Source: Flavobacteriia bacterium (GTDB lineage: Bacteria; Bacteroidota; Bacteroidia; Flavobacteriales; Weeksellaceae). Taken from it: a stretch of DNA of 64,000 nucleotides. This document shows positions 1 to 64,000 of the stretch, one piece after another. Numbering within the stretch: position 1 is the first letter of the stretch; each line of letters starts with the position of its first letter. The stretch is from contig JACFND010000005.1 of NCBI GenBank assembly GCA_019455045.1, forward strand, positions 7,966 through 71,965, written 5' to 3'. The notes under the pieces are model-generated. The model was not told the origin of the DNA. It ran no database searches and worked only from the letters and a program-made list of their open reading frames with translations. The position numbers and the translations under genes are program-made.

Positions 1-332
1 TGACTTCGCTGAGAAGGGTTTCAATCTTCTCAAACAAAGCGACCAATCAGGTCAGACTGAAACTGGCAGGCAGTCTGCTGACGATCAATGCCGAAGATTT
101 GGATTTTTCGAGCAAGGCGGAAGAAAAACTGCCCTGCGATTACAACGGCAGCGATATGCAGATCGGTTTCAATTCAAAATTTCTGATTGAAGTGTTGAAC
201 AATCTGAATTCGGACGACATCACACTTGAAATGTCTGAACCGAGCCGAGCCGGAATCATCAAACCGGTTGACGGTCTGGTCGAAGGCGAGGAAATTCTGA
301 TGCTGGTTATGCCGGTCATGCTGAACGCTTAA
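1..332 (+). CDS. dnaN: DNA polymerase III subunit beta (sliding clamp), 3' end only
   Basis: The window begins inside this gene. Reading from base 3, the frame is open to the TAA at 330-332 and gives about 109 C-terminal residues. The segment SIFSNKATNQVRLKL followed by NAEDLDFS, GSDMQIGFNSKFLIE and the terminal MLVMPVML is characteristic of the third domain of bacterial beta clamps, including the hydrophobic C-terminal tail. The clamp encircles DNA and tethers the replicative polymerase and other partners. The gene is followed after 65 bases by pheT on the same strand. The start lies outside the window, so only the C-terminal domain can be judged. Confidence 0.93.
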   Translation, partial: TSLRRVSIFSNKATNQVRLKLAGSLLTINAEDLDFSSKAEEKLPCDYNGSDMQIGFNSKFLIEVLNNLNSDDITLEMSEPSRAGIIKPVDGLVEGEEILMLVMPVMLNA

Positions 333-397
333 TAACTGAATTTACAGAAAACCGAATCCTTAATGGTTTTCAATAAAACAATTGGTTTTCACTGATT

Positions 398-2836
398 ATG
401 AAAATATCATATAATTGGCTTTCAACCCATATCAAAACAGAACTCGACATTCAAAAAATAGCTGAGATTCTGACTTCTACGGGTTTGGAAGTGGAAGGAA
501 CTGAAAAAACAGGAACCGAAAAAGCAAGTCTCGACGGCGTGATCGTCGGAAAAGTGATTTCACTTGAAAAACATCCGAATGCGGATAAACTCAGGGTTGC
601 TACAGTTGATGTCGGAAGTTCCGAACTTCTGCAGATCGTATGCGGTGCACCCAATGTTGCAGAAGAGCAAAAAGTTGCAGTTGCAACCATAGGAACCGTT
701 TTGAGCGGACCCGACGGAAAAGAATTCACCATCAAAAAATCAAAACTCAGAGGAGTTGAATCTTTTGGAATGATCTGTTCCGAAGCTGAATTGGGCGTAA
801 GCGACAATCATGACGGAATCTGGGTGCTGGAACCTTCTTACAAAATCGGTGCGGCGCTCAAAGATTTTATCGAAACTTCAGATTCGTCAGATACGATGAT
901 CGAAATCGGTCTGACACCCAACCGTACTGATGCGATGAGTCATTACGGTGTAGCAAGAGATCTGAAAGCTGCGCTGATGGCGATGAAAATCAATCATGAA
1001 TTTCATAAATTTTCAGAAGACGAATTTGATTCGTTGAATACTTCAGGAGATTGTCCGGTTGAGATTGAAATCAAAAATCCCGAACTGGCGCCGAGATATT
1101 CGGGTCTGTATTTTGAAAATCTGACGATTAAAGAATCACCCGACTGGCTAAAAGAAAGGTTAAAAACCATCGGTCTGAATCCGATTAACAATGTGGTGGA
1201 CATCACCAATTATATACTTCACGATCTCGGTCAGCCGCTGCATGCATTTGATTTTGACAAAATCAATGGCGGAAAAGTGATTGTTCAAACTTTGAAAAAA
1301 GGAACAAAATTCACCACGCTTGACGGAGTTGAAAGAGAACTGAACGGCAGCGAGCTGATGATCTGCGACGATAAAGATGGAATGTGTATGGCAGGAATTT
1401 ACGGCGGTTTGGATTCGGGCGTTTCTGAAAATACTAAAAGAATATTTTTGGAAAGCGCTTATTTTGATCCGGTTTCTGTCAGAAAATCATCAAAATATCA
1501 CGGTCTGAATACAGATTCTTCATTCCGTTTTGAGAGAGGATGTGATCCGAATATGACGATCAGCGCACTGAAAAAAGCGGCAGTTTTGTTGACCGAATAT
1601 GCAGATGCTGAAATCAAAGGCGGAATTTTTGATTCTTATCCGGCACCGATTCAGAATTTTCAGACGGTTTTGAGATATCACAAAGTCGATCAGCTTTTGG
1701 GCGAAAGACTTCATCGCGAGCAGATCAAAGAAATTCTGAGATCGCTTGACATTGAAATCGTATCAGAAACAACTGATGCGCTTGAACTTTCTGTACCTCC
1801 GTTCAGGGCAGATGTGCAGAGAGAAGCAGATGTGATTGAGGAAATTCTCAGAATTTACGGTTACAACAATATCAAGGCGCCCGAAAAAATTTCATTTTCA
1901 ATTGTAAAAAATCAGGAGAGAAACAGCCAGCTGATTGAAAATACGGTGGCTCAGACTCTGGTTTCAATCGGTTTTCACGAAGCGATGAACAATTCGGTCG
2001 GGAAAGCAGAAAATCTTTCTGTTTTTTCACAAAACGAAGACATTTCCGTCAGACTGCTCAATCCGCTCAGCTCAGATCTGGCGGTGATGAGACAGTCGCT
2101 GCTGCCCGGCCTACTTGAGAATACCGAATTCAATATCAATCACAAAGCAGCTGATCTCAAGCTTTTTGAATTTGGAAAAATTTATTCAAAAGAAAACGGA
2201 AAATACAAAGAGAATTATCGTTTGGGCATTTTGATTTCCGGCGATAAAAATATTGACAACTGGGCAAATCCGGCCGAAAAAACAAATTTCTATACTTTGA
2301 AAGGAATTGTGTTTGGTCTGTTTGAAAGACTCGGCATTAGCAAACCGGATGAATTGGCGGCTGCAATTTCAAATTATTCTGATTCGCTGAAAATTGAAAT
2401 CAACGGAAAAGAATTGGGTGTGATCGGAAAAATCGACAAAAAGATTTTGAAGAAAACAGATATCGGTCAGGATGTATTTTTTGCAGAACTCGATTGGGGG
2501 AAAATCACAGAACTGGCTGAAAAATCAAGTATCAAATTTGCTGAAATTTCAAAATTCCCGGCTGTAAAAAGAGATTTGGCGTTGCTGATCGACAAAAAGA
2601 TTTCGTACAAAGATCTTTATGATTCGGCTGAGAAATTAAAAATCAAATCATTGAAATCAATTCGTCTTTTTGATGTATTTGAAGGCGGGAAACTGCCCGA
2701 AGGAAAGAAATCTTATGCGCTGACCTTTGTGCTTCGAAACAATGAGAAGACGATGAGCGATACCGAGATTGATGAAATTATGAATAAATTAATTCGTAAT
2801 TTTGAGCATAACTTTCATGCTGAATTGAGAAACTGA
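398..2836 (+). CDS. pheT: Phenylalanine--tRNA ligase beta subunit
   Basis: At 812 aa this has the full bacterial PheT length. The order of domains is visible: an EMAP/OB-fold tRNA-binding domain near residues 40-150 (LEKHPNADKLRVATVDVG, IVCGAPNV), the B3/4 editing region (about 210-390), the B5 domain (about 410-480), the catalytic-like core, and a C-terminal FDX-ACB anticodon-binding domain from about 717 (FPAVKRDLALLIDKK). With PheS, not in this window, it would form the alpha2-beta2 synthetase that charges tRNA-Phe in the cytoplasm. The ATG at 398 is the first in-frame start and gives the family-typical N-terminus MKISYNWL. No internal disruption is seen. Confidence 0.97.
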   Translation: MKISYNWLSTHIKTELDIQKIAEILTSTGLEVEGTEKTGTEKASLDGVIVGKVISLEKHPNADKLRVATVDVGSSELLQIVCGAPNVAEEQKVAVATIGTVLSGPDGKEFTIKKSKLRGVESFGMICSEAELGVSDNHDGIWVLEPSYKIGAALKDFIETSDSSDTMIEIGLTPNRTDAMSHYGVARDLKAALMAMKINHEFHKFSEDEFDSLNTSGDCPVEIEIKNPELAPRYSGLYFENLTIKESPDWLKERLKTIGLNPINNVVDITNYILHDLGQPLHAFDFDKINGGKVIVQTLKKGTKFTTLDGVERELNGSELMICDDKDGMCMAGIYGGLDSGVSENTKRIFLESAYFDPVSVRKSSKYHGLNTDSSFRFERGCDPNMTISALKKAAVLLTEYADAEIKGGIFDSYPAPIQNFQTVLRYHKVDQLLGERLHREQIKEILRSLDIEIVSETTDALELSVPPFRADVQREADVIEEILRIYGYNNIKAPEKISFSIVKNQERNSQLIENTVAQTLVSIGFHEAMNNSVGKAENLSVFSQNEDISVRLLNPLSSDLAVMRQSLLPGLLENTEFNINHKAADLKLFEFGKIYSKENGKYKENYRLGILISGDKNIDNWANPAEKTNFYTLKGIVFGLFERLGISKPDELAAAISNYSDSLKIEINGKELGVIGKIDKKILKKTDIGQDVFFAELDWGKITELAEKSSIKFAEISKFPAVKRDLALLIDKKISYKDLYDSAEKLKIKSLKSIRLFDVFEGGKLPEGKKSYALTFVLRNNEKTMSDTEIDEIMNKLIRNFEHNFHAELRN

Positions 2837-2852
2837 TTGCACAAAAAAACAA

Positions 2853-3284
2853 ATGATTATGAGAACTGTCTTCATCCTACTGATTTCCGGCCTGATCCTG
2901 ACCTCATGCGATTCGCTCAAATCGACCAAGGATTTTGGGATTGTAAAAAAAGCAATCCTGTCAAACACCTGGCTGCTTCAGGATGAAAACGGAGCAGTGG
3001 TCAGTTACAACGGTGAAAATGTTTCGATGGAATTTACACAGGAAGGAAGTTCTTATCGTGCAAGCGGTTTTGCCGGCTGCAACCGTTATTTTTCGACCGT
3101 TAATCTTCAGCCCGATCAGATCAGTTTCAGTGCACCGGGTGCAACCCTGATGGCATGTCCCGAAATGGAAGGTGAAGAAGCTTTTCTTTCGCTGATTCCG
3201 ATGGTGAACAATTATGAAATTTCGGGCAACGAACTGAAATTGTACAAAGACAAAATCCTGCTGCTCAGATTTAAATCAAAATAA
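2853..3284 (+). CDS. META-domain (HslJ-like) lipoprotein
   Basis: The protein has 143 aa, begins with a hydrophobic signal segment and has a lipobox LTSC around residue 19, so the mature protein is probably lipid-anchored in the envelope. The rest resembles the META/HslJ domain: NTWLLQDENGA near the start of the fold, the glycine/cysteine segment FAGCNRYF in the middle and an acidic ATLMACPEMEGEE motif. HslJ-type META domains occur in heat-inducible and novobiocin-resistance-linked envelope proteins, but no enzymatic role is established. It starts 16 bases after pheT and could be co-transcribed. A second ATG at 2859 is an equally possible start. Confidence 0.8.
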   Translation: MIMRTVFILLISGLILTSCDSLKSTKDFGIVKKAILSNTWLLQDENGAVVSYNGENVSMEFTQEGSSYRASGFAGCNRYFSTVNLQPDQISFSAPGATLMACPEMEGEEAFLSLIPMVNNYEISGNELKLYKDKILLLRFKSK

Positions 3285-3355
3285 TTTAACGGAAAGAATT
3301 CAACTGGGCATATTCATTTGAATACTCATTACAGAATTAAACCGAAAAATTAGGA

Positions 3356-4012
3356 TCAATTGTATTCGCGTTCACCAAAAATCGAACTGCCGATTCTGAC
3401 CATATTGCTGCCTTCTTCAACTGCGATTTTGTAATCTCCGCTCATTCCCATTGAAAGAATTTTCAGATAGGGATAATAAAATTTGAAATAATCAAAACAG
3501 TCTTTCAGAAATACAAATTCTTTTCTGACCTGTTTTTCATCATCGGTAAAGGTCGCCATTCCCATCAGCCCGATGATTCTGACATTTGGATATTCGGTTT
3601 TGCAGTGATGAAGTATTTTCTGGGCTTCCCGTTTTTCCATTCCGAATTTGGTGTCTTCTTCTGCAATTCTGAGCTGAAGCAGACAATCAATGATCCGTTT
3701 GTGTTTTTTTCCCTGTTTGTCAATTTCTTTAAGCAGATCTTCAGAATCCACACTGTGAATCAGATGAACAAATTCAGCAATGTATTTGACTTTGTTTTTT
3801 TGAAGATGACCGATCAGATGCCATCTGATTTCTTTTGGCAGCTGCTCATATTTTTCGACCAGTTCCTGAACACGATTTTCGCCAAAGTCAAGCTGACCGG
3901 CGTCAAACAGTGTTTTGACATCGGCAGCAGGTTTGGTTTTTGAAACCGCTACCAGTGTAACATTTTCGGGAAGTGATTCGCGTACTGTTTTAAGATTTTC
4001 GATCAGACTCAT
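3356..4012 (-). CDS. YggS family pyridoxal-phosphate homeostasis protein
   Basis: A 218-aa single-domain PLP-binding protein of the YggS/PLPBP (alanine racemase N-terminal domain) family. The lysine in VAVSKTKPA (Lys26) is the expected Schiff-base residue; LDFGENRVQE, WHLIGHLQKNK and the C-terminal SMGMSGDYKIAVEEGSNMVR are family signatures. Members buffer free PLP and influence amino-acid and keto-acid balance; they lack the second racemase domain. Its ATG overlaps the stop of the DUF1015 gene in an ATGA arrangement (4009-4012), indicating translational coupling at the end of the leftward serine-biosynthesis block, where SerC also needs PLP. Confidence 0.93.
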   Translation of the reverse strand: MSLIENLKTVRESLPENVTLVAVSKTKPAADVKTLFDAGQLDFGENRVQELVEKYEQLPKEIRWHLIGHLQKNKVKYIAEFVHLIHSVDSEDLLKEIDKQGKKHKRIIDCLLQLRIAEEDTKFGMEKREAQKILHHCKTEYPNVRIIGLMGMATFTDDEKQVRKEFVFLKDCFDYFKFYYPYLKILSMGMSGDYKIAVEEGSNMVRIGSSIFGEREYN

Positions 4013-5253
4013 TCGTCAAGCTGAAATATGGTTAGACCGCTGAGCGGTTTTGGTTCTATATAAGTGCTTTTTGGCGGCATCTTCAGACCGAGATCCGCGA
4101 TTTTTTCCATATCGGTAGAAACCACCGGGTAGAAAAAGAATCCGGCTTTGTATTTTCCGCCGTCCACAGCTTCTTTGATTTCGAGCACTCCGTCAACATT
4201 TCCGGTTCCGCGGATGAATCCGAGTCTTTCGTCGTCTCTTGAATTTTGAATATCGAGTATCGGTTTGAGTACAAATTCTTCAAAAAGATAAGTATCCAAT
4301 TCAGAAAGACCTTCGACGGTCAACATTTCACGTTTTACATAAAGACTGTAGAACTGGCCTTCGAGATACAGACCGAGATAATGCTTTTTTGGCGGAAAGA
4401 AAGGAGTCTCGCCTCTTTCGCCGATTTCAAATTTATCAGAAAGTTTTTCCAAAAACTGATCTGCATTCAATCCGTTCAGATCTTTGACCAGCCGGTTGTA
4501 ATCTTTGATGATCAATTCTTTGTCCGACACCAGCATGGCCAATGTATAATTCAGACTGTCATGGTCTGTATAATCCTTCACATTTTTACGCATCGCAAGT
4601 GTATAGGCAAGTGAACTTTCCATTCGGTGATGACCGTCTGCGATATAAAAAGATTCATTTTTTTCGATCGAATCTTTGATTTGAAGCAGATTCAGGCGAT
4701 TTTCAATCTTCCAAATCTGGTGTTCGTTTTCCAATTTATCCTTAAATGAAACAATCGGAAGCGTTTTCATTTCATGTGCCATCAGCAGATCGACCCGCTG
4801 ATTGTTCGGATAGGTCAGCAGCACAGGTTCTGCGTGAAAGTGAACATTGAGCAGATATTTTGCAAACAGTTCCACCCGTTTGGTCAGGGTTTCTTCGTGC
4901 TTTTTGATTTTTCCTTCCTCGTAATCATCGATGCTGACCAGGCCGATCAGACCTTTGACCTGTTCGCCGTCGGGTTTGATCAGCTGATAGATATAATAAG
5001 CAGATCTGTCTTTTTCGGCTCTGTCGCTTGATACAAATTCGAGGAAATTTTCTCTCACCTTTGAATGTCTTTCATCCTGGGTCAGATCTTCGTCCTCCCA
5101 GGTCGGTTTGATCAGGTGAAGAAAGGATTCGGGATTGGCTGCCAATTCCTCTTCCAGCGCTTTTCGGCTGAAGCTGTCAACACTCTTGGTTGAAAAAGAA
5201 CCCGCAATTTCATTTACGGGTCTGATTCCTTTGAACGGTTTAAACTGAGGCAT
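4009..5253 (-). CDS. DUF1015 family protein in the serine operon
   Basis: A 414-aa soluble protein with DUF1015 family features: N-terminal FKGIRPV, an IADGHHRMESSL segment that looks like an active-site or ligand motif (Asp-Gly-His-His-Arg near residue 208), and a C-terminal PPKSTYIEPKPLSGL. No signal peptide or membrane segment is seen. It lies 27 bases after serA and overlaps yggS by four bases, so it is probably made together with the 3-phosphoglycerate to phosphoserine enzymes. Its biochemical role is not known to me; the context suggests a task linked to serine or phosphoserine metabolism. No phosphoserine phosphatase gene is visible in the window. Confidence 0.88.
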   Translation of the reverse strand: MPQFKPFKGIRPVNEIAGSFSTKSVDSFSRKALEEELAANPESFLHLIKPTWEDEDLTQDERHSKVRENFLEFVSSDRAEKDRSAYYIYQLIKPDGEQVKGLIGLVSIDDYEEGKIKKHEETLTKRVELFAKYLLNVHFHAEPVLLTYPNNQRVDLLMAHEMKTLPIVSFKDKLENEHQIWKIENRLNLLQIKDSIEKNESFYIADGHHRMESSLAYTLAMRKNVKDYTDHDSLNYTLAMLVSDKELIIKDYNRLVKDLNGLNADQFLEKLSDKFEIGERGETPFFPPKKHYLGLYLEGQFYSLYVKREMLTVEGLSELDTYLFEEFVLKPILDIQNSRDDERLGFIRGTGNVDGVLEIKEAVDGGKYKAGFFFYPVVSTDMEKIADLGLKMPPKSTYIEPKPLSGLTIFQLDE

Positions 5254-5280
5254 GCTGCAAATTTACGAATAATTAACAAA

Positions 5281-6231
5281 TCAGGCCCGGCTCAGCGCCA
5301 TAATCTGATGTGCCAGCTCAAGTCCGATCCTGTCCTGTGCCTCAACAGTGCTGCCTGCCAAATGCGGTGAAAGTGAAAGTTTGTCGTTCATCAGCAGCTG
5401 CATGCCCGGTGTCGGTTCTTCTTCAAATACATCCAATGCCGCACCCAAAAGTTTGCCCGAATCGAGTGCTTTCAAAAGCGCTTTTTCGTCAACCACACCG
5501 CCTCTCGCCGTATTGATCACGACTGCGCCCTGCTTCATTGTTTCGATTTCTTTTTCGCCGATGATGTAATGATCCTGTGCCGGAACGTGAAGCGTGATGA
5601 TGTCGCTGTTTTTCAATACTTCGTCAATTGATTTCATATCAAAATGAAAACTCAGATTTCGTCCGTCAAAAAAGTCGAGTTCAACATCTGCTTCTTTCAG
5701 AAATGCATCAAAACCGATCACATTCATTCCCAGACCGATTGCATTTTTTGCAACTTCACGACCGATTCGTCCAAAACCGATGACACCCATAGTTTTTCCT
5801 CTGAGTTCATACGCAGTCGCATATTCTTTTTTCAATTCTTTGAATTTGGTATCACCGTCCATCGGCATTTTTCGATTGGACTGATGAAGATTTCTGTAGA
5901 TCGCAAGCGAATGTGCAATCACCATCTCACCCACAGATGCAGAAGAAGAAGCCGGCGTATTGATTACCCGGATTCCTTTTGATTTTGCATAATCGACGTC
6001 TATATTGTCAAGTCCGACGCCGCCGCGACCCACGATCTTCAGCGCTGTTGCATCAATCAGATCTTTTCTCACTTTGGTTGCACTTCTCACCAGCAGCACG
6101 TCTATCTGATTCTGATTGATATAATCGGCAAGCTGATCCTGCGGAACTCTGAGTTCGATCACTTCAAAACCTTCATTTTTGAGCAATTCAACTCCGGCTG
6201 CCGACATTCCGTCGTTTACGAGTATTTTCAT
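5281..6231 (-). CDS. serA: D-3-phosphoglycerate dehydrogenase (short form)
   Basis: The 316-aa protein has the D-isomer-specific 2-hydroxyacid dehydrogenase fold: nucleotide-binding GFGRIG at residues 152-157, NTARGG with the substrate-binding arginine, the DVFEEEP glutamate region and the SPHLAGST histidine. It would oxidise 3-phosphoglycerate to 3-phosphohydroxypyruvate with NAD+, the first step of serine synthesis. It stops after the catalytic core and has no C-terminal ACT domain, so serine feedback through ACT is not expected. It follows serC by 26 bases. The substrate assignment rests on the neighbouring serC. Confidence 0.93.
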   Translation of the reverse strand: MKILVNDGMSAAGVELLKNEGFEVIELRVPQDQLADYINQNQIDVLLVRSATKVRKDLIDATALKIVGRGGVGLDNIDVDYAKSKGIRVINTPASSSASVGEMVIAHSLAIYRNLHQSNRKMPMDGDTKFKELKKEYATAYELRGKTMGVIGFGRIGREVAKNAIGLGMNVIGFDAFLKEADVELDFFDGRNLSFHFDMKSIDEVLKNSDIITLHVPAQDHYIIGEKEIETMKQGAVVINTARGGVVDEKALLKALDSGKLLGAALDVFEEEPTPGMQLLMNDKLSLSPHLAGSTVEAQDRIGLELAHQIMALSRA

Positions 6232-6257
6232 TTTTGTCTGATTCTTTAAATTATTGA

Positions 6258-7331
6258 TTATCCGAATTTCTGTTCAAAAGCTTTCATCACATCAACCAGC
6301 ACCTGAACGCTTTCGATCGGTAAAGCATTGTACATGCTTGCACGGTATCCGCCAACGATTCTGTGGCCTTTCAGATTGACGATTCCGGCTTCTTTCCACA
6401 TTTTGTCAAATTCATCTTTCAGACTTTCATCATTCAATACAAAGGTTGCATTCATATCCGAACGGTCCTCAACCGCAACCGGTCCTCTGAACATTCCGTT
6501 TCTGTCGATTTCGGAATACATCAGTTCTGATTTTGCTTTGTTTCGTTTTGAAATTTCAGGAATTCCGCCGATGCTTTTCAGCCATTCCAGATTGCACATT
6601 GCACCGTAGATCGCCATGACGGACCAGGTGTTGAATGCACTTTCTTTGTCAATATGCACCTGATAATTCAGATAGGTCGGAATGTCTCTTCCGGTTTTGC
6701 CCAGAACTTCTTTTTTGATGATGGTCACCGCATTTCCGGCAGGGCCCATATTTTTTTGTGCTCCGCCGTAAATCACAGCAAACTTTGAAATATCGACCGG
6801 TTTGCTCATGATGTCAGATGACATATCGCAGACAATCGGAATCGGACTGTTCGGAAAAGATTTCATCTGGGTTCCGGCTACCGTATTGTTTGAAGTGCAG
6901 TGAAAATAATCTGCATCTGCAGGAATATTGTAATTTTTTGGAATATAGCTGTATTTTTTGTCGGCAGAAGATGCAACCACATCAACGAGTCCGAGTCTTT
7001 TGCCTTCTTCTATCGCTTTTGTTGCCCACACGCCGGTATCGAGATAAGCTGCTTTACCGCCGTTTAATTTCATCATATTGAAAGGCACCATCACAAACTG
7101 AAGCGAAGCGCCCCCCTGGGTGAAGATCACCTCGTGGGTATCGGGCACATTCAGCAGTTCTTTGGTCAGCTGAATGGTGTTGTGCATCACCTCTTCAGCA
7201 TCGGGCCGACGGTGCGAAATTTCCATGAGTGACAGACCTGAATTGTTGAAATTTAAAACGGCCTGAGCCATTCTGTCAAAAACTTCCTGTGGAAGGATGC
7301 AGGGACCTGCGCTGAAATTATGGATTTTCAT
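6258..7331 (-). CDS. serC: Phosphoserine aminotransferase
   Basis: A 357-aa class-V fold aminotransferase. The N-terminal HNFSAGPCILP, the substrate motif SHRRPDAEE, TQGGASLQF, and the PLP-lysine segment YGGAQKNMGPAG (Lys193) are typical of SerC. It converts 3-phosphohydroxypyruvate plus glutamate to phosphoserine. It is the upstream partner of serA. A -7 element TAACTTTG lies on the minus strand at 7387-7394, which would place the transcript start about 50 bases upstream of the ATG. Length and motifs are normal for the family. Confidence 0.96.
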   Translation of the reverse strand: MKIHNFSAGPCILPQEVFDRMAQAVLNFNNSGLSLMEISHRRPDAEEVMHNTIQLTKELLNVPDTHEVIFTQGGASLQFVMVPFNMMKLNGGKAAYLDTGVWATKAIEEGKRLGLVDVVASSADKKYSYIPKNYNIPADADYFHCTSNNTVAGTQMKSFPNSPIPIVCDMSSDIMSKPVDISKFAVIYGGAQKNMGPAGNAVTIIKKEVLGKTGRDIPTYLNYQVHIDKESAFNTWSVMAIYGAMCNLEWLKSIGGIPEISKRNKAKSELMYSEIDRNGMFRGPVAVEDRSDMNATFVLNDESLKDEFDKMWKEAGIVNLKGHRIVGGYRASMYNALPIESVQVLVDVMKAFEQKFG

Positions 7332-7427
7332 ATAGTAGTGTTTAAGATTATCGGATTGTATAAAAAATAACTTTCAAAATCTGGTGCAAAGTTAATTATT
7401 TCATTTGGGTATCAGTAAAATAATCAA

Positions 7428-7488
7428 TGCACTTTTCTCAACGGACGAATCTGAATTTTTAAATCCCGATCCGAAAAAGAAAAGTGCA
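7428..7488 (-). other. Long inverted repeat between ferredoxin and serC genes
   Basis: TGCACTTTTC at 7428-7437 is perfectly complementary to GAAAAGTGCA at 7479-7488. The 41 bases between them can pair partly (CGGA/TCCG ends), so an extended 61-nt hairpin is possible. No T-run follows on either strand, so it is not a standard intrinsic terminator. It lies about 34 bases upstream of the serC -7 element and 23 bases after the ferredoxin stop. It may be a processing or mRNA 3'-end structure, or an operator-like site. Confidence 0.5.
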
Positions 7489-7510
7489 TCGTTTATGATT
7501 CATTTGCGGA

Positions 7511-7864
7511 TTAATCTTCTCCGTGCATAATCGCTTTTTTCTTAAGAAGTCTTTCCTCGCTTTCCACATGATCCTCATCCGGAATGCAGCAGTCAACCGG
7601 ACAAACCGCCGCACACTGGGGTTCTTCGTGGAATCCCATGCACTCGGTGCATTTGTCGGTTACTATAAAATAAATTTCATCGCTTACCGCATCGTGAACT
7701 TCGTCAGCATTGTGCTGCTCTCCGTCCACATTCAGGAAATCTCCTTTCAGTTCGGTGCCGTCTGAATATTTCCAGGGCATAGCACCTTCATAGATCGCAT
7801 TGTTGGGGCATTCGGGTTCGCATGCTCCGCAATTAATACATTCGTCTGTTATTATGATTGCCAT
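7511..7864 (-). CDS. 2x[4Fe-4S] ferredoxin
   Basis: About 117 aa starting at MAIIITDEC; an upstream ATG at 7930 would add 22 unconserved residues, so the internal ATG at 7862-7864 is preferred. Two iron-sulfur motifs are visible: [11 protein letters not shown] plus CP near the N-terminus and [20 protein letters not shown] further on, the second with an insertion between cysteines as in the YfhL/allochromatium-type ferredoxins. It carries electrons in the cytoplasm. It lies between serC (same strand, downstream) and a divergently transcribed acyl-CoA reductase gene, and could supply electrons to a neighbouring oxidoreductase, although that is inference. Confidence 0.92.
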
Positions 7865-8053
7865 TGTATTATTTTTTAATTCGTTGTGAAATCGGAAAAT
7901 TCTTTGTCGTTTTGATTCAAAAATTGACAAAAACGGTCAAAAAATCATCCAAAAATCAATTTTTCAAAAATAAGGATTATTCGTCTGACAGAAAACGATT
8001 TTCATTCTAAATAAGAGATTCGTTTCCGGCTGAAGCCATTGACGGATAATTCT

Positions 8054-8061
8054 TAAATTTG
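8054..8061 (+). promoter_or_regulatory. -7 element for acyl-CoA reductase gene
   Basis: TAAATTTG matches the Bacteroidota -7 consensus TANNTTTG and lies 18 bases before the ATG at 8080, implying a very short leader. No TTG is found at the standard 19-base spacing. Confidence 0.55.
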
Positions 8062-8079
8062 CAGACTTATTGAATCATT

Positions 8080-9108
8080 ATGTCATCAGTACACAGCCGT
8101 ATTTCAGCAGTTTACGATTTGGGAAGTTTTTTCGGAAAAATTTTAAACGATCCGACCGAAGCTTCAGAATTTCATTCTAAATTAAAATCTGCAGAAATCC
8201 ACAATCCCTGGTTTACACCCGAAAATCTCAATTATTGTCTGAAACAGTGGAATGAAGTGTTGACCCGGAAAAATATTGAAAACTGGCTGAAGGAATACAA
8301 ATATTCCGATTCTCCAAAAAAAGTCGGAATCATCATGGCGGGCAATCTGCCGTTGGTCGGTTTGCATGATTTGATTTCAGTGATTCTGTCCGGAAACGAT
8401 GCAATCGTCAAAACTTCTTCAAAAGATGATGTACTGATGAGTGCCGTAATTGATTTTCTGACCGAAAATTATCCCGAATTAAAAAATTCAATTCAAAAAA
8501 CAGAAAGATTAAAAGATCATGATGCGGTGATTGCGACCGGAAGCAACAATACGGCGAGATATTTTGAATATTATTTCAAAGACATTCCGCATATCATCAG
8601 AAAAAACAGAACCGGCGTTGCGGTGCTTGACGGCAGCGAATCAAAACAGGAACTGAACGGTCTGGCTGATGATATTTTCAGATATTTCGGTATGGGCTGC
8701 AGAAATGTCACCAAACTTTTTCTGCCCGAAAATTACAATACCGATCAGCTTTTTGAATCATTTTTTGAATGGAAAGACATCATCAATCATCCAAAATACG
8801 CAAACAATTATGATTACAACCGGGCGGTCTTTCTGCTGGGCAAAGAAAAATTTTTGGACAATAATTTTGTGATGCTAAAAGAATCGGAAAGTTTTCACAG
8901 TCCGATCGCAGTGGTTCATTATTCGTATTATAAAAATCAGGATGAACTGAAAAATATACTCGATCAGAATTCGGAAGAAATCCAATGCATCGTCGGTCAT
9001 CCGACAGCAGGAATTCAGAATCAGATTGGGTTTGGTCAGAGTCAAAAACCGGGATTGAACGATTATGCAGACGGTGTGGATGTGATGAAATTTCTTGAAA
9101 ACCTGTAA
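8080..9108 (+). CDS. Acyl-CoA reductase, LuxC family
   Basis: A 342-aa aldehyde-dehydrogenase-superfamily protein of the LuxC acyl-CoA reductase type. PKKVGIIMAGNLPLVG forms the nucleotide-binding entry, IRKNRTGVAVLDG follows, and FGMGCRN carries the predicted catalytic cysteine (Cys207) that would form the acyl-thioester. The expected reaction is NAD(P)H-dependent reduction of a fatty acyl-CoA or acyl thioester to the aldehyde. There are no luciferase genes nearby, so the role is in lipid or fatty-aldehyde metabolism rather than light production. It is divergent from the ferredoxin gene. The substrate is unknown. Confidence 0.88.
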   Translation: MSSVHSRISAVYDLGSFFGKILNDPTEASEFHSKLKSAEIHNPWFTPENLNYCLKQWNEVLTRKNIENWLKEYKYSDSPKKVGIIMAGNLPLVGLHDLISVILSGNDAIVKTSSKDDVLMSAVIDFLTENYPELKNSIQKTERLKDHDAVIATGSNNTARYFEYYFKDIPHIIRKNRTGVAVLDGSESKQELNGLADDIFRYFGMGCRNVTKLFLPENYNTDQLFESFFEWKDIINHPKYANNYDYNRAVFLLGKEKFLDNNFVMLKESESFHSPIAVVHYSYYKNQDELKNILDQNSEEIQCIVGHPTAGIQNQIGFGQSQKPGLNDYADGVDVMKFLENL

Positions 9109-9133
9109 ATCAATTTGGTAAAATCCCCCTAAA

Positions 9134-9153
9134 AATAGGGCAAATGCCCTATT
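9134..9153. promoter_or_regulatory. Palindromic operator-like site AATAGGG-N6-CCCTATT
   Basis: A near-perfect 20-bp palindrome whose last bases touch the TTG (9152-9154) of a candidate promoter with a 20-base spacer and -7 box CAACTTTG at 9175-9182. The position right at the -33 element suits a regulator-binding site. Related but less symmetric sequences occur at 21304-21326 and 45242-45260. Confidence 0.45.
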
Positions 9154-9187
9154 GCACAATATTCGCAATTCAGTCAACTTTGTATCA

Positions 9188-10060
<873 letters not shown>

Positions 10061-10116
10061 TTGAAATCGGAAGAAATTAATATATTAGCACTTCAAATTT
10101 TTGAAAAAGAATCATC

Positions 10117-10671
10117 ATGGAAGAATTGGATTTGATCGTCGATATGACAAAAGAAGAGATGCAGAATGCGCTGAACCATCTTGAAAAAGAATTTGTGAAA
10201 CTCAGAGCTGGCAAGGCTTCACCCGGCATGCTTTCATCTGTCCGTTTTGACTATTACGGAAATTCAACTCCTTTGAATCAGGCGGCAAATATCGGTGCTC
10301 CCGATGCAAGAACGCTGACTGTTCAGCCCTGGGAGAAAAATCTGATTCCGGAAATCGAGAAAGCAATCATCAATGCCAATCTTGGTTTTGCACCTTCAAA
10401 CAATGGTGAAATGGTGATTATCAATATTCCGCCGGTGACCGAGGAAAGAAGAAAAGAATTGGCGAAAATCGCAAAAGCAGAAACAGAGAATGCAAAAGTG
10501 AGCATCAGAAATGCAAGAAAAGATGCAAACAACAACATCAAAAAATCTGAAGATGTATCTGAAGATCTGCTGAAAGGTTACGAAGAAAGAATTCAGGGGC
10601 TGACCGACAAATATGTGAAACAGGCAGACGAACTGCTGGCTGCAAAGGAAAAAGAAATCATGACGGTCTGA
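10117..10671 (+). CDS. frr: Ribosome recycling factor
   Basis: 184 aa, the normal RRF length. The three-helix-bundle and beta-barrel domain landmarks are clear: LRAGKASPGML, YYGNSTPLNQAANI, LTVQPWEKN and a C-terminal helix ending YVKQADELLAAKEKEIM. It dismantles post-termination ribosomes together with EF-G. It follows pyrH on the same strand; a possible TATATTAG -7-like element at 10081-10088 might add its own promoter. Confidence 0.97.
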   Translation: MEELDLIVDMTKEEMQNALNHLEKEFVKLRAGKASPGMLSSVRFDYYGNSTPLNQAANIGAPDARTLTVQPWEKNLIPEIEKAIINANLGFAPSNNGEMVIINIPPVTEERRKELAKIAKAETENAKVSIRNARKDANNNIKKSEDVSEDLLKGYEERIQGLTDKYVKQADELLAAKEKEIMTV

Positions 10672-10694
10672 CCAATCGTAAATTACAAAATAAC

Positions 10695-10725
10695 AAATGC
10701 GCCGTTCAGTTTTGACGGCGTATTT
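10695..10725 (+). terminator. Possible terminator after frr
   Basis: An 11-bp stem (10695-10705 with 10715-10725, one G-U pair) and 9-base loop. The following CATTTG is a poor T-run and it sits only 13 bases before the next ORF, so it may be a weak or leaky terminator. Confidence 0.45.
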
Positions 10726-10738
10726 CATTTGAAACAAA

Positions 10739-11254
10739 ATGAATCGGATTTCAAAAGATTATTTCATTGAAAATGATACGCTCAGCATTGCAAAGGGACT
10801 GATTGGAAAAACGCTGGTCAGAGATTTTGGAAAGGGTGAAATTCTGAAATCAAAAATCATTGAAACCGAAGCCTACATCGGTGAACAGGATCTTGCCTGT
10901 CATGCGAGCAAAGGAAAAACCGAGCGAAATAAAATCATGTTTGAAGACGGCGGTCTGGTCTATGTTTATCTGATATACGGCATGTACTGGATGCTGAATT
11001 TTGTCACCGAAAAAGCAGACCATCCGGCAGCGGCTCTGATTCGCGGGATCGAAGAATGTTCGGGTCCGGGCAGAGTCGGCAGACTGCTGAAACTCGATAA
11101 AAGTTTTTACGGCGAAAATCTTGAAACCTCAAACCGAATCTGGATTGAAGATTCAATTATTCAATCAAAAATCATTGCTACACCAAGAATTGGAATCGAT
11201 TATTCGGGTGAAATCTGGAAAAACAAACCCTGGCGGTTTGTGGTTGAAAAATAA
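10739..11254 (+). CDS. DNA-3-methyladenine glycosylase (AAG/MPG family)
   Basis: The 171-aa protein resembles the AAG/MPG-type alkyladenine glycosylase: IAKGLIGKTLVR, the catalytic ETEAYIGEQDLACHASKGKT segment with the expected glutamate, VYVYLIYGMYWMLNFVT, and GPGRVGRLL. It would excise alkylated purines for base-excision repair. It is slightly shorter than the usual 190-200 aa, the C-terminal tail ending with NKPWRFVV. It converges on purC with a four-base gap. The start ATG at 10739 overlaps no neighbour. Confidence 0.9.
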   Translation: MNRISKDYFIENDTLSIAKGLIGKTLVRDFGKGEILKSKIIETEAYIGEQDLACHASKGKTERNKIMFEDGGLVYVYLIYGMYWMLNFVTEKADHPAAALIRGIEECSGPGRVGRLLKLDKSFYGENLETSNRIWIEDSIIQSKIIATPRIGIDYSGEIWKNKPWRFVVEK

Positions 11255-11258
11255 GAAA

Positions 11259-11942
11259 TCAGCTCAGGAATTCTTTTTCGAGTTTCAAAGGTTCGAGATA
11301 GACACCGTTTTTGTAAACTCTCATATTTCCGCCCGAAATCTCATCGATCAGCATCACCTGACCATGCACGTCACGGCCAAATTCGAGTTTGATGTCATAC
11401 AGATCAAGACCTTTTGAAGCCAGATCTTCTTTCACCATATTACAGATCAGTATGGTTTCTTCTTTGATTTTTTCGTATTCCTCTTTTGAAAGAATATTGA
11501 GCATCGCAAGTGCGTCTTTTGAAATTGGCGGATCACCTCTTTCATCGTCTTTAATGGTAATTTCGACAAAATTTTTCAGATCCTGACCTTCCTTACAGTA
11601 TGCACCGTATCTTTTGAAAAAACTGCCGACTGCTTTGAAACGGCAGATCACTTCGAGTCCGTTTCCAAACACAGTTGCTTTTTTAACGGTCATCGTTTGG
11701 TTGTCAATTTCCGCATCCACAAAATGGGTTGAAATTCCTTTTTGATTCAGCATTTTGAAAAAGTGAACCGTCATTTTGAGACCTGATTTTCCGGCGCCTT
11801 CAATGGTCAGTCCGACTGTATTTGCACCCGGGTCAAAAACGCCGTCCGTGCCGGTTACATCATCTTTGAATTTCAGCAAAAACTGATTGGGATTGTCGGT
11901 TGAAAAAACATCTTTGGTTTTTCCGGAATAAACAAGTTTCAT
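11259..11942 (-). CDS. purC: Phosphoribosylaminoimidazole-succinocarboxamide synthase
   Basis: A 227-aa SAICAR synthetase. YSGKTKDVF matches the N-terminal ATP-grasp entry YxGKxKxV, and GRDVHGQVMLIDEISGGNMR contains the D-E-I-S motif near the C-terminus. The enzyme joins aspartate to CAIR with ATP in purine biosynthesis. It is a little shorter than many PurC proteins and its terminal motif departs from the commonest DEISPDTCR, as in a divergent subgroup. It is a single-gene unit convergent with the glycosylase; purM lies 7 kb away on the same strand. Confidence 0.88.
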   Translation of the reverse strand: MKLVYSGKTKDVFSTDNPNQFLLKFKDDVTGTDGVFDPGANTVGLTIEGAGKSGLKMTVHFFKMLNQKGISTHFVDAEIDNQTMTVKKATVFGNGLEVICRFKAVGSFFKRYGAYCKEGQDLKNFVEITIKDDERGDPPISKDALAMLNILSKEEYEKIKEETILICNMVKEDLASKGLDLYDIKLEFGRDVHGQVMLIDEISGGNMRVYKNGVYLEPLKLEKEFLS

Positions 11943-12059
11943 AATCTAAAAATTTGAGGCCTCAAAATTACAATTATCCAAAAAAATACAGCAAGAATCT
12001 TTAAATAAATATTTGAAGTGGGAACGGCAAAGCCAAGTCACAATTTATTTTAAATTTGA

Positions 12060-14361
<2,302 letters not shown>

Positions 14362-14390
14362 AAAAGAGGACTCGATTTGAATCCTCTTTT
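14362..14390. terminator. Bidirectional terminator between nucleotidyltransferase and prpD
   Basis: AAAAGAGGA (14362-14370) pairs with TCCTCTTTT (14382-14390), with A/T tracts on both sides, between converging genes. Confidence 0.85.
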
Positions 14391-14414
14391 ACTTTTTAAA
14401 TTGAAATTTCCGGT

Positions 14415-15866
14415 TTAAATCACCATCATATCCACAAATTCATTCACATTCATATTGATCAGTTTGTCATAATCGAGTGAATGATCCAAAATCGTATGCT
14501 GCTGTTTTTCAGGGAAAATACGATTCAGATTGATTTTGAATTTCCTGATCAGCTCTGGAATTCCTTCCTCTCTCCTTCTCTTGTGTCCGATCGGATATTC
14601 AACGGTTACTTCGTCCAAAACGCTGCCGTCATTGAACTCAATGGTCAGTCCGTTTGCAATCGAACGTTTTTCGGGATCGTGATAATCAACCGTAAACTGC
14701 GGATCTTCAACACATTCCATTTTGTCTCTCAACGGATCGATTCTCGGATCGTTTGCAATTTCATCTTCATAATCGGCTGCAGTCAGTCGACCGAAAATCA
14801 GCGGAACCGCAATCATATACTGGATACAGTGATCTCGGTCGGCAGGATTGTTGAGCGGACCTTTTTTGTCAATGATTCGGATCGCAGCTTCGTGTGTTCT
14901 GATTGTAATTTTTTTGATGTCATCGGTTGTTTTTCCGATTTCTTTCAGTTTGCCGTGAAGCGTCATTGCAGCTTCAACCGCTGTCTGAGAGTGGAATTCA
15001 GCCGGGAAAGAAATTTTGAACAATACATTTTCCATCACATAAGAACCGTAAGGTCTCTGGAATTTGAATTCATTTCCTTTGAATGAAACATCATAAAATC
15101 CCCAAACCGGAGCGGTCAAAACAGAAGGATAACCCATCTCGCCGGTTTTTGCAATCAGCGCCAGACGAACCGCTCTCGAAGTTGCATCGCCGGCTGCCCA
15201 TGATTTTCGGCTTCCGGTATTCGGTGCATGACGATAGGTTCTGAGTGACTGTCCGTCAACAAATGCAAGCGAAACTGCATTGATGATTTCGTCTCTTGTC
15301 AGTCCGATCAGTTTTCCTACCACCGCTGTAGAAGCGAGTTTCACCAACAGCACATGATCGAGTCCGACTTTGTTGAATGAATTTTCAAGCGCCATACAGC
15401 CTTGAATTTCGTGCGCCATGATCATTCCTTCCAGCACCTGCTTCATCTTCAAAGGTGCTTTTCCTTCTGCAATATTTGTTCTTGAAAGCCAGTCAGCAGT
15501 CGCAAGGATTCCGCCCAGATTGTCTGACGGATGACCCCATTCTGCTGCCAGCCAGGTGTCGTTAAAGTCAAGCCAGCGGATGATTGCGCCAATGTTGAAG
15601 GCTGCCTGAACCGGATCCAGCTGAAACTGGGTTCCAGGAACTTTTGCACCGTTTGGAACGATGGTTCCCTTCACGATCGGGCCCAAAAGTTTGGTACATG
15701 CCGGATAAGTCAGCGCTTCCAGACCGCAGCCCAAAGTGTCCAAAAGACAATAGTGAGCTGTTTTCCAGGCCAATTCATTTTTGATTTCATAATTCAGTAC
15801 ATAATCCGCAATGTCCGTCAATACCTGATCCGGCTGCGGTCTTTCATTTGAAATGTGTGATGACAT
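14415..15866 (-). CDS. prpD: 2-methylcitrate dehydratase (MmgE/PrpD family)
   Basis: 483 aa, the usual PrpD length. Landmarks include [31 protein letters not shown], the HQIQ-like segment and [22 protein letters not shown]. It dehydrates 2-methylcitrate in the methylcitrate cycle that turns propionyl-CoA into pyruvate and succinate. It is the last gene of the leftward prpB-prpC-prpD unit, 24 bases after prpC. The neighbouring genes settle the assignment over other MmgE/PrpD members. Confidence 0.94.
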
Positions 15867-15890
15867 TCTTATTGATTTAATTTAGATAAT

Positions 15891-17045
15891 TTATTTTCTT
15901 TTTGAAATTGGAACAAACTTTTTGTTCTCGGGTCCGACATAATTTGCGCTCGGACGGATGATTTTGCCGTCTTCTCTTTGTTCGATCACGTGAGCGCTCC
16001 AGCCGGTGCATCTCGAAATCACAAAAAGAGGTGTAAACATCAGCGTCGGCACGCCCATTCTGTGATAAGACACAGCCGAGAACCAGTCGAGGTTCGGGAA
16101 CATTTTCTTTTCTTTCCACATTACGGTCTCGAGTCTTTCGGCCACATCATACAGCAGCATATCGCCTGCTTCTTCTGATAATTCTTTGGCAACTTTTTTA
16201 ATCACCACATTTCTCGGATCCGAAATTGTATAAACCGGATGTCCAAAACCGATGATTTTTTCTTTGTTTGCCACCCTGATTTTGATGTCTTCTTCAGCTT
16301 CTTTTGCAGATGCATAACGGCTCTGGATGTCAAAAGCAACCTCGTTTGCACCTCCGTGTTTTGGCCCTCTCAATGCTCCGATCGCTCCGGTAATCGCTGA
16401 ATAGATATCAGATCCGGTTCCGGCGATCACACGACCTGTAAAAGTCGAAGCATTGAATTCGTGTTCGGCATACAGATTCAGTGAAATCTGCATTGCTTTC
16501 ACCCATGATTTTGAAGGTTTCTCGCCGTGAAGCAGATGAAGAAAATGTCCGCCGATTGAATCATCATCGGTTTCAACTTCAATTTCTCTTCCGTTGTGAG
16601 AATAATGATACCAGTAAAGCAGCGAAGAAGCAAATGACGCCAGCAGTTTGTCTGCGATATCTCTTGCACCCGGTGTGTTGTGATCATCTTTTTCGGGGCT
16701 GATGGTTCCCAAAACAGAAACTGCGGTTCTCATCACATCCATCGGATGAGCAGCTGCCGGAACTTCTTTCAGTACATTTTTCAATCCCTGCGGAAGACCT
16801 CTCAGCGATTTCAGTTTTGATTTGTAATTTTTCAGCTGACTGGCTGTCGGCAGGCTGCCGTGAATCAGCAGATAAGCCACTTCTTCAAATTCTGCTTTTT
16901 CAGCCAGATCCAATATATCGTATCCGCGGTAGTGAAGATCATTTCCGCTTCGGCCAACGCTTGCCAGTGCAGTATTTCCTGCTGCCACACCCGAAAGTGC
17001 AACACTCTTTTTGGGCACAAATTGTTTTTCTTCTTTCTTAGCCAT
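15891..17045 (-). CDS. prpC: 2-methylcitrate synthase (citrate synthase family)
   Basis: 384 aa, matching PrpC/citrate synthase type I short forms. [24 protein letters not shown] is the N-terminal signature region (shown only in part: GYDILDLA), followed by the catalytic-histidine segments [11 protein letters not shown] and GFGHPVY, and [11 protein letters not shown] near the C-terminus. It condenses propionyl-CoA with oxaloacetate to 2-methylcitrate. The start is two bases after the prpB stop, and prpD follows. It may also have citrate synthase activity; context favours methylcitrate. Confidence 0.94.
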
Positions 17046-17047
17046 TT

Positions 17048-17941
17048 TTATATTTTTTTATAGAGTTCGTCCAATTTTCTTTCATAATCATAATAACCGA
17101 TGCTGTCGTACAATTCCTGACGGGTCTGCATGGTGTCGAGCACATTTTTCTGGGTTCCTTCTTTTCTGATGTGCTGATAAACATTCATCGCAGCTTTGTT
17201 TGCCGCACGGAATGCTGAAAGCGGATAAAGAACCAGACCAACGCCGGCATCTCTCAGCTGATCAACGGTGTACATATCGATCATACCGAATTCGGTGATA
17301 TTTGCCAAAACCGGAATTCCGGTTGCATCCACAAATTTTTGATAATAATCAAGATTTGGAACCGCTTCTGCAAAAATGAAATCTGAACCTGCTTCTTTGT
17401 AGGCAACTGCTCTTTCCAGTGTTTTTTCAAAACCTTCAACCGCAAAGGCATCGGTTCTTGCACCGATCACAAAATTATCATCGGTTCTGGCATCCGCAGC
17501 TGCTTTGAGCCGGTCTGACATTTCGTCTTTTGAAACCACTTCTTTATTAGGACGGTGGCCGCATCTTTTTGCACCGACCTGATCTTCGATATGAAGCGCA
17601 GCCGCACCTTCTCTGATCAGTGATTTTACGGTTCTTGCCACATTGAATGCAGACGGTCCAAAACCGGTGTCCACATCGACCAGCAGCGGAAGATCGCATA
17701 CGTTGGTGATCCGGCGTATATCGATCAGTACATCTTCAAGATTTGTGATTCCAAGATCGGGAATACCGAGCGAACCGGCTGCAACGCCTCCGCCCGAAAG
17801 GTAAACTGCTTTGAAACCTGCCTGTTTGACGAGCAGCGCATGATTTGCATTGATGGCACCTACGATCTGTAATGGTTTTTCTTCCTCCATCGCCTTTCTG
17901 AATCGAAGTCCGGGAGAATCAAAAGAAGTGGAATTGGTCAT
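17048..17941 (-). CDS. prpB: Methylisocitrate lyase
   Basis: 297 aa starting at [11 protein letters not shown] (ATG 17939-17941); an in-frame start at 18286 would run back through the neighbouring kinase gene and is rejected. The isocitrate-lyase/PEP-mutase fold shows [23 protein letters not shown], and the catalytic AKRCGHRP (Cys127). It splits 2-methylisocitrate to pyruvate and succinate. It is the first gene of the prpBCD unit. A minus-strand -7 box TAATTTTG sits at 18011-18018 with TTC 19 bases upstream of it. Confidence 0.95.
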
Positions 17942-18010
17942 AATTGTATTAAAAAAATTAAATTTGAATTTCAATCCAAAAGCCTTTTTGAGGTTTGGTT
18001 TTGAAAAACA

Positions 18011-18040
18011 CAAAATTAAGAAAAATAATGCGGTTTTGAA
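18011..18040 (-). promoter_or_regulatory. Promoter of prpBCD
   Basis: On the minus strand, TTC, a 19-base spacer and TAATTTTG at 18011-18018 approximate the TTG-N19-TANNTTTG consensus and lead the leftward operon by about 70 bases. Confidence 0.55.
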
Positions 18041-18100
18041 TGATGATATTTGGTTAATCAGATTTAAAACCAATTCATTTGAGCTTTTACAGACCTGAAA

Positions 18101-19123
18101 ATGACCGATCGACAAAAAATTAAAAATATATTTGAAAACTTTGAAAATCCGGCTTCGGATTTTGAAGTCAAGACATTGGTTTCGGGTCATATCAACCGGA
18201 CTTATCTGATATTGAATCATGGTAGAAAATTTATTCTTCAGAAGATTAACACCAAAGTTTTTAAACAGCCGGAAATCCTTGTACAAAACATACTGAATAT
18301 TTCAAATCATCTGAAATCAAAGAATTATCCGCATCAGTTTTTGAAACCGATTTTGTTTTCGGATGGAAAATTTATCTATGATTCAGAATGGCGGATTTTT
18401 GAATTTATTGAAAATTCTCAAAGTTTTGAAAAAGCAAAATCAGACAATCAGGTGTTTGAGGCCGCGAAATTTCTGAGTGAATTTTATTCGTATCTCAATG
18501 ATTTGAATCTGGCAGAAATTGGTGATTCAATTCCGGGATTTCTTGATTTCAATTTGAGATACCGGCAGTTTGAAACTGCAGTTAAAAATGCGGAACAGTT
18601 AAGAATTGAAAATTCAAAACAGGAAATTGAATTCATCATTTCAAATCAAAAATTTTTAAATGAATGGAATAAAATTTCGACAGAGATTCCAACCCGGATT
18701 ATTCATGCAGATCCGAAAATCAGCAATTTTCTTTTTGACAAAAATTCGGAAGAAAAAATCATTGCGCTGATCGATTGGGATACCTTTATGTGCGGTCCGA
18801 TTCTTTATGATTTTGGAGATATGGCGAGATCATACACAAACCTGAAAAATGAAGACGATCCTTCGGAAGGTGAAATTTTTAGTCAAAAAAATTATGAAGC
18901 ATTAAAAAATGGTTTTCTGTTTTATTTAAAAGATCAGCTGACCAAAACTGAAATTGAAAATCTTGATACTGCCGCCAGTACAGTAATTTATATACAGGCT
19001 GTCCGTTTTTTGACCGATTATCTGAACGGTGACATTTATTATCATATTGGTTTTCGGGAACAAAATCTGAATCGGACAAAAAATCAGATCAATCTGCTGA
19101 AAGGTTTGATCAAATCAAATTAA
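18101..19123 (+). CDS. NahK-like aminoglycoside-phosphotransferase-fold sugar kinase
   Basis: 340 aa of the APH/choline kinase fold. [10 protein letters not shown] and KFILQKIN form the nucleotide-binding lobe with the expected lysine; [12 protein letters not shown] gives the catalytic HxDxxxxN motif and ALIDWDT the following metal-binding aspartate. The closest recognisable type is N-acetylhexosamine 1-kinase (NahK), which makes GlcNAc-1-P or GalNAc-1-P. It is divergent from prpBCD and on the same strand as the GH109-like and nucleotidyltransferase genes, so it may provide the kinase step of the same salvage route. Substrate is inference. Confidence 0.82.
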
Positions 19124-19156
19124 AAAAGCCTTATTCCATTGGAAACAAGGCTTTTG
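19124..19156. terminator. Bidirectional terminator between kinase gene and purM
   Basis: AAAAGCCTT pairs with AAGGCTTTT around a partly paired TTCCATTGGAA centre, with A/T tracts at both ends between converging genes. Confidence 0.85.
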
Positions 19157-19176
19157 AATTTTATCTTTTTCTAAAA

Positions 19177-20166
19177 TTATTTCAAAATAATTTTCTCTTC
19201 TCCTTTTTCAACTTTTCCGATCAGACTGCTTTCGGGAATCAAATCAAGAACCGTTTGCGCATCCGACTGATCACAGATAACGACCATTCCAACACCCATA
19301 TTAAAGGTGCCGAACATTTCGTCTTCGGTTATTCCGCCTTTTCTCATCAGTTCTTTCATCACGGACGGAACATTGATTTTTGATTTTTCAATGACAGCTG
19401 AAAGTCCGTCGGGCATAATTCGCGGAACATTTTCGATCAGACCGCCGCCGGTGATGTGTGCAATACCCGAAAGTTTGACCTTTTCACTGATTTTTGAAAT
19501 ATCGTTCTGATACAGTTTTGTGGGAACCAGCAAAGTTTCCCAAAGCGGTTTTCCTTCAAAATCCTGATTGAAATCCTGAAATATTTTTCTGACCAGCGAA
19601 AAACCGTTGCTGTGAAAACCCGAAGAAGCCAAACCGATAATCGACTGATCTTCTTTGATTTTTGAACCGTCAATGATTTCATCTTTTTCGACCACGCCCA
19701 CACAAAATCCTGCCACATCATAATCACCAATCTGATACATACCCGGCATTTCGGCTGTTTCTCCGCCGATCAGCGCAGTCCCTGTTTCTTTGCACGCCAC
19801 AGCAATTCCGCCCACGATTTCGGCTGCAATGTCGGAATCGAGTTTTCCGCAGGCAAGATAATCGAGAAAGAAAAGCGGTTTTGCACCGTGACAAAGGATA
19901 TCGTTTGCGCACATTGCAAAACAGTCAATGCCGACGGTGTCATATTTTTTTACATCGAGTGCGATTCTGAGTTTTGTGCCGACTCCGTCAGTTCCCGAAA
20001 CAAGCACAGGATTTTTATAACCCGACAGCTGATAGAAAGCACCAAAACTGCCGATTCCGTTCAGTACGTTTTCGTTGTGGGTTTCAGAAACCGCCTTTTT
20101 GATTTTGGAAACGGTCTGATAACCTTCCTCTTTGTCCACTCCTGCCGATTTGTAGGTATTGCTCAT
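19177..20166 (-). CDS. purM: Phosphoribosylformylglycinamidine cyclo-ligase (AIR synthetase)
   Basis: 329 aa of the PurM type. SAGVDKEEGY at the N-terminus, LVSGTDGVGTKL, CHGAKPLFFLDYLACG, ALIGGETAEMPGMY and AHITGGGLIENVPR are family landmarks. It closes the imidazole ring of FGAM to AIR with ATP. It stands alone and leftward; a minus-strand -7 match TAATTTTG at 20188-20195 lies about 22 bases upstream of the ATG. It lacks the N-terminal extension of some PurM proteins. Confidence 0.95.
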   Translation of the reverse strand: MSNTYKSAGVDKEEGYQTVSKIKKAVSETHNENVLNGIGSFGAFYQLSGYKNPVLVSGTDGVGTKLRIALDVKKYDTVGIDCFAMCANDILCHGAKPLFFLDYLACGKLDSDIAAEIVGGIAVACKETGTALIGGETAEMPGMYQIGDYDVAGFCVGVVEKDEIIDGSKIKEDQSIIGLASSGFHSNGFSLVRKIFQDFNQDFEGKPLWETLLVPTKLYQNDISKISEKVKLSGIAHITGGGLIENVPRIMPDGLSAVIEKSKINVPSVMKELMRKGGITEDEMFGTFNMGVGMVVICDQSDAQTVLDLIPESSLIGKVEKGEEKIILK

Positions 20167-20339
20167 TTGGGTAAAGATTTAATGCTGCAAAATTAAGATT
20201 TAAAGATCAATTTAACGAGTCCGCCCCAAAAAGTTTAAAAAACTTACGGTATTCAATTTTTGAAAATATTAAATGATTGATATTAAACAATTTGTTAATT
20301 AGCTGTGAATAATTGGAATTCTCAAGTTCCATTAATCAG

Positions 20340-20369
20340 TTGCATGTTTCAATAATCTTTTTATTTTTG
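20340..20369 (+). promoter_or_regulatory. Promoter of the beta-barrel protein gene
   Basis: TTG (20340-20342), an exact 19-base spacer and TATTTTTG (20362-20369) match the Bacteroidota consensus completely. The start codon is 24 bases downstream of the -7 element. Confidence 0.85.
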
Positions 20370-20393
20370 TTAAAACTTTAAAATTATTTAGAC

Positions 20394-20888
20394 ATGAAAA
20401 AACTTTTGTTATCAGCTGTTATTGCCGTATTCGGCCTGACAGGATTAAAGGCTCAATCAACCGGATTTGAAGCCGGTGCATTCATCGGATTCCCGATTGG
20501 TGATGCAGGCGATTTTACCAGTATCAATTTTGGTATCAATGCAGCTTACTATTGGACAGTTGCTGAGAATTTCCAAGCTGGTCTTTCTGCAGGTTACGAC
20601 CATTGGACCGCTAAGGAATTCGATACAGGAATGGGAAAAATTAAAGGAGATGACCTTGGATTTATTCCGATTGCAGCGACTGCAAAATACGATTTTGGCG
20701 GATTCTTCGGAGGTCTTGATCTGGGTTACGCTATTTATGCCGGAAGCGGCGGAGGTGACGGTGGTTTCTACTACAGACCAAGAGTTGGATGGAACAACAC
20801 TTCGTTCAATGTTTACGGTTTCTACAAAGGAATCAGCAATGACGGATCAATTTCTTCACTGGGTCTTGGATTTGACTACAAATTCTAA
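20394..20888 (+). CDS. Small outer-membrane beta-barrel protein
   Basis: 164 aa with a signal peptide (MKKLLLSAVIAVFGLTGLKAQ) cleaved near residue 21. The mature part alternates hydrophobic and polar residues with many glycines and aromatic residues (INAAYYWTV, LSAGYDHW, KYDFGGFFGGLDLGYAI) and ends LGLGFDYKF, with a terminal phenylalanine typical of outer-membrane barrels. An eight-stranded OmpX/OprF-like barrel is likely. It has a strong consensus promoter and its own terminator, so it is an independent and probably well-expressed gene. Ligand or function unknown. Confidence 0.85.
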   Translation: MKKLLLSAVIAVFGLTGLKAQSTGFEAGAFIGFPIGDAGDFTSINFGINAAYYWTVAENFQAGLSAGYDHWTAKEFDTGMGKIKGDDLGFIPIAATAKYDFGGFFGGLDLGYAIYAGSGGGDGGFYYRPRVGWNNTSFNVYGFYKGISNDGSISSLGLGFDYKF

Positions 20889-20912
20889 AAGGAATCCTTT
20901 TTTAAATAATAT

Positions 20913-20943
20913 GAAGCCGGTCTTTTATGATCGGCTTTTTTTG
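20913..20943 (+). terminator. Terminator of the beta-barrel gene
   Basis: AAGCCGGTC (20914-20922) pairs with GATCGGCTT (20929-20937), followed by a run of T to about 20943. Confidence 0.85.
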
Positions 20944-20946
20944 TCC

Positions 20947-20989
20947 AAAAAAAATTAAAATCCTTTGACAGGACGCCAAAGGATTTTAA
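20947..20989 (-). terminator. Minus-strand intrinsic terminator of an unassigned transcript
   Basis: A perfect 13-bp stem (20955-20967 with 20977-20989), 9-base loop, and eight T on the minus strand (20947-20954). No annotated minus-strand gene ends here: the nearest one already has a terminator at 21362-21385. Confidence 0.8.
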
Positions 20990-21258
20990 TGCAGAGGGAA
21001 TAATAAAAAGGGACTTAAGATCTGGTTAGGTTGGTTGGACCTGTTTGGTTTAATCGGGTTAGTCGCTTGGTTGGTTGGGCTTTGGTTTTGGGTTGGTTTG
21101 ATTTGGTTTAAATTGGTTTGGTTTGATTTAGTTTGGTTTTTCAGTTTAAGTCTCTCAGGAAATTCCGTTTTTCTAAAAGTTTTTCATTTTTCTCGATCGG
21201 CATTTTCATTTGCCGCCTGTCAGTCGGTTAAATAGTGTTTCAAATTTCTATTGCAAAG
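20947..21258 (-). ncRNA. Candidate AACC-repeat small RNA
   Basis: The minus-strand sequence is strongly G-poor over about 120 bases, built of AACCAAACC-like units, then ends in the perfect terminator at 20947-20989. Upstream on the same strand is a TTG at 21294-21296, a 21-base spacer and AATATTTG at 21265-21272, which would place the start near 21258. The 5' boundary is uncertain. The opposite strand gives a Trp-rich 66-codon frame that looks like a by-product of the repeats. Confidence 0.45.
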
Positions 21259-21303
21259 ATTCAACAAATATTCAGATCAAAACAGAGGAATAGCAACCAA
21301 ATT

Positions 21304-21326
21304 GAAAGGGGAAAATCACCCTATTT
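21304..21326. promoter_or_regulatory. Imperfect palindrome upstream of candidate ncRNA
   Basis: On the minus strand the site reads AAATAGGGTGATTTTCCCCTTTC, whose left half AATAGGG equals that of the site at 9134-9153. It lies just upstream of the proposed -33 element of the minus-strand ncRNA. Confidence 0.35.
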
Positions 21327-21361
21327 GAATCTGAGGAGAATCAGCAGTCAGGCACAAAAAA

Positions 21362-21385
21362 AAAGACCGCCATAAGACGGTCTTT
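21362..21385 (-). terminator. Terminator of the T9SS protein gene
   Basis: AAAGACCG (21362-21369) pairs with CGGTCTTT (21378-21385); on the minus strand a run of about ten T follows (21355-21364). Confidence 0.85.
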
Positions 21386-21406
21386 ACAATTAAAAGTTAA
21401 TCTGAA

Positions 21407-22159
21407 TTATTTAACCAAAACTCTGATACTGTGACTCACACCTGATACGCCTTTGAACGCCACCCAGTAGGTTCCGGCTGACAGTCCGTTCAAATCAAGC
21501 TGAGATTGTCCTTTGTTCATGCTGAGGTTTTTTACAACTCTGCCTTCAAGATTCAGAATCTGAACACTTGCATCTTCTTTGAGATTCACATTGGTAAATC
21601 CTTTGGCAACCGTAGGATATACTTCTGCGATTGATCTTGACTGGACATCGTTTACACCCATTCCGTCCTCATCATACAGATAAGTAAAGGTGAAGTCAGT
21701 TCCTTCAATCTCATTTCCTGCACCGTCTGTCTGAGCCATTCTTACGGTATATTGTGCAAGATTGGTGTCATCAAGATTGATGAAGTAATCAAACAAACCC
21801 CAATTTGAATTTGCATACATGATTCCTCCTTCGGTTACCGGATAGAACGATTCTGTGTTCAGCGGGAAGAAACAGTTTCCTGAAGGCCCGCCTATACAGA
21901 ACTGCGCCAGCGAACCGTCGGTATTCACCATTTCAACCACCTGACCTCTGATATAGATGTCATGAGAGGTTTCATTGGTTATAAACAAATGGAGTTTTGC
22001 CTCTTCAAGGGGATCTGCAAAGGTTCCGTGAACATTAAAAACAAAAGTGGTATTGTTTTCATACTCATGATCTTCAAGATCAGCTACTCTGTACTCTCTC
22101 TGTGCAAATACCGTAACTGCAAACAGGGTAAATACTGCGCTTAAAAATATTTTTTTCAT
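21407..22159 (-). CDS. T9SS-sorted secreted protein of unknown function
   Basis: 250 aa with a signal peptide (MKKIFLSAVFTLFAVTVFAQ) and a C-terminal type A T9SS sorting domain from about residue 185 (VYPTVAKGFTNVNL, NLEGRVVKNLS, GLSAGTYWVAF, ending RVLVK). The central part, about residues 25-175, has a beta-rich look with SHDIYIRG and GNCFFPLNT and no domain I recognise. It should pass the outer membrane and be attached or released at the surface. It starts eight bases after the Omp28 gene's stop, so the two are likely co-transcribed. Confidence 0.85.
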   Translation of the reverse strand: MKKIFLSAVFTLFAVTVFAQREYRVADLEDHEYENNTTFVFNVHGTFADPLEEAKLHLFITNETSHDIYIRGQVVEMVNTDGSLAQFCIGGPSGNCFFPLNTESFYPVTEGGIMYANSNWGLFDYFINLDDTNLAQYTVRMAQTDGAGNEIEGTDFTFTYLYDEDGMGVNDVQSRSIAEVYPTVAKGFTNVNLKEDASVQILNLEGRVVKNLSMNKGQSQLDLNGLSAGTYWVAFKGVSGVSHSIRVLVK

Positions 22160-22167
22160 CTTATTTC

Positions 22168-23859
22168 TTATTTAATAATTACTTTCTTGGTAACGACATT
22201 CTTGCCCGTCTGGATTTTCAGGATATAAGTACCGCTTGAAAGGCTGCTCAGATCCAGTACAGTTTTGTCTGAAGAAATCTTGTTGACAGTCTTAACCAGT
22301 CTTCCTGAAACATCATAAACATTTACATTGTCAATGTTCCTGCCGCTGACCAAATTCACGATTCCGCTTGTCGGGTTCGGATAAACACTTAACTCAACAG
22401 TTTGCTGATCGTTAACACCCAAAGCTCCTTTTGAGAATGCTTTTGTAAATCCTCCGCCGTAGTTTCCGTCAGACTCAATCAGCACATTTCCGTTTCCGTC
22501 AGCAAGTGAGATTGAAGCACCTCCATCGTTTCCGGTATCCAAAATTCTTAAGCTGTAGCAGTCGTTGCCCGGAAGTTCAATATCAATCTCATAAGTCTGA
22601 TTGTTACCGTATCCGTTGCCCTGCTTAATGGTCTGATTTGCTGAATTTTTGATGATCCATCTTGTCTGAACTCCTTTGTTGTCGGTGTTAATGGTCAAAA
22701 CCAGATTATTGGTTTCAGCATCCGGAGCACTCAGGAATTCCATTGACATAGCGTCATTTGCCGGATTCTGGTCGCCGTTTAGGATTTTGATATTCAAATC
22801 GTTGTTTGACTGAAGATTGAAAGTTACTTCAGGAAGATCAATGGTCACTGTGTGAAGTGAACTCAGTGAACCGGTCCAGTTGTATACATGAGCCTCACCG
22901 TTGATTTTGTATTCAATATCCATTTCTGTAATTGTGTTTTCACCATTGTTTTGAATGGTTACTGTCGGTGCAATTTCATTTGTACAGGTTCTGTCCACAT
23001 TGCTGATTTCCATAATTCCTGCGTCATGCTGATATTCAAGACCAAGAAGTGCAGGGAAAGTTCCGTTTCCGCTGATAATTTCCTGATGGGTTTCTGTCAT
23101 AAAGACTACGATTTCCATATCCGGAAGTATAGCCGGAATTCCGTTGTAGTTTGCAGGAATTGTATAGGTATAAGTTTTGTCTATAAACGAACCTGCAGAA
23201 GTGGTACTGATGGTTTCACCCCACTGTCCTGTAATCAGATCCACCAATCGGCGCATGTGGTTGTAGTTGCTACCCTGACCGCCGCCTGTCTGAGGACCCT
23301 TGGTGTTGTTCTGAAGCAGCGCAACATTCAAAAGGTTTGTAGATTCCGGGCTTGTTCCTGTATAATATGCTTCCACATGTACAGTCAAAAGTCTTGTGTC
23401 AATATCGATTGATGCTTCAACCGCCATATTCAGATAAGACGGTGTTCCGATAATTTCAAGTGCAGCTGATTTCCAGTTGTTTCTGTTCATTGCAGTGGTT
23501 CCTGAAGCTCCCTGTGATTTTCCCGGGAATACGTGTCTGTTCACTGTTGCAGCCGGATAACCGATCAATCCTGTCTGACCTGCAATTGCATTGCCCCAGG
23601 GTGTTCTGAAGTCAGGATCACCGCCGCTGGGTGCCGCATAACCTCCCTGGTGAATGTTGATTGCAAATGCGTTGCCCGGATTCTGACTCAGAATCTGCTC
23701 AGCAATCGCATGTCCTTCAGGACAATAAACGCAGTAGATTCCGGTAAATTCTTCCAAAATCGCCTTCTTGTTTTCGGGTGTAGTGCTTACGATTGTCTGG
23801 CCGTAAGCTGCCAGAGGGAATAATCCAACCAGCAGAAGTTTGGTAAAAAAATGTTTCAT
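22168..23859 (-). CDS. Omp28-related protein with thioredoxin-like CxxC and T9SS domain
   Basis: 563 aa. A signal peptide ends near residue 20 (AAYGQ). The Omp28-type domain follows with KAILEEFTGIYCVYCPEGH (CVYC active-site-like pair near residue 43) and YPAATVNRH, resembling a thioredoxin fold. A middle beta-sandwich region and a DNGNDGGASISL-type segment precede the C-terminal T9SS sorting domain (VYPNPTSGIVNLV, YDVSGRLVKTV, SGTYILKI). It is therefore a predicted surface protein with a dithiol centre. It is grouped with TlpA and another Omp28 lipoprotein. Enzymatic activity is unproven. Confidence 0.88.
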   Translation of the reverse strand: MKHFFTKLLLVGLFPLAAYGQTIVSTTPENKKAILEEFTGIYCVYCPEGHAIAEQILSQNPGNAFAINIHQGGYAAPSGGDPDFRTPWGNAIAGQTGLIGYPAATVNRHVFPGKSQGASGTTAMNRNNWKSAALEIIGTPSYLNMAVEASIDIDTRLLTVHVEAYYTGTSPESTNLLNVALLQNNTKGPQTGGGQGSNYNHMRRLVDLITGQWGETISTTSAGSFIDKTYTYTIPANYNGIPAILPDMEIVVFMTETHQEIISGNGTFPALLGLEYQHDAGIMEISNVDRTCTNEIAPTVTIQNNGENTITEMDIEYKINGEAHVYNWTGSLSSLHTVTIDLPEVTFNLQSNNDLNIKILNGDQNPANDAMSMEFLSAPDAETNNLVLTINTDNKGVQTRWIIKNSANQTIKQGNGYGNNQTYEIDIELPGNDCYSLRILDTGNDGGASISLADGNGNVLIESDGNYGGGFTKAFSKGALGVNDQQTVELSVYPNPTSGIVNLVSGRNIDNVNVYDVSGRLVKTVNKISSDKTVLDLSSLSSGTYILKIQTGKNVVTKKVIIK

Positions 23860-23904
23860 AATGATGTAATTTTGTGTGTTGTTTTAATTAAGTCCTCAAA
23901 TTTA

Positions 23905-25575
23905 CTAAAATGTTTTTACTAATGAAAGTGTAAAGCCGGTATTTTCAGGTACATACCTGCAAACTCCGCCCACACATATAAGTCCTCCGCGCTGACGGCC
24001 GTAATTGACCGCAACTCTCGTAGATTCTTTGGAATAGCTTCCGCCTACCATATAATAATGGAACCTCTTGTCTTTGTCATCATTTCCGTAGTTGTAATTG
24101 TCACCTACGTAAAAATTCCATTTTTGGTTCAAATTATACTCAACCAGTGCTGCCGCCCAATTCTTTTTGTCTCTTTTTGTCTGAAGATGCTGCAATTCGA
24201 AACGAACCGAATTGTTTGTATTGAATTTGTACAGAAAATCGCCGACCACCACATTTGCAATGATGTGTGAGTAGTTTCCGCCTTCAACGATCGCCTTGTC
24301 ATAATACTGATGCATATAGGTGATGATCGATGAAAATTTGGGTGTCCATTTTTTATTGATTTCAAAATTCACATCGTGAAAGAATTTACGCCCAAAATCA
24401 AAGAAATTGGTTTTGTAATTCATGTCATTGTCAAATTTTGCATTCAGCCCGTTCCAATAAGATGCATTCACCGCCAGTTTGGTACCGTACTGACCACCGA
24501 GTGCGGTTCCTTTCTTGAAATTATAGAATATATCTACCTGTCCGCCGATTTCACCAACCTCATGGGTGTTGAAATCAATGTTGGGCTGTGACTGATACAC
24601 ATATATATTGGTCAAAAGATAATCATGCTGTTTGGTGAGTGCAGGCAGATAATTGACAATGGCTTCGTTGTACGAATTCAATGCCGGATCGCTCATGTCT
24701 CTTTCACCGTAGATCCCCATATTTTCAAGTCTTCTGAAAGTAGTATTGATCCCAAAACCTTTGGTTGAATATCCGAGATTGAACAAAAACGCATTTCCGT
24801 CATAATACTTTTCAGAAGGCTGTCCCCCACTGATCAGCGGACGCTCTCCTTTGTAAACATATTCTGCATTTGCATAAATACCCGAATTGCCCGAATAACC
24901 CAGTCTTGCAGAATAATTGTTGTAATTCTGCGGAAAATCCTCAATCGGACCGGTGTATTTTTCATTCTGACCCACATAGCTGAATCCTGCAGTCACTGCA
25001 TTGGAAAGACTCTCTTTGTTAAACAGCCTCATCAGATTGGTTTCAATGTCCAATCCACCCAAAGTTCCTTCGGTTGTTTCAAATCCAAGTCTGTTTTTTC
25101 CGATCAAAGCTTTGATGGTTGTATAATCATTTGGCGTATAGGCAACCTTTACCCCTTTGATTGCATTGTTGATACCGATCTGACGGTCTTCCCAGCTTCT
25201 GAGAATCAAACCGCTGCCAAACTGCTCGTAAAAATAACCCGCGGTTATATCGAGCTGTTCGCCTTTATAGTTGATATAATAAGTGGCAATTTTATTGTCG
25301 TTGAACCGCGGCGAATAACCTTCCAGTGCTGTTGGCAGATAGGCTTCGTACTGAAGGCCTGCAGAAAATTTCCCGTAATTGTAATCAAGCCGTATGTAGT
25401 TATTTGACCGGAAAGGGTCTTTTGGCTGGTCAATTCCCAAGTCTTCATCTGACTGGTACCACTGCGAAGTGGATTCAATTCCTCCCGAAAAAGTTCCGCC
25501 TCCCACTTCAACCTGTCCAAATGCAGTTGCTGAAACCAAAAATACAGCCGTAAGTGTTCCTAATATTTTTCTCAT
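23905..25575 (-). CDS. DUF6029 family outer-membrane protein
   Basis: 556 aa with a signal peptide (cleavage near residue 20, TAFGQ) and a long series of amphipathic strands rich in Tyr, Gly and Asn, ending in TLSLVKTF with a terminal Phe. Segments such as GNFSGGIES-like starts, YEQFGSGLILRSWEDRQIGINNA and GVKVAYTPND fit the Bacteroidota DUF6029 family of porin-like barrels. It is located between the Omp28/T9SS gene and the TlpA gene, all leftward, so it may be the outer-membrane part of the same envelope system. Function of the family is not known to me. Confidence 0.85.
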   Translation of the reverse strand: MRKILGTLTAVFLVSATAFGQVEVGGGTFSGGIESTSQWYQSDEDLGIDQPKDPFRSNNYIRLDYNYGKFSAGLQYEAYLPTALEGYSPRFNDNKIATYYINYKGEQLDITAGYFYEQFGSGLILRSWEDRQIGINNAIKGVKVAYTPNDYTTIKALIGKNRLGFETTEGTLGGLDIETNLMRLFNKESLSNAVTAGFSYVGQNEKYTGPIEDFPQNYNNYSARLGYSGNSGIYANAEYVYKGERPLISGGQPSEKYYDGNAFLFNLGYSTKGFGINTTFRRLENMGIYGERDMSDPALNSYNEAIVNYLPALTKQHDYLLTNIYVYQSQPNIDFNTHEVGEIGGQVDIFYNFKKGTALGGQYGTKLAVNASYWNGLNAKFDNDMNYKTNFFDFGRKFFHDVNFEINKKWTPKFSSIITYMHQYYDKAIVEGGNYSHIIANVVVGDFLYKFNTNNSVRFELQHLQTKRDKKNWAAALVEYNLNQKWNFYVGDNYNYGNDDKDKRFHYYMVGGSYSKESTRVAVNYGRQRGGLICVGGVCRYVPENTGFTLSLVKTF

Positions 25576-25597
25576 GTGTCTCTAAAATTAATTCTGA

Positions 25598-26086
25598 TTA
25601 ATTGGAATGCTCCTTTATTTTTTCGAAAAACTCGTCTTCGGCTCCGGGCTGGTATCCCAAATGCTGATATACGATCTCACCGTTTTTCACAACCAGCGAA
25701 AAAGGAGGAGTTGAAAAATTCAACATTCTTTTCAGCTCATTGTTGGTGTCTAGCAGGATGTTAAAATCCCATCCCTTTCCGTTGACCATCGGACGCACTC
25801 TGTTGACGGTCTTTGAATCATCGATTGAAATCGCATAGAATTTGACACCTGTCTCTTCCACCCAGTCATCGATTACTTCGTTGATCGCATTCAGTTCAAG
25901 CATACAGGGACCGCACCAGGTTGCCCAAAACGAAATTGCAACCGGACCATCCTGACTCAGTGCTTTGATATCTACTTTGTTGCCGTCAAGATCGGACAAA
26001 ATCATATCCGGAAAACGGGATTCCTGACCGAACGAAAAGGAAACCGCTGCTGTAAGAAGCAGGATTGAAAATAATTTTTTTGCCAT
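25598..26086 (-). CDS. TlpA-family periplasmic thioredoxin
   Basis: 162 aa with a signal peptide (to about residue 20, SFGQ) and a thioredoxin-like domain: SFWATWCGPCMLELNAI carries the WCGPC active site, FYAISIDDS follows, and FSTPPFSLVVKNGEIV contains the cis-proline loop. It would reduce or isomerise disulfides in the periplasm. It opens the leftward cluster with DUF6029 and Omp28 genes, and a second Omp28-type gene is divergent. The start is supported by a minus-strand -7 match in the divergent promoter region. Confidence 0.93.
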   Translation of the reverse strand: MAKKLFSILLLTAAVSFSFGQESRFPDMILSDLDGNKVDIKALSQDGPVAISFWATWCGPCMLELNAINEVIDDWVEETGVKFYAISIDDSKTVNRVRPMVNGKGWDFNILLDTNNELKRMLNFSTPPFSLVVKNGEIVYQHLGYQPGAEDEFFEKIKEHSN

Positions 26087-26104
26087 AATTAATTAATTGT
26101 GTGT

Positions 26105-26131
26105 TAATTTTGCGCTAAATTAGCAAATTTA
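26105..26131. promoter_or_regulatory. Divergent -7 elements, TlpA versus Omp28 lipoprotein
   Basis: TAATTTTG on the plus strand (26105-26112) and TAAATTTG on the minus strand (26124-26131) face away from each other in the 57-base gap, pointing to coordinated divergent transcription. Confidence 0.6.
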
Positions 26132-26143
26132 GAATTTCTTTCT

Positions 26144-27274
26144 ATGAAAAAAATAAATAAACTAACACATCTTTTCATTTTAATGATTATGTCCGCCGGT
26201 CTGATGATCAGCTGCGGGACGGAGGAAGAAGTGGGCGACGCCTCACTTGATTTGATTTTGAGCAGCAGCTCAGTTCCTGTTGGAAGCGAAATCAGCTTTC
26301 AGCTTATGTCGAGTATCGACGGTGATGTAAGTGCTTCAAGTGCTTTTTATGTGAACGGTGTTGAAATCAACGGAAACACTTTTGTTCCGACTGAAGCCAA
26401 CGATCACAACGAAGTTTACGGTGTTTTTGACGGAAAAACCAGTGCGGTCAAGACTTTTTCATCAACCGATGTTATCCCGTCTGCCTACACCCAAAAGCTG
26501 TTGCTTGAGGATTATACCGGCACCTGGTGCGGATACTGTCCGAGGATGATTACCATCACAAACTATCTTACAGATTACAGCCCGAACATCATTCCGGTTG
26601 CAATCCATACACCCGGAAACCCTACAGATCCTTGGCTATATGAACATGCAGTAGAAATGATGAGTTCTGCTTTTTACAATACAGGAGGCGCACCGGCAGG
26701 TCAATTCAACCGGATTGTCAAAGTTGATCAAAATCAAAATGTGGCTCCCTGCCCGAATGACCGTCAGTTTTTCCATGATCAGGTTGATCCCTACCTGAAT
26801 CAAAATGCTCCGCTGGGATTGTCAATCAACTCTTCTTTGAGCGGAAACAACCTGACAATGAAAGTGAAAGTTGGCTTTGCGTCAGCCAATATTACAAATC
26901 CAAAACTGGTGGTTTATCTGATCGAAGACGGATTGTCTCACAATCAGGCAAATTATTTCAGCGGTTCAACCATCGTAAATTGCGATCCGGCATACAATTA
27001 TGCAAGTATGCCGAACCCGATCCCTGATTTTCCGCAGGAACACGTACTGCTGAAAGCATATACCGATATTTACGGTGACGCAATTCCTCAGGATGCAGTA
27101 GCAGAAGGTTCTGTCTGGTCCTGGGAAAGAACATATCCGCTTCCGTCAATTGTAACAAACGCACAAAATCTATCCATCGTTGCCTTTGTTCTTGGAAACG
27201 GAAATTCAATTCCGACAAACGGAGCACTCAACGTGCAAAGCGCAAAAGTCGGCACCAACCAGGATTTTGATTAA
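26144..27274 (+). CDS. Omp28-related lipoprotein with CGYC motif
   Basis: 376 aa. Hydrophobic signal and lipobox MISC near residue 24 predict a lipid anchor. After an immunoglobulin-like N-terminal part (about 30-115, LSSSSVPVGSEISFQL), the Omp28 domain starts with KLLLEDYTGTWCGYCPRM, containing WCGYC like a thioredoxin active site, followed by PVAIHTPGNP and GGAPAGQFNR. No T9SS domain. It is transcribed divergently from tlpA through a 57-base shared promoter region. A role in envelope thiol redox is inferred from motif and neighbours. Confidence 0.88.
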   Translation: MKKINKLTHLFILMIMSAGLMISCGTEEEVGDASLDLILSSSSVPVGSEISFQLMSSIDGDVSASSAFYVNGVEINGNTFVPTEANDHNEVYGVFDGKTSAVKTFSSTDVIPSAYTQKLLLEDYTGTWCGYCPRMITITNYLTDYSPNIIPVAIHTPGNPTDPWLYEHAVEMMSSAFYNTGGAPAGQFNRIVKVDQNQNVAPCPNDRQFFHDQVDPYLNQNAPLGLSINSSLSGNNLTMKVKVGFASANITNPKLVVYLIEDGLSHNQANYFSGSTIVNCDPAYNYASMPNPIPDFPQEHVLLKAYTDIYGDAIPQDAVAEGSVWSWERTYPLPSIVTNAQNLSIVAFVLGNGNSIPTNGALNVQSAKVGTNQDFD

Positions 27275-27294
27275 TTCAAAACATTACAAAATAC

Positions 27295-27323
27295 AAAAAG
27301 CCCGAAATGTTTCGGGCTTTTTT
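27295..27323 (+). terminator. Terminator of the Omp28 lipoprotein gene
   Basis: AAAAAGCCCGAAA pairs with TTTCGGGCTTTTT around a minimal loop, with the T-run in the right arm and beyond. Confidence 0.9.
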
Positions 27324-27384
27324 AATTCAAAAAATTAAAATAATCTCAGCCAAAGACCGTTTTAATTTCAGGTTGGCTGCGGAT

Positions 27385-28830
27385 ATGTCTTTTCGATTCT
27401 ATATACTGTCGGTTTTTGTGATTTTGACTGTCCGGTTAAAATCACAGGATCCTTATATCTTCAGCAACGACCCGTACAGCGGCATCAGTGCGGTTGGCAT
27501 CTCTCCCACCCAGCCGTTTCTGAATCCGAATCAGTGGGATCTCAATCTGATTTCAGAAGATGTTTTTATTCAAAATCGTTACGGTTATATTTCAAAATCA
27601 AGTCTGCTCGGTCTGGCCGGCGGTGATGTCAAAGAAGCAGATATCAAACACGGCATAACCGGCGAAAACACAAAGAAAGTCTGGGATTATTACAATCATG
27701 ACCAAACCGGATTTCATTTCAGTTCGGAACTGATGGGGCCTTCGTTTTCGTTTAATTTCAAATTGGGCGAAAGAAATTTTTCGGCCGGATTGTTTTCAAA
27801 ACTCAGAACACAGACTTCGATTGTCAAAGTCGATAATTATCTGAAATACACCAATCAGCAGATTGACGAGCCGGTGCTGTATAATCTCGGTGCTTTTGAA
27901 ACCTCTTTTATGAACTGGACAGAAATCGGTCTGAATCTCTCTGCCGATATTTTTCAGTCTTCAGAAAATTTCTGGGTGGTCGGCGTCAATCTGAAATATC
28001 TTTCCGGAAATGATGCCTATACAATCAAAAACCGTAAAAATGCGCTGATGAGACGAGAATTTGTTCCCGATCCTGAAGATTCAACCCGAAATATCAAAAA
28101 TCTGTATGTCTCAAATTTTGATGTTGAAGCTGCTTATTCGACCGGATATGATTTTGAAAATGACCGCTACAAATACAAAAAGAACGGAAAGGGTTTTGGC
28201 GTCGATATCGGTATGGCGGTGGTTGATTTTGGCGAATACGATCAGGCCTATAATTTCAAGATGGGTCTGAATCTGCTCGATGTCGGTTCGGTCACTTTTG
28301 ACGGTTTTGTACATCGGTTTATCGGTGATGATTTTCAGTACACCAACAATCCGGCGTTAGAAGTTGAATTTGAAAATCCGGAGCAGTTTGCACAGATTAT
28401 CAGTCAGGAAATATACGGTAATCCCGAACAGTCTCTGATTTCAAACGAATTCAAAATCGGTTTACCGACTGCGCTTCATTTCAATGTCAGCAAAAGCATT
28501 TCGGCAGAACAGTATTTGAGCCTCGACTGGATACAGCGCACACCGATTTTTGAAAACAGTCTGAGGCGCAGCAACATCATCAATCTGTCCTATCTGTATT
28601 CGATTCATAAAATGGCTTACGGTTTTTCGATTTCTGCTTATGAATATCAAAATCTTCAGTTTGGTGCATTTTTCAGATTCGGACCGCTGATTATCGGAAG
28701 TGAAAATGTATTGCCGATGCTGATTCCGCACAAAAAACTGCATGGCGCTGATTTTTATTTCGGACTGAAAATCTATCCGTTCAGAAATCGGGATATGGAA
28801 AGAAGGAGCCGTGAAAAGTGCAAATGCTGA
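27385..28830 (+). CDS. Predicted outer-membrane protein, DUF5723-like
   Basis: 481 aa from the ATG at 27385, whose N-terminus (FRFYILSVFVILTVRLKSQ) is a signal peptide; the longer frame from 27307 overlaps the preceding terminator. The mature protein has alternating beta-strand pattern with NPNQWDLNLISEDVFIQN, LNLSADIFQ, DYGEYD-like segments and conserved GFGVDIGM, resembling the DUF5723 group of outer-membrane proteins related to FadL/PorV-like barrels. The C-terminus ends in a basic tail rather than an aromatic residue. Its stop lies just before the convergent cinA stop. Family placement is tentative. Confidence 0.72.
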   Translation: MSFRFYILSVFVILTVRLKSQDPYIFSNDPYSGISAVGISPTQPFLNPNQWDLNLISEDVFIQNRYGYISKSSLLGLAGGDVKEADIKHGITGENTKKVWDYYNHDQTGFHFSSELMGPSFSFNFKLGERNFSAGLFSKLRTQTSIVKVDNYLKYTNQQIDEPVLYNLGAFETSFMNWTEIGLNLSADIFQSSENFWVVGVNLKYLSGNDAYTIKNRKNALMRREFVPDPEDSTRNIKNLYVSNFDVEAAYSTGYDFENDRYKYKKNGKGFGVDIGMAVVDFGEYDQAYNFKMGLNLLDVGSVTFDGFVHRFIGDDFQYTNNPALEVEFENPEQFAQIISQEIYGNPEQSLISNEFKIGLPTALHFNVSKSISAEQYLSLDWIQRTPIFENSLRRSNIINLSYLYSIHKMAYGFSISAYEYQNLQFGAFFRFGPLIIGSENVLPMLIPHKKLHGADFYFGLKIYPFRNRDMERRSREKCKC

Positions 28831-28831
28831 A

Positions 28832-30085
28832 TTATTTTTTCGAATGATTTTTGATAAATTCAATCACTTTCAGCATTGCCAGTTTTGAAACCTGAAGGAT
28901 GAAATCGTCTCTTTCGAGATAGGGAAAGAAATAATTTTTTGTCAAAACAGAATTTCCGTCGGTTACCGCAATCCAAACCGTTCCCACTTCCTTTCCGTCC
29001 TCTCCCTTTGCCGGGCCGGCCACACCGGTGGTTGAAACTGCGAGATCCGTATTCAGTTTTCTGACTGCAGATTTTGCCATTTCTGCGGCAACTTCTTCGC
29101 TGACAACCGTGTGTTTTTCAATCAGTTCTTTTGGAATTTCGAGCAGTGATTCTTTGATTTCTGTCGAATAGGAAACCACCGAACCCTTGTACCAGCCTGA
29201 ACTTCCGGGTACGGATGTGATCAGATGAGCTATCATTCCGCCGGTACAGCTTTCGGCGGTGGAGATCGTCAGTCCGGCTTCTTTCAGTTTGCTGCCAAGC
29301 ACTTCTTCGGTGGCACCGCTGACGGAAGAATCCAGATGATTTCCAAGCAGCGGAATCAGCTTTTCAACTTCGGTATCGATTTGTTTCTGAAGTTTGATTT
29401 TGTCATTGTCTTTGCCCGTAATCCTGAGTTTCACCTTTCCTCTTTCGGGCAGATAGGCAAGATGCAGATTTTCGGGCAAGTGATTTTCCCAATCCGAGAT
29501 TGCAATCGCCAACTGGCTTTCGGGAAAATTTGAAATCGCCAGAAAATGATGAATCACAAACGGAAGGTCAAATTTCTTCTGAAGTCTCGGGATCACTTCG
29601 ATTTTGATCAGATTTTTCATTTCGAAAGGAACTCCCGGCAGATTGATGATCACACAATTGTTGTATTCAGTCCAGATTCCCGGCGCGGTTCCAAGCGGAT
29701 TATGAAGCGCAGACGATTTTTTTGGCAGCAGCGCCTGGTCGTGATTCAGACCGTTCATCGGAAGATTGATTTTCTTTAATCTTTTCTCCAATTCTTCCAA
29801 AACCGATGGGTCAATTTCCATTTCGGAACCGATAAAATCGGCAAGCGCTTTTTTGGTCAGATCGTCATTGGTCGGACCGAGTCCGCCGGTCATGATGATC
29901 AGATCGCTGTCGGGACAAAGTTTCTGAAGGCTTTCAACAATCAGTGTATGCCGGTCATGAATTGAAATGATTTCATCGACTTCCAGACCGATCCGATTCA
30001 GCTGCTGTGCAATAAATGCCGAATTTGAATCTACAATCTGTCCAAAAAGGATTTCATCGCCAATGGTAACAATTCTGACTTTCAT
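28832..30085 (-). CDS. cinA: CinA family nicotinamide-nucleotide amidohydrolase
   Basis: 417 aa with two parts: an N-terminal molybdopterin-binding-like domain (MKVRIVTIGDEILFGQ, TGGLGPTNDDLTK) to about residue 170, and a C-terminal CinA/PncC amidase domain (STAESCTGGMIAHLI, SVVSYSTEIK, STTGVAGP). The enzyme class deamidates NMN in pyridine nucleotide recycling; the name derives from competence induction. Its promoter region and first 16 codons are duplicated 790 bases upstream (30826-30955), where a two-gene cassette is inserted between galE and cinA. The -7 match TAACTTTG is on the minus strand at 30126-30133. Confidence 0.95.
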   Translation of the reverse strand: MKVRIVTIGDEILFGQIVDSNSAFIAQQLNRIGLEVDEIISIHDRHTLIVESLQKLCPDSDLIIMTGGLGPTNDDLTKKALADFIGSEMEIDPSVLEELEKRLKKINLPMNGLNHDQALLPKKSSALHNPLGTAPGIWTEYNNCVIINLPGVPFEMKNLIKIEVIPRLQKKFDLPFVIHHFLAISNFPESQLAIAISDWENHLPENLHLAYLPERGKVKLRITGKDNDKIKLQKQIDTEVEKLIPLLGNHLDSSVSGATEEVLGSKLKEAGLTISTAESCTGGMIAHLITSVPGSSGWYKGSVVSYSTEIKESLLEIPKELIEKHTVVSEEVAAEMAKSAVRKLNTDLAVSTTGVAGPAKGEDGKEVGTVWIAVTDGNSVLTKNYFFPYLERDDFILQVSKLAMLKVIEFIKNHSKK

Positions 30086-30165
30086 AATTTTATTTGGATT
30101 TGACCAATCTCAGTTGCGGTTTAGCCAAAGTTAAGCAGAATCGGTGAATGTTTTTGAAAATCAAT
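30036..30165. repeat. 130-bp direct repeat, copy 1 (cinA start and leader)
   Basis: Covers the first 16 codons of cinA and the 80 bases upstream. It matches 30826-30955 in 126 of 130 positions without gaps. It contains the minus-strand -7 box TAACTTTG at 30126-30133. Confidence 0.97.
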
Positions 30166-30189
30166 TTTCGTGGTTTTCTCCCAATCTTT

Positions 30190-30525
30190 CTATTCCGCAA
30201 TCTGTAAATCTTTATTTAAAAGTTCAACACTGAAGTTCACTCTGGCTTTTAATGCGCCAAAAACTTTCAGGATTGTTTCCAGAGTTACATTTGTTGTATT
30301 GTTCTCAAGTTTGGAAATCTGAGCTCTTTGCACACCAATCAATTTCCCCAATTCTTCCTGAGTCAGATTTCTTTCAAGTCGAATTTTACGGATCAATTCT
30401 CCCAAGACTTCAAGCTGCAATTCCTGTTCGTATTTCATCCTTTTATCAGTTCCGATTTCACCAATAAATTCATCTTTTATCCGGTCAAAGGTATAGAGTT
30501 TCAGTTCTTCAAAAGTTTTGGTCAT
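30190..30525 (-). CDS. XRE/HigA-like helix-turn-helix protein
   Basis: 111 aa. A Cro/CI-type HTH spans about residues 44-100 (ELIRKIRLERNLTQEELGKLIGVQ, shown in part: NLTQEELGKLIG, RAQISKLENN, TLETILKVFGAL), as in HigA-type antitoxins and small repressors. The N-terminal 40 residues are charged and may contact a partner. It starts one base after the stop of a small membrane-protein gene, so the two are an operon. No HigB-type toxin is adjacent; whether the membrane protein is the partner is unknown. The pair sits in a repeat-flanked insertion. Confidence 0.88.
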   Translation of the reverse strand: MTKTFEELKLYTFDRIKDEFIGEIGTDKRMKYEQELQLEVLGELIRKIRLERNLTQEELGKLIGVQRAQISKLENNTTNVTLETILKVFGALKARVNFSVELLNKDLQIAE

Positions 30526-30526
30526 T

Positions 30527-30802
30527 TTATAATTTTTTTAAGATTAAATATATGTTATAAAGAGGAAGAGAAAACATCATAAACACATAATGTTCTTTTT
30601 CCTTTTTCTTAAATTTGGAACAGAATAAAATCCAAAGAGATAGAATTATATTTCCACCAATATATCCAAAAAAGAGTCTCTCATAAAAAAATGCACCAAA
30701 CAAATTTTTTAATGCAGAAACTTCAATTCCGCCTAATTTGAGAACAGGAATTAAAAAACACATAAACATAACCACACAAAACAGATATCTAAATAATTTC
30801 AT
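30527..30802 (-). CDS. Small three-helix membrane protein upstream of XRE regulator
   Basis: 91 aa, not recognised. Hydrophobic segments near residues 4-25, 42-62 and 72-88 suggest three membrane helices; a basic cluster SKFKKKEKEH lies between helices 2 and 3. The ATG at 30802 overlaps by 14 bases the end of a 28-codon leader ORF made from the duplicated cinA 5' end. The sequence is AT-richer than the neighbouring galE and cinA, consistent with acquisition. It could be a toxin, an immunity-type or a sensor membrane protein; none is shown by sequence. Confidence 0.7.
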   Translation of the reverse strand: MKLFRYLFCVVMFMCFLIPVLKLGGIEVSALKNLFGAFFYERLFFGYIGGNIILSLWILFCSKFKKKEKEHYVFMMFSLPLYNIYLILKKL

Positions 30803-30875
30803 TTAAATTTTGGTTTTTCGGAAAGATCTGGCCAAACAGGATTTCATCGCCAATGGTAACAATTCTGACTTTCAT
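30789..30875 (-). pseudogene. CinA' leader ORF (truncated duplicate of cinA start)
   Basis: The duplicated segment supplies the cinA start and 16 codons (MKVRIVTIGDEILFGQ), then reads 12 novel codons before TAG. The reading frame of 28 codons ends 14 bases inside the membrane-protein gene, an arrangement suited to translational coupling. It is a remnant of cinA, not a functional enzyme. Confidence 0.8.
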
Positions 30876-30955
30876 AATTTTATTTGGATTTGACCAACCT
30901 CAGTTGCGGTTTAGCCAAAGTTAAGCAGAATCGGTGAAAGTTTTTGAAAATCAAT
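30826..30955. repeat. 130-bp direct repeat, copy 2 (at galE stop)
   Basis: Second copy of 30036-30165 with four mismatches. It runs from inside the leader ORF to the first base of the galE stop codon and includes the -7 box TAACTTTG (minus strand, 30916-30923), now positioned to drive the inserted genes. Confidence 0.97.
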
Positions 30956-31965
30956 CAAAGCGTCTTCTGCCATTCCCAGGCAGTTCTCATGCTTTCGTCA
31001 AGTGAGGTTTTTGGTTCCCAGCCCAATTCCCGGGCCGCTTTTCGGTTGTCTGCAAAAGCTTCTGTGATATCACCTGCCCTTCTGCCGACAATTCTGTAAT
31101 TTAAATTGAGTCCGTTGACTTTTTCAAAAGTTTTGATCACTTCCAAAACCGTTGAACCTACGCCGGTGCCGAGATTGAACACCTCAAGCGGTTCACTGTT
31201 TTTCTTCTCAAGCAGACGGTTCAAAGCTTTTACATGCGCATCTGCCAGATCGCAGACATAGATATAATCACGGATGGCGGTTCCGTCGCGGGTCGGATAA
31301 TCATCTCCAAAAACAGAAAGCTGTTCTCTGATTCCGGCTGCCGTCTGGGTCACAAAAGGAACCAGATTGTTTGGAATTCCTTTCGGCAGTTCGCCGATCA
31401 GCGCAGAAGGATGTGCGCCCACCGGATTGAAATACCGAAGCGAAATCACATTTTTGTCATACGCGCTTACAAAATCTTCGAGTATCTCCTCACCCATCTG
31501 TTTGGTCTTTGCATAAGGCGATTCTGCTTTTTTGATCGGAGCGTTTTCATCGATTGGCATCTTGTCAGCCTGACCATAAACCGTACAGGATGAACTGAAT
31601 ATAAAATTGTCGATCGAATTTTTCTTCATTGCTTCCAGCACATTGACCAGTCCCAGAATATTGTTTCTGAAATACATCAGCGGTTTTTCAACGCTTTCTC
31701 CCACCGCTTTGTGTGCTGCAAAATGGATGACACCGTCAATTTTGGCAGTTTCAAAAAAATCATTGACCGCCTCGGTTTCCTTCAAATCGATCGGATGAAA
31801 ATCAGGCTGGATCCCGGTGATTTCAGAAATTCTGTCCAATACAAAAAGTTCTGAATTTGACAAATCATCGATGATGACCACTTCATAACCGGATTGCTGC
31901 AATGCAACCACCGTGTGTGATCCGATGTAGCCGAGTCCGCCTGTGACTAAGATTTTTTTGTTCAA
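30955..31965 (-). CDS. galE: UDP-glucose 4-epimerase
   Basis: 336 aa short-chain dehydrogenase-fold epimerase. TGGLGYIGSHTVV is the NAD-binding glycine motif, SSSCTVYG holds the catalytic serine/threonine region and SPYAKTKQ the YxxxK pair; GTAIRDYIYVCDLA and NLGTGVGSTVLEV are GalE signatures. It interconverts UDP-glucose and UDP-galactose, supplying surface polysaccharide precursors. A minus-strand -7 box TATCTTTG is at 31988-31995. It precedes the repeat-flanked insertion and cinA. Confidence 0.95.
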   Translation of the reverse strand: MNKKILVTGGLGYIGSHTVVALQQSGYEVVIIDDLSNSELFVLDRISEITGIQPDFHPIDLKETEAVNDFFETAKIDGVIHFAAHKAVGESVEKPLMYFRNNILGLVNVLEAMKKNSIDNFIFSSSCTVYGQADKMPIDENAPIKKAESPYAKTKQMGEEILEDFVSAYDKNVISLRYFNPVGAHPSALIGELPKGIPNNLVPFVTQTAAGIREQLSVFGDDYPTRDGTAIRDYIYVCDLADAHVKALNRLLEKKNSEPLEVFNLGTGVGSTVLEVIKTFEKVNGLNLNYRIVGRRAGDITEAFADNRKAARELGWEPKTSLDESMRTAWEWQKTL

Positions 31966-32185
31966 GACTTTAATTTTTTAAGGGTTTCAAAGATAAGTTT
32001 TATCAATAGATTTTATAAGGATTATAGATTTTTTAACCTGCTTCTATAAAATTCCAATTTCAAGCATTTCATTAAACCTGAATCCCATCAACTTTATAAA
32101 ACACCATCAGTTCTTCGATACTATGTATTTTGAATCAAATTCGGAGTAGGATTAGAAACCTCACCCGGGTTTATAATAAATATCT

Positions 32186-35155
32186 TTATTTCACAATCAA
32201 CTTTTTCGATACTGCATTTTTATCAGTTTTTATTTTCAGGATATAGATACCCGATTTGTAGTTGACGAGATTTATTTGGATTTCTTCAGAATTCCTTAGA
32301 ATAATTTCATTTAGTCTTCCTGTAAGATCGTAAACCTGAATCTGCCGAATTTTGGAATTGTCGGCAGTTTTCAGATTGACTTCATTTTCAGCGGGATTTG
32401 GAAATAAAAGGATATCTGCTGAATCTTTATCAAGAGCTTCATTGATTTCATCGGTACTCAAAACCAAAGAGGCATCGACTCCGTATAGCTCATTACCGCG
32501 TTTTCTGTTATATATAGTAAAATACAGATTTTCTTCTTCACCTGCAAAAATACTTTTTAGTCCTTCATAATTATTTATATCATATCCATCCTCAGTTGTC
32601 ACTTTCACATAAAACACTCCCGAATCGGAAGAAACCCCGAACTGGTCTCTATATGCAAATGATTCTACAAAAACCAATTTTCCCTTATAACAGGAAATTC
32701 CTGACACTCTGTCAACTACATAATTAGTGATCTGAGTTGTATTCTCAGGCGTTCCGTCTGTCTTCCAAATATCTCCATTATCTATCCCACCGCTGGGCGC
32801 GACAAGAAAATAAACAGAATTCCCACATTTGGTCACATGACGAATCCCGTTGAATCCCAAATTTGTATCGATAGGGTGAGTGCCTAGGACAGTTCCGTCA
32901 GAAACAATAATGGTTTCGAATCCTGACATTCCCTGAGGAGTTCGGGAGCTGAAAAACACCTTGTCCCCAAATCTGACTAAATTTGCATAAGCTTTGTAAC
33001 TGTCAATTACATTACCGTCCCATCCCCATAGTTTCAGTATATTTTGTTGGGTACCATCAGTCACATATACGGTTGACGGTCCGTAACTGGCCTGATCATA
33101 TTCCCTTTTCACAAAAAACAGCTTATCATTTACTGCTCTCAACGACGTTGGCCCGGAATCAAACAATCCGGCATCCGGCACCTGTATCACAAATTCTGTT
33201 CCTGCTTCAGTTCCGTCAGTTCTCCAAATTCCATAGGTACCAGTCTGGTATGGATATACTTTATCATCCAAGCCGCCTGAGAAATAAAGATAGCCGTTCC
33301 ATTCTTCATAACTTAAGATAAAAGAATCTATATCGGGAGACCCTGACAGGTTTTTAACTCTGTAGGTTCCTTCCGGCGTGCCGTCTGACCTGAATAAATC
33401 AAGTGGCGTCCCACTATGTCGGGCATTGAAGTAGAAAATCCCATTATGTTTCCCATAGTTTTGGAGACCTATTATAGGCGGAGCTCCTTCTGATGCGTCC
33501 AATAAAAGACCAGTACCTTCGGGAGTTCCGTCTGTCTTCACCAGTTTTGGCTGGTTGGCGTTACTCGCAAAAAATAAATTTTCTCCCACACGGTATAACC
33601 GTGCATCATGATTCTGATCGATGCCAAAGTCAGGATCTTTTTTGATGATGTGCGTTCCTTCCGGGGTCCCATCAGTAATATGCAATTTCCTTATTCCATC
33701 ACTGTTGGCAAAAAATATAACTTTTTCATCGAAATTATAAAAATGAGCCGAGTTACTGTTGAATGTGGTATTAATTCTCATTACTCTCAAATCCTGGTTA
33801 CCTTCCTTACATGTCATTAGTTCTCCATCAAAATAGGAATCCTGACGGGCGGAAAGGTAAATTTTGTCATCTAACGGCAAAAATTCAAACACATTATCCT
33901 GAGTCGGCCAATTAAGAAATATGCGTACATCCAAACCTTCGGTTATATAAATATTTTTTCTGATATTATGTTCAATAAAGTACATGCTCCCATTATAAAT
34001 TGCGGGCTTGTCATAATATTCATCATGACCCGGATTCATATCCGTATACTGATAAGTTCCTTCTGTTGTCCCGTCTGAAACCCATAATTTATAGACCAAG
34101 TCTCCTCCATCTGCCTCAAAATAGAATTTACCGTTAAATTCAACTATTCCGAAAGGCATGTACCAAAGGGGTTCAATTCCAAAACCGCCGGCAAAATCAT
34201 ACACCAACTTGGTCCCATTCTCAGTTCCGTCAGAAATCCATAATTTTCCTATTGAATTCTGACTATCCATAGCTCTGAATAGAATAAATCCATTTCCGGC
34301 TGCGCCCAATAAACCCGTTCCTGATTCTGTGGAACTTAATCCTCCCGGATTAATATCTTTTACCATCCGCGTTCCCACTTCAGTACCGTCAGTCACCCAT
34401 AATTCCCGACCAAACCCGTTTGTGAACCCATAGAAGAAAAGATAATCATTAGTCACCAGGAAATCACCTGAAATTACAGCACCATCTGCCTGGCCTTGAT
34501 TTATATCTTTTAACATATAAGTACCGGAGGCGGTGCCGTCACTTCTCCACAACTCCGTTCCATGTGTACCGTCATTTGCAAAAAAATAAAGGTGACCTTT
34601 AAAGTTGATCATCTTTGAATAGATTCCCTTAGCAGAACCTTGATTGATATCTTTTACCAATACCGTACCCTCCGGAGTTCCATCGGTCTTCCATAGTTCA
34701 ACGCCGTGAACATCGTCATCATAAGCAAAATATATCATTGAATTAAGTTCGGCATAATAGCTTATGAATTGAGGAGTAGCCTTTGTAAATAACCTTACCG
34801 TTCCCGCTTCAGTTCCATCACTTTTCCAAAAACCATTGTCTAAAGTTGAAAATAGAAAAAATTCTGTTCCGACCAAACACCAGTCTCTATTACTGTCATT
34901 AAATGCACTTTCCGCTCCAGGTGCCAAATCATAGACCATCAGTGGCTCGCCTCCGTTGGCTCTCCACAATTCTCTGCCATTGACCCCATCATTGGCGGTA
35001 AAAAACACATCCTCCTGAAATTCATAAAAACCAACAGGTTTAGAGCCGGGCCCGACATTGACTTCCAGAAGTTGAACGTCTAATTCTGATTGTTGCGAAA
35101 ATCCAAAAAGCGGAAGAGTAAGGAGTAAAATAATAAAAACTTTTTTCATAACCAT
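32186..35155 (-). CDS. ELWxxDGT-repeat T9SS surface protein
   Basis: 989 aa with a signal peptide (KKVFIILLLTLPLFGFSQ) and about 14 repeats of the ELWxxDGTxxGT type spread over residues 60-830 (for example VELWKTDGTPEGT, RELWVTDGTEVGT, KLWVSDGTTEGT), which form beta-propeller-like blades. The last 75 residues are a type A T9SS sorting domain (LFPNPAENEVNL, YDLTGRLNEI, SGIYILKI). Predicted to be secreted to the cell surface; ligand unknown. ATG at 35149 is an alternative start six bases downstream. It lies between galE and degT, which are often close neighbours, so it is probably an accessory insertion. Confidence 0.9.
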   Translation of the reverse strand: MVMKKVFIILLLTLPLFGFSQQSELDVQLLEVNVGPGSKPVGFYEFQEDVFFTANDGVNGRELWRANGGEPLMVYDLAPGAESAFNDSNRDWCLVGTEFFLFSTLDNGFWKSDGTEAGTVRLFTKATPQFISYYAELNSMIYFAYDDDVHGVELWKTDGTPEGTVLVKDINQGSAKGIYSKMINFKGHLYFFANDGTHGTELWRSDGTASGTYMLKDINQGQADGAVISGDFLVTNDYLFFYGFTNGFGRELWVTDGTEVGTRMVKDINPGGLSSTESGTGLLGAAGNGFILFRAMDSQNSIGKLWISDGTENGTKLVYDFAGGFGIEPLWYMPFGIVEFNGKFYFEADGGDLVYKLWVSDGTTEGTYQYTDMNPGHDEYYDKPAIYNGSMYFIEHNIRKNIYITEGLDVRIFLNWPTQDNVFEFLPLDDKIYLSARQDSYFDGELMTCKEGNQDLRVMRINTTFNSNSAHFYNFDEKVIFFANSDGIRKLHITDGTPEGTHIIKKDPDFGIDQNHDARLYRVGENLFFASNANQPKLVKTDGTPEGTGLLLDASEGAPPIIGLQNYGKHNGIFYFNARHSGTPLDLFRSDGTPEGTYRVKNLSGSPDIDSFILSYEEWNGYLYFSGGLDDKVYPYQTGTYGIWRTDGTEAGTEFVIQVPDAGLFDSGPTSLRAVNDKLFFVKREYDQASYGPSTVYVTDGTQQNILKLWGWDGNVIDSYKAYANLVRFGDKVFFSSRTPQGMSGFETIIVSDGTVLGTHPIDTNLGFNGIRHVTKCGNSVYFLVAPSGGIDNGDIWKTDGTPENTTQITNYVVDRVSGISCYKGKLVFVESFAYRDQFGVSSDSGVFYVKVTTEDGYDINNYEGLKSIFAGEEENLYFTIYNRKRGNELYGVDASLVLSTDEINEALDKDSADILLFPNPAENEVNLKTADNSKIRQIQVYDLTGRLNEIILRNSEEIQINLVNYKSGIYILKIKTDKNAVSKKLIVK

Positions 35156-35304
35156 TGTTTAAAGGTATTTACCTGCATTTTTAACATGGTAAATATATGA
35201 ATTTAAGAAATCAAGCAGATGAAATTATCATTTTCTGAGATATTGACAAAAAGAAATACCTAACAAAGTTGGGCGCTTTAAAAATGCTGTATTTTTTCAA
35301 TTAA

Positions 35305-36093
35305 TTATTCCCACCAATGTTTTACAGGTTCGTCAGATTTGTTTTGAATAACTTCTCCTCCGTGTGGCATTCTATTTTTTAATATAACATCTAGCCAACC
35401 TTTTCCTGAATATTTTTCTGCGTCAACATTAAATTCAGCTGTGCCAATGTCAAAATCACAATCCACATTCGGCACTCTGTAATCTCCCCAATGACAAATC
35501 TTTTCAAGTTTTGAATTATACATTTTCCAGATTCCGACAAAAGCATTGTTAAAATATCCGTCAGACACCGAATCCAAATCATTGTATTTCATTGCGCTAT
35601 CCGTCAGATACCATTTGGTTTGAAGTTGTCCCTTAAAAACTCCGGAATGCGACTGTTTGTTATTTTCATAAAACTCATACTCGGCAGTCAAAAATCCTTG
35701 TTTATCGGTTTTTCCTTTGTATTCATCATCCACACCAAAACGCTGATTTTTTGCTTCCTGAATTTTTGTAATTGAAATTTTACCGACAAATTCACAAACA
35801 TTTGCCTCTACCATTGATTTCCCGTAAACATAGTATTCATTGGGCTGCGATAAATTTTTTGAAACACTTATTATTTTGATTGAAATTTTCTCATATTCTT
35901 CTCCAATGATTCCATAAACAAATTGTTCATCGGTCTGCAACCATAAATCTGAGAAATTGTATTTCAGATAAGAATCAATTTTATTTTCATCGGTTAATTC
36001 CTGTCCGTTCATTATATCGGTACGGCAAAGTTCTTTCTGTCCGAAAACAAAACCGGAAAGAAAAATCATAACTGATATAAATTGAACTTTCAT
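35305..36093 (-). CDS. Secreted protein of unknown function
   Basis: 262 aa with a signal peptide (MKVQFISVMIFLSGFVFGQ). I recognise no family. The mature protein has mixed strands and many aromatic and acidic residues, two or three cysteines (KELCRTD, ANVCEFVG, KICHWGD, VDCDFD), a GVFKGQLQTKWYLTD middle and GGEVIQNKSDEPVKHWWE-like end (last residues KHWWE). No T9SS domain or lipobox. It is placed between the ELWxxDGT gene and degT and is followed upstream by a perfect 33-base palindrome. Likely periplasmic accessory protein. Confidence 0.7.
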   Translation of the reverse strand: MKVQFISVMIFLSGFVFGQKELCRTDIMNGQELTDENKIDSYLKYNFSDLWLQTDEQFVYGIIGEEYEKISIKIISVSKNLSQPNEYYVYGKSMVEANVCEFVGKISITKIQEAKNQRFGVDDEYKGKTDKQGFLTAEYEFYENNKQSHSGVFKGQLQTKWYLTDSAMKYNDLDSVSDGYFNNAFVGIWKMYNSKLEKICHWGDYRVPNVDCDFDIGTAEFNVDAEKYSGKGWLDVILKNRMPHGGEVIQNKSDEPVKHWWE

Positions 36094-36104
36094 TTGAACT
36101 GTTT

Positions 36105-36137
36105 AACCCTTCAAGGGTTTGAAACCCTTGAAGGGTT
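36105..36137. repeat. 33-base perfect palindrome between degT and an orphan gene
   Basis: The two arms AACCCTTCAAGGGTTT and AAACCCTTGAAGGGTT are exact reverse complements around one central base. Each arm is itself a shorter AACCCTTCAAGGGTT palindrome. No T-run follows. It resembles repeated extragenic palindromes rather than a normal terminator. Confidence 0.85.
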
Positions 36138-36141
36138 ATGA

Positions 36142-37254
36142 TTAATTAAAAAATTCTTTAACCGAAGATGTGATAAATTCCAACTGCTCATCATCCAACT
36201 CGGTATGCATCGGCAGCGACAAAACTTCGTCAATCAGTTTGTTGGTATTTGGAAAATCCTCATCGTGATAACCGCCGGTATCATAAGCTTTTTGTTTTCT
36301 CAAAGGAACCGGGTAATAAATCATCGCCGGAATTCCTTTTGATTCCAAAAATCCTTTCAGCTCATTTCTTTTTCCGTTGGTTACTCTCAGTGTGTACTGA
36401 TGGAATACATGGTTTGAATCAGCCGCCATACCCGGTATTTTCAATTCAGAAATTCCTGCAAACGCCTGATTGTAATATTCAGCTGCTTTTCTTCTCGCTG
36501 AACTGTATTCATTCAAATGCGGAAGTTTCACCCTCAGTATGGCCGCCTGAATGCTGTCCAGTCTTGAGTTGACTCCGATTTCGTCATGATAATATCTCTT
36601 GTACATACCGTGGTTGACAATTCCTCTCAAACGGTGTGCAAGCGCATCGTCATTGGTAAAGAGCGCGCCGCCGTCACCGTAGCATCCCAGATTTTTTGAC
36701 GGAAAAAACGAAGTCGCACCGATATGTCCGATGGTGCCCGCCTTGTTTCCTTTGTAATCTGCTCCGATTGCCTGTGCGGTATCTTCCACCACAAAAAGAT
36801 TGTGTTCGTTTGCAATCTTCATGATCTCATCCATATTGGCGCACTGACCAAAAAGATGAACCGGAATGATCGCTTTTGTTTTTGGTGTAATTGCCTTTCT
36901 GATCTGATCCGGATCGATCAGGAAAGTATCGTAATCCACATCAACCAGAACTGATTTCAAACCGAGAAGATGAATCACCTCAACGGTAGCAGCAAATGTA
37001 AAATCTGCAGTGATCACTTCGTCGCCGGGTTTCAGATCCAGCGCCATCAGTGCGATCTGAAGCGCATCTGTCCCGTTTCCGCATGGAATCACATTTTTTA
37101 CATTCAGATATTCTTCCAATTCGGCCTGAAAATTTTTCACTTCAGGTCCGTTGATGAATGCACACGAATCAATCACTGACTGAATCGATTCATCTATATC
37201 ATTTTTGATTTTTCGGTACTGTGCCCCCAAATCAACCATTTGTAATTTACGCAT
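36142..37254 (-). CDS. DegT/DnrJ/EryC1/StrS family sugar aminotransferase
   Basis: 370 aa from MRKLQMVDLGAQY; the upstream ATG at 37275 would precede the transcript start predicted from the minus-strand -7 box TACATTTG at 37273-37280. PLP-dependent fold: PCGNGTDALQIALM, DVDYDTFLIDP, VEDTAQAIGADYKG, and FFPSKNLGCYGDGG with the PLP lysine. Family members aminate keto-sugar nucleotides for surface polysaccharide. Context with galE and waaA supports an envelope glycan role. The sugar substrate is not determinable. Confidence 0.92.
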   Translation of the reverse strand: MRKLQMVDLGAQYRKIKNDIDESIQSVIDSCAFINGPEVKNFQAELEEYLNVKNVIPCGNGTDALQIALMALDLKPGDEVITADFTFAATVEVIHLLGLKSVLVDVDYDTFLIDPDQIRKAITPKTKAIIPVHLFGQCANMDEIMKIANEHNLFVVEDTAQAIGADYKGNKAGTIGHIGATSFFPSKNLGCYGDGGALFTNDDALAHRLRGIVNHGMYKRYYHDEIGVNSRLDSIQAAILRVKLPHLNEYSSARRKAAEYYNQAFAGISELKIPGMAADSNHVFHQYTLRVTNGKRNELKGFLESKGIPAMIYYPVPLRKQKAYDTGGYHDEDFPNTNKLIDEVLSLPMHTELDDEQLEFITSSVKEFFN

Positions 37255-37272
37255 TGCTAAACAAATTTTGAG

Positions 37273-37280
37273 CAAATGTA
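37273..37280 (-). promoter_or_regulatory. -7 element for degT gene
   Basis: TACATTTG on the minus strand, an exact TANNTTTG match, 18 bases upstream of the chosen ATG at 37254. Confidence 0.6.
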
Positions 37281-37321
37281 GTGAATCAGTATAAATGGTA
37301 AAAGATTTATGGGTTTTTGAC

Positions 37322-37329
37322 TATCTTTG
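37322..37329 (+). promoter_or_regulatory. -7 element of antitoxin/PIN operon
   Basis: TATCTTTG on the plus strand, an exact consensus match, 19 bases upstream of the ATG at 37349; it argues against the earlier in-frame start at 37295. Confidence 0.6.
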
Positions 37330-37348
37330 TGAATATAAATCTTTCGGT

Positions 37349-37582
37349 ATGGAGACCCTGATAGTAAAGAAAGCCAAAAAAGAAGATTTGGATTTGCTTC
37401 TGAACGTTGCCAAAAAAATGGGAATGGATATAGAACGCGTTCCCAAAAGGAAAATTGTAGATTATACTGAAGAGGAAATCGATGAAGCAATTATGAAATT
37501 ATCAAAAAAAGTGAACAAAAGCATTACAAAAAGAATGTTTAAAGAAATGGGGTTGGATTATGATAGTTATAGCCGACAGTAA
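37349..37582 (+). CDS. Antitoxin-like protein of a PIN toxin-antitoxin pair
   Basis: 77 aa from METLIVKKAKKED. Lysine- and glutamate-rich and mostly helical, with a segment DYTEEEIDEAIMKL in the middle and KRMFKEMGLDYDSY at the end; small charged proteins of this sort precede PIN genes in Bacteroidota. Its last 23 bases overlap the start of the PIN gene, so translation is coupled. DNA binding or neutralisation is inferred from the arrangement. It starts 69 bases from the divergent degT -7 box. Confidence 0.75.
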   Translation: METLIVKKAKKEDLDLLLNVAKKMGMDIERVPKRKIVDYTEEEIDEAIMKLSKKVNKSITKRMFKEMGLDYDSYSRQ

Positions 37583-37994
37583 TATTCTTATCAGTGGACT
37601 TTACAATCCCAAAGGAGCAATTTCAAAAATCCTGAACACAAAAAGTAAAATTCAATTTCTTGCTCCGGATTATCTTTTTGAAGAAATAGAAGAACATCTT
37701 TCAGAAATAATGCGCTACACAGATAAATCCAAAAAATACATTCACGAAGAATTGAATAAACTTACAGCAAAGATTTCAGTAATCTGCTCAAAGAGTGTTT
37801 CCCTGGAAAATAAGCCTAAATCAATTGAACTTATATACGACATTGATGATGCGCCTTTTGTTTCACTTCATTTCCATACCGGTCATAAAATATGGACGGG
37901 CGATAAAATTCTTATCAAAGGTTTGCTGAACAAAGGTTTCGATATTTGTATCACAACCGAAGAACTAAAAAAAATGCTGTACAAAAAAGAATAA
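37560..37994 (+). CDS. PIN-domain ribonuclease, VapC-like toxin
   Basis: 144 aa PIN domain. MIVIADSNILISGL holds the first acidic residue (Asp6), EEIEEHLSE and IDDAPFV provide later acidic positions, and the fold ends with the GDKILIKGLL segment where a fourth acidic residue (Asp) sits. PIN proteins of this type cleave RNA and are usually silenced by the gene upstream. It overlaps that gene by 23 bases and ends seven bases before waaA, so waaA may now be co-transcribed with it. Confidence 0.88.
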   Translation: MIVIADSNILISGLYNPKGAISKILNTKSKIQFLAPDYLFEEIEEHLSEIMRYTDKSKKYIHEELNKLTAKISVICSKSVSLENKPKSIELIYDIDDAPFVSLHFHTGHKIWTGDKILIKGLLNKGFDICITTEELKKMLYKKE

Positions 37995-38001
37995 ATTCCC
38001 A

Positions 38002-39258
38002 ATGCAATACCTGTACACTTTGTTCATTTCAATATACGGAACTGCGGTTTCAATTGCATCTGTCTTCAATCCGAAGGCAAAACTGTTTTCGGACGGCCGC
38101 CGAAACTGGGAATCAAAAATGCTGAAGTCGGTTTCAAAAGACGACCGCATCATCTGGGTTCACTGCTCTTCTTTGGGCGAATTTGAACAGGGCCGGCCGC
38201 TGATGGAAAAAATCAGAACCGATTATCCGAACCACAAACTGGCGGTGAGCTTTTTCTCGCCCTCGGGTTATGAAGTTCAAAAAGATTACAAAGGCGCAGA
38301 TTATATTTTTTATCTGCCGATCGATACAATTTCAAATTCAAAAAAACTGATCCGCTCGCTTCATCCCGAAATTTTGATTTTGGTCAAATATGAATATTGG
38401 TACAATCTGCTGAACCGATTGAAAAAAAACAGAATTCCGGTGATTGTCATTTCTGCTGTCATCAAGGAGGACAGCTTGTTTTTGAGAGGTTATGGTTGTT
38501 GGTTCAGAAAAGTCATTTCGGGCATATCTCATTTTTTTGTGCAGGATGAAGATTCCAAAAAACGATTGCATTCCATTCATATTGAGCAAGTCACCGTTTC
38601 CGGCGACACTCGTTTTGACCGGGTGAAAGAAATTCTGGATTCAGCGCCCAAACTGGATTTTGTGGAAAAATTCAAAGAAAATTCAGGTTTAATCGTTGTG
38701 GGCAGCAGTTGGCCGGAAGATGAAATAATCCTGGCGGATTACATCAACTGCCAACTTCCATCGGACTGGAAAGTGATTTTCGCACCGCATAATATTGACG
38801 AAAAACAAATTCAACAGCTGATTTTAAAACTGAAGAAAAAAACACTTCGCTACACCCGAATGAATGAAAATGAATTGGAAAATGCCGAAGTGCTGATAGT
38901 GGACACAATGGGCTTGCTGACAAAGATTTATGCCTATGCCGATATTTCGTATGTAGGTGGCGGCTTCACAAAAACCGGTGTTCACAATACTTTGGAACCG
39001 GCTGTTTTTGGCGTTCCACTGATTTTCGGGCCGAATTACAATCATTATTTTGAAGCAAAAGATTTGGTTTATTCGGGTGCTGCCATGGCTTATTCGGACA
39101 AAAATGATTTCTTCAGAAAAATGGACGAACTGATTCAGAATGAAGTAATGAGAGAAGAACGAGGCAAGGCAGGCCACCAGTACATTCAAGATAAACCCAA
39201 CGCTACAGAATTGATTATGGGTTGGTTGAATGATAAATTAAAAACACGAAAAGAATAA
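38002..39258 (+). CDS. waaA: 3-deoxy-D-manno-octulosonic acid (Kdo) transferase
   Basis: 418 aa GT-B glycosyltransferase of the WaaA/KdtA type. An N-terminal membrane-associated helix (TLFISIYGTAVSIAS) is followed by IIWVHCSSLGEFEQGRP and SFFSPSGYEVQKDY in the acceptor domain and VVGSSWPEDE, FAPHNIDE, YVGGGFTKTGVHNTLEPA in the donor domain. It adds Kdo from CMP-Kdo to lipid A precursor at the inner membrane. Its usual divergent partner degT is separated from it by the PIN toxin pair. Confidence 0.95.
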   Translation: MQYLYTLFISIYGTAVSIASVFNPKAKLFSDGRRNWESKMLKSVSKDDRIIWVHCSSLGEFEQGRPLMEKIRTDYPNHKLAVSFFSPSGYEVQKDYKGADYIFYLPIDTISNSKKLIRSLHPEILILVKYEYWYNLLNRLKKNRIPVIVISAVIKEDSLFLRGYGCWFRKVISGISHFFVQDEDSKKRLHSIHIEQVTVSGDTRFDRVKEILDSAPKLDFVEKFKENSGLIVVGSSWPEDEIILADYINCQLPSDWKVIFAPHNIDEKQIQQLILKLKKKTLRYTRMNENELENAEVLIVDTMGLLTKIYAYADISYVGGGFTKTGVHNTLEPAVFGVPLIFGPNYNHYFEAKDLVYSGAAMAYSDKNDFFRKMDELIQNEVMREERGKAGHQYIQDKPNATELIMGWLNDKLKTRKE

Positions 39259-39758
39259 AATGAATGCTTTGAATTATACTCTTTTGAGAAATAAACATAA
39301 ATTTCTTATATACTTATGATTCGTATGATCATTTAATTCAAACCGTACCGGATTATAACGGTGAGATCCTTAATATCACTAAATGAATAAGATACACAGG
39401 GCAACCGGACAAAGCGAATTTCGTATCCGGACGGCAGCCCTGTAAACATTTCGGAAACTGAAATCAAATATGATTGGAGCTTAAGATTATAGAATTGTAA
39501 AAACAGAAAACAGTGAATTTTCTTAAATGTGTGAAACCAAATTGAAACCAATGCGAACCAACAGTAACCGGAATAATCGGTTTTATACACACAAGGGATG
39601 CAGTTTTATGTTTTTAACCATTAAAAAGATCCACCTCGTGTATGAGGAGTTTTCCGGCAAATTACAAGAATGATTTTAAAATAAATTCAAAAAAAACAAT
39701 CACAACTCATTTAGAATGAATATAGAATGTTTAATTTTGGCATCATTCAACCTCTATC
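39259..39758 (+). other. 500-base non-coding region with structured element
   Basis: No supported gene. A compound hairpin at 39396-39443 has outer arms ACAGGGC/GCCCTGT and inner arms CCGGA/TCCGG. About 90 bases further on is an AACCAAA-rich, G-poor stretch (39529-39565) ending in a small AACCG/CGGTT hairpin with TTAT at 39566-39584. Together they could be a non-coding transcript or the long leader of the regulator gene at 39759. A promoter could not be fixed. Confidence 0.4.
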
Positions 39759-41918
39759 ATGAGAACAAAACCATTAACTCTGTTATTTGCATTTTTTGTT
39801 ATCGGGCTGACCTTCGCCCAAGATTTTCAGCAAAAACGCATTGATTCACTGCAACTTGAATTATCCAAAGTCAAGACAGATACAGGCAGAGTAATGACAC
39901 TCAACCGCTTGAGCGAATACGCCGGCTGGCGGATTAACGAAAATGACGATTGTATTGATTATGCCCAAAAGGGATTGGCATTGGCACAAAAAATCGGTTT
40001 CAAAGAAGGAATGGCAAGGTCTTACAATAATTTGGGGAACGGACAGTCACAAAAACTTGAAAGAGAATCAGCGCTGGAAAGTTATTTTGCCGCTCTGAAA
40101 ATCTTTAAAGAAACAGGAAATAAACAATGGGTAGGCAGGGTTTATGCCAATATTGCGATTACTTATTCGGATATGAGCAACTATCCCCAAGCCATCAAAT
40201 ATTTTGAAACTGCAATAAAACCGGTAACAGAAGCAGGTGACCAGTTTGGATTGGCAGGGATTTACAGCGGAATCGGTCAGATAAACAAATTACAGGGCAA
40301 CTTTACTGAGTCGTTAAAAAACGATAGCATAGCCATAAATCTTTATAAAAATATGGGCAATAAAAAGGAAGTAGTAAGGGTTTATCAGAATATAGGAGAA
40401 GTGTATATCTATCAGGGCAATACAACAAAGGCACTTGAAAATTATAAAAACAGCCTGGAAACGGCTAAAGAATTAAATGATAAACATTATATCGCCAATG
40501 CACTGACTCTCATTGGAGATGTCTATGGTTATCTGGGGAATTATCCTGAAGCCCTTAATGAATTTTATAAATCACTAAAGATATCTGAAGAAATAAATGA
40601 CAAAAAAAGTATAGGTTTTAGTCGCCTGAAAATAGGTCAGGTATATTTAACACAGGGTAATTTTTCAGCTGCTTTAAAAAATCTGAATATTTATCTGAAT
40701 ATCGGCAAAGAACTTAAGAGCAAAGAAGTGATTTTATTTGCACACCGCATGATTGCAGATGCATATAAACAACAAAATGATTTTCCAAATGCCCTCAAGA
40801 ATTATTCGGCTGCTTTAAAAGTCGCTGAAGAAATAGGAAACCAATCTGGAATTGCTTATAGCAATATGGGTATTGGAACTGTTTATTATGCACAGTCTGA
40901 CTTCACCTCTTCACTGAAATACTATTTTGACGCCTTGAAAATATTTGAAACCATAGGAGACAAGGGTGGAATTGCTTCTTGTGATAACGGAATCGGAGCA
41001 GTTTATATTGAACTAAACCAGGCTGAAGAAGCAAAAAAATGGTTGCAAGAAGGTCTTTTGCTGCACAAGGAAACAGGTGCTAAAGATGGAATGAGAGATG
41101 CTTATAAATACCTTTCAAAAGCAGACAGTGCATTGGGTAATTTTAAAAAAGCATATGAAAACCACAAAATGTTTACAGTGTACAAAGACAGTTTGATCAA
41201 CGAAGAAAACACCCGGAAACTTACCGAAACCACAATGCAGTATGAGTTTGATAAAAAGGAAGCTGAGACAAAAGCCATGCGGGAAAAAGAAAAGGAAAAA
41301 ATGAAACTACGATACGGCATAGCGATTTCTGCCATTTTTGTTATTGCGCTCACCGGATTTCTTTTGCTGTATTTCACACGAATGAAAAAGAAAAAGGAAA
41401 AACAGATCTTTTTTGCCAACCGTCAGATCATGGAACTCGAAAAAGAAAAAGTTGAAGCCGAGCTCAGACAGGCACGAAAAGACGTGGAGCAATTCCTCAC
41501 TAAGATCAATGAAAAAAATCAACTGATAAACAGGATCGTCACCGAACTGCAGCAACTGCAGGAATTTCATGATGACAAAAAAACCGAATTGGCCAGAACG
41601 CTTACTGAACTCAGGAATACCTCCATTCTGACCGATGAAGACTGGTCTCATTTTCTCTCGGGATTTGATAAACTCTATCCTGAATTTATCCTGAAAATAC
41701 GGGAAATGCAGCCCAAAATCACTGCCTCCGAACTGCGTTTCCTGATGCTTGTAAAAATTGGACTTTCTACCAAAAGAATGGCCGACACGCTTGGCGTTTC
41801 ACCCAATTCGGTCAGAGTAACCTGGCGACGGGTGAAAGACAAACTGAACGCTTCTGAAGACGATACGCCTCAATCTTTGCTAAACAAAATTGAAAAAGTT
41901 ACCATAGAAGTCTATTGA
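39759..41918 (+). CDS. TPR membrane protein with C-terminal LuxR-type HTH
   Basis: 719 aa. A signal peptide (LLFAFFVIGLTFAQ) is followed by roughly ten tetratricopeptide repeats (residues about 60-470, recurring SYNNLGN, YANIAITYSDM, YQNIGEVYIYQGN patterns), one transmembrane helix (about 517-535, IFVIALTGFLLLYF), a coiled-coil and a cytoplasmic HTH (about 655-705, ITASELRFLMLVKIGLSTKRMA, in part; then LGVSPNSVRVTWRRVKDKL). The layout suggests a membrane-bound regulator that senses through periplasmic TPRs. The nearest gene on the same strand is the M36 protease. Target genes are unknown. Confidence 0.9.
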   Translation: MRTKPLTLLFAFFVIGLTFAQDFQQKRIDSLQLELSKVKTDTGRVMTLNRLSEYAGWRINENDDCIDYAQKGLALAQKIGFKEGMARSYNNLGNGQSQKLERESALESYFAALKIFKETGNKQWVGRVYANIAITYSDMSNYPQAIKYFETAIKPVTEAGDQFGLAGIYSGIGQINKLQGNFTESLKNDSIAINLYKNMGNKKEVVRVYQNIGEVYIYQGNTTKALENYKNSLETAKELNDKHYIANALTLIGDVYGYLGNYPEALNEFYKSLKISEEINDKKSIGFSRLKIGQVYLTQGNFSAALKNLNIYLNIGKELKSKEVILFAHRMIADAYKQQNDFPNALKNYSAALKVAEEIGNQSGIAYSNMGIGTVYYAQSDFTSSLKYYFDALKIFETIGDKGGIASCDNGIGAVYIELNQAEEAKKWLQEGLLLHKETGAKDGMRDAYKYLSKADSALGNFKKAYENHKMFTVYKDSLINEENTRKLTETTMQYEFDKKEAETKAMREKEKEKMKLRYGIAISAIFVIALTGFLLLYFTRMKKKKEKQIFFANRQIMELEKEKVEAELRQARKDVEQFLTKINEKNQLINRIVTELQQLQEFHDDKKTELARTLTELRNTSILTDEDWSHFLSGFDKLYPEFILKIREMQPKITASELRFLMLVKIGLSTKRMADTLGVSPNSVRVTWRRVKDKLNASEDDTPQSLLNKIEKVTIEVY

Positions 41919-42109
41919 TGCTTAATTCCCTTCATTGTTTTATTATCAATCAAGAAATCAAAACACAAAAGCTTACTTTTTGCAATCAACACAATATCAA
42001 TTGACTGCATGCCTTGCATCCAATTGTCACCTTTTTGTCACTCCAATTTTTAAGTGATTTTTTTGATTAATCCATTATTTCGCTTTGTTAATCAAAAATC
42101 TTACAAACA

Positions 42110-44827
42110 ATGAAAAACTCTATTTTAAAATTGCTGATTTTTATGTTGGGCACAACTCTTTGTTTTGCGCAACTAAAAATCGCCGAGCCCTCAGAAATTT
42201 ATGATTTCATGAGGAACTCGGGTCGGGAAGTAAATCTCTCTGACTTTGGAAATTTAAAAAACACAGATGCATTCAAATCTGAGAATTCAGACATTACGTA
42301 CAATTATTTCAAGCAAACTTATAATGGAATTCCTGTTTACAACAGCCACATTTCGGTGGCTTTGAAAAATGGAAAAATAAAATCCGTTCAGGGCAAATTT
42401 ATTGACGGGCTGAATCAAATGACACACAAAAGCAACATTGGGATTGCAGCCAATCAGATTGCCGAAATCGCTACAAATACACTCGGTTATGTTCTTATTC
42501 ATCTCGAAGAAAACCAAAGTGAAGTTGACGGAAAATTTGCAAACAGCAGTTGGTCGCAACCCAAGAAACATGATGATCCGCAATTGGTTTATTTCTTAAC
42601 CAGTTCCAACGAACTTATCCTGAGTTACCAGTTGGTTGCCCATGTAACGGCAGACGGAAACCAAAAAATCATGTTGCTTGTAGCAGATGCTTCTACAGGA
42701 GAAGTTCTTCACAAACATGATTTGCTGTTGAAATGTGATTTCTCGCACGAAGCTTTCTCAAATCCCGACAGGAAAATAAGAAAAAACCTTCAGGAAGCAG
42801 ACAGGACTTTGGTTCACGAGCAGAGCCTGTCAACCTCAGAAACACCTCAGTACAGGGTCTTTGCATTTCCCAAAGACTCACCTTTGGGCGGTGAACGCGA
42901 GTTGCTTATCGATCCTCATTTCCCTGAATATTCGCCTGCCGGATGGCATTCGGAAGGTGAACAGGAAAATTATTATACCATTACCGGAGGAAATAATGTT
43001 GCCGTAATGTATGACCACGACAGTGAAAAATTATTAGAAGTGATGAACGGAGGTTATCCCACTCCAGCTGTGGAAGATTTCGTTGATGGCGGAAGCTCAA
43101 TGAATTTTGATTTTCCATTGGATTTATCGGCTCATCCCAATGAAAGCATGGAGGCTTCCATTACCAATCTTTTTTACTCTACCAACCTTTTGCATGACAT
43201 ATTCTACAGATACGGATTTGACGAGGCTTCCGCTAATTTACAGGGATATAATTTTACAGGAGAAGGACTGGGGGGTGACGGAATTTATGTGTTGGGACAA
43301 ACCGGCGAATCACTTGGTGAGTTGGATAACGCCTATTGTCTTGTTTGGCCTGAAGGAGAAAGCGCAGTCATGCTGTTCTATCTGTTTACACCTGCCACCC
43401 AGGGTGCCCCTATCCATGATTTATTGGAAATAACTACCGAAGGAGATTTACAGGGGACTTACAAAGGCGGCTTTGCCGAATTCGGTCCCATTTTGCCTCC
43501 AACGCCCATGCCGGCTGAACTGGCCATAATGGAAGACACCAATAATGTTGGGAATGATTCTTATGATGGCTGTGATGCCGCGACCAATCCTGGGGAAATC
43601 AATGGCAAAATCGCAGTTATAAGGAGAGGAAGTTGTGATTTTGTCCAAAAGACCTCAAACGCTCAGGCAGCAGGTGCTTTGGGCGTTGTTATAGTGAATA
43701 ATGTTCCGGGAGAAATCGGAGCAGAGACGGGTACATACGGCATGGCCGGATATGGTGATGCGAACTCGGATATCAACATATCATCCATCATTATTTCAAA
43801 GGAAGACGGCGACCAGATTATCTCAGCATTGGAAACCGGCTCACTTGAAGGTTCAATACCACCCCAGGATTTTGAATATCCTGATTTGCAAAGAAAGGAC
43901 AGCTCCCTCGACAATGGCGTTATATCGCATGAATACGGCCATGGCGTTTCCGCACGATTATCCGGCGGAGGCTTTACCTTTTGTCTGGGCAACCTGGAAC
44001 AGATGGGAGAAGGATGGAGTGATTTCTTCGGAATGATGTTTACCATGCAACCAGGCGATCAGGGAACCGATGCCAGAGGGCTTGGTAATTATTTGACCTA
44101 TCATACCTCAGAAGGCGCCGGCTTGAGACCGACAGCTTACTCTACCGACATGACGATAAATCCTTCTACTTACGAGACACTTTCTACTTATACCAACGAA
44201 GAATCTCCACACAGGCTGGGCTATGTCTGGGCAACCATGCTTTGGGAAATGAACTGGAATTTAATCAATAAATACGGGTTCAATCCCAATGTTATGGCTA
44301 CAAGCGGCGGAAACAACAAAGCTTTGCAATTGGTGATTGAAGGTTTGAAGCTTCAGGCCTGCGAACCCGGTTTTGTGGATGGAAGGGATGCCATTTTGGC
44401 CGCCGATGAACTTTTGTACGATGGTGAAAATCAATGTGAAATCTGGAAAGCTTTCAGCAAAAGAGGCCTGGGGTATTATGCCGACCAGGGAGACACCAAC
44501 GACCGCCTGGATGGAACAGCTGATTTTAACATGCCACCCACAAATATTTTGGATTGTACTCACATGTCTGTCAGTGATATACCTGAAAAAATCGCACAGA
44601 TTTATCCCAACCCCACCACCGGGCTCATCAATATCATGACCAAAGAAAACTTTGACAAAATCTCAGTTTCGCTGATGGATATTTCAGGAAGAATCATTCA
44701 AACCGATAAAATCAGTACGAACGAGAATTCGGCAAGCATTGATATTTCCGGAAAACCGGCGGGTGTTTACATTTTGAAAATCGTTACACCAAACGGCAGT
44801 CAAAGCTTTAAGGTTATCAAAAAATAA
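42110..44827 (+). CDS. T9SS-secreted M36 (fungalysin) metalloprotease
   Basis: 905 aa. Signal peptide (FMLGTTLCFAQ), FTP-type propeptide to about residue 230, peptidase M36 catalytic domain with an inserted PA domain (about 460-560: GKIAVIRRGSCDFVQKTSNAQAAGA, in part), the zinc motif HEYGH (607-611), EQMGEGWSDFFG as the third ligand, and a T9SS sorting domain over the last 75 residues (IYPNPTTGLINI, MDISGRIIQT, AGVYILKI). It should be exported and degrade protein or peptides outside the cell. It lies 191 bases after the TPR-HTH regulator, same strand. Confidence 0.94.
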   Translation: MKNSILKLLIFMLGTTLCFAQLKIAEPSEIYDFMRNSGREVNLSDFGNLKNTDAFKSENSDITYNYFKQTYNGIPVYNSHISVALKNGKIKSVQGKFIDGLNQMTHKSNIGIAANQIAEIATNTLGYVLIHLEENQSEVDGKFANSSWSQPKKHDDPQLVYFLTSSNELILSYQLVAHVTADGNQKIMLLVADASTGEVLHKHDLLLKCDFSHEAFSNPDRKIRKNLQEADRTLVHEQSLSTSETPQYRVFAFPKDSPLGGERELLIDPHFPEYSPAGWHSEGEQENYYTITGGNNVAVMYDHDSEKLLEVMNGGYPTPAVEDFVDGGSSMNFDFPLDLSAHPNESMEASITNLFYSTNLLHDIFYRYGFDEASANLQGYNFTGEGLGGDGIYVLGQTGESLGELDNAYCLVWPEGESAVMLFYLFTPATQGAPIHDLLEITTEGDLQGTYKGGFAEFGPILPPTPMPAELAIMEDTNNVGNDSYDGCDAATNPGEINGKIAVIRRGSCDFVQKTSNAQAAGALGVVIVNNVPGEIGAETGTYGMAGYGDANSDINISSIIISKEDGDQIISALETGSLEGSIPPQDFEYPDLQRKDSSLDNGVISHEYGHGVSARLSGGGFTFCLGNLEQMGEGWSDFFGMMFTMQPGDQGTDARGLGNYLTYHTSEGAGLRPTAYSTDMTINPSTYETLSTYTNEESPHRLGYVWATMLWEMNWNLINKYGFNPNVMATSGGNNKALQLVIEGLKLQACEPGFVDGRDAILAADELLYDGENQCEIWKAFSKRGLGYYADQGDTNDRLDGTADFNMPPTNILDCTHMSVSDIPEKIAQIYPNPTTGLINIMTKENFDKISVSLMDISGRIIQTDKISTNENSASIDISGKPAGVYILKIVTPNGSQSFKVIKK

Positions 44828-44878
44828 ATTGATTATCAGTAAAATTATTTGTGTGTTATTTTAATTAGTTTATCATTG

Positions 44879-44914
44879 ACCGGGACAGTTCAAAAATCTG
44901 TTCCGGTTTTTTTT
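44879..44914 (+). terminator. Terminator of the M36 protease gene
   Basis: ACCGGGACAG pairs with CTGTTCCGGT with one mismatch or G-U position, followed by TTTTTTT to about 44914. Confidence 0.85.
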
Positions 44915-45241
44915 ATTTCGGAATTGATTGAGTTTGAATTTAATTAATTTAAAAACTGATACAAACAACGGTTTCAATCCAATATGAATTACTAAATCAG
45001 GACACCGAAGAATGTCATCATCTGTAATGACCAATCTGTTGCTCGGTTATCCGATGAACAACAAACAGAAAAAAATCATCCGAATATTTATTGCATCTCA
45101 TCAATGACATCCTTGATTTTTCATACGGTTGTGCCGGGTAAGACGGAACTGAAAAATATTGACCTTTCCGGTTCGTGATCCAATTCCACAAGTGGTGACT
45201 GCGCTCAAACAAAGGGCGACAGAAAAAAGCACTGAATTTTT

Positions 45242-45260
45242 ATCAGGTGTTTCACCCTAT
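45242..45260. promoter_or_regulatory. Imperfect palindrome upstream of 607-aa gene
   Basis: ATCAGGTGTTTCACCCTAT; on the minus strand it begins ATAGGGTGA, shared with the site at 21304-21326. It lies about 90 bases upstream of a -7 match and 155 bases upstream of the gene at 45415. Confidence 0.3.
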
Positions 45261-45414
45261 CAGGAATCCTAAATTTTTCTTAAATCTTTCAAATAAAATA
45301 CATTTGGGTCTTTTACTGTTTTTCAATCAACTATCTTTGAGCCGAAATCAGTTGAAACGGCCAAAATCCGAATCCTGATTTGACAAGAAATTCAAAACAG
45401 AATAAATTATTTTT

Positions 45415-47238
45415 ATGAAAAATCGGGACTTCCACTCTTTTCATATTCCGGTTATGGGAATCGGATTTACGATCGACACGCCGGTCAAAGTTGCTCATTT
45501 CGGTATTGATTCGGTGATTTCTATCGTTGACGATATCGTGATCGAACAGCTGAGAGAATTTTATTATGGCGAACTGGGTCTTGAATATACACCGATCGGA
45601 AAAAAGGACGAAGACTTCAGAGCAAGACGGATTACCGATTATCTGAATTTGGTCAACCGAATGGTTCAGCAGAAATTTGAAGAAATCAAATCACAGAATT
45701 TTGATGAAGATTCGGAACTTTCAAAATATTTTCTGCTGCTGCCGGATGCTTCTCCGATCAAACAAAAATATCTGTGGATGTTGTCCGAAACCGATGATTC
45801 AAAAAAATCAAAAATTCAGCAGGAACTGAAAGCCGCAATGAGATGCGGTTCGATCGATGTCAACATCATGGCAAAGGTGGACAATCCTCAGTTTGACAAA
45901 GCCGGAAATCAGCTGCCCGAAATTTACAATGATGCGATGGCGGCATTGAGAGGATATGCAAACAGCGAACTGAATTCATCCATTGTTTTGAGCGCAGGCC
46001 TGAATCCAAGACTGTATGCATATTTTGAACAGTTTGCAGATTTCTATCCGGACGAAAAAGGATTTGTCAAAAAGAAAATCATTCTGAAAGTCAGCGATTA
46101 CAGATCGGCTGCCATTCAGGGAAAAATGCTTGCAAAAAAAGGTCTGATGATTTCAGAATTCAGAATTGAATCGGGTCTGAACTGTGGCGGTCATGCGTTT
46201 GCAACCGACGGAAAACTGCTCGGAACAATCCTGGAAGAATTTAAAAACCAGAAAGAAACTTTGGCTGCAGAGCTTTTTGAAATTGCAAATCAGTCATTGG
46301 TCCAAAAGAATTATCATCCGTTTGAAGAAATTCCGGAAATGAAAATTACGGTTCAGGGTGGAATCGGAACTGCAAACGAAAGCAATTTCCTGATCGAATA
46401 TTTCAAAGTCGATTCAACCGGTTGGGGAAGTCCATTTCTGCTGGTACCCGAAGCAACCAATGTGGATGAGGAAACGCTCAATCAGCTGGCAAATGCAAAA
46501 AAAGAAGATTATTATCTGAGCGATGCTTCGCCTTTGGGTGTGCCTTTTAATAATTTCAGGAATACTTCATCACAAAAGCTTTTGAACGAAAGAGTTGAAA
46601 AGAAAAGACCGGGCAGTCCGTGTCTGAAAAAATATCTTGAATTCAATACAGAATTTACTGAAAAAAGCATCTGTACAGCTTCCAGACAATATCAGGATTT
46701 GAAACTGAAACAGTTGGAGGAACAGCAATTATCAAAAGAAGAATTTGACAAAAAAGTTGAAAAGATTCTTGAAAAAGAATGTCTTTGTGAAGGTCTTGCG
46801 ATTCCGGCTGTGATTGTCAACAATGCACTGAAAAAGAAACAGCTCAGAGCGGTTGCAATTTGCCCGGGGCCCAATCTGGCTTATTTCTCGGGTGTATTTT
46901 CATTAAAAGAAATGATCGATCATATTTATGGCAGAACCACAATTCTGAATTCGCTGAAAAGAGAAAATATGTTTATCAACGAATTGGAAATGTATGTGGA
47001 TCATCTCAAAAAAGAAATCGGGAAAAGCATAGACGAAATGTCAGCCAAGCAAATCAGATATTTTGAAAATTTCAAAAATTCACTACTGGATGGAGTGGAT
47101 CATTACAAAGTTCTGTTCAGAAAAATGAAAGCCGAAACCGAAGATTACAAGGCAAAGGCATTGAAATCACTTGAACAGTGGGAAAATAATATTCTTCACA
47201 TTCAGATTCCCGGATTGGAACCGGTGGGTTCACATTAA
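45415..47238 (+). CDS. Conserved-looking 607-aa protein of unknown function
   Basis: I do not recognise the family. No signal peptide or membrane helix is apparent, so it is probably cytoplasmic. Notable points are IESGLNCGGHAFATDGK (a GGHA segment as in FMN-dependent nitronate monooxygenase-like barrels) near residue 258, TVQGGIGTANE and PFLLVPEATNVDEET after it, and a string of cysteines in the last third: GSPCLKK, KSICTASR, KECLCEGL, VAICPGPNLAYF. These could bind a metal or an Fe-S cluster. The C-terminal 100 residues are helical and charged. It converges with lysine 6-transaminase. A redox enzyme is a guess from motifs. Confidence 0.65.
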   Translation: MKNRDFHSFHIPVMGIGFTIDTPVKVAHFGIDSVISIVDDIVIEQLREFYYGELGLEYTPIGKKDEDFRARRITDYLNLVNRMVQQKFEEIKSQNFDEDSELSKYFLLLPDASPIKQKYLWMLSETDDSKKSKIQQELKAAMRCGSIDVNIMAKVDNPQFDKAGNQLPEIYNDAMAALRGYANSELNSSIVLSAGLNPRLYAYFEQFADFYPDEKGFVKKKIILKVSDYRSAAIQGKMLAKKGLMISEFRIESGLNCGGHAFATDGKLLGTILEEFKNQKETLAAELFEIANQSLVQKNYHPFEEIPEMKITVQGGIGTANESNFLIEYFKVDSTGWGSPFLLVPEATNVDEETLNQLANAKKEDYYLSDASPLGVPFNNFRNTSSQKLLNERVEKKRPGSPCLKKYLEFNTEFTEKSICTASRQYQDLKLKQLEEQQLSKEEFDKKVEKILEKECLCEGLAIPAVIVNNALKKKQLRAVAICPGPNLAYFSGVFSLKEMIDHIYGRTTILNSLKRENMFINELEMYVDHLKKEIGKSIDEMSAKQIRYFENFKNSLLDGVDHYKVLFRKMKAETEDYKAKALKSLEQWENNILHIQIPGLEPVGSH

Positions 47239-47258
47239 TTGAAAAATATTCATTTGAG

Positions 47259-47304
47259 AATTTTTCTGACTTTTCACCAACCCTATAGGGCGAGTCAGAA
47301 AATT
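47259..47304. repeat. Inverted repeat with nested CCCTATAGGG
   Basis: Arms TTTTCTGACT (left) and AGTCAGAAAA (right) flank a central CCCTATAGGG palindrome at 47281-47290. It lies between the unknown gene and the terminator, without a T-run of its own. Confidence 0.55.
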
Positions 47305-47313
47305 ATAACACAA

Positions 47314-47341
47314 AAAAACCGGCTCAATTGAACCGGTTTTT
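47314..47341. terminator. Bidirectional terminator between unknown gene and lat
   Basis: AAAAACCGG (47314-47322) pairs with CCGGTTTTT (47333-47341) around a TCAATTGA centre; A and T tracts serve both convergent genes. Confidence 0.88.
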
Positions 47342-47360
47342 AATTTATCTTAAAATCTGA

Positions 47361-48698
47361 TTATTCAGCTGCAATTCTGGTCAGAATCTCGATTGTTTTT
47401 TCGATGTCAGCTCTTTTCACATTCAGATGCGGTCTGAATCTTACAGACTGATCGCCGCAAGAAAGTAAAATCAGTTTATTTTCAAATGCTTTTTTGACAA
47501 ATGCATCTCTTTCCTCGCCGGTCGGCAGATCAAATGAAATAAACAGCCCCATTCCTCTTACGTTTGAAATCTTGTTTGAATTTGACTGAAGTTTTTCCAG
47601 TTCAGATTTCAGGAAATCGCCCTGTGTATTCACATTGTCAAGCAGATTTTCCTGTTCGATCACTTCAAGAATCAGTCTGAAACGAATCATGTCGATAAAG
47701 TTTCCGCCAAAAGTAGAATTCAGTCGGCTTGATTCTTTGAATACGTTATTTGGTATCTGATCGAGTTTTTCTTTGTTGGCAAGGATTCCGCAAACCTGGG
47801 TTTTCTTTCCGAAAGCGATGATATCAGGAATTACATCATAATTCTGATAAGCCCACATTTTGCCGGTAATTCCCATTCCCGCCTGAACTTCATCATAAAT
47901 CATCAGAATTTCATTTTCATCACAAATTCTTCTCAGTTCTTTGTGGAATTCGTTTCTGAAGAAATTGTCGCCGCCTTCAGCCTGAATGGTTTCTATAATC
48001 AGACATGCGATTTCGTCGGGATTGTTTTTGAGGGCATCATTGATCTGCTGAATCGCCTGTTTTTCAACTTCGATTGTTTTTGCCAGACTTTCTTCGTTCA
48101 GCGGAAAATGAAGTTTCGGATTGATGATTCTCGGCCAGTCAAATTTTGGGAAATACATATATTTTCTCGGATCCGAAGTATTGGTCAGACTCAGTGTATA
48201 ACCCGAACGTCCGTGAAATGCCTGTTTGAAGTGAATGACTTTTCCTGCTTCTTTCTGAATTCCTTTTTCAAGATTCTTTCTGGTTTTCCAGTCAAAAGAA
48301 GCCTTCAATGCATTTTCAACTGCGAGTGCACCGCCGGCAACAAAGAATGCATACTGCAGTTCTTTTGGCATTGCCACTCTTGCAAAAGTATCTACAAAAT
48401 CTGCAAATTCTTTTGAATAAACATCGGAAACCGTCGGTTTGTTGACTGCCATTTTTCCAAGCAGATCGATATGTTTCAGCAAATACGGATGATTGTATCC
48501 GATCGAAGCCGAAGCAAACATGCTGAACATGTCCACATATTCGGTTCCGTCATCGTCGTGAATATAAGAACCGTGTGATTTGACCATGTCCATCACCAGC
48601 GGATAACCGTCTGCCAGTATATGTTTGCCCAATCTTTCCTTTACTGTCTCTGTCTGCTGCACATTTGCGTGAATCTCCGTATTTGGTTTGATGTTCAT
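47361..48698 (-). CDS. lat: L-lysine 6-transaminase
   Basis: 445 aa fold-type-I aminotransferase. DVMSMFAS-like YVDMFSMFASASIGYNHP, FVAGGALAVENALKASF, IETIQAEGGDNFF, YDEVQAGMGITG and the PLP-lysine segment IAFGKKTQVCG fit lysine 6-transaminase better than generic class-III enzymes. It transfers the epsilon-amino group of lysine to 2-oxoglutarate, giving piperideine-6-carboxylate precursor and entering lysine degradation. A minus-strand -7 match TACTTTTG lies at 48738-48745. It is convergent with the unknown 607-aa gene. Substrate is inferred from family likeness. Confidence 0.9.
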   Translation of the reverse strand: MNIKPNTEIHANVQQTETVKERLGKHILADGYPLVMDMVKSHGSYIHDDDGTEYVDMFSMFASASIGYNHPYLLKHIDLLGKMAVNKPTVSDVYSKEFADFVDTFARVAMPKELQYAFFVAGGALAVENALKASFDWKTRKNLEKGIQKEAGKVIHFKQAFHGRSGYTLSLTNTSDPRKYMYFPKFDWPRIINPKLHFPLNEESLAKTIEVEKQAIQQINDALKNNPDEIACLIIETIQAEGGDNFFRNEFHKELRRICDENEILMIYDEVQAGMGITGKMWAYQNYDVIPDIIAFGKKTQVCGILANKEKLDQIPNNVFKESSRLNSTFGGNFIDMIRFRLILEVIEQENLLDNVNTQGDFLKSELEKLQSNSNKISNVRGMGLFISFDLPTGEERDAFVKKAFENKLILLSCGDQSVRFRPHLNVKRADIEKTIEILTRIAAE

Positions 48699-48811
48699 TG
48701 TTCTTAATTTTTTGTTTAACTCTTTTTTTGCGGGTTACAAAAGTACAAAATTTAGGCTGATTAGTTCGTCTTTAATAATTCTAAATTTGGAAAGTCGCTT
48801 TTTAATTTGAA

Positions 48812-49750
48812 TTAATCCTTTTTCTTTTTGTTGATGAATTCATTGGCGAGAATCTTGGTTGCCGCCATCTGTTTGTACATCAGTCTGACATCTTCTGCAG
48901 GCGAGCCGAAATAGGATTTTCCGCCTTCCAGATTGTTTCCGACACCCGATTGTGCCATCACCACAGCTTTGTCGCCGATGCTGATTCCGCTTTTCACACC
49001 GACCTGACCCCAAAGTGTAACTTCATCACCCACAACAGTACAGCCTGCAATTCCGCATTGAGAAGCAATCAGACATTTTTTTCCAATAATAGTGTCGTGT
49101 CCCACCTGAACCATATTGTCGATTTTTGTTCCTTCGCCAATCGTGGTTGATGCGGTCACACCCCGGTCGATGGTGCAGTTGGCACCGATTTCAACATGGT
49201 CTTCCAGCACCACATTGCCCACAGATTTCAGTCTGTCAAAACCGGTTTCTCTTTTTTTGTAATAAAATGCATCACCGCCCAGCACAGTACCCGAATGGAT
49301 GATCACATTGTCGCCGATCACAGAATCGTTGCCGATGCTCACATTGGCATGAATCAGACAGTTTTTTCCGATAATTACATTATGACCGATAAAAACATTG
49401 GGCTGCAGAACAGTCCCTTCACCAATTTTTGCAGTAGGTGAAATCATCTGATTTGAAGGCTGAAAAGATTTGAACTGCTGACCGATTTTTACAAAATCAC
49501 GAAACGGATCGTCAGAAATCAGCAAAGCTTTTCCTTCCGGACAATCAACTTTTTTATTGATCAAAACAACTGTTGCAGCACTGTTCAGCGCGGTGTCATA
49601 ATATTTGGGATGATCAACAAATACAATATCGCCCGGCTCAACCACATGGATTTCATTGATTCCTTCGACCGGAAAATCTTCGGGACCGACAAATTCTGAA
49701 CCGATGATTTGTGCAATTTCTTTTAAAGTATGGGTTCTTGGAAATTTCAT
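48812..49750 (-). CDS. lpxD: UDP-3-O-acylglucosamine N-acyltransferase homologue (LpxD-like)
   Basis: 312 aa. N-terminal LpxD domain (ILVEPGDIVFVDHPKYYDTAL-type: GDIVFVDHPKYY) then a left-handed beta-helix of hexapeptide repeats from about residue 105 (AKIGEGTVLQPNVFIG, IGNDSVIGDNVIIHSGTVLGG) and a short C-terminal helix with QVGVKSGISIGDKAV. It is 25-30 residues shorter than typical LpxD; flavobacteria may carry more than one lpxD-like gene, so a related acyltransferase is possible. It acts on lipid A precursors. A minus-strand -7 box TATATTTG sits at 49774-49781. Confidence 0.88.
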   Translation of the reverse strand: MKFPRTHTLKEIAQIIGSEFVGPEDFPVEGINEIHVVEPGDIVFVDHPKYYDTALNSAATVVLINKKVDCPEGKALLISDDPFRDFVKIGQQFKSFQPSNQMISPTAKIGEGTVLQPNVFIGHNVIIGKNCLIHANVSIGNDSVIGDNVIIHSGTVLGGDAFYYKKRETGFDRLKSVGNVVLEDHVEIGANCTIDRGVTASTTIGEGTKIDNMVQVGHDTIIGKKCLIASQCGIAGCTVVGDEVTLWGQVGVKSGISIGDKAVVMAQSGVGNNLEGGKSYFGSPAEDVRLMYKQMAATKILANEFINKKKKD

Positions 49751-49888
49751 TTTTGGTGATAATTAAATTTGAGCAAATATATTTTTTCTTTTTTGATTGT
49801 TTCTATTAACTTCGACCCGAAATTAATTGCAGTGGATTAATAACCACTAAATTAAAAATCTAAATCTTAAAACAGAAATTAATTGATT

Positions 49889-50548
49889 ATGAAATTACAA
49901 AAAGGATTGACAGCCGTACTGCTTGGCGGCGCTTTTGTTCTGACTGCCTGCAAATGCGAAAGAAAAGGTGAGTATGCAGTTGACAATACAGCAACGGAAA
50001 CACCTGTTGCCGCTCAGGAAAATGAAGGACAAACCGGTTCAAATCTGGACGAAAACGGAAACTTTATTTACAATGTGGGAGCAAATACCGACATCACACT
50101 GCCCGACGGAACAAAAATGACCGTTGGCGAAAACAGTACCGAGAACAAACTTTTCGGAATGATGAACAATCCCGAATTTAAGGTGAGCGATGACAAAACC
50201 CAGGGTTGGGTAACGCTTGACAGAGTTTATTTCGAAACCGGAAAGGCAGAACTGACCGCAAATTCAAAAGCTCAGATTGCAAATATCATTTCACTTTTGA
50301 AAGCTTTTCCTGACATCAAAGTCAAAATGGGCGGTTATACAGACAACACAGGTGCTGAAGATGTGAATATGAGAGTTTCTGGCGAAAGAGCTGCAAGCGT
50401 TGCAAAAATGCTGACCGGCGGTGGAGTTGATTCTGCAAGAGTTGCAAGTGAAGGTTACGGTGCAAATCATTTTGTGTGTGAAGCAAACGACACAGACGAA
50501 TGCCGTGCGCAAAACAGAAGGGTCGATATCAGAATTACCCAAAAATAA
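49889..50548 (+). CDS. OmpA-family peptidoglycan-binding lipoprotein
   Basis: 219 aa from the ATG at 49889 (a TTG six bases upstream is less likely). Signal peptide with lipobox LTAC near residue 20 (FVLTACKCERK), a low-complexity linker with TPVAAQENE, then an OmpA C-terminal domain from about residue 100 (VYFETGKAEL, GYTDNTGAEDVNMRVSGERAASV, in part; ending AQNRRVDIRI). The domain binds peptidoglycan and would tie the outer membrane to the wall. It is a single gene with a terminator at 50571-50596. Confidence 0.93.
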   Translation: MKLQKGLTAVLLGGAFVLTACKCERKGEYAVDNTATETPVAAQENEGQTGSNLDENGNFIYNVGANTDITLPDGTKMTVGENSTENKLFGMMNNPEFKVSDDKTQGWVTLDRVYFETGKAELTANSKAQIANIISLLKAFPDIKVKMGGYTDNTGAEDVNMRVSGERAASVAKMLTGGGVDSARVASEGYGANHFVCEANDTDECRAQNRRVDIRITQK

Positions 50549-50570
50549 ATTCAAATCACAAAAAATTAAT

Positions 50571-50596
50571 GACCGTCATTGTTGCGGTCTTTTTTT
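50571..50596 (+). terminator. Terminator of OmpA-family gene
   Basis: GACCG pairs with CGGTC (plus one T-G pair) around CATTGTT, followed by TTTTTTT. Confidence 0.8.
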
Positions 50597-50651
50597 ATGA
50601 ATTAATTCTTCAAATAATCAATTTTCATCAATAACTGATTGATTATAAATT

Positions 50652-50681
50652 TTGTCGACGCTGAATTAATCAATACTTTTG
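50652..50681 (+). promoter_or_regulatory. Promoter of TPR-AraC regulator gene
   Basis: TTG (50652-50654), exact 19-base spacer, TACTTTTG (50674-50681). Full match to the Bacteroidota consensus. Start predicted near 50688, giving a leader of about 25 bases to the TTG start codon at 50713. Confidence 0.85.
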
Positions 50682-50712
50682 AATCAGCTTAACTATTAGA
50701 ACTGTAAAAGAA

Positions 50713-52263
50713 TTGCAAAGATCAATTTTTCTTTTTCTGGCTGTATTTATTTTTTCTGTTGTTCTGAAAGCACAGGATCCGGAAAAATACAACGCAGTTT
50801 ATAACAAAGTGTATGTTGAGATTTCGCAAAAGGATTTCAACAGGGCTTTGGAAATTGCAGATTCGCTCTACAATATTTCCGAAACAGATCTTTTTAAGGC
50901 AAAAAGTCTGATGCTCAGTGCTTCACTATATGAACAGGCGGGAGATTTGAAAAAAGCGATCGACTATGCCAAAAGAGCTGATAAAACACTTGAAAAGTCA
51001 AATGATTACGTTTGGAAAACCCGGATTTTGGGATTTCTGGCTTCGCAGCACCGATCATTGTCGCTCTACAACGAATCTGAAAAATATGTGAACCGGGCGA
51101 TTGAAACCGCAAAAAAAATTGATGACCCAAAACGTGCAGATGTCACACTCGGACTGCTCGAACAGGAAAAAGCGATGGGAAAATCAGAGAGCGGAAATTT
51201 TCGTGAAGCCATCATTCATTTTGACAAAGCAGCTGAATATTTTGAAGAATCTGTGACGGATACTCTACTGATCGCACAAAATCACCAGTTCAAAGGTCAG
51301 GCTTTTCTGGGTTTGGATGAATATGAAAAAGCGATTACCGAATTTCAGAAAGTTTTGGATTTGTGGGGTGATATGCCCGATAATTACATAAAAGGAATGA
51401 GTTATGTCGGTATGGCTCAGGCCTATTCGAAAACAAACCGGCTGGAGTTGGCAAAAGAAAATCTCGATCTTGCCGAAAAAACCCTAAAAGGTTCCGAATA
51501 TCTTGAAGTCCGGAAAGCGTTCTGGGATGCAAAAATCGAATACTATCAGGCGGCAAATGAAGTCAATCTGCTGAAAACGGCTTATTCAAAACGTGATTCA
51601 ATCACCAATGAAATCAAAAAACAAAAAGATTCATTTCTCGATTACAGTTTTAGTGAACTCTCTCAGGAAAATCTGAAAAATTCCAAAAATCAAAAATTAA
51701 AAAATTATGCCCTTGTTGGCGGTTCACTGGTTTTACTGGCGGGTCTGGTTTTTATGATTTTCTACAGAAACAAGAAGAAAAAAGAGATTCAAAGATTCAA
51801 ACAGTACATTGAAGAACTGAAAAAATCAGAAGCAGAAAAAATTGCAAAACAGACCAAAAGACATTCTGAAAATCAGGCTGATGATAACATAATGTCGGCA
51901 GAATCTGAAGAAAAGATTTTGAGTTATCTTGAAAAATTTGAAGAATCAAAACTATATACAAAAAGCGATGTATCCCTATCGTGGTTGGCTGCCTACTGCA
52001 AAACCAACAACAAATATCTTTCGTTTTGCATCAACAAACACAAAGGGAAAGATTTTAACAACTATATCAATGAGTTAAGGATTGAATACATCATTCTCAA
52101 ACTGATCAACAATCCCGTTTACAAAAAATATAAAATCGCAACTTTGGCAGAAGAAGCAGGTTTTTCTTCACAGAATAAGTTCTCAATGATCTTCAAATCG
52201 GTTACTTCAATCACTCCTTCCGCATTTATCAAACAATTGGACGGGCAGGAGAAAACAGACTGA
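50713..52263 (+). CDS. TPR membrane protein with C-terminal AraC-type HTH
   Basis: 516 aa starting with TTG; no ATG is available nearby before an upstream in-frame stop, and the signal peptide (SIFLFLAVFIFSVVLKAQ) begins right after it. Periplasmic TPR-like helices cover about residues 25-310 (KSLMLSASLYEQAGDL, GKYEKAI-like patterns), a TM helix is at about 332-350 (ALVGGSLVLLAGLVFMIFY), a basic coiled-coil follows and the last 100 residues form two HTH motifs of AraC type (SWLAAYCKTNNKYLS, IATLAEEAGFSSQNKFSMIFK, in part). Likely a membrane-anchored transcription regulator. Confidence 0.88.
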   Translation: MQRSIFLFLAVFIFSVVLKAQDPEKYNAVYNKVYVEISQKDFNRALEIADSLYNISETDLFKAKSLMLSASLYEQAGDLKKAIDYAKRADKTLEKSNDYVWKTRILGFLASQHRSLSLYNESEKYVNRAIETAKKIDDPKRADVTLGLLEQEKAMGKSESGNFREAIIHFDKAAEYFEESVTDTLLIAQNHQFKGQAFLGLDEYEKAITEFQKVLDLWGDMPDNYIKGMSYVGMAQAYSKTNRLELAKENLDLAEKTLKGSEYLEVRKAFWDAKIEYYQAANEVNLLKTAYSKRDSITNEIKKQKDSFLDYSFSELSQENLKNSKNQKLKNYALVGGSLVLLAGLVFMIFYRNKKKKEIQRFKQYIEELKKSEAEKIAKQTKRHSENQADDNIMSAESEEKILSYLEKFEESKLYTKSDVSLSWLAAYCKTNNKYLSFCINKHKGKDFNNYINELRIEYIILKLINNPVYKKYKIATLAEEAGFSSQNKFSMIFKSVTSITPSAFIKQLDGQEKTD

Positions 52264-52453
52264 AAATCAAAAGTATAAAACACGTTTTTCATTTATCATT
52301 TTCAATAAAACGATAAATACAGCACTTGCAATTGAGCCAAAGCGGTGGTATTTTCGCAGTGGAATTTGAAATCACAGTTCGGATATGCATTCTAATTTCT
52401 ATCCGAGAATTCCGAAAAATCTAACCAACCGTTTTTAGAGAGTTTGGCGGAAA

Positions 52454-52473
52454 GCAGGGAATAGTTTCCCTGC
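52454..52473. repeat. Perfect hairpin GCAGGGAA/TTCCCTGC upstream of recQ
   Basis: Eight-base arms with a four-base loop (TAGT). It lies between the TPR-AraC gene and recQ, with AACCAACC 30 bases before it and no T-run after it. A second imperfect inverted repeat (TCGGATA/TATCCGA) lies at about 52379-52405. Confidence 0.6.
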
Positions 52474-52560
52474 TGACTGCTGAAATAAATTTAACACCCA
52501 ATTCCAAATACAATTAATCCAAGTCAAAATCGTTTTGTATTTTTACACAAACACTGCGAT

Positions 52561-54426
52561 TTGCGAATACCGGAAGAGATACTGAAGAAATATTGGGGTT
52601 ATTCCGAATTCCTTCATCCGCAAAAAGAAATCATAGATTCTGTTTTGGCCGGAAATGATACACTGGCTATTTTACCCACCGGCGGCGGAAAATCAATCTG
52701 CTATCAGCTGCCTGCAATGGTCCTGGACGGAATCACGCTGGTGATTTCACCGCTGATCGCGCTGATGCAGGACCAGATCCAAAATCTGAATACAAGAGGA
52801 ATTCCGGCAGCGGCAATCAGCTCGCAGCTGAACAGAGACGAAATCGCACTGACCGTCACCCGATGTGCCTTGGGTGAAATCAGACTGCTGTATATCGCAC
52901 CCGAAAGACTTCAGAGCAGATTTTTCAGAGAAGTCATCCAAAACCTGCCGATCCGATTGATTGCGGTGGATGAAGCACACTGTATTTCCCAATGGGGTTT
53001 TGACTTCAGACCGTCTTATCTGAAAATCAATTTGGTAAGGGAACTTTTCCCGAATGTCAATGTACTCGCACTGACCGCAACCGCTCCGGCTCAGACTGCA
53101 GATGAAATTATTTCTGCACTCGAAATGAAAGACGCTCAGGTTTTTAAAAAATCACTGAAAAGAGAGAATCTTGCCTATAAAGTGATCTATTCACAAAACG
53201 AATTGGACGATCTGGTTCATCGGCTCAAGAGACTGCCCGGGCCGGGAATCGTATTTGTAAGAAGCAGAAAACAGACTTTTGAAGTGGCCAGATTTTTGGC
53301 AGAAGCAGGTTTCAATGCACAGTATTTTCATGCAAAACTCCCAAAAGAAGAAAAAACAAAAAGACAGCAGATCTGGACCGAAAGTACTGATCAGATCATG
53401 GTTTCGACCAATGCATTCGGAATGGGAATCGACAAACCGGATGTCCGGACGGTCATCCATCTGAATCTGCCCGAAAGTCTTGAAGCCTATGTGCAGGAAG
53501 CCGGAAGAGCAGGAAGAGACGGAAAACATTCTGAGGCGATTCTTTTTGTGCAGCCGCATGAAATTGAAGATATGGAAGCGATTTTCAAGGCATCTCTGCC
53601 CAACCGAAAGGAATTTGAACAAATTGAAAAATCATTTTATAATTTCTTTGAAATCGGTGAAAATGAAAGACCGATTGAAAGAAGGGAATTGGATTATTTC
53701 GAATTTGTCAGAAGATTCAATCTGGACAAAAAGAAAACCGAAAAAGTTCTGAGTTTCCTTGAAAGAAAAGAGGTCATCTCGCTCAAAGACCGTTCTGCAC
53801 ACAGTGTTGTCAGGGTTTATTCAAATCCGAAAAGCGTTCGTTTTTCGAAATCAATCCAATACCGAATTCTTGAAATCCTGGTCAGAAAATATCCCGGAAT
53901 CATGACCGATGAACAACGGATTTCCGAATTCGGTATCGCTTCGGAACTTCAGAAGACCAGCGGAAAAATCAAAAAGCAGCTTCAGAAAATGAGCGATTCG
54001 GGTTATATTTATTATCGTCGGAACGATGTGCTGACCGTAAAATTCAAAAGACCGAGAGAATCGGATTATATCAAAAATATACTTTGGAAAGAATTTGAAA
54101 AATATCAGATCGTCCGTTGGAAAAGACTTCAGGACATCATTTATTATGCAACTCAAAAAGATGTCTGTCGCGAAAAACTGATTCTCAGATATTTTGGCGA
54201 AAATCCAAAAGAAAAATGCGGACAGTGCGATTTGTGTTTGAATAAAACCGAAGAAATAAAGGGCCGTGATATCCTTGATTTTATGGGCGATGAGTCAAAA
54301 ACGATCACAGAAATCATCGATCATTTTCTGAAATTCAAAAAAGAAACCATTACCGAAGCGGTCGAAAAACTGATTGACGAAGGGATGATTGCAAATACAG
54401 GAATAGATTCCTACAAAAGAATATAA
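52561..54426 (+). CDS. recQ: ATP-dependent DNA helicase RecQ
   Basis: 621 aa. It starts with TTG; the N-terminus LRIPEEILKKYWGY is normal for RecQ, and no in-frame ATG lies upstream. Helicase motifs: PTGGGKSICYQLPA (Walker A), VDEAHCISQWG (DEAH box, near Asp137), LTATAPAQTADEI, FVRSRKQTF, and QEAGRAGRDG (motif VI). A zinc site follows with KCGQCDLCL, then a winged-helix-like region. There is no HRDC domain, so it is a short form. It unwinds DNA 3' to 5' in recombination and fork repair. fmt follows 51 bases later. Confidence 0.95.
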   Translation: MRIPEEILKKYWGYSEFLHPQKEIIDSVLAGNDTLAILPTGGGKSICYQLPAMVLDGITLVISPLIALMQDQIQNLNTRGIPAAAISSQLNRDEIALTVTRCALGEIRLLYIAPERLQSRFFREVIQNLPIRLIAVDEAHCISQWGFDFRPSYLKINLVRELFPNVNVLALTATAPAQTADEIISALEMKDAQVFKKSLKRENLAYKVIYSQNELDDLVHRLKRLPGPGIVFVRSRKQTFEVARFLAEAGFNAQYFHAKLPKEEKTKRQQIWTESTDQIMVSTNAFGMGIDKPDVRTVIHLNLPESLEAYVQEAGRAGRDGKHSEAILFVQPHEIEDMEAIFKASLPNRKEFEQIEKSFYNFFEIGENERPIERRELDYFEFVRRFNLDKKKTEKVLSFLERKEVISLKDRSAHSVVRVYSNPKSVRFSKSIQYRILEILVRKYPGIMTDEQRISEFGIASELQKTSGKIKKQLQKMSDSGYIYYRRNDVLTVKFKRPRESDYIKNILWKEFEKYQIVRWKRLQDIIYYATQKDVCREKLILRYFGENPKEKCGQCDLCLNKTEEIKGRDILDFMGDESKTITEIIDHFLKFKKETITEAVEKLIDEGMIANTGIDSYKRI

Positions 54427-54453
54427 GTATTGGCCGCATCGGTTAAAATCGGT

Positions 54454-54461
54454 TATTTTTG
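54454..54461 (+). promoter_or_regulatory. -7 element for fmt
   Basis: TATTTTTG exact match, 16 bases before the ATG; TTG at 54430-54432 gives a 21-base spacer. Confidence 0.6.
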
Positions 54462-54477
54462 CAGTTAAAATCATCGG

Positions 54478-55419
54478 ATGAAAGTAGTTTTTATGGGTAC
54501 GCCCGAATTTGCAGCCATCTGTCTGGAAGAAATTCTGGAGAGCAGTCATCAGGTGGCCGCTGTGGTCAGTGTGGCTGACAAACCGGCCGGAAGAGGACAG
54601 AAAATCAGCCGTTCTGCAGTTGCAAAACTGGCGATTGAAAAAGATTTGAAACTGCTTCAGCCCGAAAAACTGAAAGATCCCGAATTTATTTCCGAGCTTG
54701 AATCGCTGAACGCAGATGCATTTGCTGTGGTCGCCTTCAGAATGCTGCCGGCAGAAGTCTGGAAGATTCCAAAAAAAGGAACTTTCAATCTGCATGCTTC
54801 GCTGCTTCCGCAATATCGGGGTGCTGCACCGATCAATTGGGCGATCATCAACGGCGAAAAAGAAAGCGGCGTAACCACTTTTCTGATCGATGATAAAATT
54901 GATACCGGCAATATACTGCTGACCGATACGGTTGAAATCGGGCCGGATGAAAATTCCGGTGAATTGCACGACAAACTTGCAGAAATCGGAAAAAAACTGA
55001 TCATCAAAACGCTGGACGGATTGGAAAATGATTCGATCAGTCCCAAACCGCAGCAGACAGTTGAAACATTAAAACCGGCGCCAAAAATTTTCAGAGAAGA
55101 CTGTCGGATCGACTGGGATCAGCCGATTGAGAAAATCCATAATCTGATCAGAGGGCTGAGTCCCTATCCGGCTGCCTGGACGATGATTGAAAAAGACGGC
55201 GAATCAAAAATGATTAAAATTTTCAAAGGGAAATTTGAAAAAATTTCAAATCCGGATGAACGGCACAAAACCATCGATTTTGAAGGAAACAGTATGATCA
55301 TTCGGCTGAAAAACGGAAATTATAAGGTGGAAGAATTGCAGCCTGAAGGAAAAAAGAGGATGAATTCAACAGATTTCATCAACGGACTGCATGACAAAAA
55401 CGGATGGAAGATTGACTAA
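54478..55419 (+). CDS. fmt: Methionyl-tRNA formyltransferase
   Basis: 313 aa, normal length. VVFMGTPEFAAICLEEIL, the catalytic-domain HASLLPQYRGAAPINWAI with the expected histidine, and DKPAGRGQKI are Fmt signatures; the C-terminal OB-fold domain begins near residue 205 (RIDWDQPIEKIHNLIRGLSPYPAAW, in part). It formylates initiator Met-tRNA. It has its own -7 element and follows recQ closely. Confidence 0.96.
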   Translation: MKVVFMGTPEFAAICLEEILESSHQVAAVVSVADKPAGRGQKISRSAVAKLAIEKDLKLLQPEKLKDPEFISELESLNADAFAVVAFRMLPAEVWKIPKKGTFNLHASLLPQYRGAAPINWAIINGEKESGVTTFLIDDKIDTGNILLTDTVEIGPDENSGELHDKLAEIGKKLIIKTLDGLENDSISPKPQQTVETLKPAPKIFREDCRIDWDQPIEKIHNLIRGLSPYPAAWTMIEKDGESKMIKIFKGKFEKISNPDERHKTIDFEGNSMIIRLKNGNYKVEELQPEGKKRMNSTDFINGLHDKNGWKID

Positions 55420-55506
55420 CAGTCTGAAAATTATAGGTTTTTGACTGTGGTTATTAACAAAATCAGCCGTTTTTTCAACAAAATTGCAATTTTATTGGCT
55501 CAAAGC

Positions 55507-55536
55507 TTGTGTGAGTCAGGGATTCAGCTATATTTG
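55507..55536 (+). promoter_or_regulatory. Promoter of HU gene
   Basis: TTG (55507-55509), exact 19-base spacer, TATATTTG (55529-55536). The HU ATG is 35 bases downstream of the -7 box. Confidence 0.88.
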
Positions 55537-55570
55537 CGTTGAATATTTAATTAATAAAATCTTAAAAATT

Positions 55571-55852
55571 ATGAACAAAAATGATTTAATCAGCGCAATG
55601 GCCGCAGACGCAGGAATCACTAAAGCTGCTGCTAAGAAAGCTTTGGATTCATTCACAGACAATGTAACCAAAACCCTGAAAAAAGGAGACAAAATTTCTT
55701 TGGTTGGATTTGGAACTTTCTCTACATCTAAAAGAAAAGCAAGATCAGGAAGAAACCCTCAAACAGGTGCAACCATGAAAATTGCTGCTAAAACCGTTGC
55801 TAAATTTAAAGCAGGTTCAGAATTGGCAAAAGCTGTTGACAAGAAAAAATAA
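55571..55852 (+). CDS. hup: HU family DNA-binding protein
   Basis: 93 aa from the ATG at 55571; the longer frame from 55484 contains the promoter and is rejected. MNKNDLISAMAADAGITKAAAKKALD, in part, VGFGTFSTSKRKARSGRNPQTG (the DNA-inserting arm, in part), and AKFKAGSELAKAV are typical HU. It bends and compacts DNA. Its consensus promoter and terminator frame a single abundant transcript. The symbol is generic because the paralogue cannot be told. Confidence 0.95.
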   Translation: MNKNDLISAMAADAGITKAAAKKALDSFTDNVTKTLKKGDKISLVGFGTFSTSKRKARSGRNPQTGATMKIAAKTVAKFKAGSELAKAVDKKK

Positions 55853-55877
55853 TCTCACAGAGATTAAACAAAAAAGG

Positions 55878-55909
55878 AATCCTCCCAAATCGGGAGGATT
55901 TTTTATTTT
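55878..55909. terminator. Terminator of HU gene, also serving pdxH
   Basis: AATCCTCCC (55878-55886) pairs with GGGAGGATT (55892-55900); a T-run follows on + and an A-run precedes, so it can serve both convergent genes. Confidence 0.9.
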
Positions 55910-56552
55910 AAGGAGCCAGTCTTTCAGTAATCCAACTGTTGTTTTTAAGTCTGTATCTCAGGCGGTCGTGAAGCCGGCTTGGTCTTCCCTGCCAAAATTC
56001 AATCTCAACCGGTCTGACCAGAAATCCGCCCCAATAATCGGGTTTTGGAACCTGTTTTCCTTCAAATTCTTTCTCAAGCCGGTGCGCCTCTGCCATCAAA
56101 TCGGTATCCGCACCGATTACACTGCTCTGATGCGACACCATTGCGCCGATCTGACTTTCAAATGGTCTTTTGCCGAAATATTCTGCTGACTGCTGCTGAC
56201 TTATTTTTTCCGCAACACCTTTTATAATCACCTGTCTTTCCAGTCTGTCCCAAAAAAATGAAAGACAGACATTTGGATTTGAATGGATCGCTTTTCCCTT
56301 CTGGCTCTCATAATTGGTGTAAAAAACAAAACCTTCATCGTTGAATTCCTTCAGCAAAACCACTCTGTTTCTCGGGAAACCGTCTTCACCGATTGCCGAA
56401 ACATTCATGGCATTCGGTTCAAGGATCAGATTTGAATCTTGGGTTTCCTCATACCACTTTTTAAACAATTCAACCGGATTTGGCAGAATTGAATTGAAAT
56501 CAATCTCAGATATTTTATAATCTCTTCTTTTGTCGCTCAGGTCTTGTTTCAT
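55908..56552 (-). CDS. pdxH: Pyridoxamine 5'-phosphate oxidase
   Basis: 214 aa, the normal length. Landmarks: LILEPNAMNVSAIGEDGFPRNRVVLLK (in part), TNYESQKGKAI, LSFFWDRLERQVIIKG with FMN-binding residues, and the C-terminal EFWQGRPSRLHDRLRY with the SRLHDR PLP-binding motif. It oxidises PMP or PNP to PLP with FMN. Together with YggS upstream in the window it is part of B6 handling. Divergent from the YqgE gene. Confidence 0.95.
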   Translation of the reverse strand: MKQDLSDKRRDYKISEIDFNSILPNPVELFKKWYEETQDSNLILEPNAMNVSAIGEDGFPRNRVVLLKEFNDEGFVFYTNYESQKGKAIHSNPNVCLSFFWDRLERQVIIKGVAEKISQQQSAEYFGKRPFESQIGAMVSHQSSVIGADTDLMAEAHRLEKEFEGKQVPKPDYWGGFLVRPVEIEFWQGRPSRLHDRLRYRLKNNSWITERLAP

Positions 56553-56604
56553 TCAATTTTTTTTTTATCTTTATCAGTAGAAGCCTAATTTCAACTCAAA
56601 AGTA

Positions 56605-57156
56605 GTGCAAATAAATACGATTACAAAAGGAAATTTGCTGATTGCACAGCCCGCACTTTTTGATTATACATTTAATCGAACAGTGGTTCTTTTGGTTGAT
56701 CACAACGAGGCCGGCTCAATAGGTTTCATACTCAACAAACCCACAAATCAGGAGCTGAACAGCTATGTTTCGGAATTGGAATCAGACTTTCCGGTTTATG
56801 AAGGCGGTCCGGTCAATACCGACAATCTTTATTATGTTCACAAACGCCCGGATCTGATTTCCGAAAGCGAGCATATATCCGGTAATCTGTATTGGTCAGG
56901 AAATTATGACGACATCAGACAGTCGATCAACCGCGGACTGATTGGTCACGATGAAATCAGATTTTATCTGGGATACAGCGGTTGGGGCGAAAACCAGCTA
57001 CAGACCGAAGTTGACGACAATGCATGGATTATCGTCAATGAAAAGGTTGATGTTTTTGGTGAATGGCGCAACAATCTTTGGAAACAGCAGATGAGAAAAT
57101 TGGGCGGAGAACATCTGATATGGCTCAACACGCCTGCTGATCCGAATATGAATTAG
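56605..57156 (+). CDS. YqgE/AlgH family protein
   Basis: 183 aa starting with GTG at 56605; MQINTITKGNLLIAQP is the usual N-terminus of the family. PALFDYTFNRTVVLLVDHN, GFILNKPTNQ, VYEGGPVNTDNLYYVH and the GYSGWGENQLQTEV motif identify YqgE (UPF0301). Function is not settled in the literature known to me. It is divergent from pdxH and followed by convergent START-like gene. Normal length. Confidence 0.92.
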   Translation: MQINTITKGNLLIAQPALFDYTFNRTVVLLVDHNEAGSIGFILNKPTNQELNSYVSELESDFPVYEGGPVNTDNLYYVHKRPDLISESEHISGNLYWSGNYDDIRQSINRGLIGHDEIRFYLGYSGWGENQLQTEVDDNAWIIVNEKVDVFGEWRNNLWKQQMRKLGGEHLIWLNTPADPNMN

Positions 57157-57219
57157 CAGATTAATTTTTCAATAAATTTTATGGAATTTTTCAACCTGAA
57201 TATCCCGTTGAATCATCTT

Positions 57220-57600
57220 TTATGAACCGAGCACTTTTTTCAGATCATCGATCTGACTTTCCCAAAGCAGTTTTGATTCTTCGATTTCGTCATCTTCTGC
57301 AAAATCGGTAACAATCAGCGCGACATCGCCTGTGAGATCGTCTTCGATTATATTGAGCTCAAAGAAATATTTGGTATCCTCATCATCTTCCCACTGAAAA
57401 CGAACATAAGAATCCTGTTTGCTTTTCATCAAAAAGGCGACTTCCTCTTCGCCATCCCAAATAAAAGTGTATTTATCTCCTCTTGAATTCACATTGTCGG
57501 CAAACCATTCCGATAATCCGGACGGATTCGAAATATAATTATAAAGCAACGAGGGTGATGAATTGATCACAAACTCAGATTGAAACTTTACTCTCGCCAT
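57220..57600 (-). CDS. START-like (SRPBCC-type) domain protein
   Basis: 126 aa with a single START/Bet v 1-like fold typical of a Bacteroidota family: FVINSSPSLLYNYISNPSGLSEWFADNV near the N-terminus (in part), VRFQWEDDEDTKYFFELNI and a C-terminal helix LLWESQIDDLKKVL. Such folds bind hydrophobic ligands in a pocket. It is acidic overall and cytoplasmic. It stands close to the tRNA-Met gene and YqgE, with which it often neighbours in this phylum. Ligand unknown. Confidence 0.85.
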   Translation of the reverse strand: MARVKFQSEFVINSSPSLLYNYISNPSGLSEWFADNVNSRGDKYTFIWDGEEEVAFLMKSKQDSYVRFQWEDDEDTKYFFELNIIEDDLTGDVALIVTDFAEDDEIEESKLLWESQIDDLKKVLGS

Positions 57601-57742
57601 ATACTGTTAATTGGCCGCAATATATAAAATACCCTCAAACAAGCAAACATTTTTTGGATATGTTTTAAAGATATTCAGCAAGATATGCATTTGCATTCAT
57701 TTACAGCCGCTGATCCATTGCTCTGAAATTACAGAAAAATAA

Positions 57743-57770
57743 AAAAGCATCCTTAAAATTGGATGCTTTC
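57743..57770 (-). terminator. Terminator of tRNA-Met transcript
   Basis: AAAGCATCC (57744-57752) pairs with GGATGCTTT (57761-57769); a T-run follows on the minus strand. Confidence 0.85.
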
Positions 57771-57775
57771 TTTTG

Positions 57776-57849
57776 TAGCGAAGGGGGGAATTGAACCCCC
57801 GACCTCAGGGTTATGAATCCTGCGCTCTAACCACCTGAGCTACCTCGCC
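57776..57849 (-). tRNA. tRNA-Met (anticodon CAT)
   Basis: A complete 74-nt cloverleaf without encoded CCA. The D-arm is GCTC/GAGC, the anticodon arm CAGGA-TTCATAA-CCCTG has anticodon CAT, and the T-arm is GGGGG-TTCAATT-CCCCC. The acceptor stem has two G-U pairs (GGCGAGG with CTTCGCT). CAT can also mark tRNA-Ile whose C34 becomes lysidine, or the initiator; the absence of the three G-C pairs of the initiator anticodon stem favours elongator Met. The CAGGA/CCCTG arm has one A-C mismatch at the loop end. Confidence 0.93.
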
Positions 57850-57868
57850 AATGGTTTTTTTCGGAGTG

Positions 57869-57899
57869 CAAATATAGAATCTTATTTGGATATCGTCAA
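57869..57899 (-). promoter_or_regulatory. Promoter of tRNA-Met gene
   Basis: On the minus strand TTG (57897-57899), a 20-base spacer and TATATTTG (57869-57876). The tRNA 5' end is 20 bases downstream of the -7 box. Confidence 0.8.
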
Positions 57900-57968
57900 A
57901 ATTAAATGTGAAATTGTTCTGCTTAATTACAGTCGATGAAAAATCGATATCGGGAGCCGGAAATAATT

Positions 57969-59000
57969 TTATAATTTCTCAATCTGTTCGATTAATTTTT
58001 CAACCGCTTCATCCGGTGTTGCCCATGAGGTAATCAGTCTGACCGCAGAATGTTTTTTATCCGTTTTCTCCCAAACATAAAATCCAAATTCTTTCAAAAG
58101 CTGATCAATCCAATCGTTTGGAAGGATCGGAAAAATCTGATTGGTGTCTGAATCGGTTAAAAAAGTACAGCCTTTTTGTTTCAGCGCATTTTTAATCTTC
58201 ATCGCCTTGCGGTTGGCAGTTCTTCCCAATTCAAAATACAAATCTTTCTTCATCAGCTCGTTAAACTGAATACCGATTAATCTTCCTTTTGCAAGCAGCG
58301 CACCTCTTTGCTTCATATAAAATTCAAAATCTTTTTGAATCTCGAGATTGTTGATCACAATTGCTTCTCCGAGAAGCGCACCGTTTTTTGTTCCGCCGAC
58401 ATAAAAAGCATCGACCAGTTTTGACAGTTCTTCGGGTTTCAGATCATTGGATTCTGCTGTCAGTCCCTGCGCAAGACGGGCGCCGTCCATAAACAGATAG
58501 AGTCCGTTTGAGCTGCAGAAATCATACAGATCTTCCAATTCATTCAGATTGTAATGGGTGCCCAATTCGGTCGAATTTGAGATATAGACCATCTTTGGTT
58601 TGACCATGTGCGGAAAATTTGAATTGAAATCCAAGGCTTTTTGACAAATCTCGGGCGTGAGTTTGCCATCCGTTGTCTTTTCTGAATTGATTTTGTGACC
58701 GCCCGCTTCAATTGCGCCTGCTTCGTGGGTATTGATATGACCGGTTTCAGCCGAAATTACTGACTGATAAGGTCTCAATGCTGCAGAAATCACAAGCAGA
58801 TTCGCCTGGGTTCCGCCAGAGACCAAATGAACCGAAGCATCGGGCGGACAATTGAATTTCTTTTTGATTAATCTTTTGGCTTCTGCCGAATATTCATCTT
58901 CTCCATAACCGTCCTGCTGGACGAGATTTGTATCATTCAGCGCTTTCAGTATCGACGGGTGACAGCCTTCTGAATAATCATTTTTAAACGAGTATTTCAT
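57969..59000 (-). CDS. Low-specificity threonine aldolase-type lyase
   Basis: 343 aa fold-type-I PLP enzyme of the beta-eliminating lyase superfamily. DYSEGCHPSILKAL, VHLVSGGTQANLLV, SAETGHINTHEAGAIEAGG, MDGARLAQGL and the PLP-lysine YVGGTKNGALLGE fit threonine aldolase-like proteins. The expected reaction splits threonine or allo-threonine to glycine and acetaldehyde; related family members handle other beta-hydroxy amino acids. It is 10 bases after the agmatinase-like gene on the same strand, so co-transcribed. Confidence 0.9.
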   Translation of the reverse strand: MKYSFKNDYSEGCHPSILKALNDTNLVQQDGYGEDEYSAEAKRLIKKKFNCPPDASVHLVSGGTQANLLVISAALRPYQSVISAETGHINTHEAGAIEAGGHKINSEKTTDGKLTPEICQKALDFNSNFPHMVKPKMVYISNSTELGTHYNLNELEDLYDFCSSNGLYLFMDGARLAQGLTAESNDLKPEELSKLVDAFYVGGTKNGALLGEAIVINNLEIQKDFEFYMKQRGALLAKGRLIGIQFNELMKKDLYFELGRTANRKAMKIKNALKQKGCTFLTDSDTNQIFPILPNDWIDQLLKEFGFYVWEKTDKKHSAVRLITSWATPDEAVEKLIEQIEKL

Positions 59001-59009
59001 TTTTTTTGG

Positions 59010-60089
59010 TCAGAATTTAATTCGATTTCCAACATCCAATCCCGCTGATTTCGCCAAAACTCCGCAAAGATGAAAAAGCATTCTTGCACCCACATTTCCG
59101 TCCCAGTCATCGTCTTCGCCCGGTGCGACTTCAACCAGATCAAATCCGATGATTTCTTTTCCTGAATCCGCCAATGCAGTCAGCAGATAAACCGCCTGTT
59201 CAAACGACAGACCGCCCGGAACCGGTGTGCCCGTATTCGGGCAATACCACTGATAAAGCGCATCGATGTCAAAACTGATATGAACTTTTTGAGGCAGTTC
59301 CGAAATGATTTTTTCACATTGATTTTTCCAGTTGGAACCTTCAAACTGCTGTTTTTTCAGATCAGAATCGCTGAATACTTTTACCCTTCCGTTTGAATTT
59401 TTAACGACTTCAACTTCCTCTTCACAGAAATCTCTGATTCCGACCTGAACCAGTTTTTTGACCTGTGGAATTTCAAGTGCATTGTACATAATCGAAGCAT
59501 GAGAATAAGTAAATTCCTCATAGGCCTTTCTCAAATCCATGTGTGCATCCAGATGAAGGATTCCGAATTCATTATGACTTTCGGAATGGGCTTCAAAAAA
59601 ACCGAGCGGTGTGGAATGATCTCCGCCGAGCAAACCGACTTTTTTGTTCTGATTCAGCCAAAAGAGTACTCTTTCTTTTACTTCATCTTTCATCGTCCGG
59701 CAGTCGCGGTTGATCCTGAGCAGATCTGTTTTGAGCTGATCGATCGTCATCGGTTCCTTTCCTTCTTCCAGTGCTTTGATGATCGGCTGAGCCAGTTTTT
59801 TGAGCAGATTGCTCTGTGCACGCCAAAAAGGTGTATTGTCGTCGAGATAAATCCCGAGTTTCCACAATTCGGGAAATTCCTGATGATTCAAATCCACCTG
59901 AAAAGATGCTTCAAAAACCGCTTTGTCACCCATCGATGCGCCCGCGCCGTAACTCACCGTCACTTCCCAGGGAACCGGCACGATGATGATCTCGCTCTGT
60001 TCGGCCGAAAAAGGAAGCCCGAACAATGTTCCGTCGGCCAGGCCGGGCTGATTTGGGTCAAAATTGTCTATGATCTGCTGTTTGGTCAT
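59010..60089 (-). CDS. Ureohydrolase (agmatinase/arginase/formimidoylglutamase family)
   Basis: 359 aa ureohydrolase fold with metal motifs LLGGDHSTPLGF, HLDAHMDL and SFDIDALY, and a C-terminal DLVEVAPGEDDDWDG. The family includes agmatinase, arginase, guanidinobutyrase and formimidoylglutamase. It is longer than typical SpeB (about 300 aa), with an N-terminal extension of about 40 residues (MTKQQIIDNFDPNQPG). The neighbouring threonine aldolase does not settle the substrate. Mn(II) dependence is expected. YbaB is 24 bases upstream. Confidence 0.88.
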   Translation of the reverse strand: MTKQQIIDNFDPNQPGLADGTLFGLPFSAEQSEIIIVPVPWEVTVSYGAGASMGDKAVFEASFQVDLNHQEFPELWKLGIYLDDNTPFWRAQSNLLKKLAQPIIKALEEGKEPMTIDQLKTDLLRINRDCRTMKDEVKERVLFWLNQNKKVGLLGGDHSTPLGFFEAHSESHNEFGILHLDAHMDLRKAYEEFTYSHASIMYNALEIPQVKKLVQVGIRDFCEEEVEVVKNSNGRVKVFSDSDLKKQQFEGSNWKNQCEKIISELPQKVHISFDIDALYQWYCPNTGTPVPGGLSFEQAVYLLTALADSGKEIIGFDLVEVAPGEDDDWDGNVGARMLFHLCGVLAKSAGLDVGNRIKF

Positions 60090-60113
60090 TTGATTTGATT
60101 TTGATTTTTACAA

Positions 60114-60425
60114 TTATAATCCGGGAATCGGCGGCAGACTGTCCTTGGCTGTCCTTTTTGCTTCGTCAACTGCATTCTTCTTGACTTTTTCAAGCGCCTG
60201 ATTCAGTGTGACGATCAGTTTGTCTTCGAGTTCTTCTTTGTCGGCAAGAAGACCGGTAGCAATCTGAATGTCTTTGATCGTCGCCAGTTCGGTCAGTGTG
60301 ATTGAAACCGTTCCGTCGGCAGAAGTCTGTGTAAATGAACTGCTGTCCAGTCTGTTTTTCAGGTCTTCAAAATTCTTTTGGGCGGACTGAAATTTGCCCA
60401 TCATGTCCATTAGATTTCCAAACAT
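60114..60425 (-). CDS. YbaB/EbfC family nucleoid-associated protein
   Basis: 103 aa. MFGNLMDMMGKFQSAQKNFEDLKNRLD (in part) is the N-terminal helix of YbaB; TVSITLTELATIKDIQIATGLLADKEELED (in part) forms the core strand and helix. Members bind DNA as dimers and are usually found next to recombination or dnaX genes. Here it follows the lipoprotein gene by six bases and precedes the ureohydrolase gene, all leftward. Confidence 0.9.
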   Translation of the reverse strand: MFGNLMDMMGKFQSAQKNFEDLKNRLDSSSFTQTSADGTVSITLTELATIKDIQIATGLLADKEELEDKLIVTLNQALEKVKKNAVDEAKRTAKDSLPPIPGL

Positions 60426-60431
60426 AATTGA

Positions 60432-60857
60432 TTAATTAAAAATATTGATAATGTCTCCGTTTCTGACTGCCGAATAGGTTCTCGGCGCTCTGTCTGCAAT
60501 GGTCAGCGGCTCGCCGGTCAGCAGAATCCATTCTGCGCCGTCCTGCGGACAATACAGTTTGATGTCGTCCACCACTTCCAACCGTGTATCCGGTCCGGGG
60601 CAAATATGCGGCGCATTTCTGTCATATGCCTTGTATCCGTTGATGACTTTGACCACAATCACTCCTTTGGTTCCTGTTCCGGCTCCGTCCACATAGGTCC
60701 ATCCGCGGGTTTCAAGCTGACTGTACAATGGCAGATTGATGTTGATCGATGCCGAAACATTGTAAACCGGATTACAGCTTTTCTGTCCGTCATCATCACT
60801 GCATGCATTTGCAATCGGAATCATCAGCATCAGAAGGAAAAAAGGGCTCAATTTCAT
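60432..60857 (-). CDS. Rieske-like lipoprotein lacking the histidine ligands
   Basis: About 141 aa from MKLSPFFLLMLMIPIANAC, a signal with a lipobox-like IANAC; the longer frame from 60884 begins upstream of the transcript start implied by the minus-strand -7 box TAAATTTG at 60882-60889. The C-terminal half resembles a Rieske fold (APHICPGPD, LYCPQDGAEWIL, GEPLTIADRAPRTYSAVRNGDIINI, in part). True Rieske proteins have CxH and CxxH; here the motifs read CPGP and CPQDG, so the histidine ligands are absent. It may bind a different cofactor or be structural. Confidence 0.72.
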   Translation of the reverse strand: MKLSPFFLLMLMIPIANACSDDDGQKSCNPVYNVSASININLPLYSQLETRGWTYVDGAGTGTKGVIVVKVINGYKAYDRNAPHICPGPDTRLEVVDDIKLYCPQDGAEWILLTGEPLTIADRAPRTYSAVRNGDIINIFN

Positions 60858-60895
60858 TTTAAAAATATTCATATTCCTATTCAAATTTAATTTTG

Positions 60896-60947
60896 TATAT
60901 TTGCACTGATAGTCCTGCGGAATCTTTCCGTAGGATTATCTTTTTTT
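60896..60947 (+). promoter_or_regulatory. greA promoter and leader terminator/attenuator
   Basis: The -7 box TATATTTG is at 60896-60903, so transcription starts near 60910. The hairpin then begins at 60911: AGTCCTGCGGAA (60911-60922) pairs with TTCCGTAGGATT (60926-60937), with two G-U/G-T positions, a three-base loop and TTTTTTT at 60941-60947. The greA ATG is at 60960. No plus-strand gene upstream needs a terminator here. Confidence 0.75.
60911..60947 (+). terminator. Intrinsic terminator inside greA leader
   Basis: Twelve-base stem, three-base loop and seven T, located 13 bases before the greA start codon. Full termination would remove greA expression, so partial read-through must be assumed. 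Confidence 0.75.
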
Positions 60948-60959
60948 AATTATTCAGCT

Positions 60960-61439
60960 ATGGCAAATATACAATATGTAACGAAAGAAGGGCTTGATAA
61001 ATTGAGAGCCGAATTGGATCAGTTGGAATCGATTGAACGTCCGAAGATTTCTCAGCAGATTGCTGATGCAAGAGACAAAGGCGATCTTTCCGAGAATGCG
61101 GAATACGATGCAGCAAAGGAAGCACAGGGACTGCTCGAGATGCGTATTGCCAAACTCAAAGACCAGATTGCGCATGCAAGGGTGATCGATCCGTCAAAAC
61201 TGGATGCTTCAAAGGTATCCATCCTTTCAACTGTTAAAATCAAAAATACAGCAAACGGAATGGAAATGAACTATCAGCTCGTTCCCGAATCTGAAGCTGA
61301 TCTGGCAAAAGCAAAAATTTCGGTCAATACACCAATTGCAAAGGGTCTTTTGGGCAAAAAAGAGGGTGAAATTGCGGAAATCACACTTCCGAACGGATCG
61401 GTTTTGAAATTTGAGGTGCTTGAAATTAAAATGGACTGA
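60960..61439 (+). CDS. greA: Transcription elongation factor GreA
   Basis: 159 aa, the normal GreA length. The N-terminal antiparallel coiled-coil ends with the acidic tip LSENAEYDAAKEAQGLLE that reaches the RNA polymerase active site; the C-terminal FKBP-like domain has TNVKIKNTANG-type and SVNTPIAKGLLGKKEGE segments. It restarts backtracked RNA polymerase by stimulating transcript cleavage. Its leader contains a terminator (60911-60947). The HIT gene starts two bases after its stop. Confidence 0.96.
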   Translation: MANIQYVTKEGLDKLRAELDQLESIERPKISQQIADARDKGDLSENAEYDAAKEAQGLLEMRIAKLKDQIAHARVIDPSKLDASKVSILSTVKIKNTANGMEMNYQLVPESEADLAKAKISVNTPIAKGLLGKKEGEIAEITLPNGSVLKFEVLEIKMD

Positions 61440-61440
61440 T

Positions 61441-61833
61441 ATGGCAAGCATTTTCACAAAAATCATCAACGGAGAAATTCCAGCCTACAAAATCGCAGAA
61501 AACGAAAATTATATCGCATTTCTGGATGCATTTCCTGTGGTGAAGGGACATGTGCTGGTGGTTCCAAAAAAAGAAGTGGACAAAATTTTTGAACTCGACA
61601 GGGAAACCTACAACGGTCTGATGGAATTTGCTTACGACATTGCACAGGGCGTTGAAAAAGCGATTCCGTGTCTGAGAGTCGGCATGGCGGTGGTCGGGCT
61701 TGAAGTGCCTCATGTTCATGTCCATCTGATTCCGCTCAATACGATGGGCGATATCAATTTCTCAAGACCAAAACTGGAATTGAGCAGTGAAGAAATGACA
61801 GAAATCGCAGAAAAAATCAAATCATACTTATAA
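61441..61833 (+). CDS. HIT family nucleotide-binding protein
   Basis: 130 aa from the ATG at 61441. SIFTKIINGEIPAYKI is the N-terminal signature, FPVVKGHVLVVPK lies in the middle and HVHVHLIPL is the histidine-triad motif. It hydrolyses or transfers nucleotide phosphates, commonly adenosine 5'-monophosphoramidates. It is translationally close to greA (one-base gap between stop and ATG region) and followed by a membrane protein gene four bases on. Substrate unknown. Confidence 0.95.
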   Translation: MASIFTKIINGEIPAYKIAENENYIAFLDAFPVVKGHVLVVPKKEVDKIFELDRETYNGLMEFAYDIAQGVEKAIPCLRVGMAVVGLEVPHVHVHLIPLNTMGDINFSRPKLELSSEEMTEIAEKIKSYL

Positions 61834-61837
61834 AACG

Positions 61838-62404
61838 ATGAACAAATACATAAAACTGGTTATAGCCGTACTGATGATTGGATTTGGAATTTACCTTTTC
61901 GGTCAGCGCGAATACGGCTGGGGAACCGTCATGATCCTGTTGTCTGCAATCCCGGTTTTCCTGTTTTTCAGAAACGAATTCATACTGCTTGCATTCTGGT
62001 TCATGAGAAAACAGGATATTGAGAAAGCAAGAAAATGGCTGGACAAAATCAAAAATCCGGAAAGTCAGCTGATCAGAAAACAAATGGGTTATTATCATTA
62101 TATGTACGGAATCACAGAGGCGCAGACCAATGTGAACAATTCCGAGAAGCATATGAAAAAAGCTTTGGATTACGGTTTGAGCTACAAACACGACCGTGCG
62201 ATGGCCAAACTGAGTCTTGCAGGCGCTGCAATGGCAAAAGGAAGAAAACAGGAAGCCGAAAGACTGCTGAAGGAAACCAAAGCACTGGATACCCAGGGAA
62301 TGTTTGCGGAACAGATCAAGATGATGGAACAACAGATGAAAAAAGTCAACGTGGGACGAAATCTGCAGAATCCGAATATGAGAAGAAAAGGAAAATATTT
62401 CTAA
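61838..62404 (+). CDS. Small membrane protein with TPR-like cytoplasmic tail
   Basis: 188 aa. Two hydrophobic helices near residues 6-24 (IKLVIAVLMIGFGIYLFG) and 30-50 (GTVMILLSAIPVFLFF) anchor it; a helical, basic tail follows with repeated KARKWLDKIKNPE, KHMKKALDYGL and AERLLKETKALD patterns resembling two or three TPR units. It is the last gene of the greA-HIT unit. It looks like a conserved Bacteroidota protein, but I assign no function. Its stop overlaps the stop of the convergent hutD by four bases. Confidence 0.75.
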   Translation: MNKYIKLVIAVLMIGFGIYLFGQREYGWGTVMILLSAIPVFLFFRNEFILLAFWFMRKQDIEKARKWLDKIKNPESQLIRKQMGYYHYMYGITEAQTNVNNSEKHMKKALDYGLSYKHDRAMAKLSLAGAAMAKGRKQEAERLLKETKALDTQGMFAEQIKMMEQQMKKVNVGRNLQNPNMRRKGKYF

Positions 62405-62952
62405 TCAATAGCAATGAAAGCGACAATCAGCCGGTTGTCGCTTTTTATTTGGAATGATTTCTTTTCGGAATTGTGAATCAGCAAAAGGTCATTTGGTTTT
62501 AAAATGATTTTGGTCTGATCAAATTCGATTTCGGTTTCAGTCTTTGCAAAACAGCAGACAAATTCATTTTTAATTTCACCGGTTGATCGGGTCAGCAAAA
62601 CTGAAGAATAACCGACTGCTTTTGAAACCATCAGATTGAAATCATTTCCCGGACTTGCCGAAACGATTTTGTCATTTGAATCAAATTCAAAAACTTCATC
62701 TTCGGTATAAGTTTCCGGTTTTCCGTTTCTGACAATCTCCAATTGATTGTCGAGCATCACCAGATAACGTCTGAAATTTTCAAACCTCGTAAAATCGGAA
62801 GGGATTTTCTTAATTGATGCAGAACTGATTCTGAACAGAAAATTCCGTTTTGAATATTCGGATTCTTTTGGAAAAATAAAATATTCAAAAGTTTCTCCGC
62901 CGTCCCAGACTGATGGTCGTAAATCCTGTTTTTTAATGATTTTGAATTCCAT
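62401..62952 (-). CDS. hutD: HutD/Ves family cupin-like protein
   Basis: 183 aa. WDGGETFEYFIFPKESEY, FLFRISSASI, DFTRFENFRRYLVMLDN and the later ISGEV-like end fit the HutD/Ves family of cupin-related proteins, which accompanies histidine-utilisation genes in some bacteria. No other hut gene is in this window, so the symbol only marks family. It converges on the membrane protein gene with a four-base overlap of stops. The upstream region carries a second, shortened copy of its first codons (63245-63275). Confidence 0.82.
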   Translation of the reverse strand: MEFKIIKKQDLRPSVWDGGETFEYFIFPKESEYSKRNFLFRISSASIKKIPSDFTRFENFRRYLVMLDNQLEIVRNGKPETYTEDEVFEFDSNDKIVSASPGNDFNLMVSKAVGYSSVLLTRSTGEIKNEFVCCFAKTETEIEFDQTKIILKPNDLLLIHNSEKKSFQIKSDNRLIVAFIAID

Positions 62953-63192
62953 AATTTTTTTTCTTCGATTTAATCAATCAACAAATAGCAACCTGTTTAA
63001 ATTTTATCAAAAATAATATTTGAATCATTTTTTATAACCAAGCCCAGGGAAAAATCATTTAGACGGTTGATTTTCAAGACAGGGTTTTCAATTGAAATCA
63101 AACAATCTACATTTCTGAATAAAAGATATTGAAGTCACAAGTATATTTTAGAGATGTACGATATAATGATTGTAGAAATGTGCAATTTTACG

Positions 63193-63220
63193 GTAGAGAC
63201 GCACGGCCGTGCGTCTCTAC
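63193..63220. repeat. 28-base perfect palindrome (REP-like element)
   Basis: The arm GTAGAGACGCACGG is followed directly by its exact reverse complement CCGTGCGTCTCTAC. High GC content compared with flanks and the GTAGAGACGC ends resemble dispersed extragenic palindromes reported in several bacterial groups. Found once in this window. Confidence 0.85.
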
Positions 63221-63244
63221 AACAAAATACCGAAATGCCTCTCT

Positions 63245-63275
63245 GTTTTTAATGATTTTAAATTCCATAAAATTT
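63245..63275 (-). pseudogene. Partial duplicate of hutD 5' end
   Basis: On the minus strand, ATGGAATTTAAAATCATTAA (cat at 63266-63268) repeats the hutD start ATGGAATTCAAAATCATTAA at 62952, with one mismatch. The homology extends weakly upstream and ends after seven codons. Confidence 0.5.
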
Positions 63276-63347
63276 CTGTTCTGTAATTAAATTAATCACA
63301 GAATAAATTTCAAAAAAGAAATTGAATCAAATCGAAAAAGTGATCGC

Positions 63348-64000
63348 TTAATTCGCTTTGAGCTCCTCTCCTTTCATTGCTTTCCAAACGATTCCAGCCA
63401 GAATTGCACCCAAAATCGGGGCAACAAAGAACAGCCACAATTGTGAAAGCGCTGCTCCTCCCGCAAAGATTGCCGGACCAAAACTTCTTGCCGGATTGAC
63501 AGAAGTACCGGTGATCGGAATCGTGAACAGGTGGATGGCAGCCAATGCAAAACCGATGGCAGCACCCGCCATGGTACTGTTTCCTTTTTTGGAAGTCGCA
63601 CTGAGAATTGTAAACAGAAATATAAAGGTCATCACGGTTTCGGCAATAAATGCTGACAGTTTACTGTATCCGTTCTGATAGCCGTCGCCCCAACCGTTTG
63701 AACCGAGCGCCCATTCTCCCATTTCAAAACCCGGAAGTCCCCGAAGTATGATCATCAGAACAAGTGCGCCCAAAGCACCGCCGATCAGCTGACCGACTAT
63801 ATAAACTCCGGCATCCTTACCACTGATTCGTCCGACGAGCAGCATACCCACAGTCACAGCAGGATTGATGTGCGAACCGCTGATTCCGCCGATTGCATAA
63901 CACATGATGAACTGAGCCAGACCGAATGCAAATGCAATTCCCAATAGTCCGAGTCCGTCCAGAGAGCCGCCTGTTGCATGGCCCGCAATCACTGCGGCAC
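63348..64000 (-). CDS. aqpZ: MIP family aquaporin, 5' end outside window
   Basis: At least 217 residues are visible and the frame continues past the window edge. Two NPA motifs are present, SHINPAVTVG and TSVNPARSFG, with six hydrophobic segments characteristic of aquaporins. AqpZ-like features such as LFTIPITGTSVNP suggest a water channel; glycerol-selective members have a longer loop and different second NPA surroundings. The N-terminal helix and start codon lie beyond base 64000. It is a leftward gene reading into the repeat-containing gap. Confidence 0.93.
   Translation of the reverse strand, partial: AAVIAGHATGGSLDGLGLLGIAFAFGLAQFIMCYAIGGISGSHINPAVTVGMLLVGRISGKDAGVYIVGQLIGGALGALVLMIILRGLPGFEMGEWALGSNGWGDGYQNGYSKLSAFIAETVMTFIFLFTILSATSKKGNSTMAGAAIGFALAAIHLFTIPITGTSVNPARSFGPAIFAGGAALSQLWLFFVAPILGAILAGIVWKAMKGEELKAN

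Follow-up and report, generated by a model that had tools for sequence, protein, structure and literature searches.

A degenerate AAACC-type array ahead of an orphan terminator in a convergent-gene spacer of a Weeksellaceae genome

Introduction

Does a G-poor repeat body that runs into a strong terminator mark a small RNA gene, or can the same arrangement belong to a spacer between convergent genes? The question is raised by a locus of about 300 nt on the minus strand of a 64-kb stretch of DNA (the whole stretch analyzed, hereafter the window) from a member of the Weeksellaceae, which an initial annotation had presented as a candidate small RNA with a promoter, a repeat body, and a terminator of its own. 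The host genome is a 2.6-Mb draft in 108 contigs. Our sample of it comprises 461,117 bases, window included (the 461-kb sample), and comparisons extend to genomes of the same genus, family, and class.

Results

The locus places a repeat array between two minus-strand terminators. Along the minus strand, the Por_Secre_tail gene and its terminator come first. Plain spacer (~100 nt) and then unremarkable sequence (~110 nt) lead to the array; beyond it lie a pyrimidine-rich stretch, the second hairpin, which runs into eight T, and finally the convergent plus-strand gene at its 3′ end. The features are as follows.

21407-22159, minus: upstream gene, whose product carries a type IX secretion sorting tail (Pfam Por_Secre_tail)
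21385-21362, minus: terminator of the upstream minus-strand gene
21254..21261, minus: weak candidate -7 box AATCTTTG (score 5.9, no better than chance)
21146..21253, minus: non-repetitive 5′ part of the candidate RNA, containing a 22-codon ATG frame
21021..21145, minus: degenerate AAACC-type array, A+C-rich, G-poor, predicted mostly unpaired
20991..21012, minus: pyrimidine-rich CCCTTTTTATTATTCCCTCTGC stretch ahead of the orphan hairpin, as seen in the sequence
20947..20990, minus: orphan intrinsic terminator (16-pair stem, loop of 5, eight T)
20913-20938, plus: terminator of the convergent gene
20394-20888, plus: convergent gene encoding 164 aa, without a Pfam match at E up to 0.001

The terminator of the neighboring minus-strand gene was found where the initial annotation had put it (21362-21385). 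The translation of the 22-codon minus-strand frame within 21146..21253, when looked at, gave no support for coding.

The second terminator is strong, one-directional, and far from any same-strand gene. The hairpin at 20990-20954 (minus) folds as 16 pairs around a loop of 5, at -18.7 kcal/mol, and leads into eight T; the earlier description of a hairpin with eight T at 20947-20989 thus stands, with its stem lengthened from the 13 bp claimed to 16. By eye, 14 of the pairs are consecutive Watson-Crick pairs. On the plus strand no T run follows the arm, so the hairpin would act in one direction. Terminator-like sites number three in the surrounding 1.2-kb region, against 1.2 expected from shuffles. 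Across the 461-kb sample we counted 66 intergenic terminators using a crude gene caller (greedy longest ORF), leaving out the first 1.5 kb of each strand per stretch and terminators with no upstream ORF; eight further terminators inside ORFs fall outside this count. For most (49) a same-strand stop is no more than 60 nt away, and for 5 it is at 61-150 nt. The orphan terminator, at 417 nt from the nearest same-strand stop, is one of the 12 beyond 150 nt. Among the remaining eleven, two terminate tRNA genes (window 57770; L122), one (L119) belongs, by eye, to a leader that combines short Met/Cys-rich frames with hairpins, and eight are unexplained, where the Rfam search of distant-terminator stretches covered the window, L116, L119, and L122 only. 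When we also require that no opposite ORF be counted between stop and terminator, six of the 66 are left, including the orphan terminator and the two that end tRNA genes.

As an observation apart, the L119 leader (~7018-7400, minus) has its short Met/Cys-rich frames followed by T-run hairpins, an order that resembles transcription attenuation by eye.

So isolated a terminator is unusual for a mere spacer. It favors the main rival to a spacer, an independent small RNA of ~300 nt running from ~21250 to 20947 on the minus strand, whose G-poor AAACC body would stay single-stranded and pair with GGTTT-type stretches or bind a protein. We treat this rival as possible but somewhat doubtful. It is plausible that a noncoding minus-strand transcript ends at 20947.

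The repeat body is extreme in composition for this genome. Within 21062-21147 of the minus strand, 71 of 80 nt are A or C, making it the most A+C-rich 80-nt stretch both of the window (next 59) and of the 461-kb sample (next 62), where the ranking was done with at least 16 C required and also without that filter. It is also the largest C-minus-G stretch of the sample (41 per 150 nt; next 38). Tandem Repeats Finder reports a period of 5 with 14.4 copies (plus-strand unit TTGGT, score 65), and autocorrelation against dinucleotide shuffles is strongest at the same period (z 3.9, followed by 2.9 at 15, 2.3 at 10, and 2.1 at 4). The G-poor repeat body described earlier between the two terminators is therefore confirmed as an AAACC-like, period-5 array. 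The body is predicted to be about 0.7-0.96 unpaired, as a single-stranded small RNA would be, but its fold energy equals that of shuffles (z -0.13, 150 shuffles), so that a selected fold is absent.

This composition also invites a reading in which the array is a Rho utilization site, with Rho and the hairpin jointly stopping minus-strand read-through between the convergent genes. The C-minus-G excess, a best 78-nt C/G ratio of 13, the predicted lack of pairing, and the hairpin downstream all point that way, and such composition together with a downstream hairpin is among the features of a published Rho-site predictor (PMC6407284). However, under the spacing rule (a C every 11-13 nt within 78 nt, six C in our own coding) the longest chain here is five, and the element is not among the 19 sites of the sample that pass the rule. 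A strong intrinsic terminator would moreover make Rho unnecessary, and we consider a Rho site unlikely.

The opposite strand has an open 66-aa frame rich in hydrophobic residues (21035-21235, plus), which would allow a type I toxin-antitoxin pair with the minus-strand RNA as antisense antitoxin. But the start codon of the frame is TTG, the GGTTT repeat accounts for its tryptophans, and upstream of it we find none of the four best plus-strand -7 boxes of 20880-21420, making such a pair scarcely credible.

Promoter evidence ahead of the body does not exceed chance. The initial annotation had assumed a promoter here. The best -7 box in the tested spacer (21212-21361) is AATCTTTG at 21261, scoring 5.9 under a -7 model whose refinement used 213 sites drawn from 284 gene upstream regions. 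Among the 284 upstream regions (200 nt) 68% reach that score; among coding stretches it is 38% at 200 nt and 27% at 150 nt, and 379/500 shuffles of the spacer itself reach it too. A box no better than chance weakens the case for an independent small RNA. The -33 box was not learnable from the host genome. A sigma-70 scan found four sites where 2.8 were expected; the only minus-strand one close to the element is 21435-21406, ahead of the first terminator, and none lies between 21361 and the body. The tested region excludes the box at 21362 (TTTTTTTG, score 7.3), which is the top minus-strand -7 site of 20990-21420 and was set aside as the T run of the first terminator.

Searches for relatives of a small RNA or of its possible partners were likewise negative. 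No Rfam family matched the element at its gathering score, and 27 matches obtained with a loose threshold over 20880-21420 all fall under their gathering scores and were taken as chance. None of six genomes of the genus, two of them no more than 76 and 81% complete, yielded Hfq, which the control search detected in 5 of 14 named genomes; an RRM protein was not found in the host genome (control 2/14, one a Bacteroides). Independent noncoding transcripts are known in Flavobacterium psychrophilum (PMC9723704) and lend a small RNA some general support. One of them, Rfp18, is intergenic in a flavobacterium, as is our element, but is described there as conserved in its genus and strongly folded, whereas the element was neither in the tests made (PMC9723704).

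The likeness to another candidate RNA of the window, at 9.2 kb, extends to layout and not to sequence. The two had been described as equal in layout, which holds as a likeness, but the 9.2-kb candidate is absent from the 39 matches to the element in its own genome at E up to 10. Its -7 box scores 5.2, and beyond its own locus it has only two weak local matches in 40 relatives. At positions 9150-9300 (plus), a 5′ hairpin followed by an AACCC-rich linker and a terminator make up, by eye, a compact candidate RNA. The gene downstream of it looks, from the start of its protein, like pyrH.

Neither the element nor its neighborhood is conserved. For the 354-nt element, a search of 148 family genomes that scored the best four candidates per genome returned short matches only, at most 60 nt outside the host genome. 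At E up to 0.01, matches occur in 52 of the 148 genomes, the host included, and the best outside it (E 2.3e-5) falls in the repeat. Phage records gave no match to the element. The gene neighborhood is not kept in three congeners that have a clear relative of the neighboring gene (59, 59, and 42% identity): behind that gene come a terminator and then a different gene, and by eye such an array is absent. In the nearest relative (G004; 87% identity over 69 residues of the convergent protein), the contig ends inside that gene, so the corresponding spacer cannot be read; on a named contig the convergent protein matches at 86% over residues 7-69. The orphan terminator speaks for the small RNA first proposed; the chance-level -7 box, the lack of a selected fold, the lack of homologues beyond short matches in the family genomes, the changed neighborhood in three congeners, and the failure to detect Hfq or an RRM protein speak against it.

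Short-unit arrays fill other spacers of the same genome. The heptamer TGAAACY (searched as TGAAACN) has 32 overlapping matches at ≤1 mismatch in the host genome (reversed control 0), forming arrays at 15 places apart from the element. Among the 14 of these places that we viewed, one array lies between two tRNA genes and another stands directly ahead of what we take, from its look, to be rplL. Four exact heptamer units were found only in the host genome and in G016 among 100 family genomes, the reversed control giving one match in another genome. L103 6438, which ranks second in C-minus-G excess across the 461-kb sample, is by eye a further degenerate array beyond a gene end. Because short-unit arrays fill other spacers of this genome, a repeat body alone is no sign of a small RNA. 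In kind, the body is one of the short-unit arrays found in spacers of its lineage, and it probably arose by slippage.

Some TGAAACY arrays (L146-L181, a few of these loci from G016) adjoin, by eye, degenerate arrays of the GTCTAAC, TAATTAG, and CATCCGA types.

Decamer arrays in relatives often stand just ahead of start codons. The short matches of the element in relatives led us to a family of decamer arrays, TCAAACNANN. Three exact units gave 142 overlapping matches (reversed control 0), spread over 11 of 146 family genomes and 6 of 33 genera, with three genomes accounting for 121 of the 142. A slightly longer pattern was found in 1 of 395 genomes of a class sample, only three of which belong to the Weeksellaceae. 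Placement was studied in 20 stretches of two genomes chosen around matches, with arrays called at ≥20/21 matches over three units. These stretches hold 32 separate arrays, 26 of which have a same-strand gene downstream. The distance from array end to the next in-frame ATG of the downstream ORF is at most 20 nt for 18 of the 26 and at most 45 nt for 23. Five of the others are antisense to both neighbors, and one faces a convergent gene. Ten of the 32 were flagged as lying inside an ORF because the caller uses the earliest start. By eye, the same genes recur downstream of the arrays across genera; from the starts of their proteins, we take them to be aspS and a phospho-sugar mutase (two genera each) and rpsF (three genomes of one genus).

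Some spacers (L061, L068, L134, and L141) contain two decamer arrays of opposite orientation, which could pair as an RNA hairpin.

Bacteroidetes mRNAs naturally lack Shine-Dalgarno sequences (PMC6847099), and decamer arrays on the coding strand (L060-L089, L123-L142) are therefore candidate leader elements that possibly help ribosomes start.

The element resembles these arrays in part. The common features are a CAAAC core, a G-poor strand, and a 10-nt spacing over part of the body. The exact triple of TCAAACNANN does not occur in the host genome. The best three units of the element match at 19 of 21 positions, a level not attained in any of 3000 dinucleotide shuffles of the body, for a motif that was chosen after the relatives had been seen. 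Four overlapping places in the 461-kb sample score at least 17 of 21, three of them in the element (reversed control 0). For a close variant of TCAAACNANN searched in six genomes of the genus, three of the four host-genome matches lie in the element; the other genomes have 0-2, where the control reached up to 6. Most TCAAACNANN arrays precede start codons (23 of the 32 sampled, within 45 nt), unlike the element, whose array has no sense position ahead of a start codon: the next minus-strand feature is the terminator, followed by a plus-strand gene. That the array is a functional unstructured RNA platform akin to the decamer leader arrays, set free here as a separate minus-strand RNA and titrating whatever protein or ribosome part reads them, seems to us quite improbable.

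A comparable system has been described. The TAACTGA heptamer arrays of Beggiatoaceae, Cyanobacteria, and some Bacteroidetes are likewise direct repeats of a short unit in spacers, patchy across species and without a particular predicted fold, as is the element, and differ from it in their unit; most of those in the Beggiatoaceae genome studied lie a few nt upstream of start codons (PMC4679880). The array of the element instead precedes a terminator, and the minus strand has no gene directly behind it. Our literature search for these arrays, judged mainly by title, turned up the TAACTGA arrays, and a prior description may exist.

Discussion

We give about even credence to the reading that this locus is a noncoding spacer between convergent genes, in which a slippage-born array lies within an unstructured minus-strand RNA that is stopped at the orphan terminator. 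RNA polymerase would arrive from the right, having either read through the first terminator or started at a weak spacer promoter, and the minus-strand RNA formed would be unstructured, C-rich, and G-poor. Polymerase would then be stopped at 20947, ahead of antisense entry into the convergent gene. The array would have been born by replication slippage, like other short-unit arrays in the spacers of this genome, and would itself probably not be the functional part.

For the spacer reading speak the strong one-way terminator, the period-5 array, the heptamer arrays of the host genome, and the decamer arrays of relatives, together with the lack of conservation in 148 genomes, the different spacers of the three congeners, and a fold no better than shuffles. 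Against it stand the distance of the terminator from its nearest stop with no opposite ORF between, and an array that exceeds every other stretch of the sample in A+C by a wide step. The small RNA set out above draws on that same terminator and on the unpaired body, and is weakened by the chance-level -7 box, the lack of homologues beyond short matches in 148 family genomes, and the negative Rfam, fold, Hfq, and RRM results.

The element itself matters little; of greater interest are the leader arrays found in relatives. Repeat-filled gaps of this kind occur elsewhere in the genome and in some relatives, and a G-poor repeat body with a terminator is insufficient for calling a small RNA where some spacers hold short-unit arrays. 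In some genera of the family, decamer arrays often stand a few nt ahead of the start codons of apparent housekeeping genes, where they may be leader elements for the start of translation.
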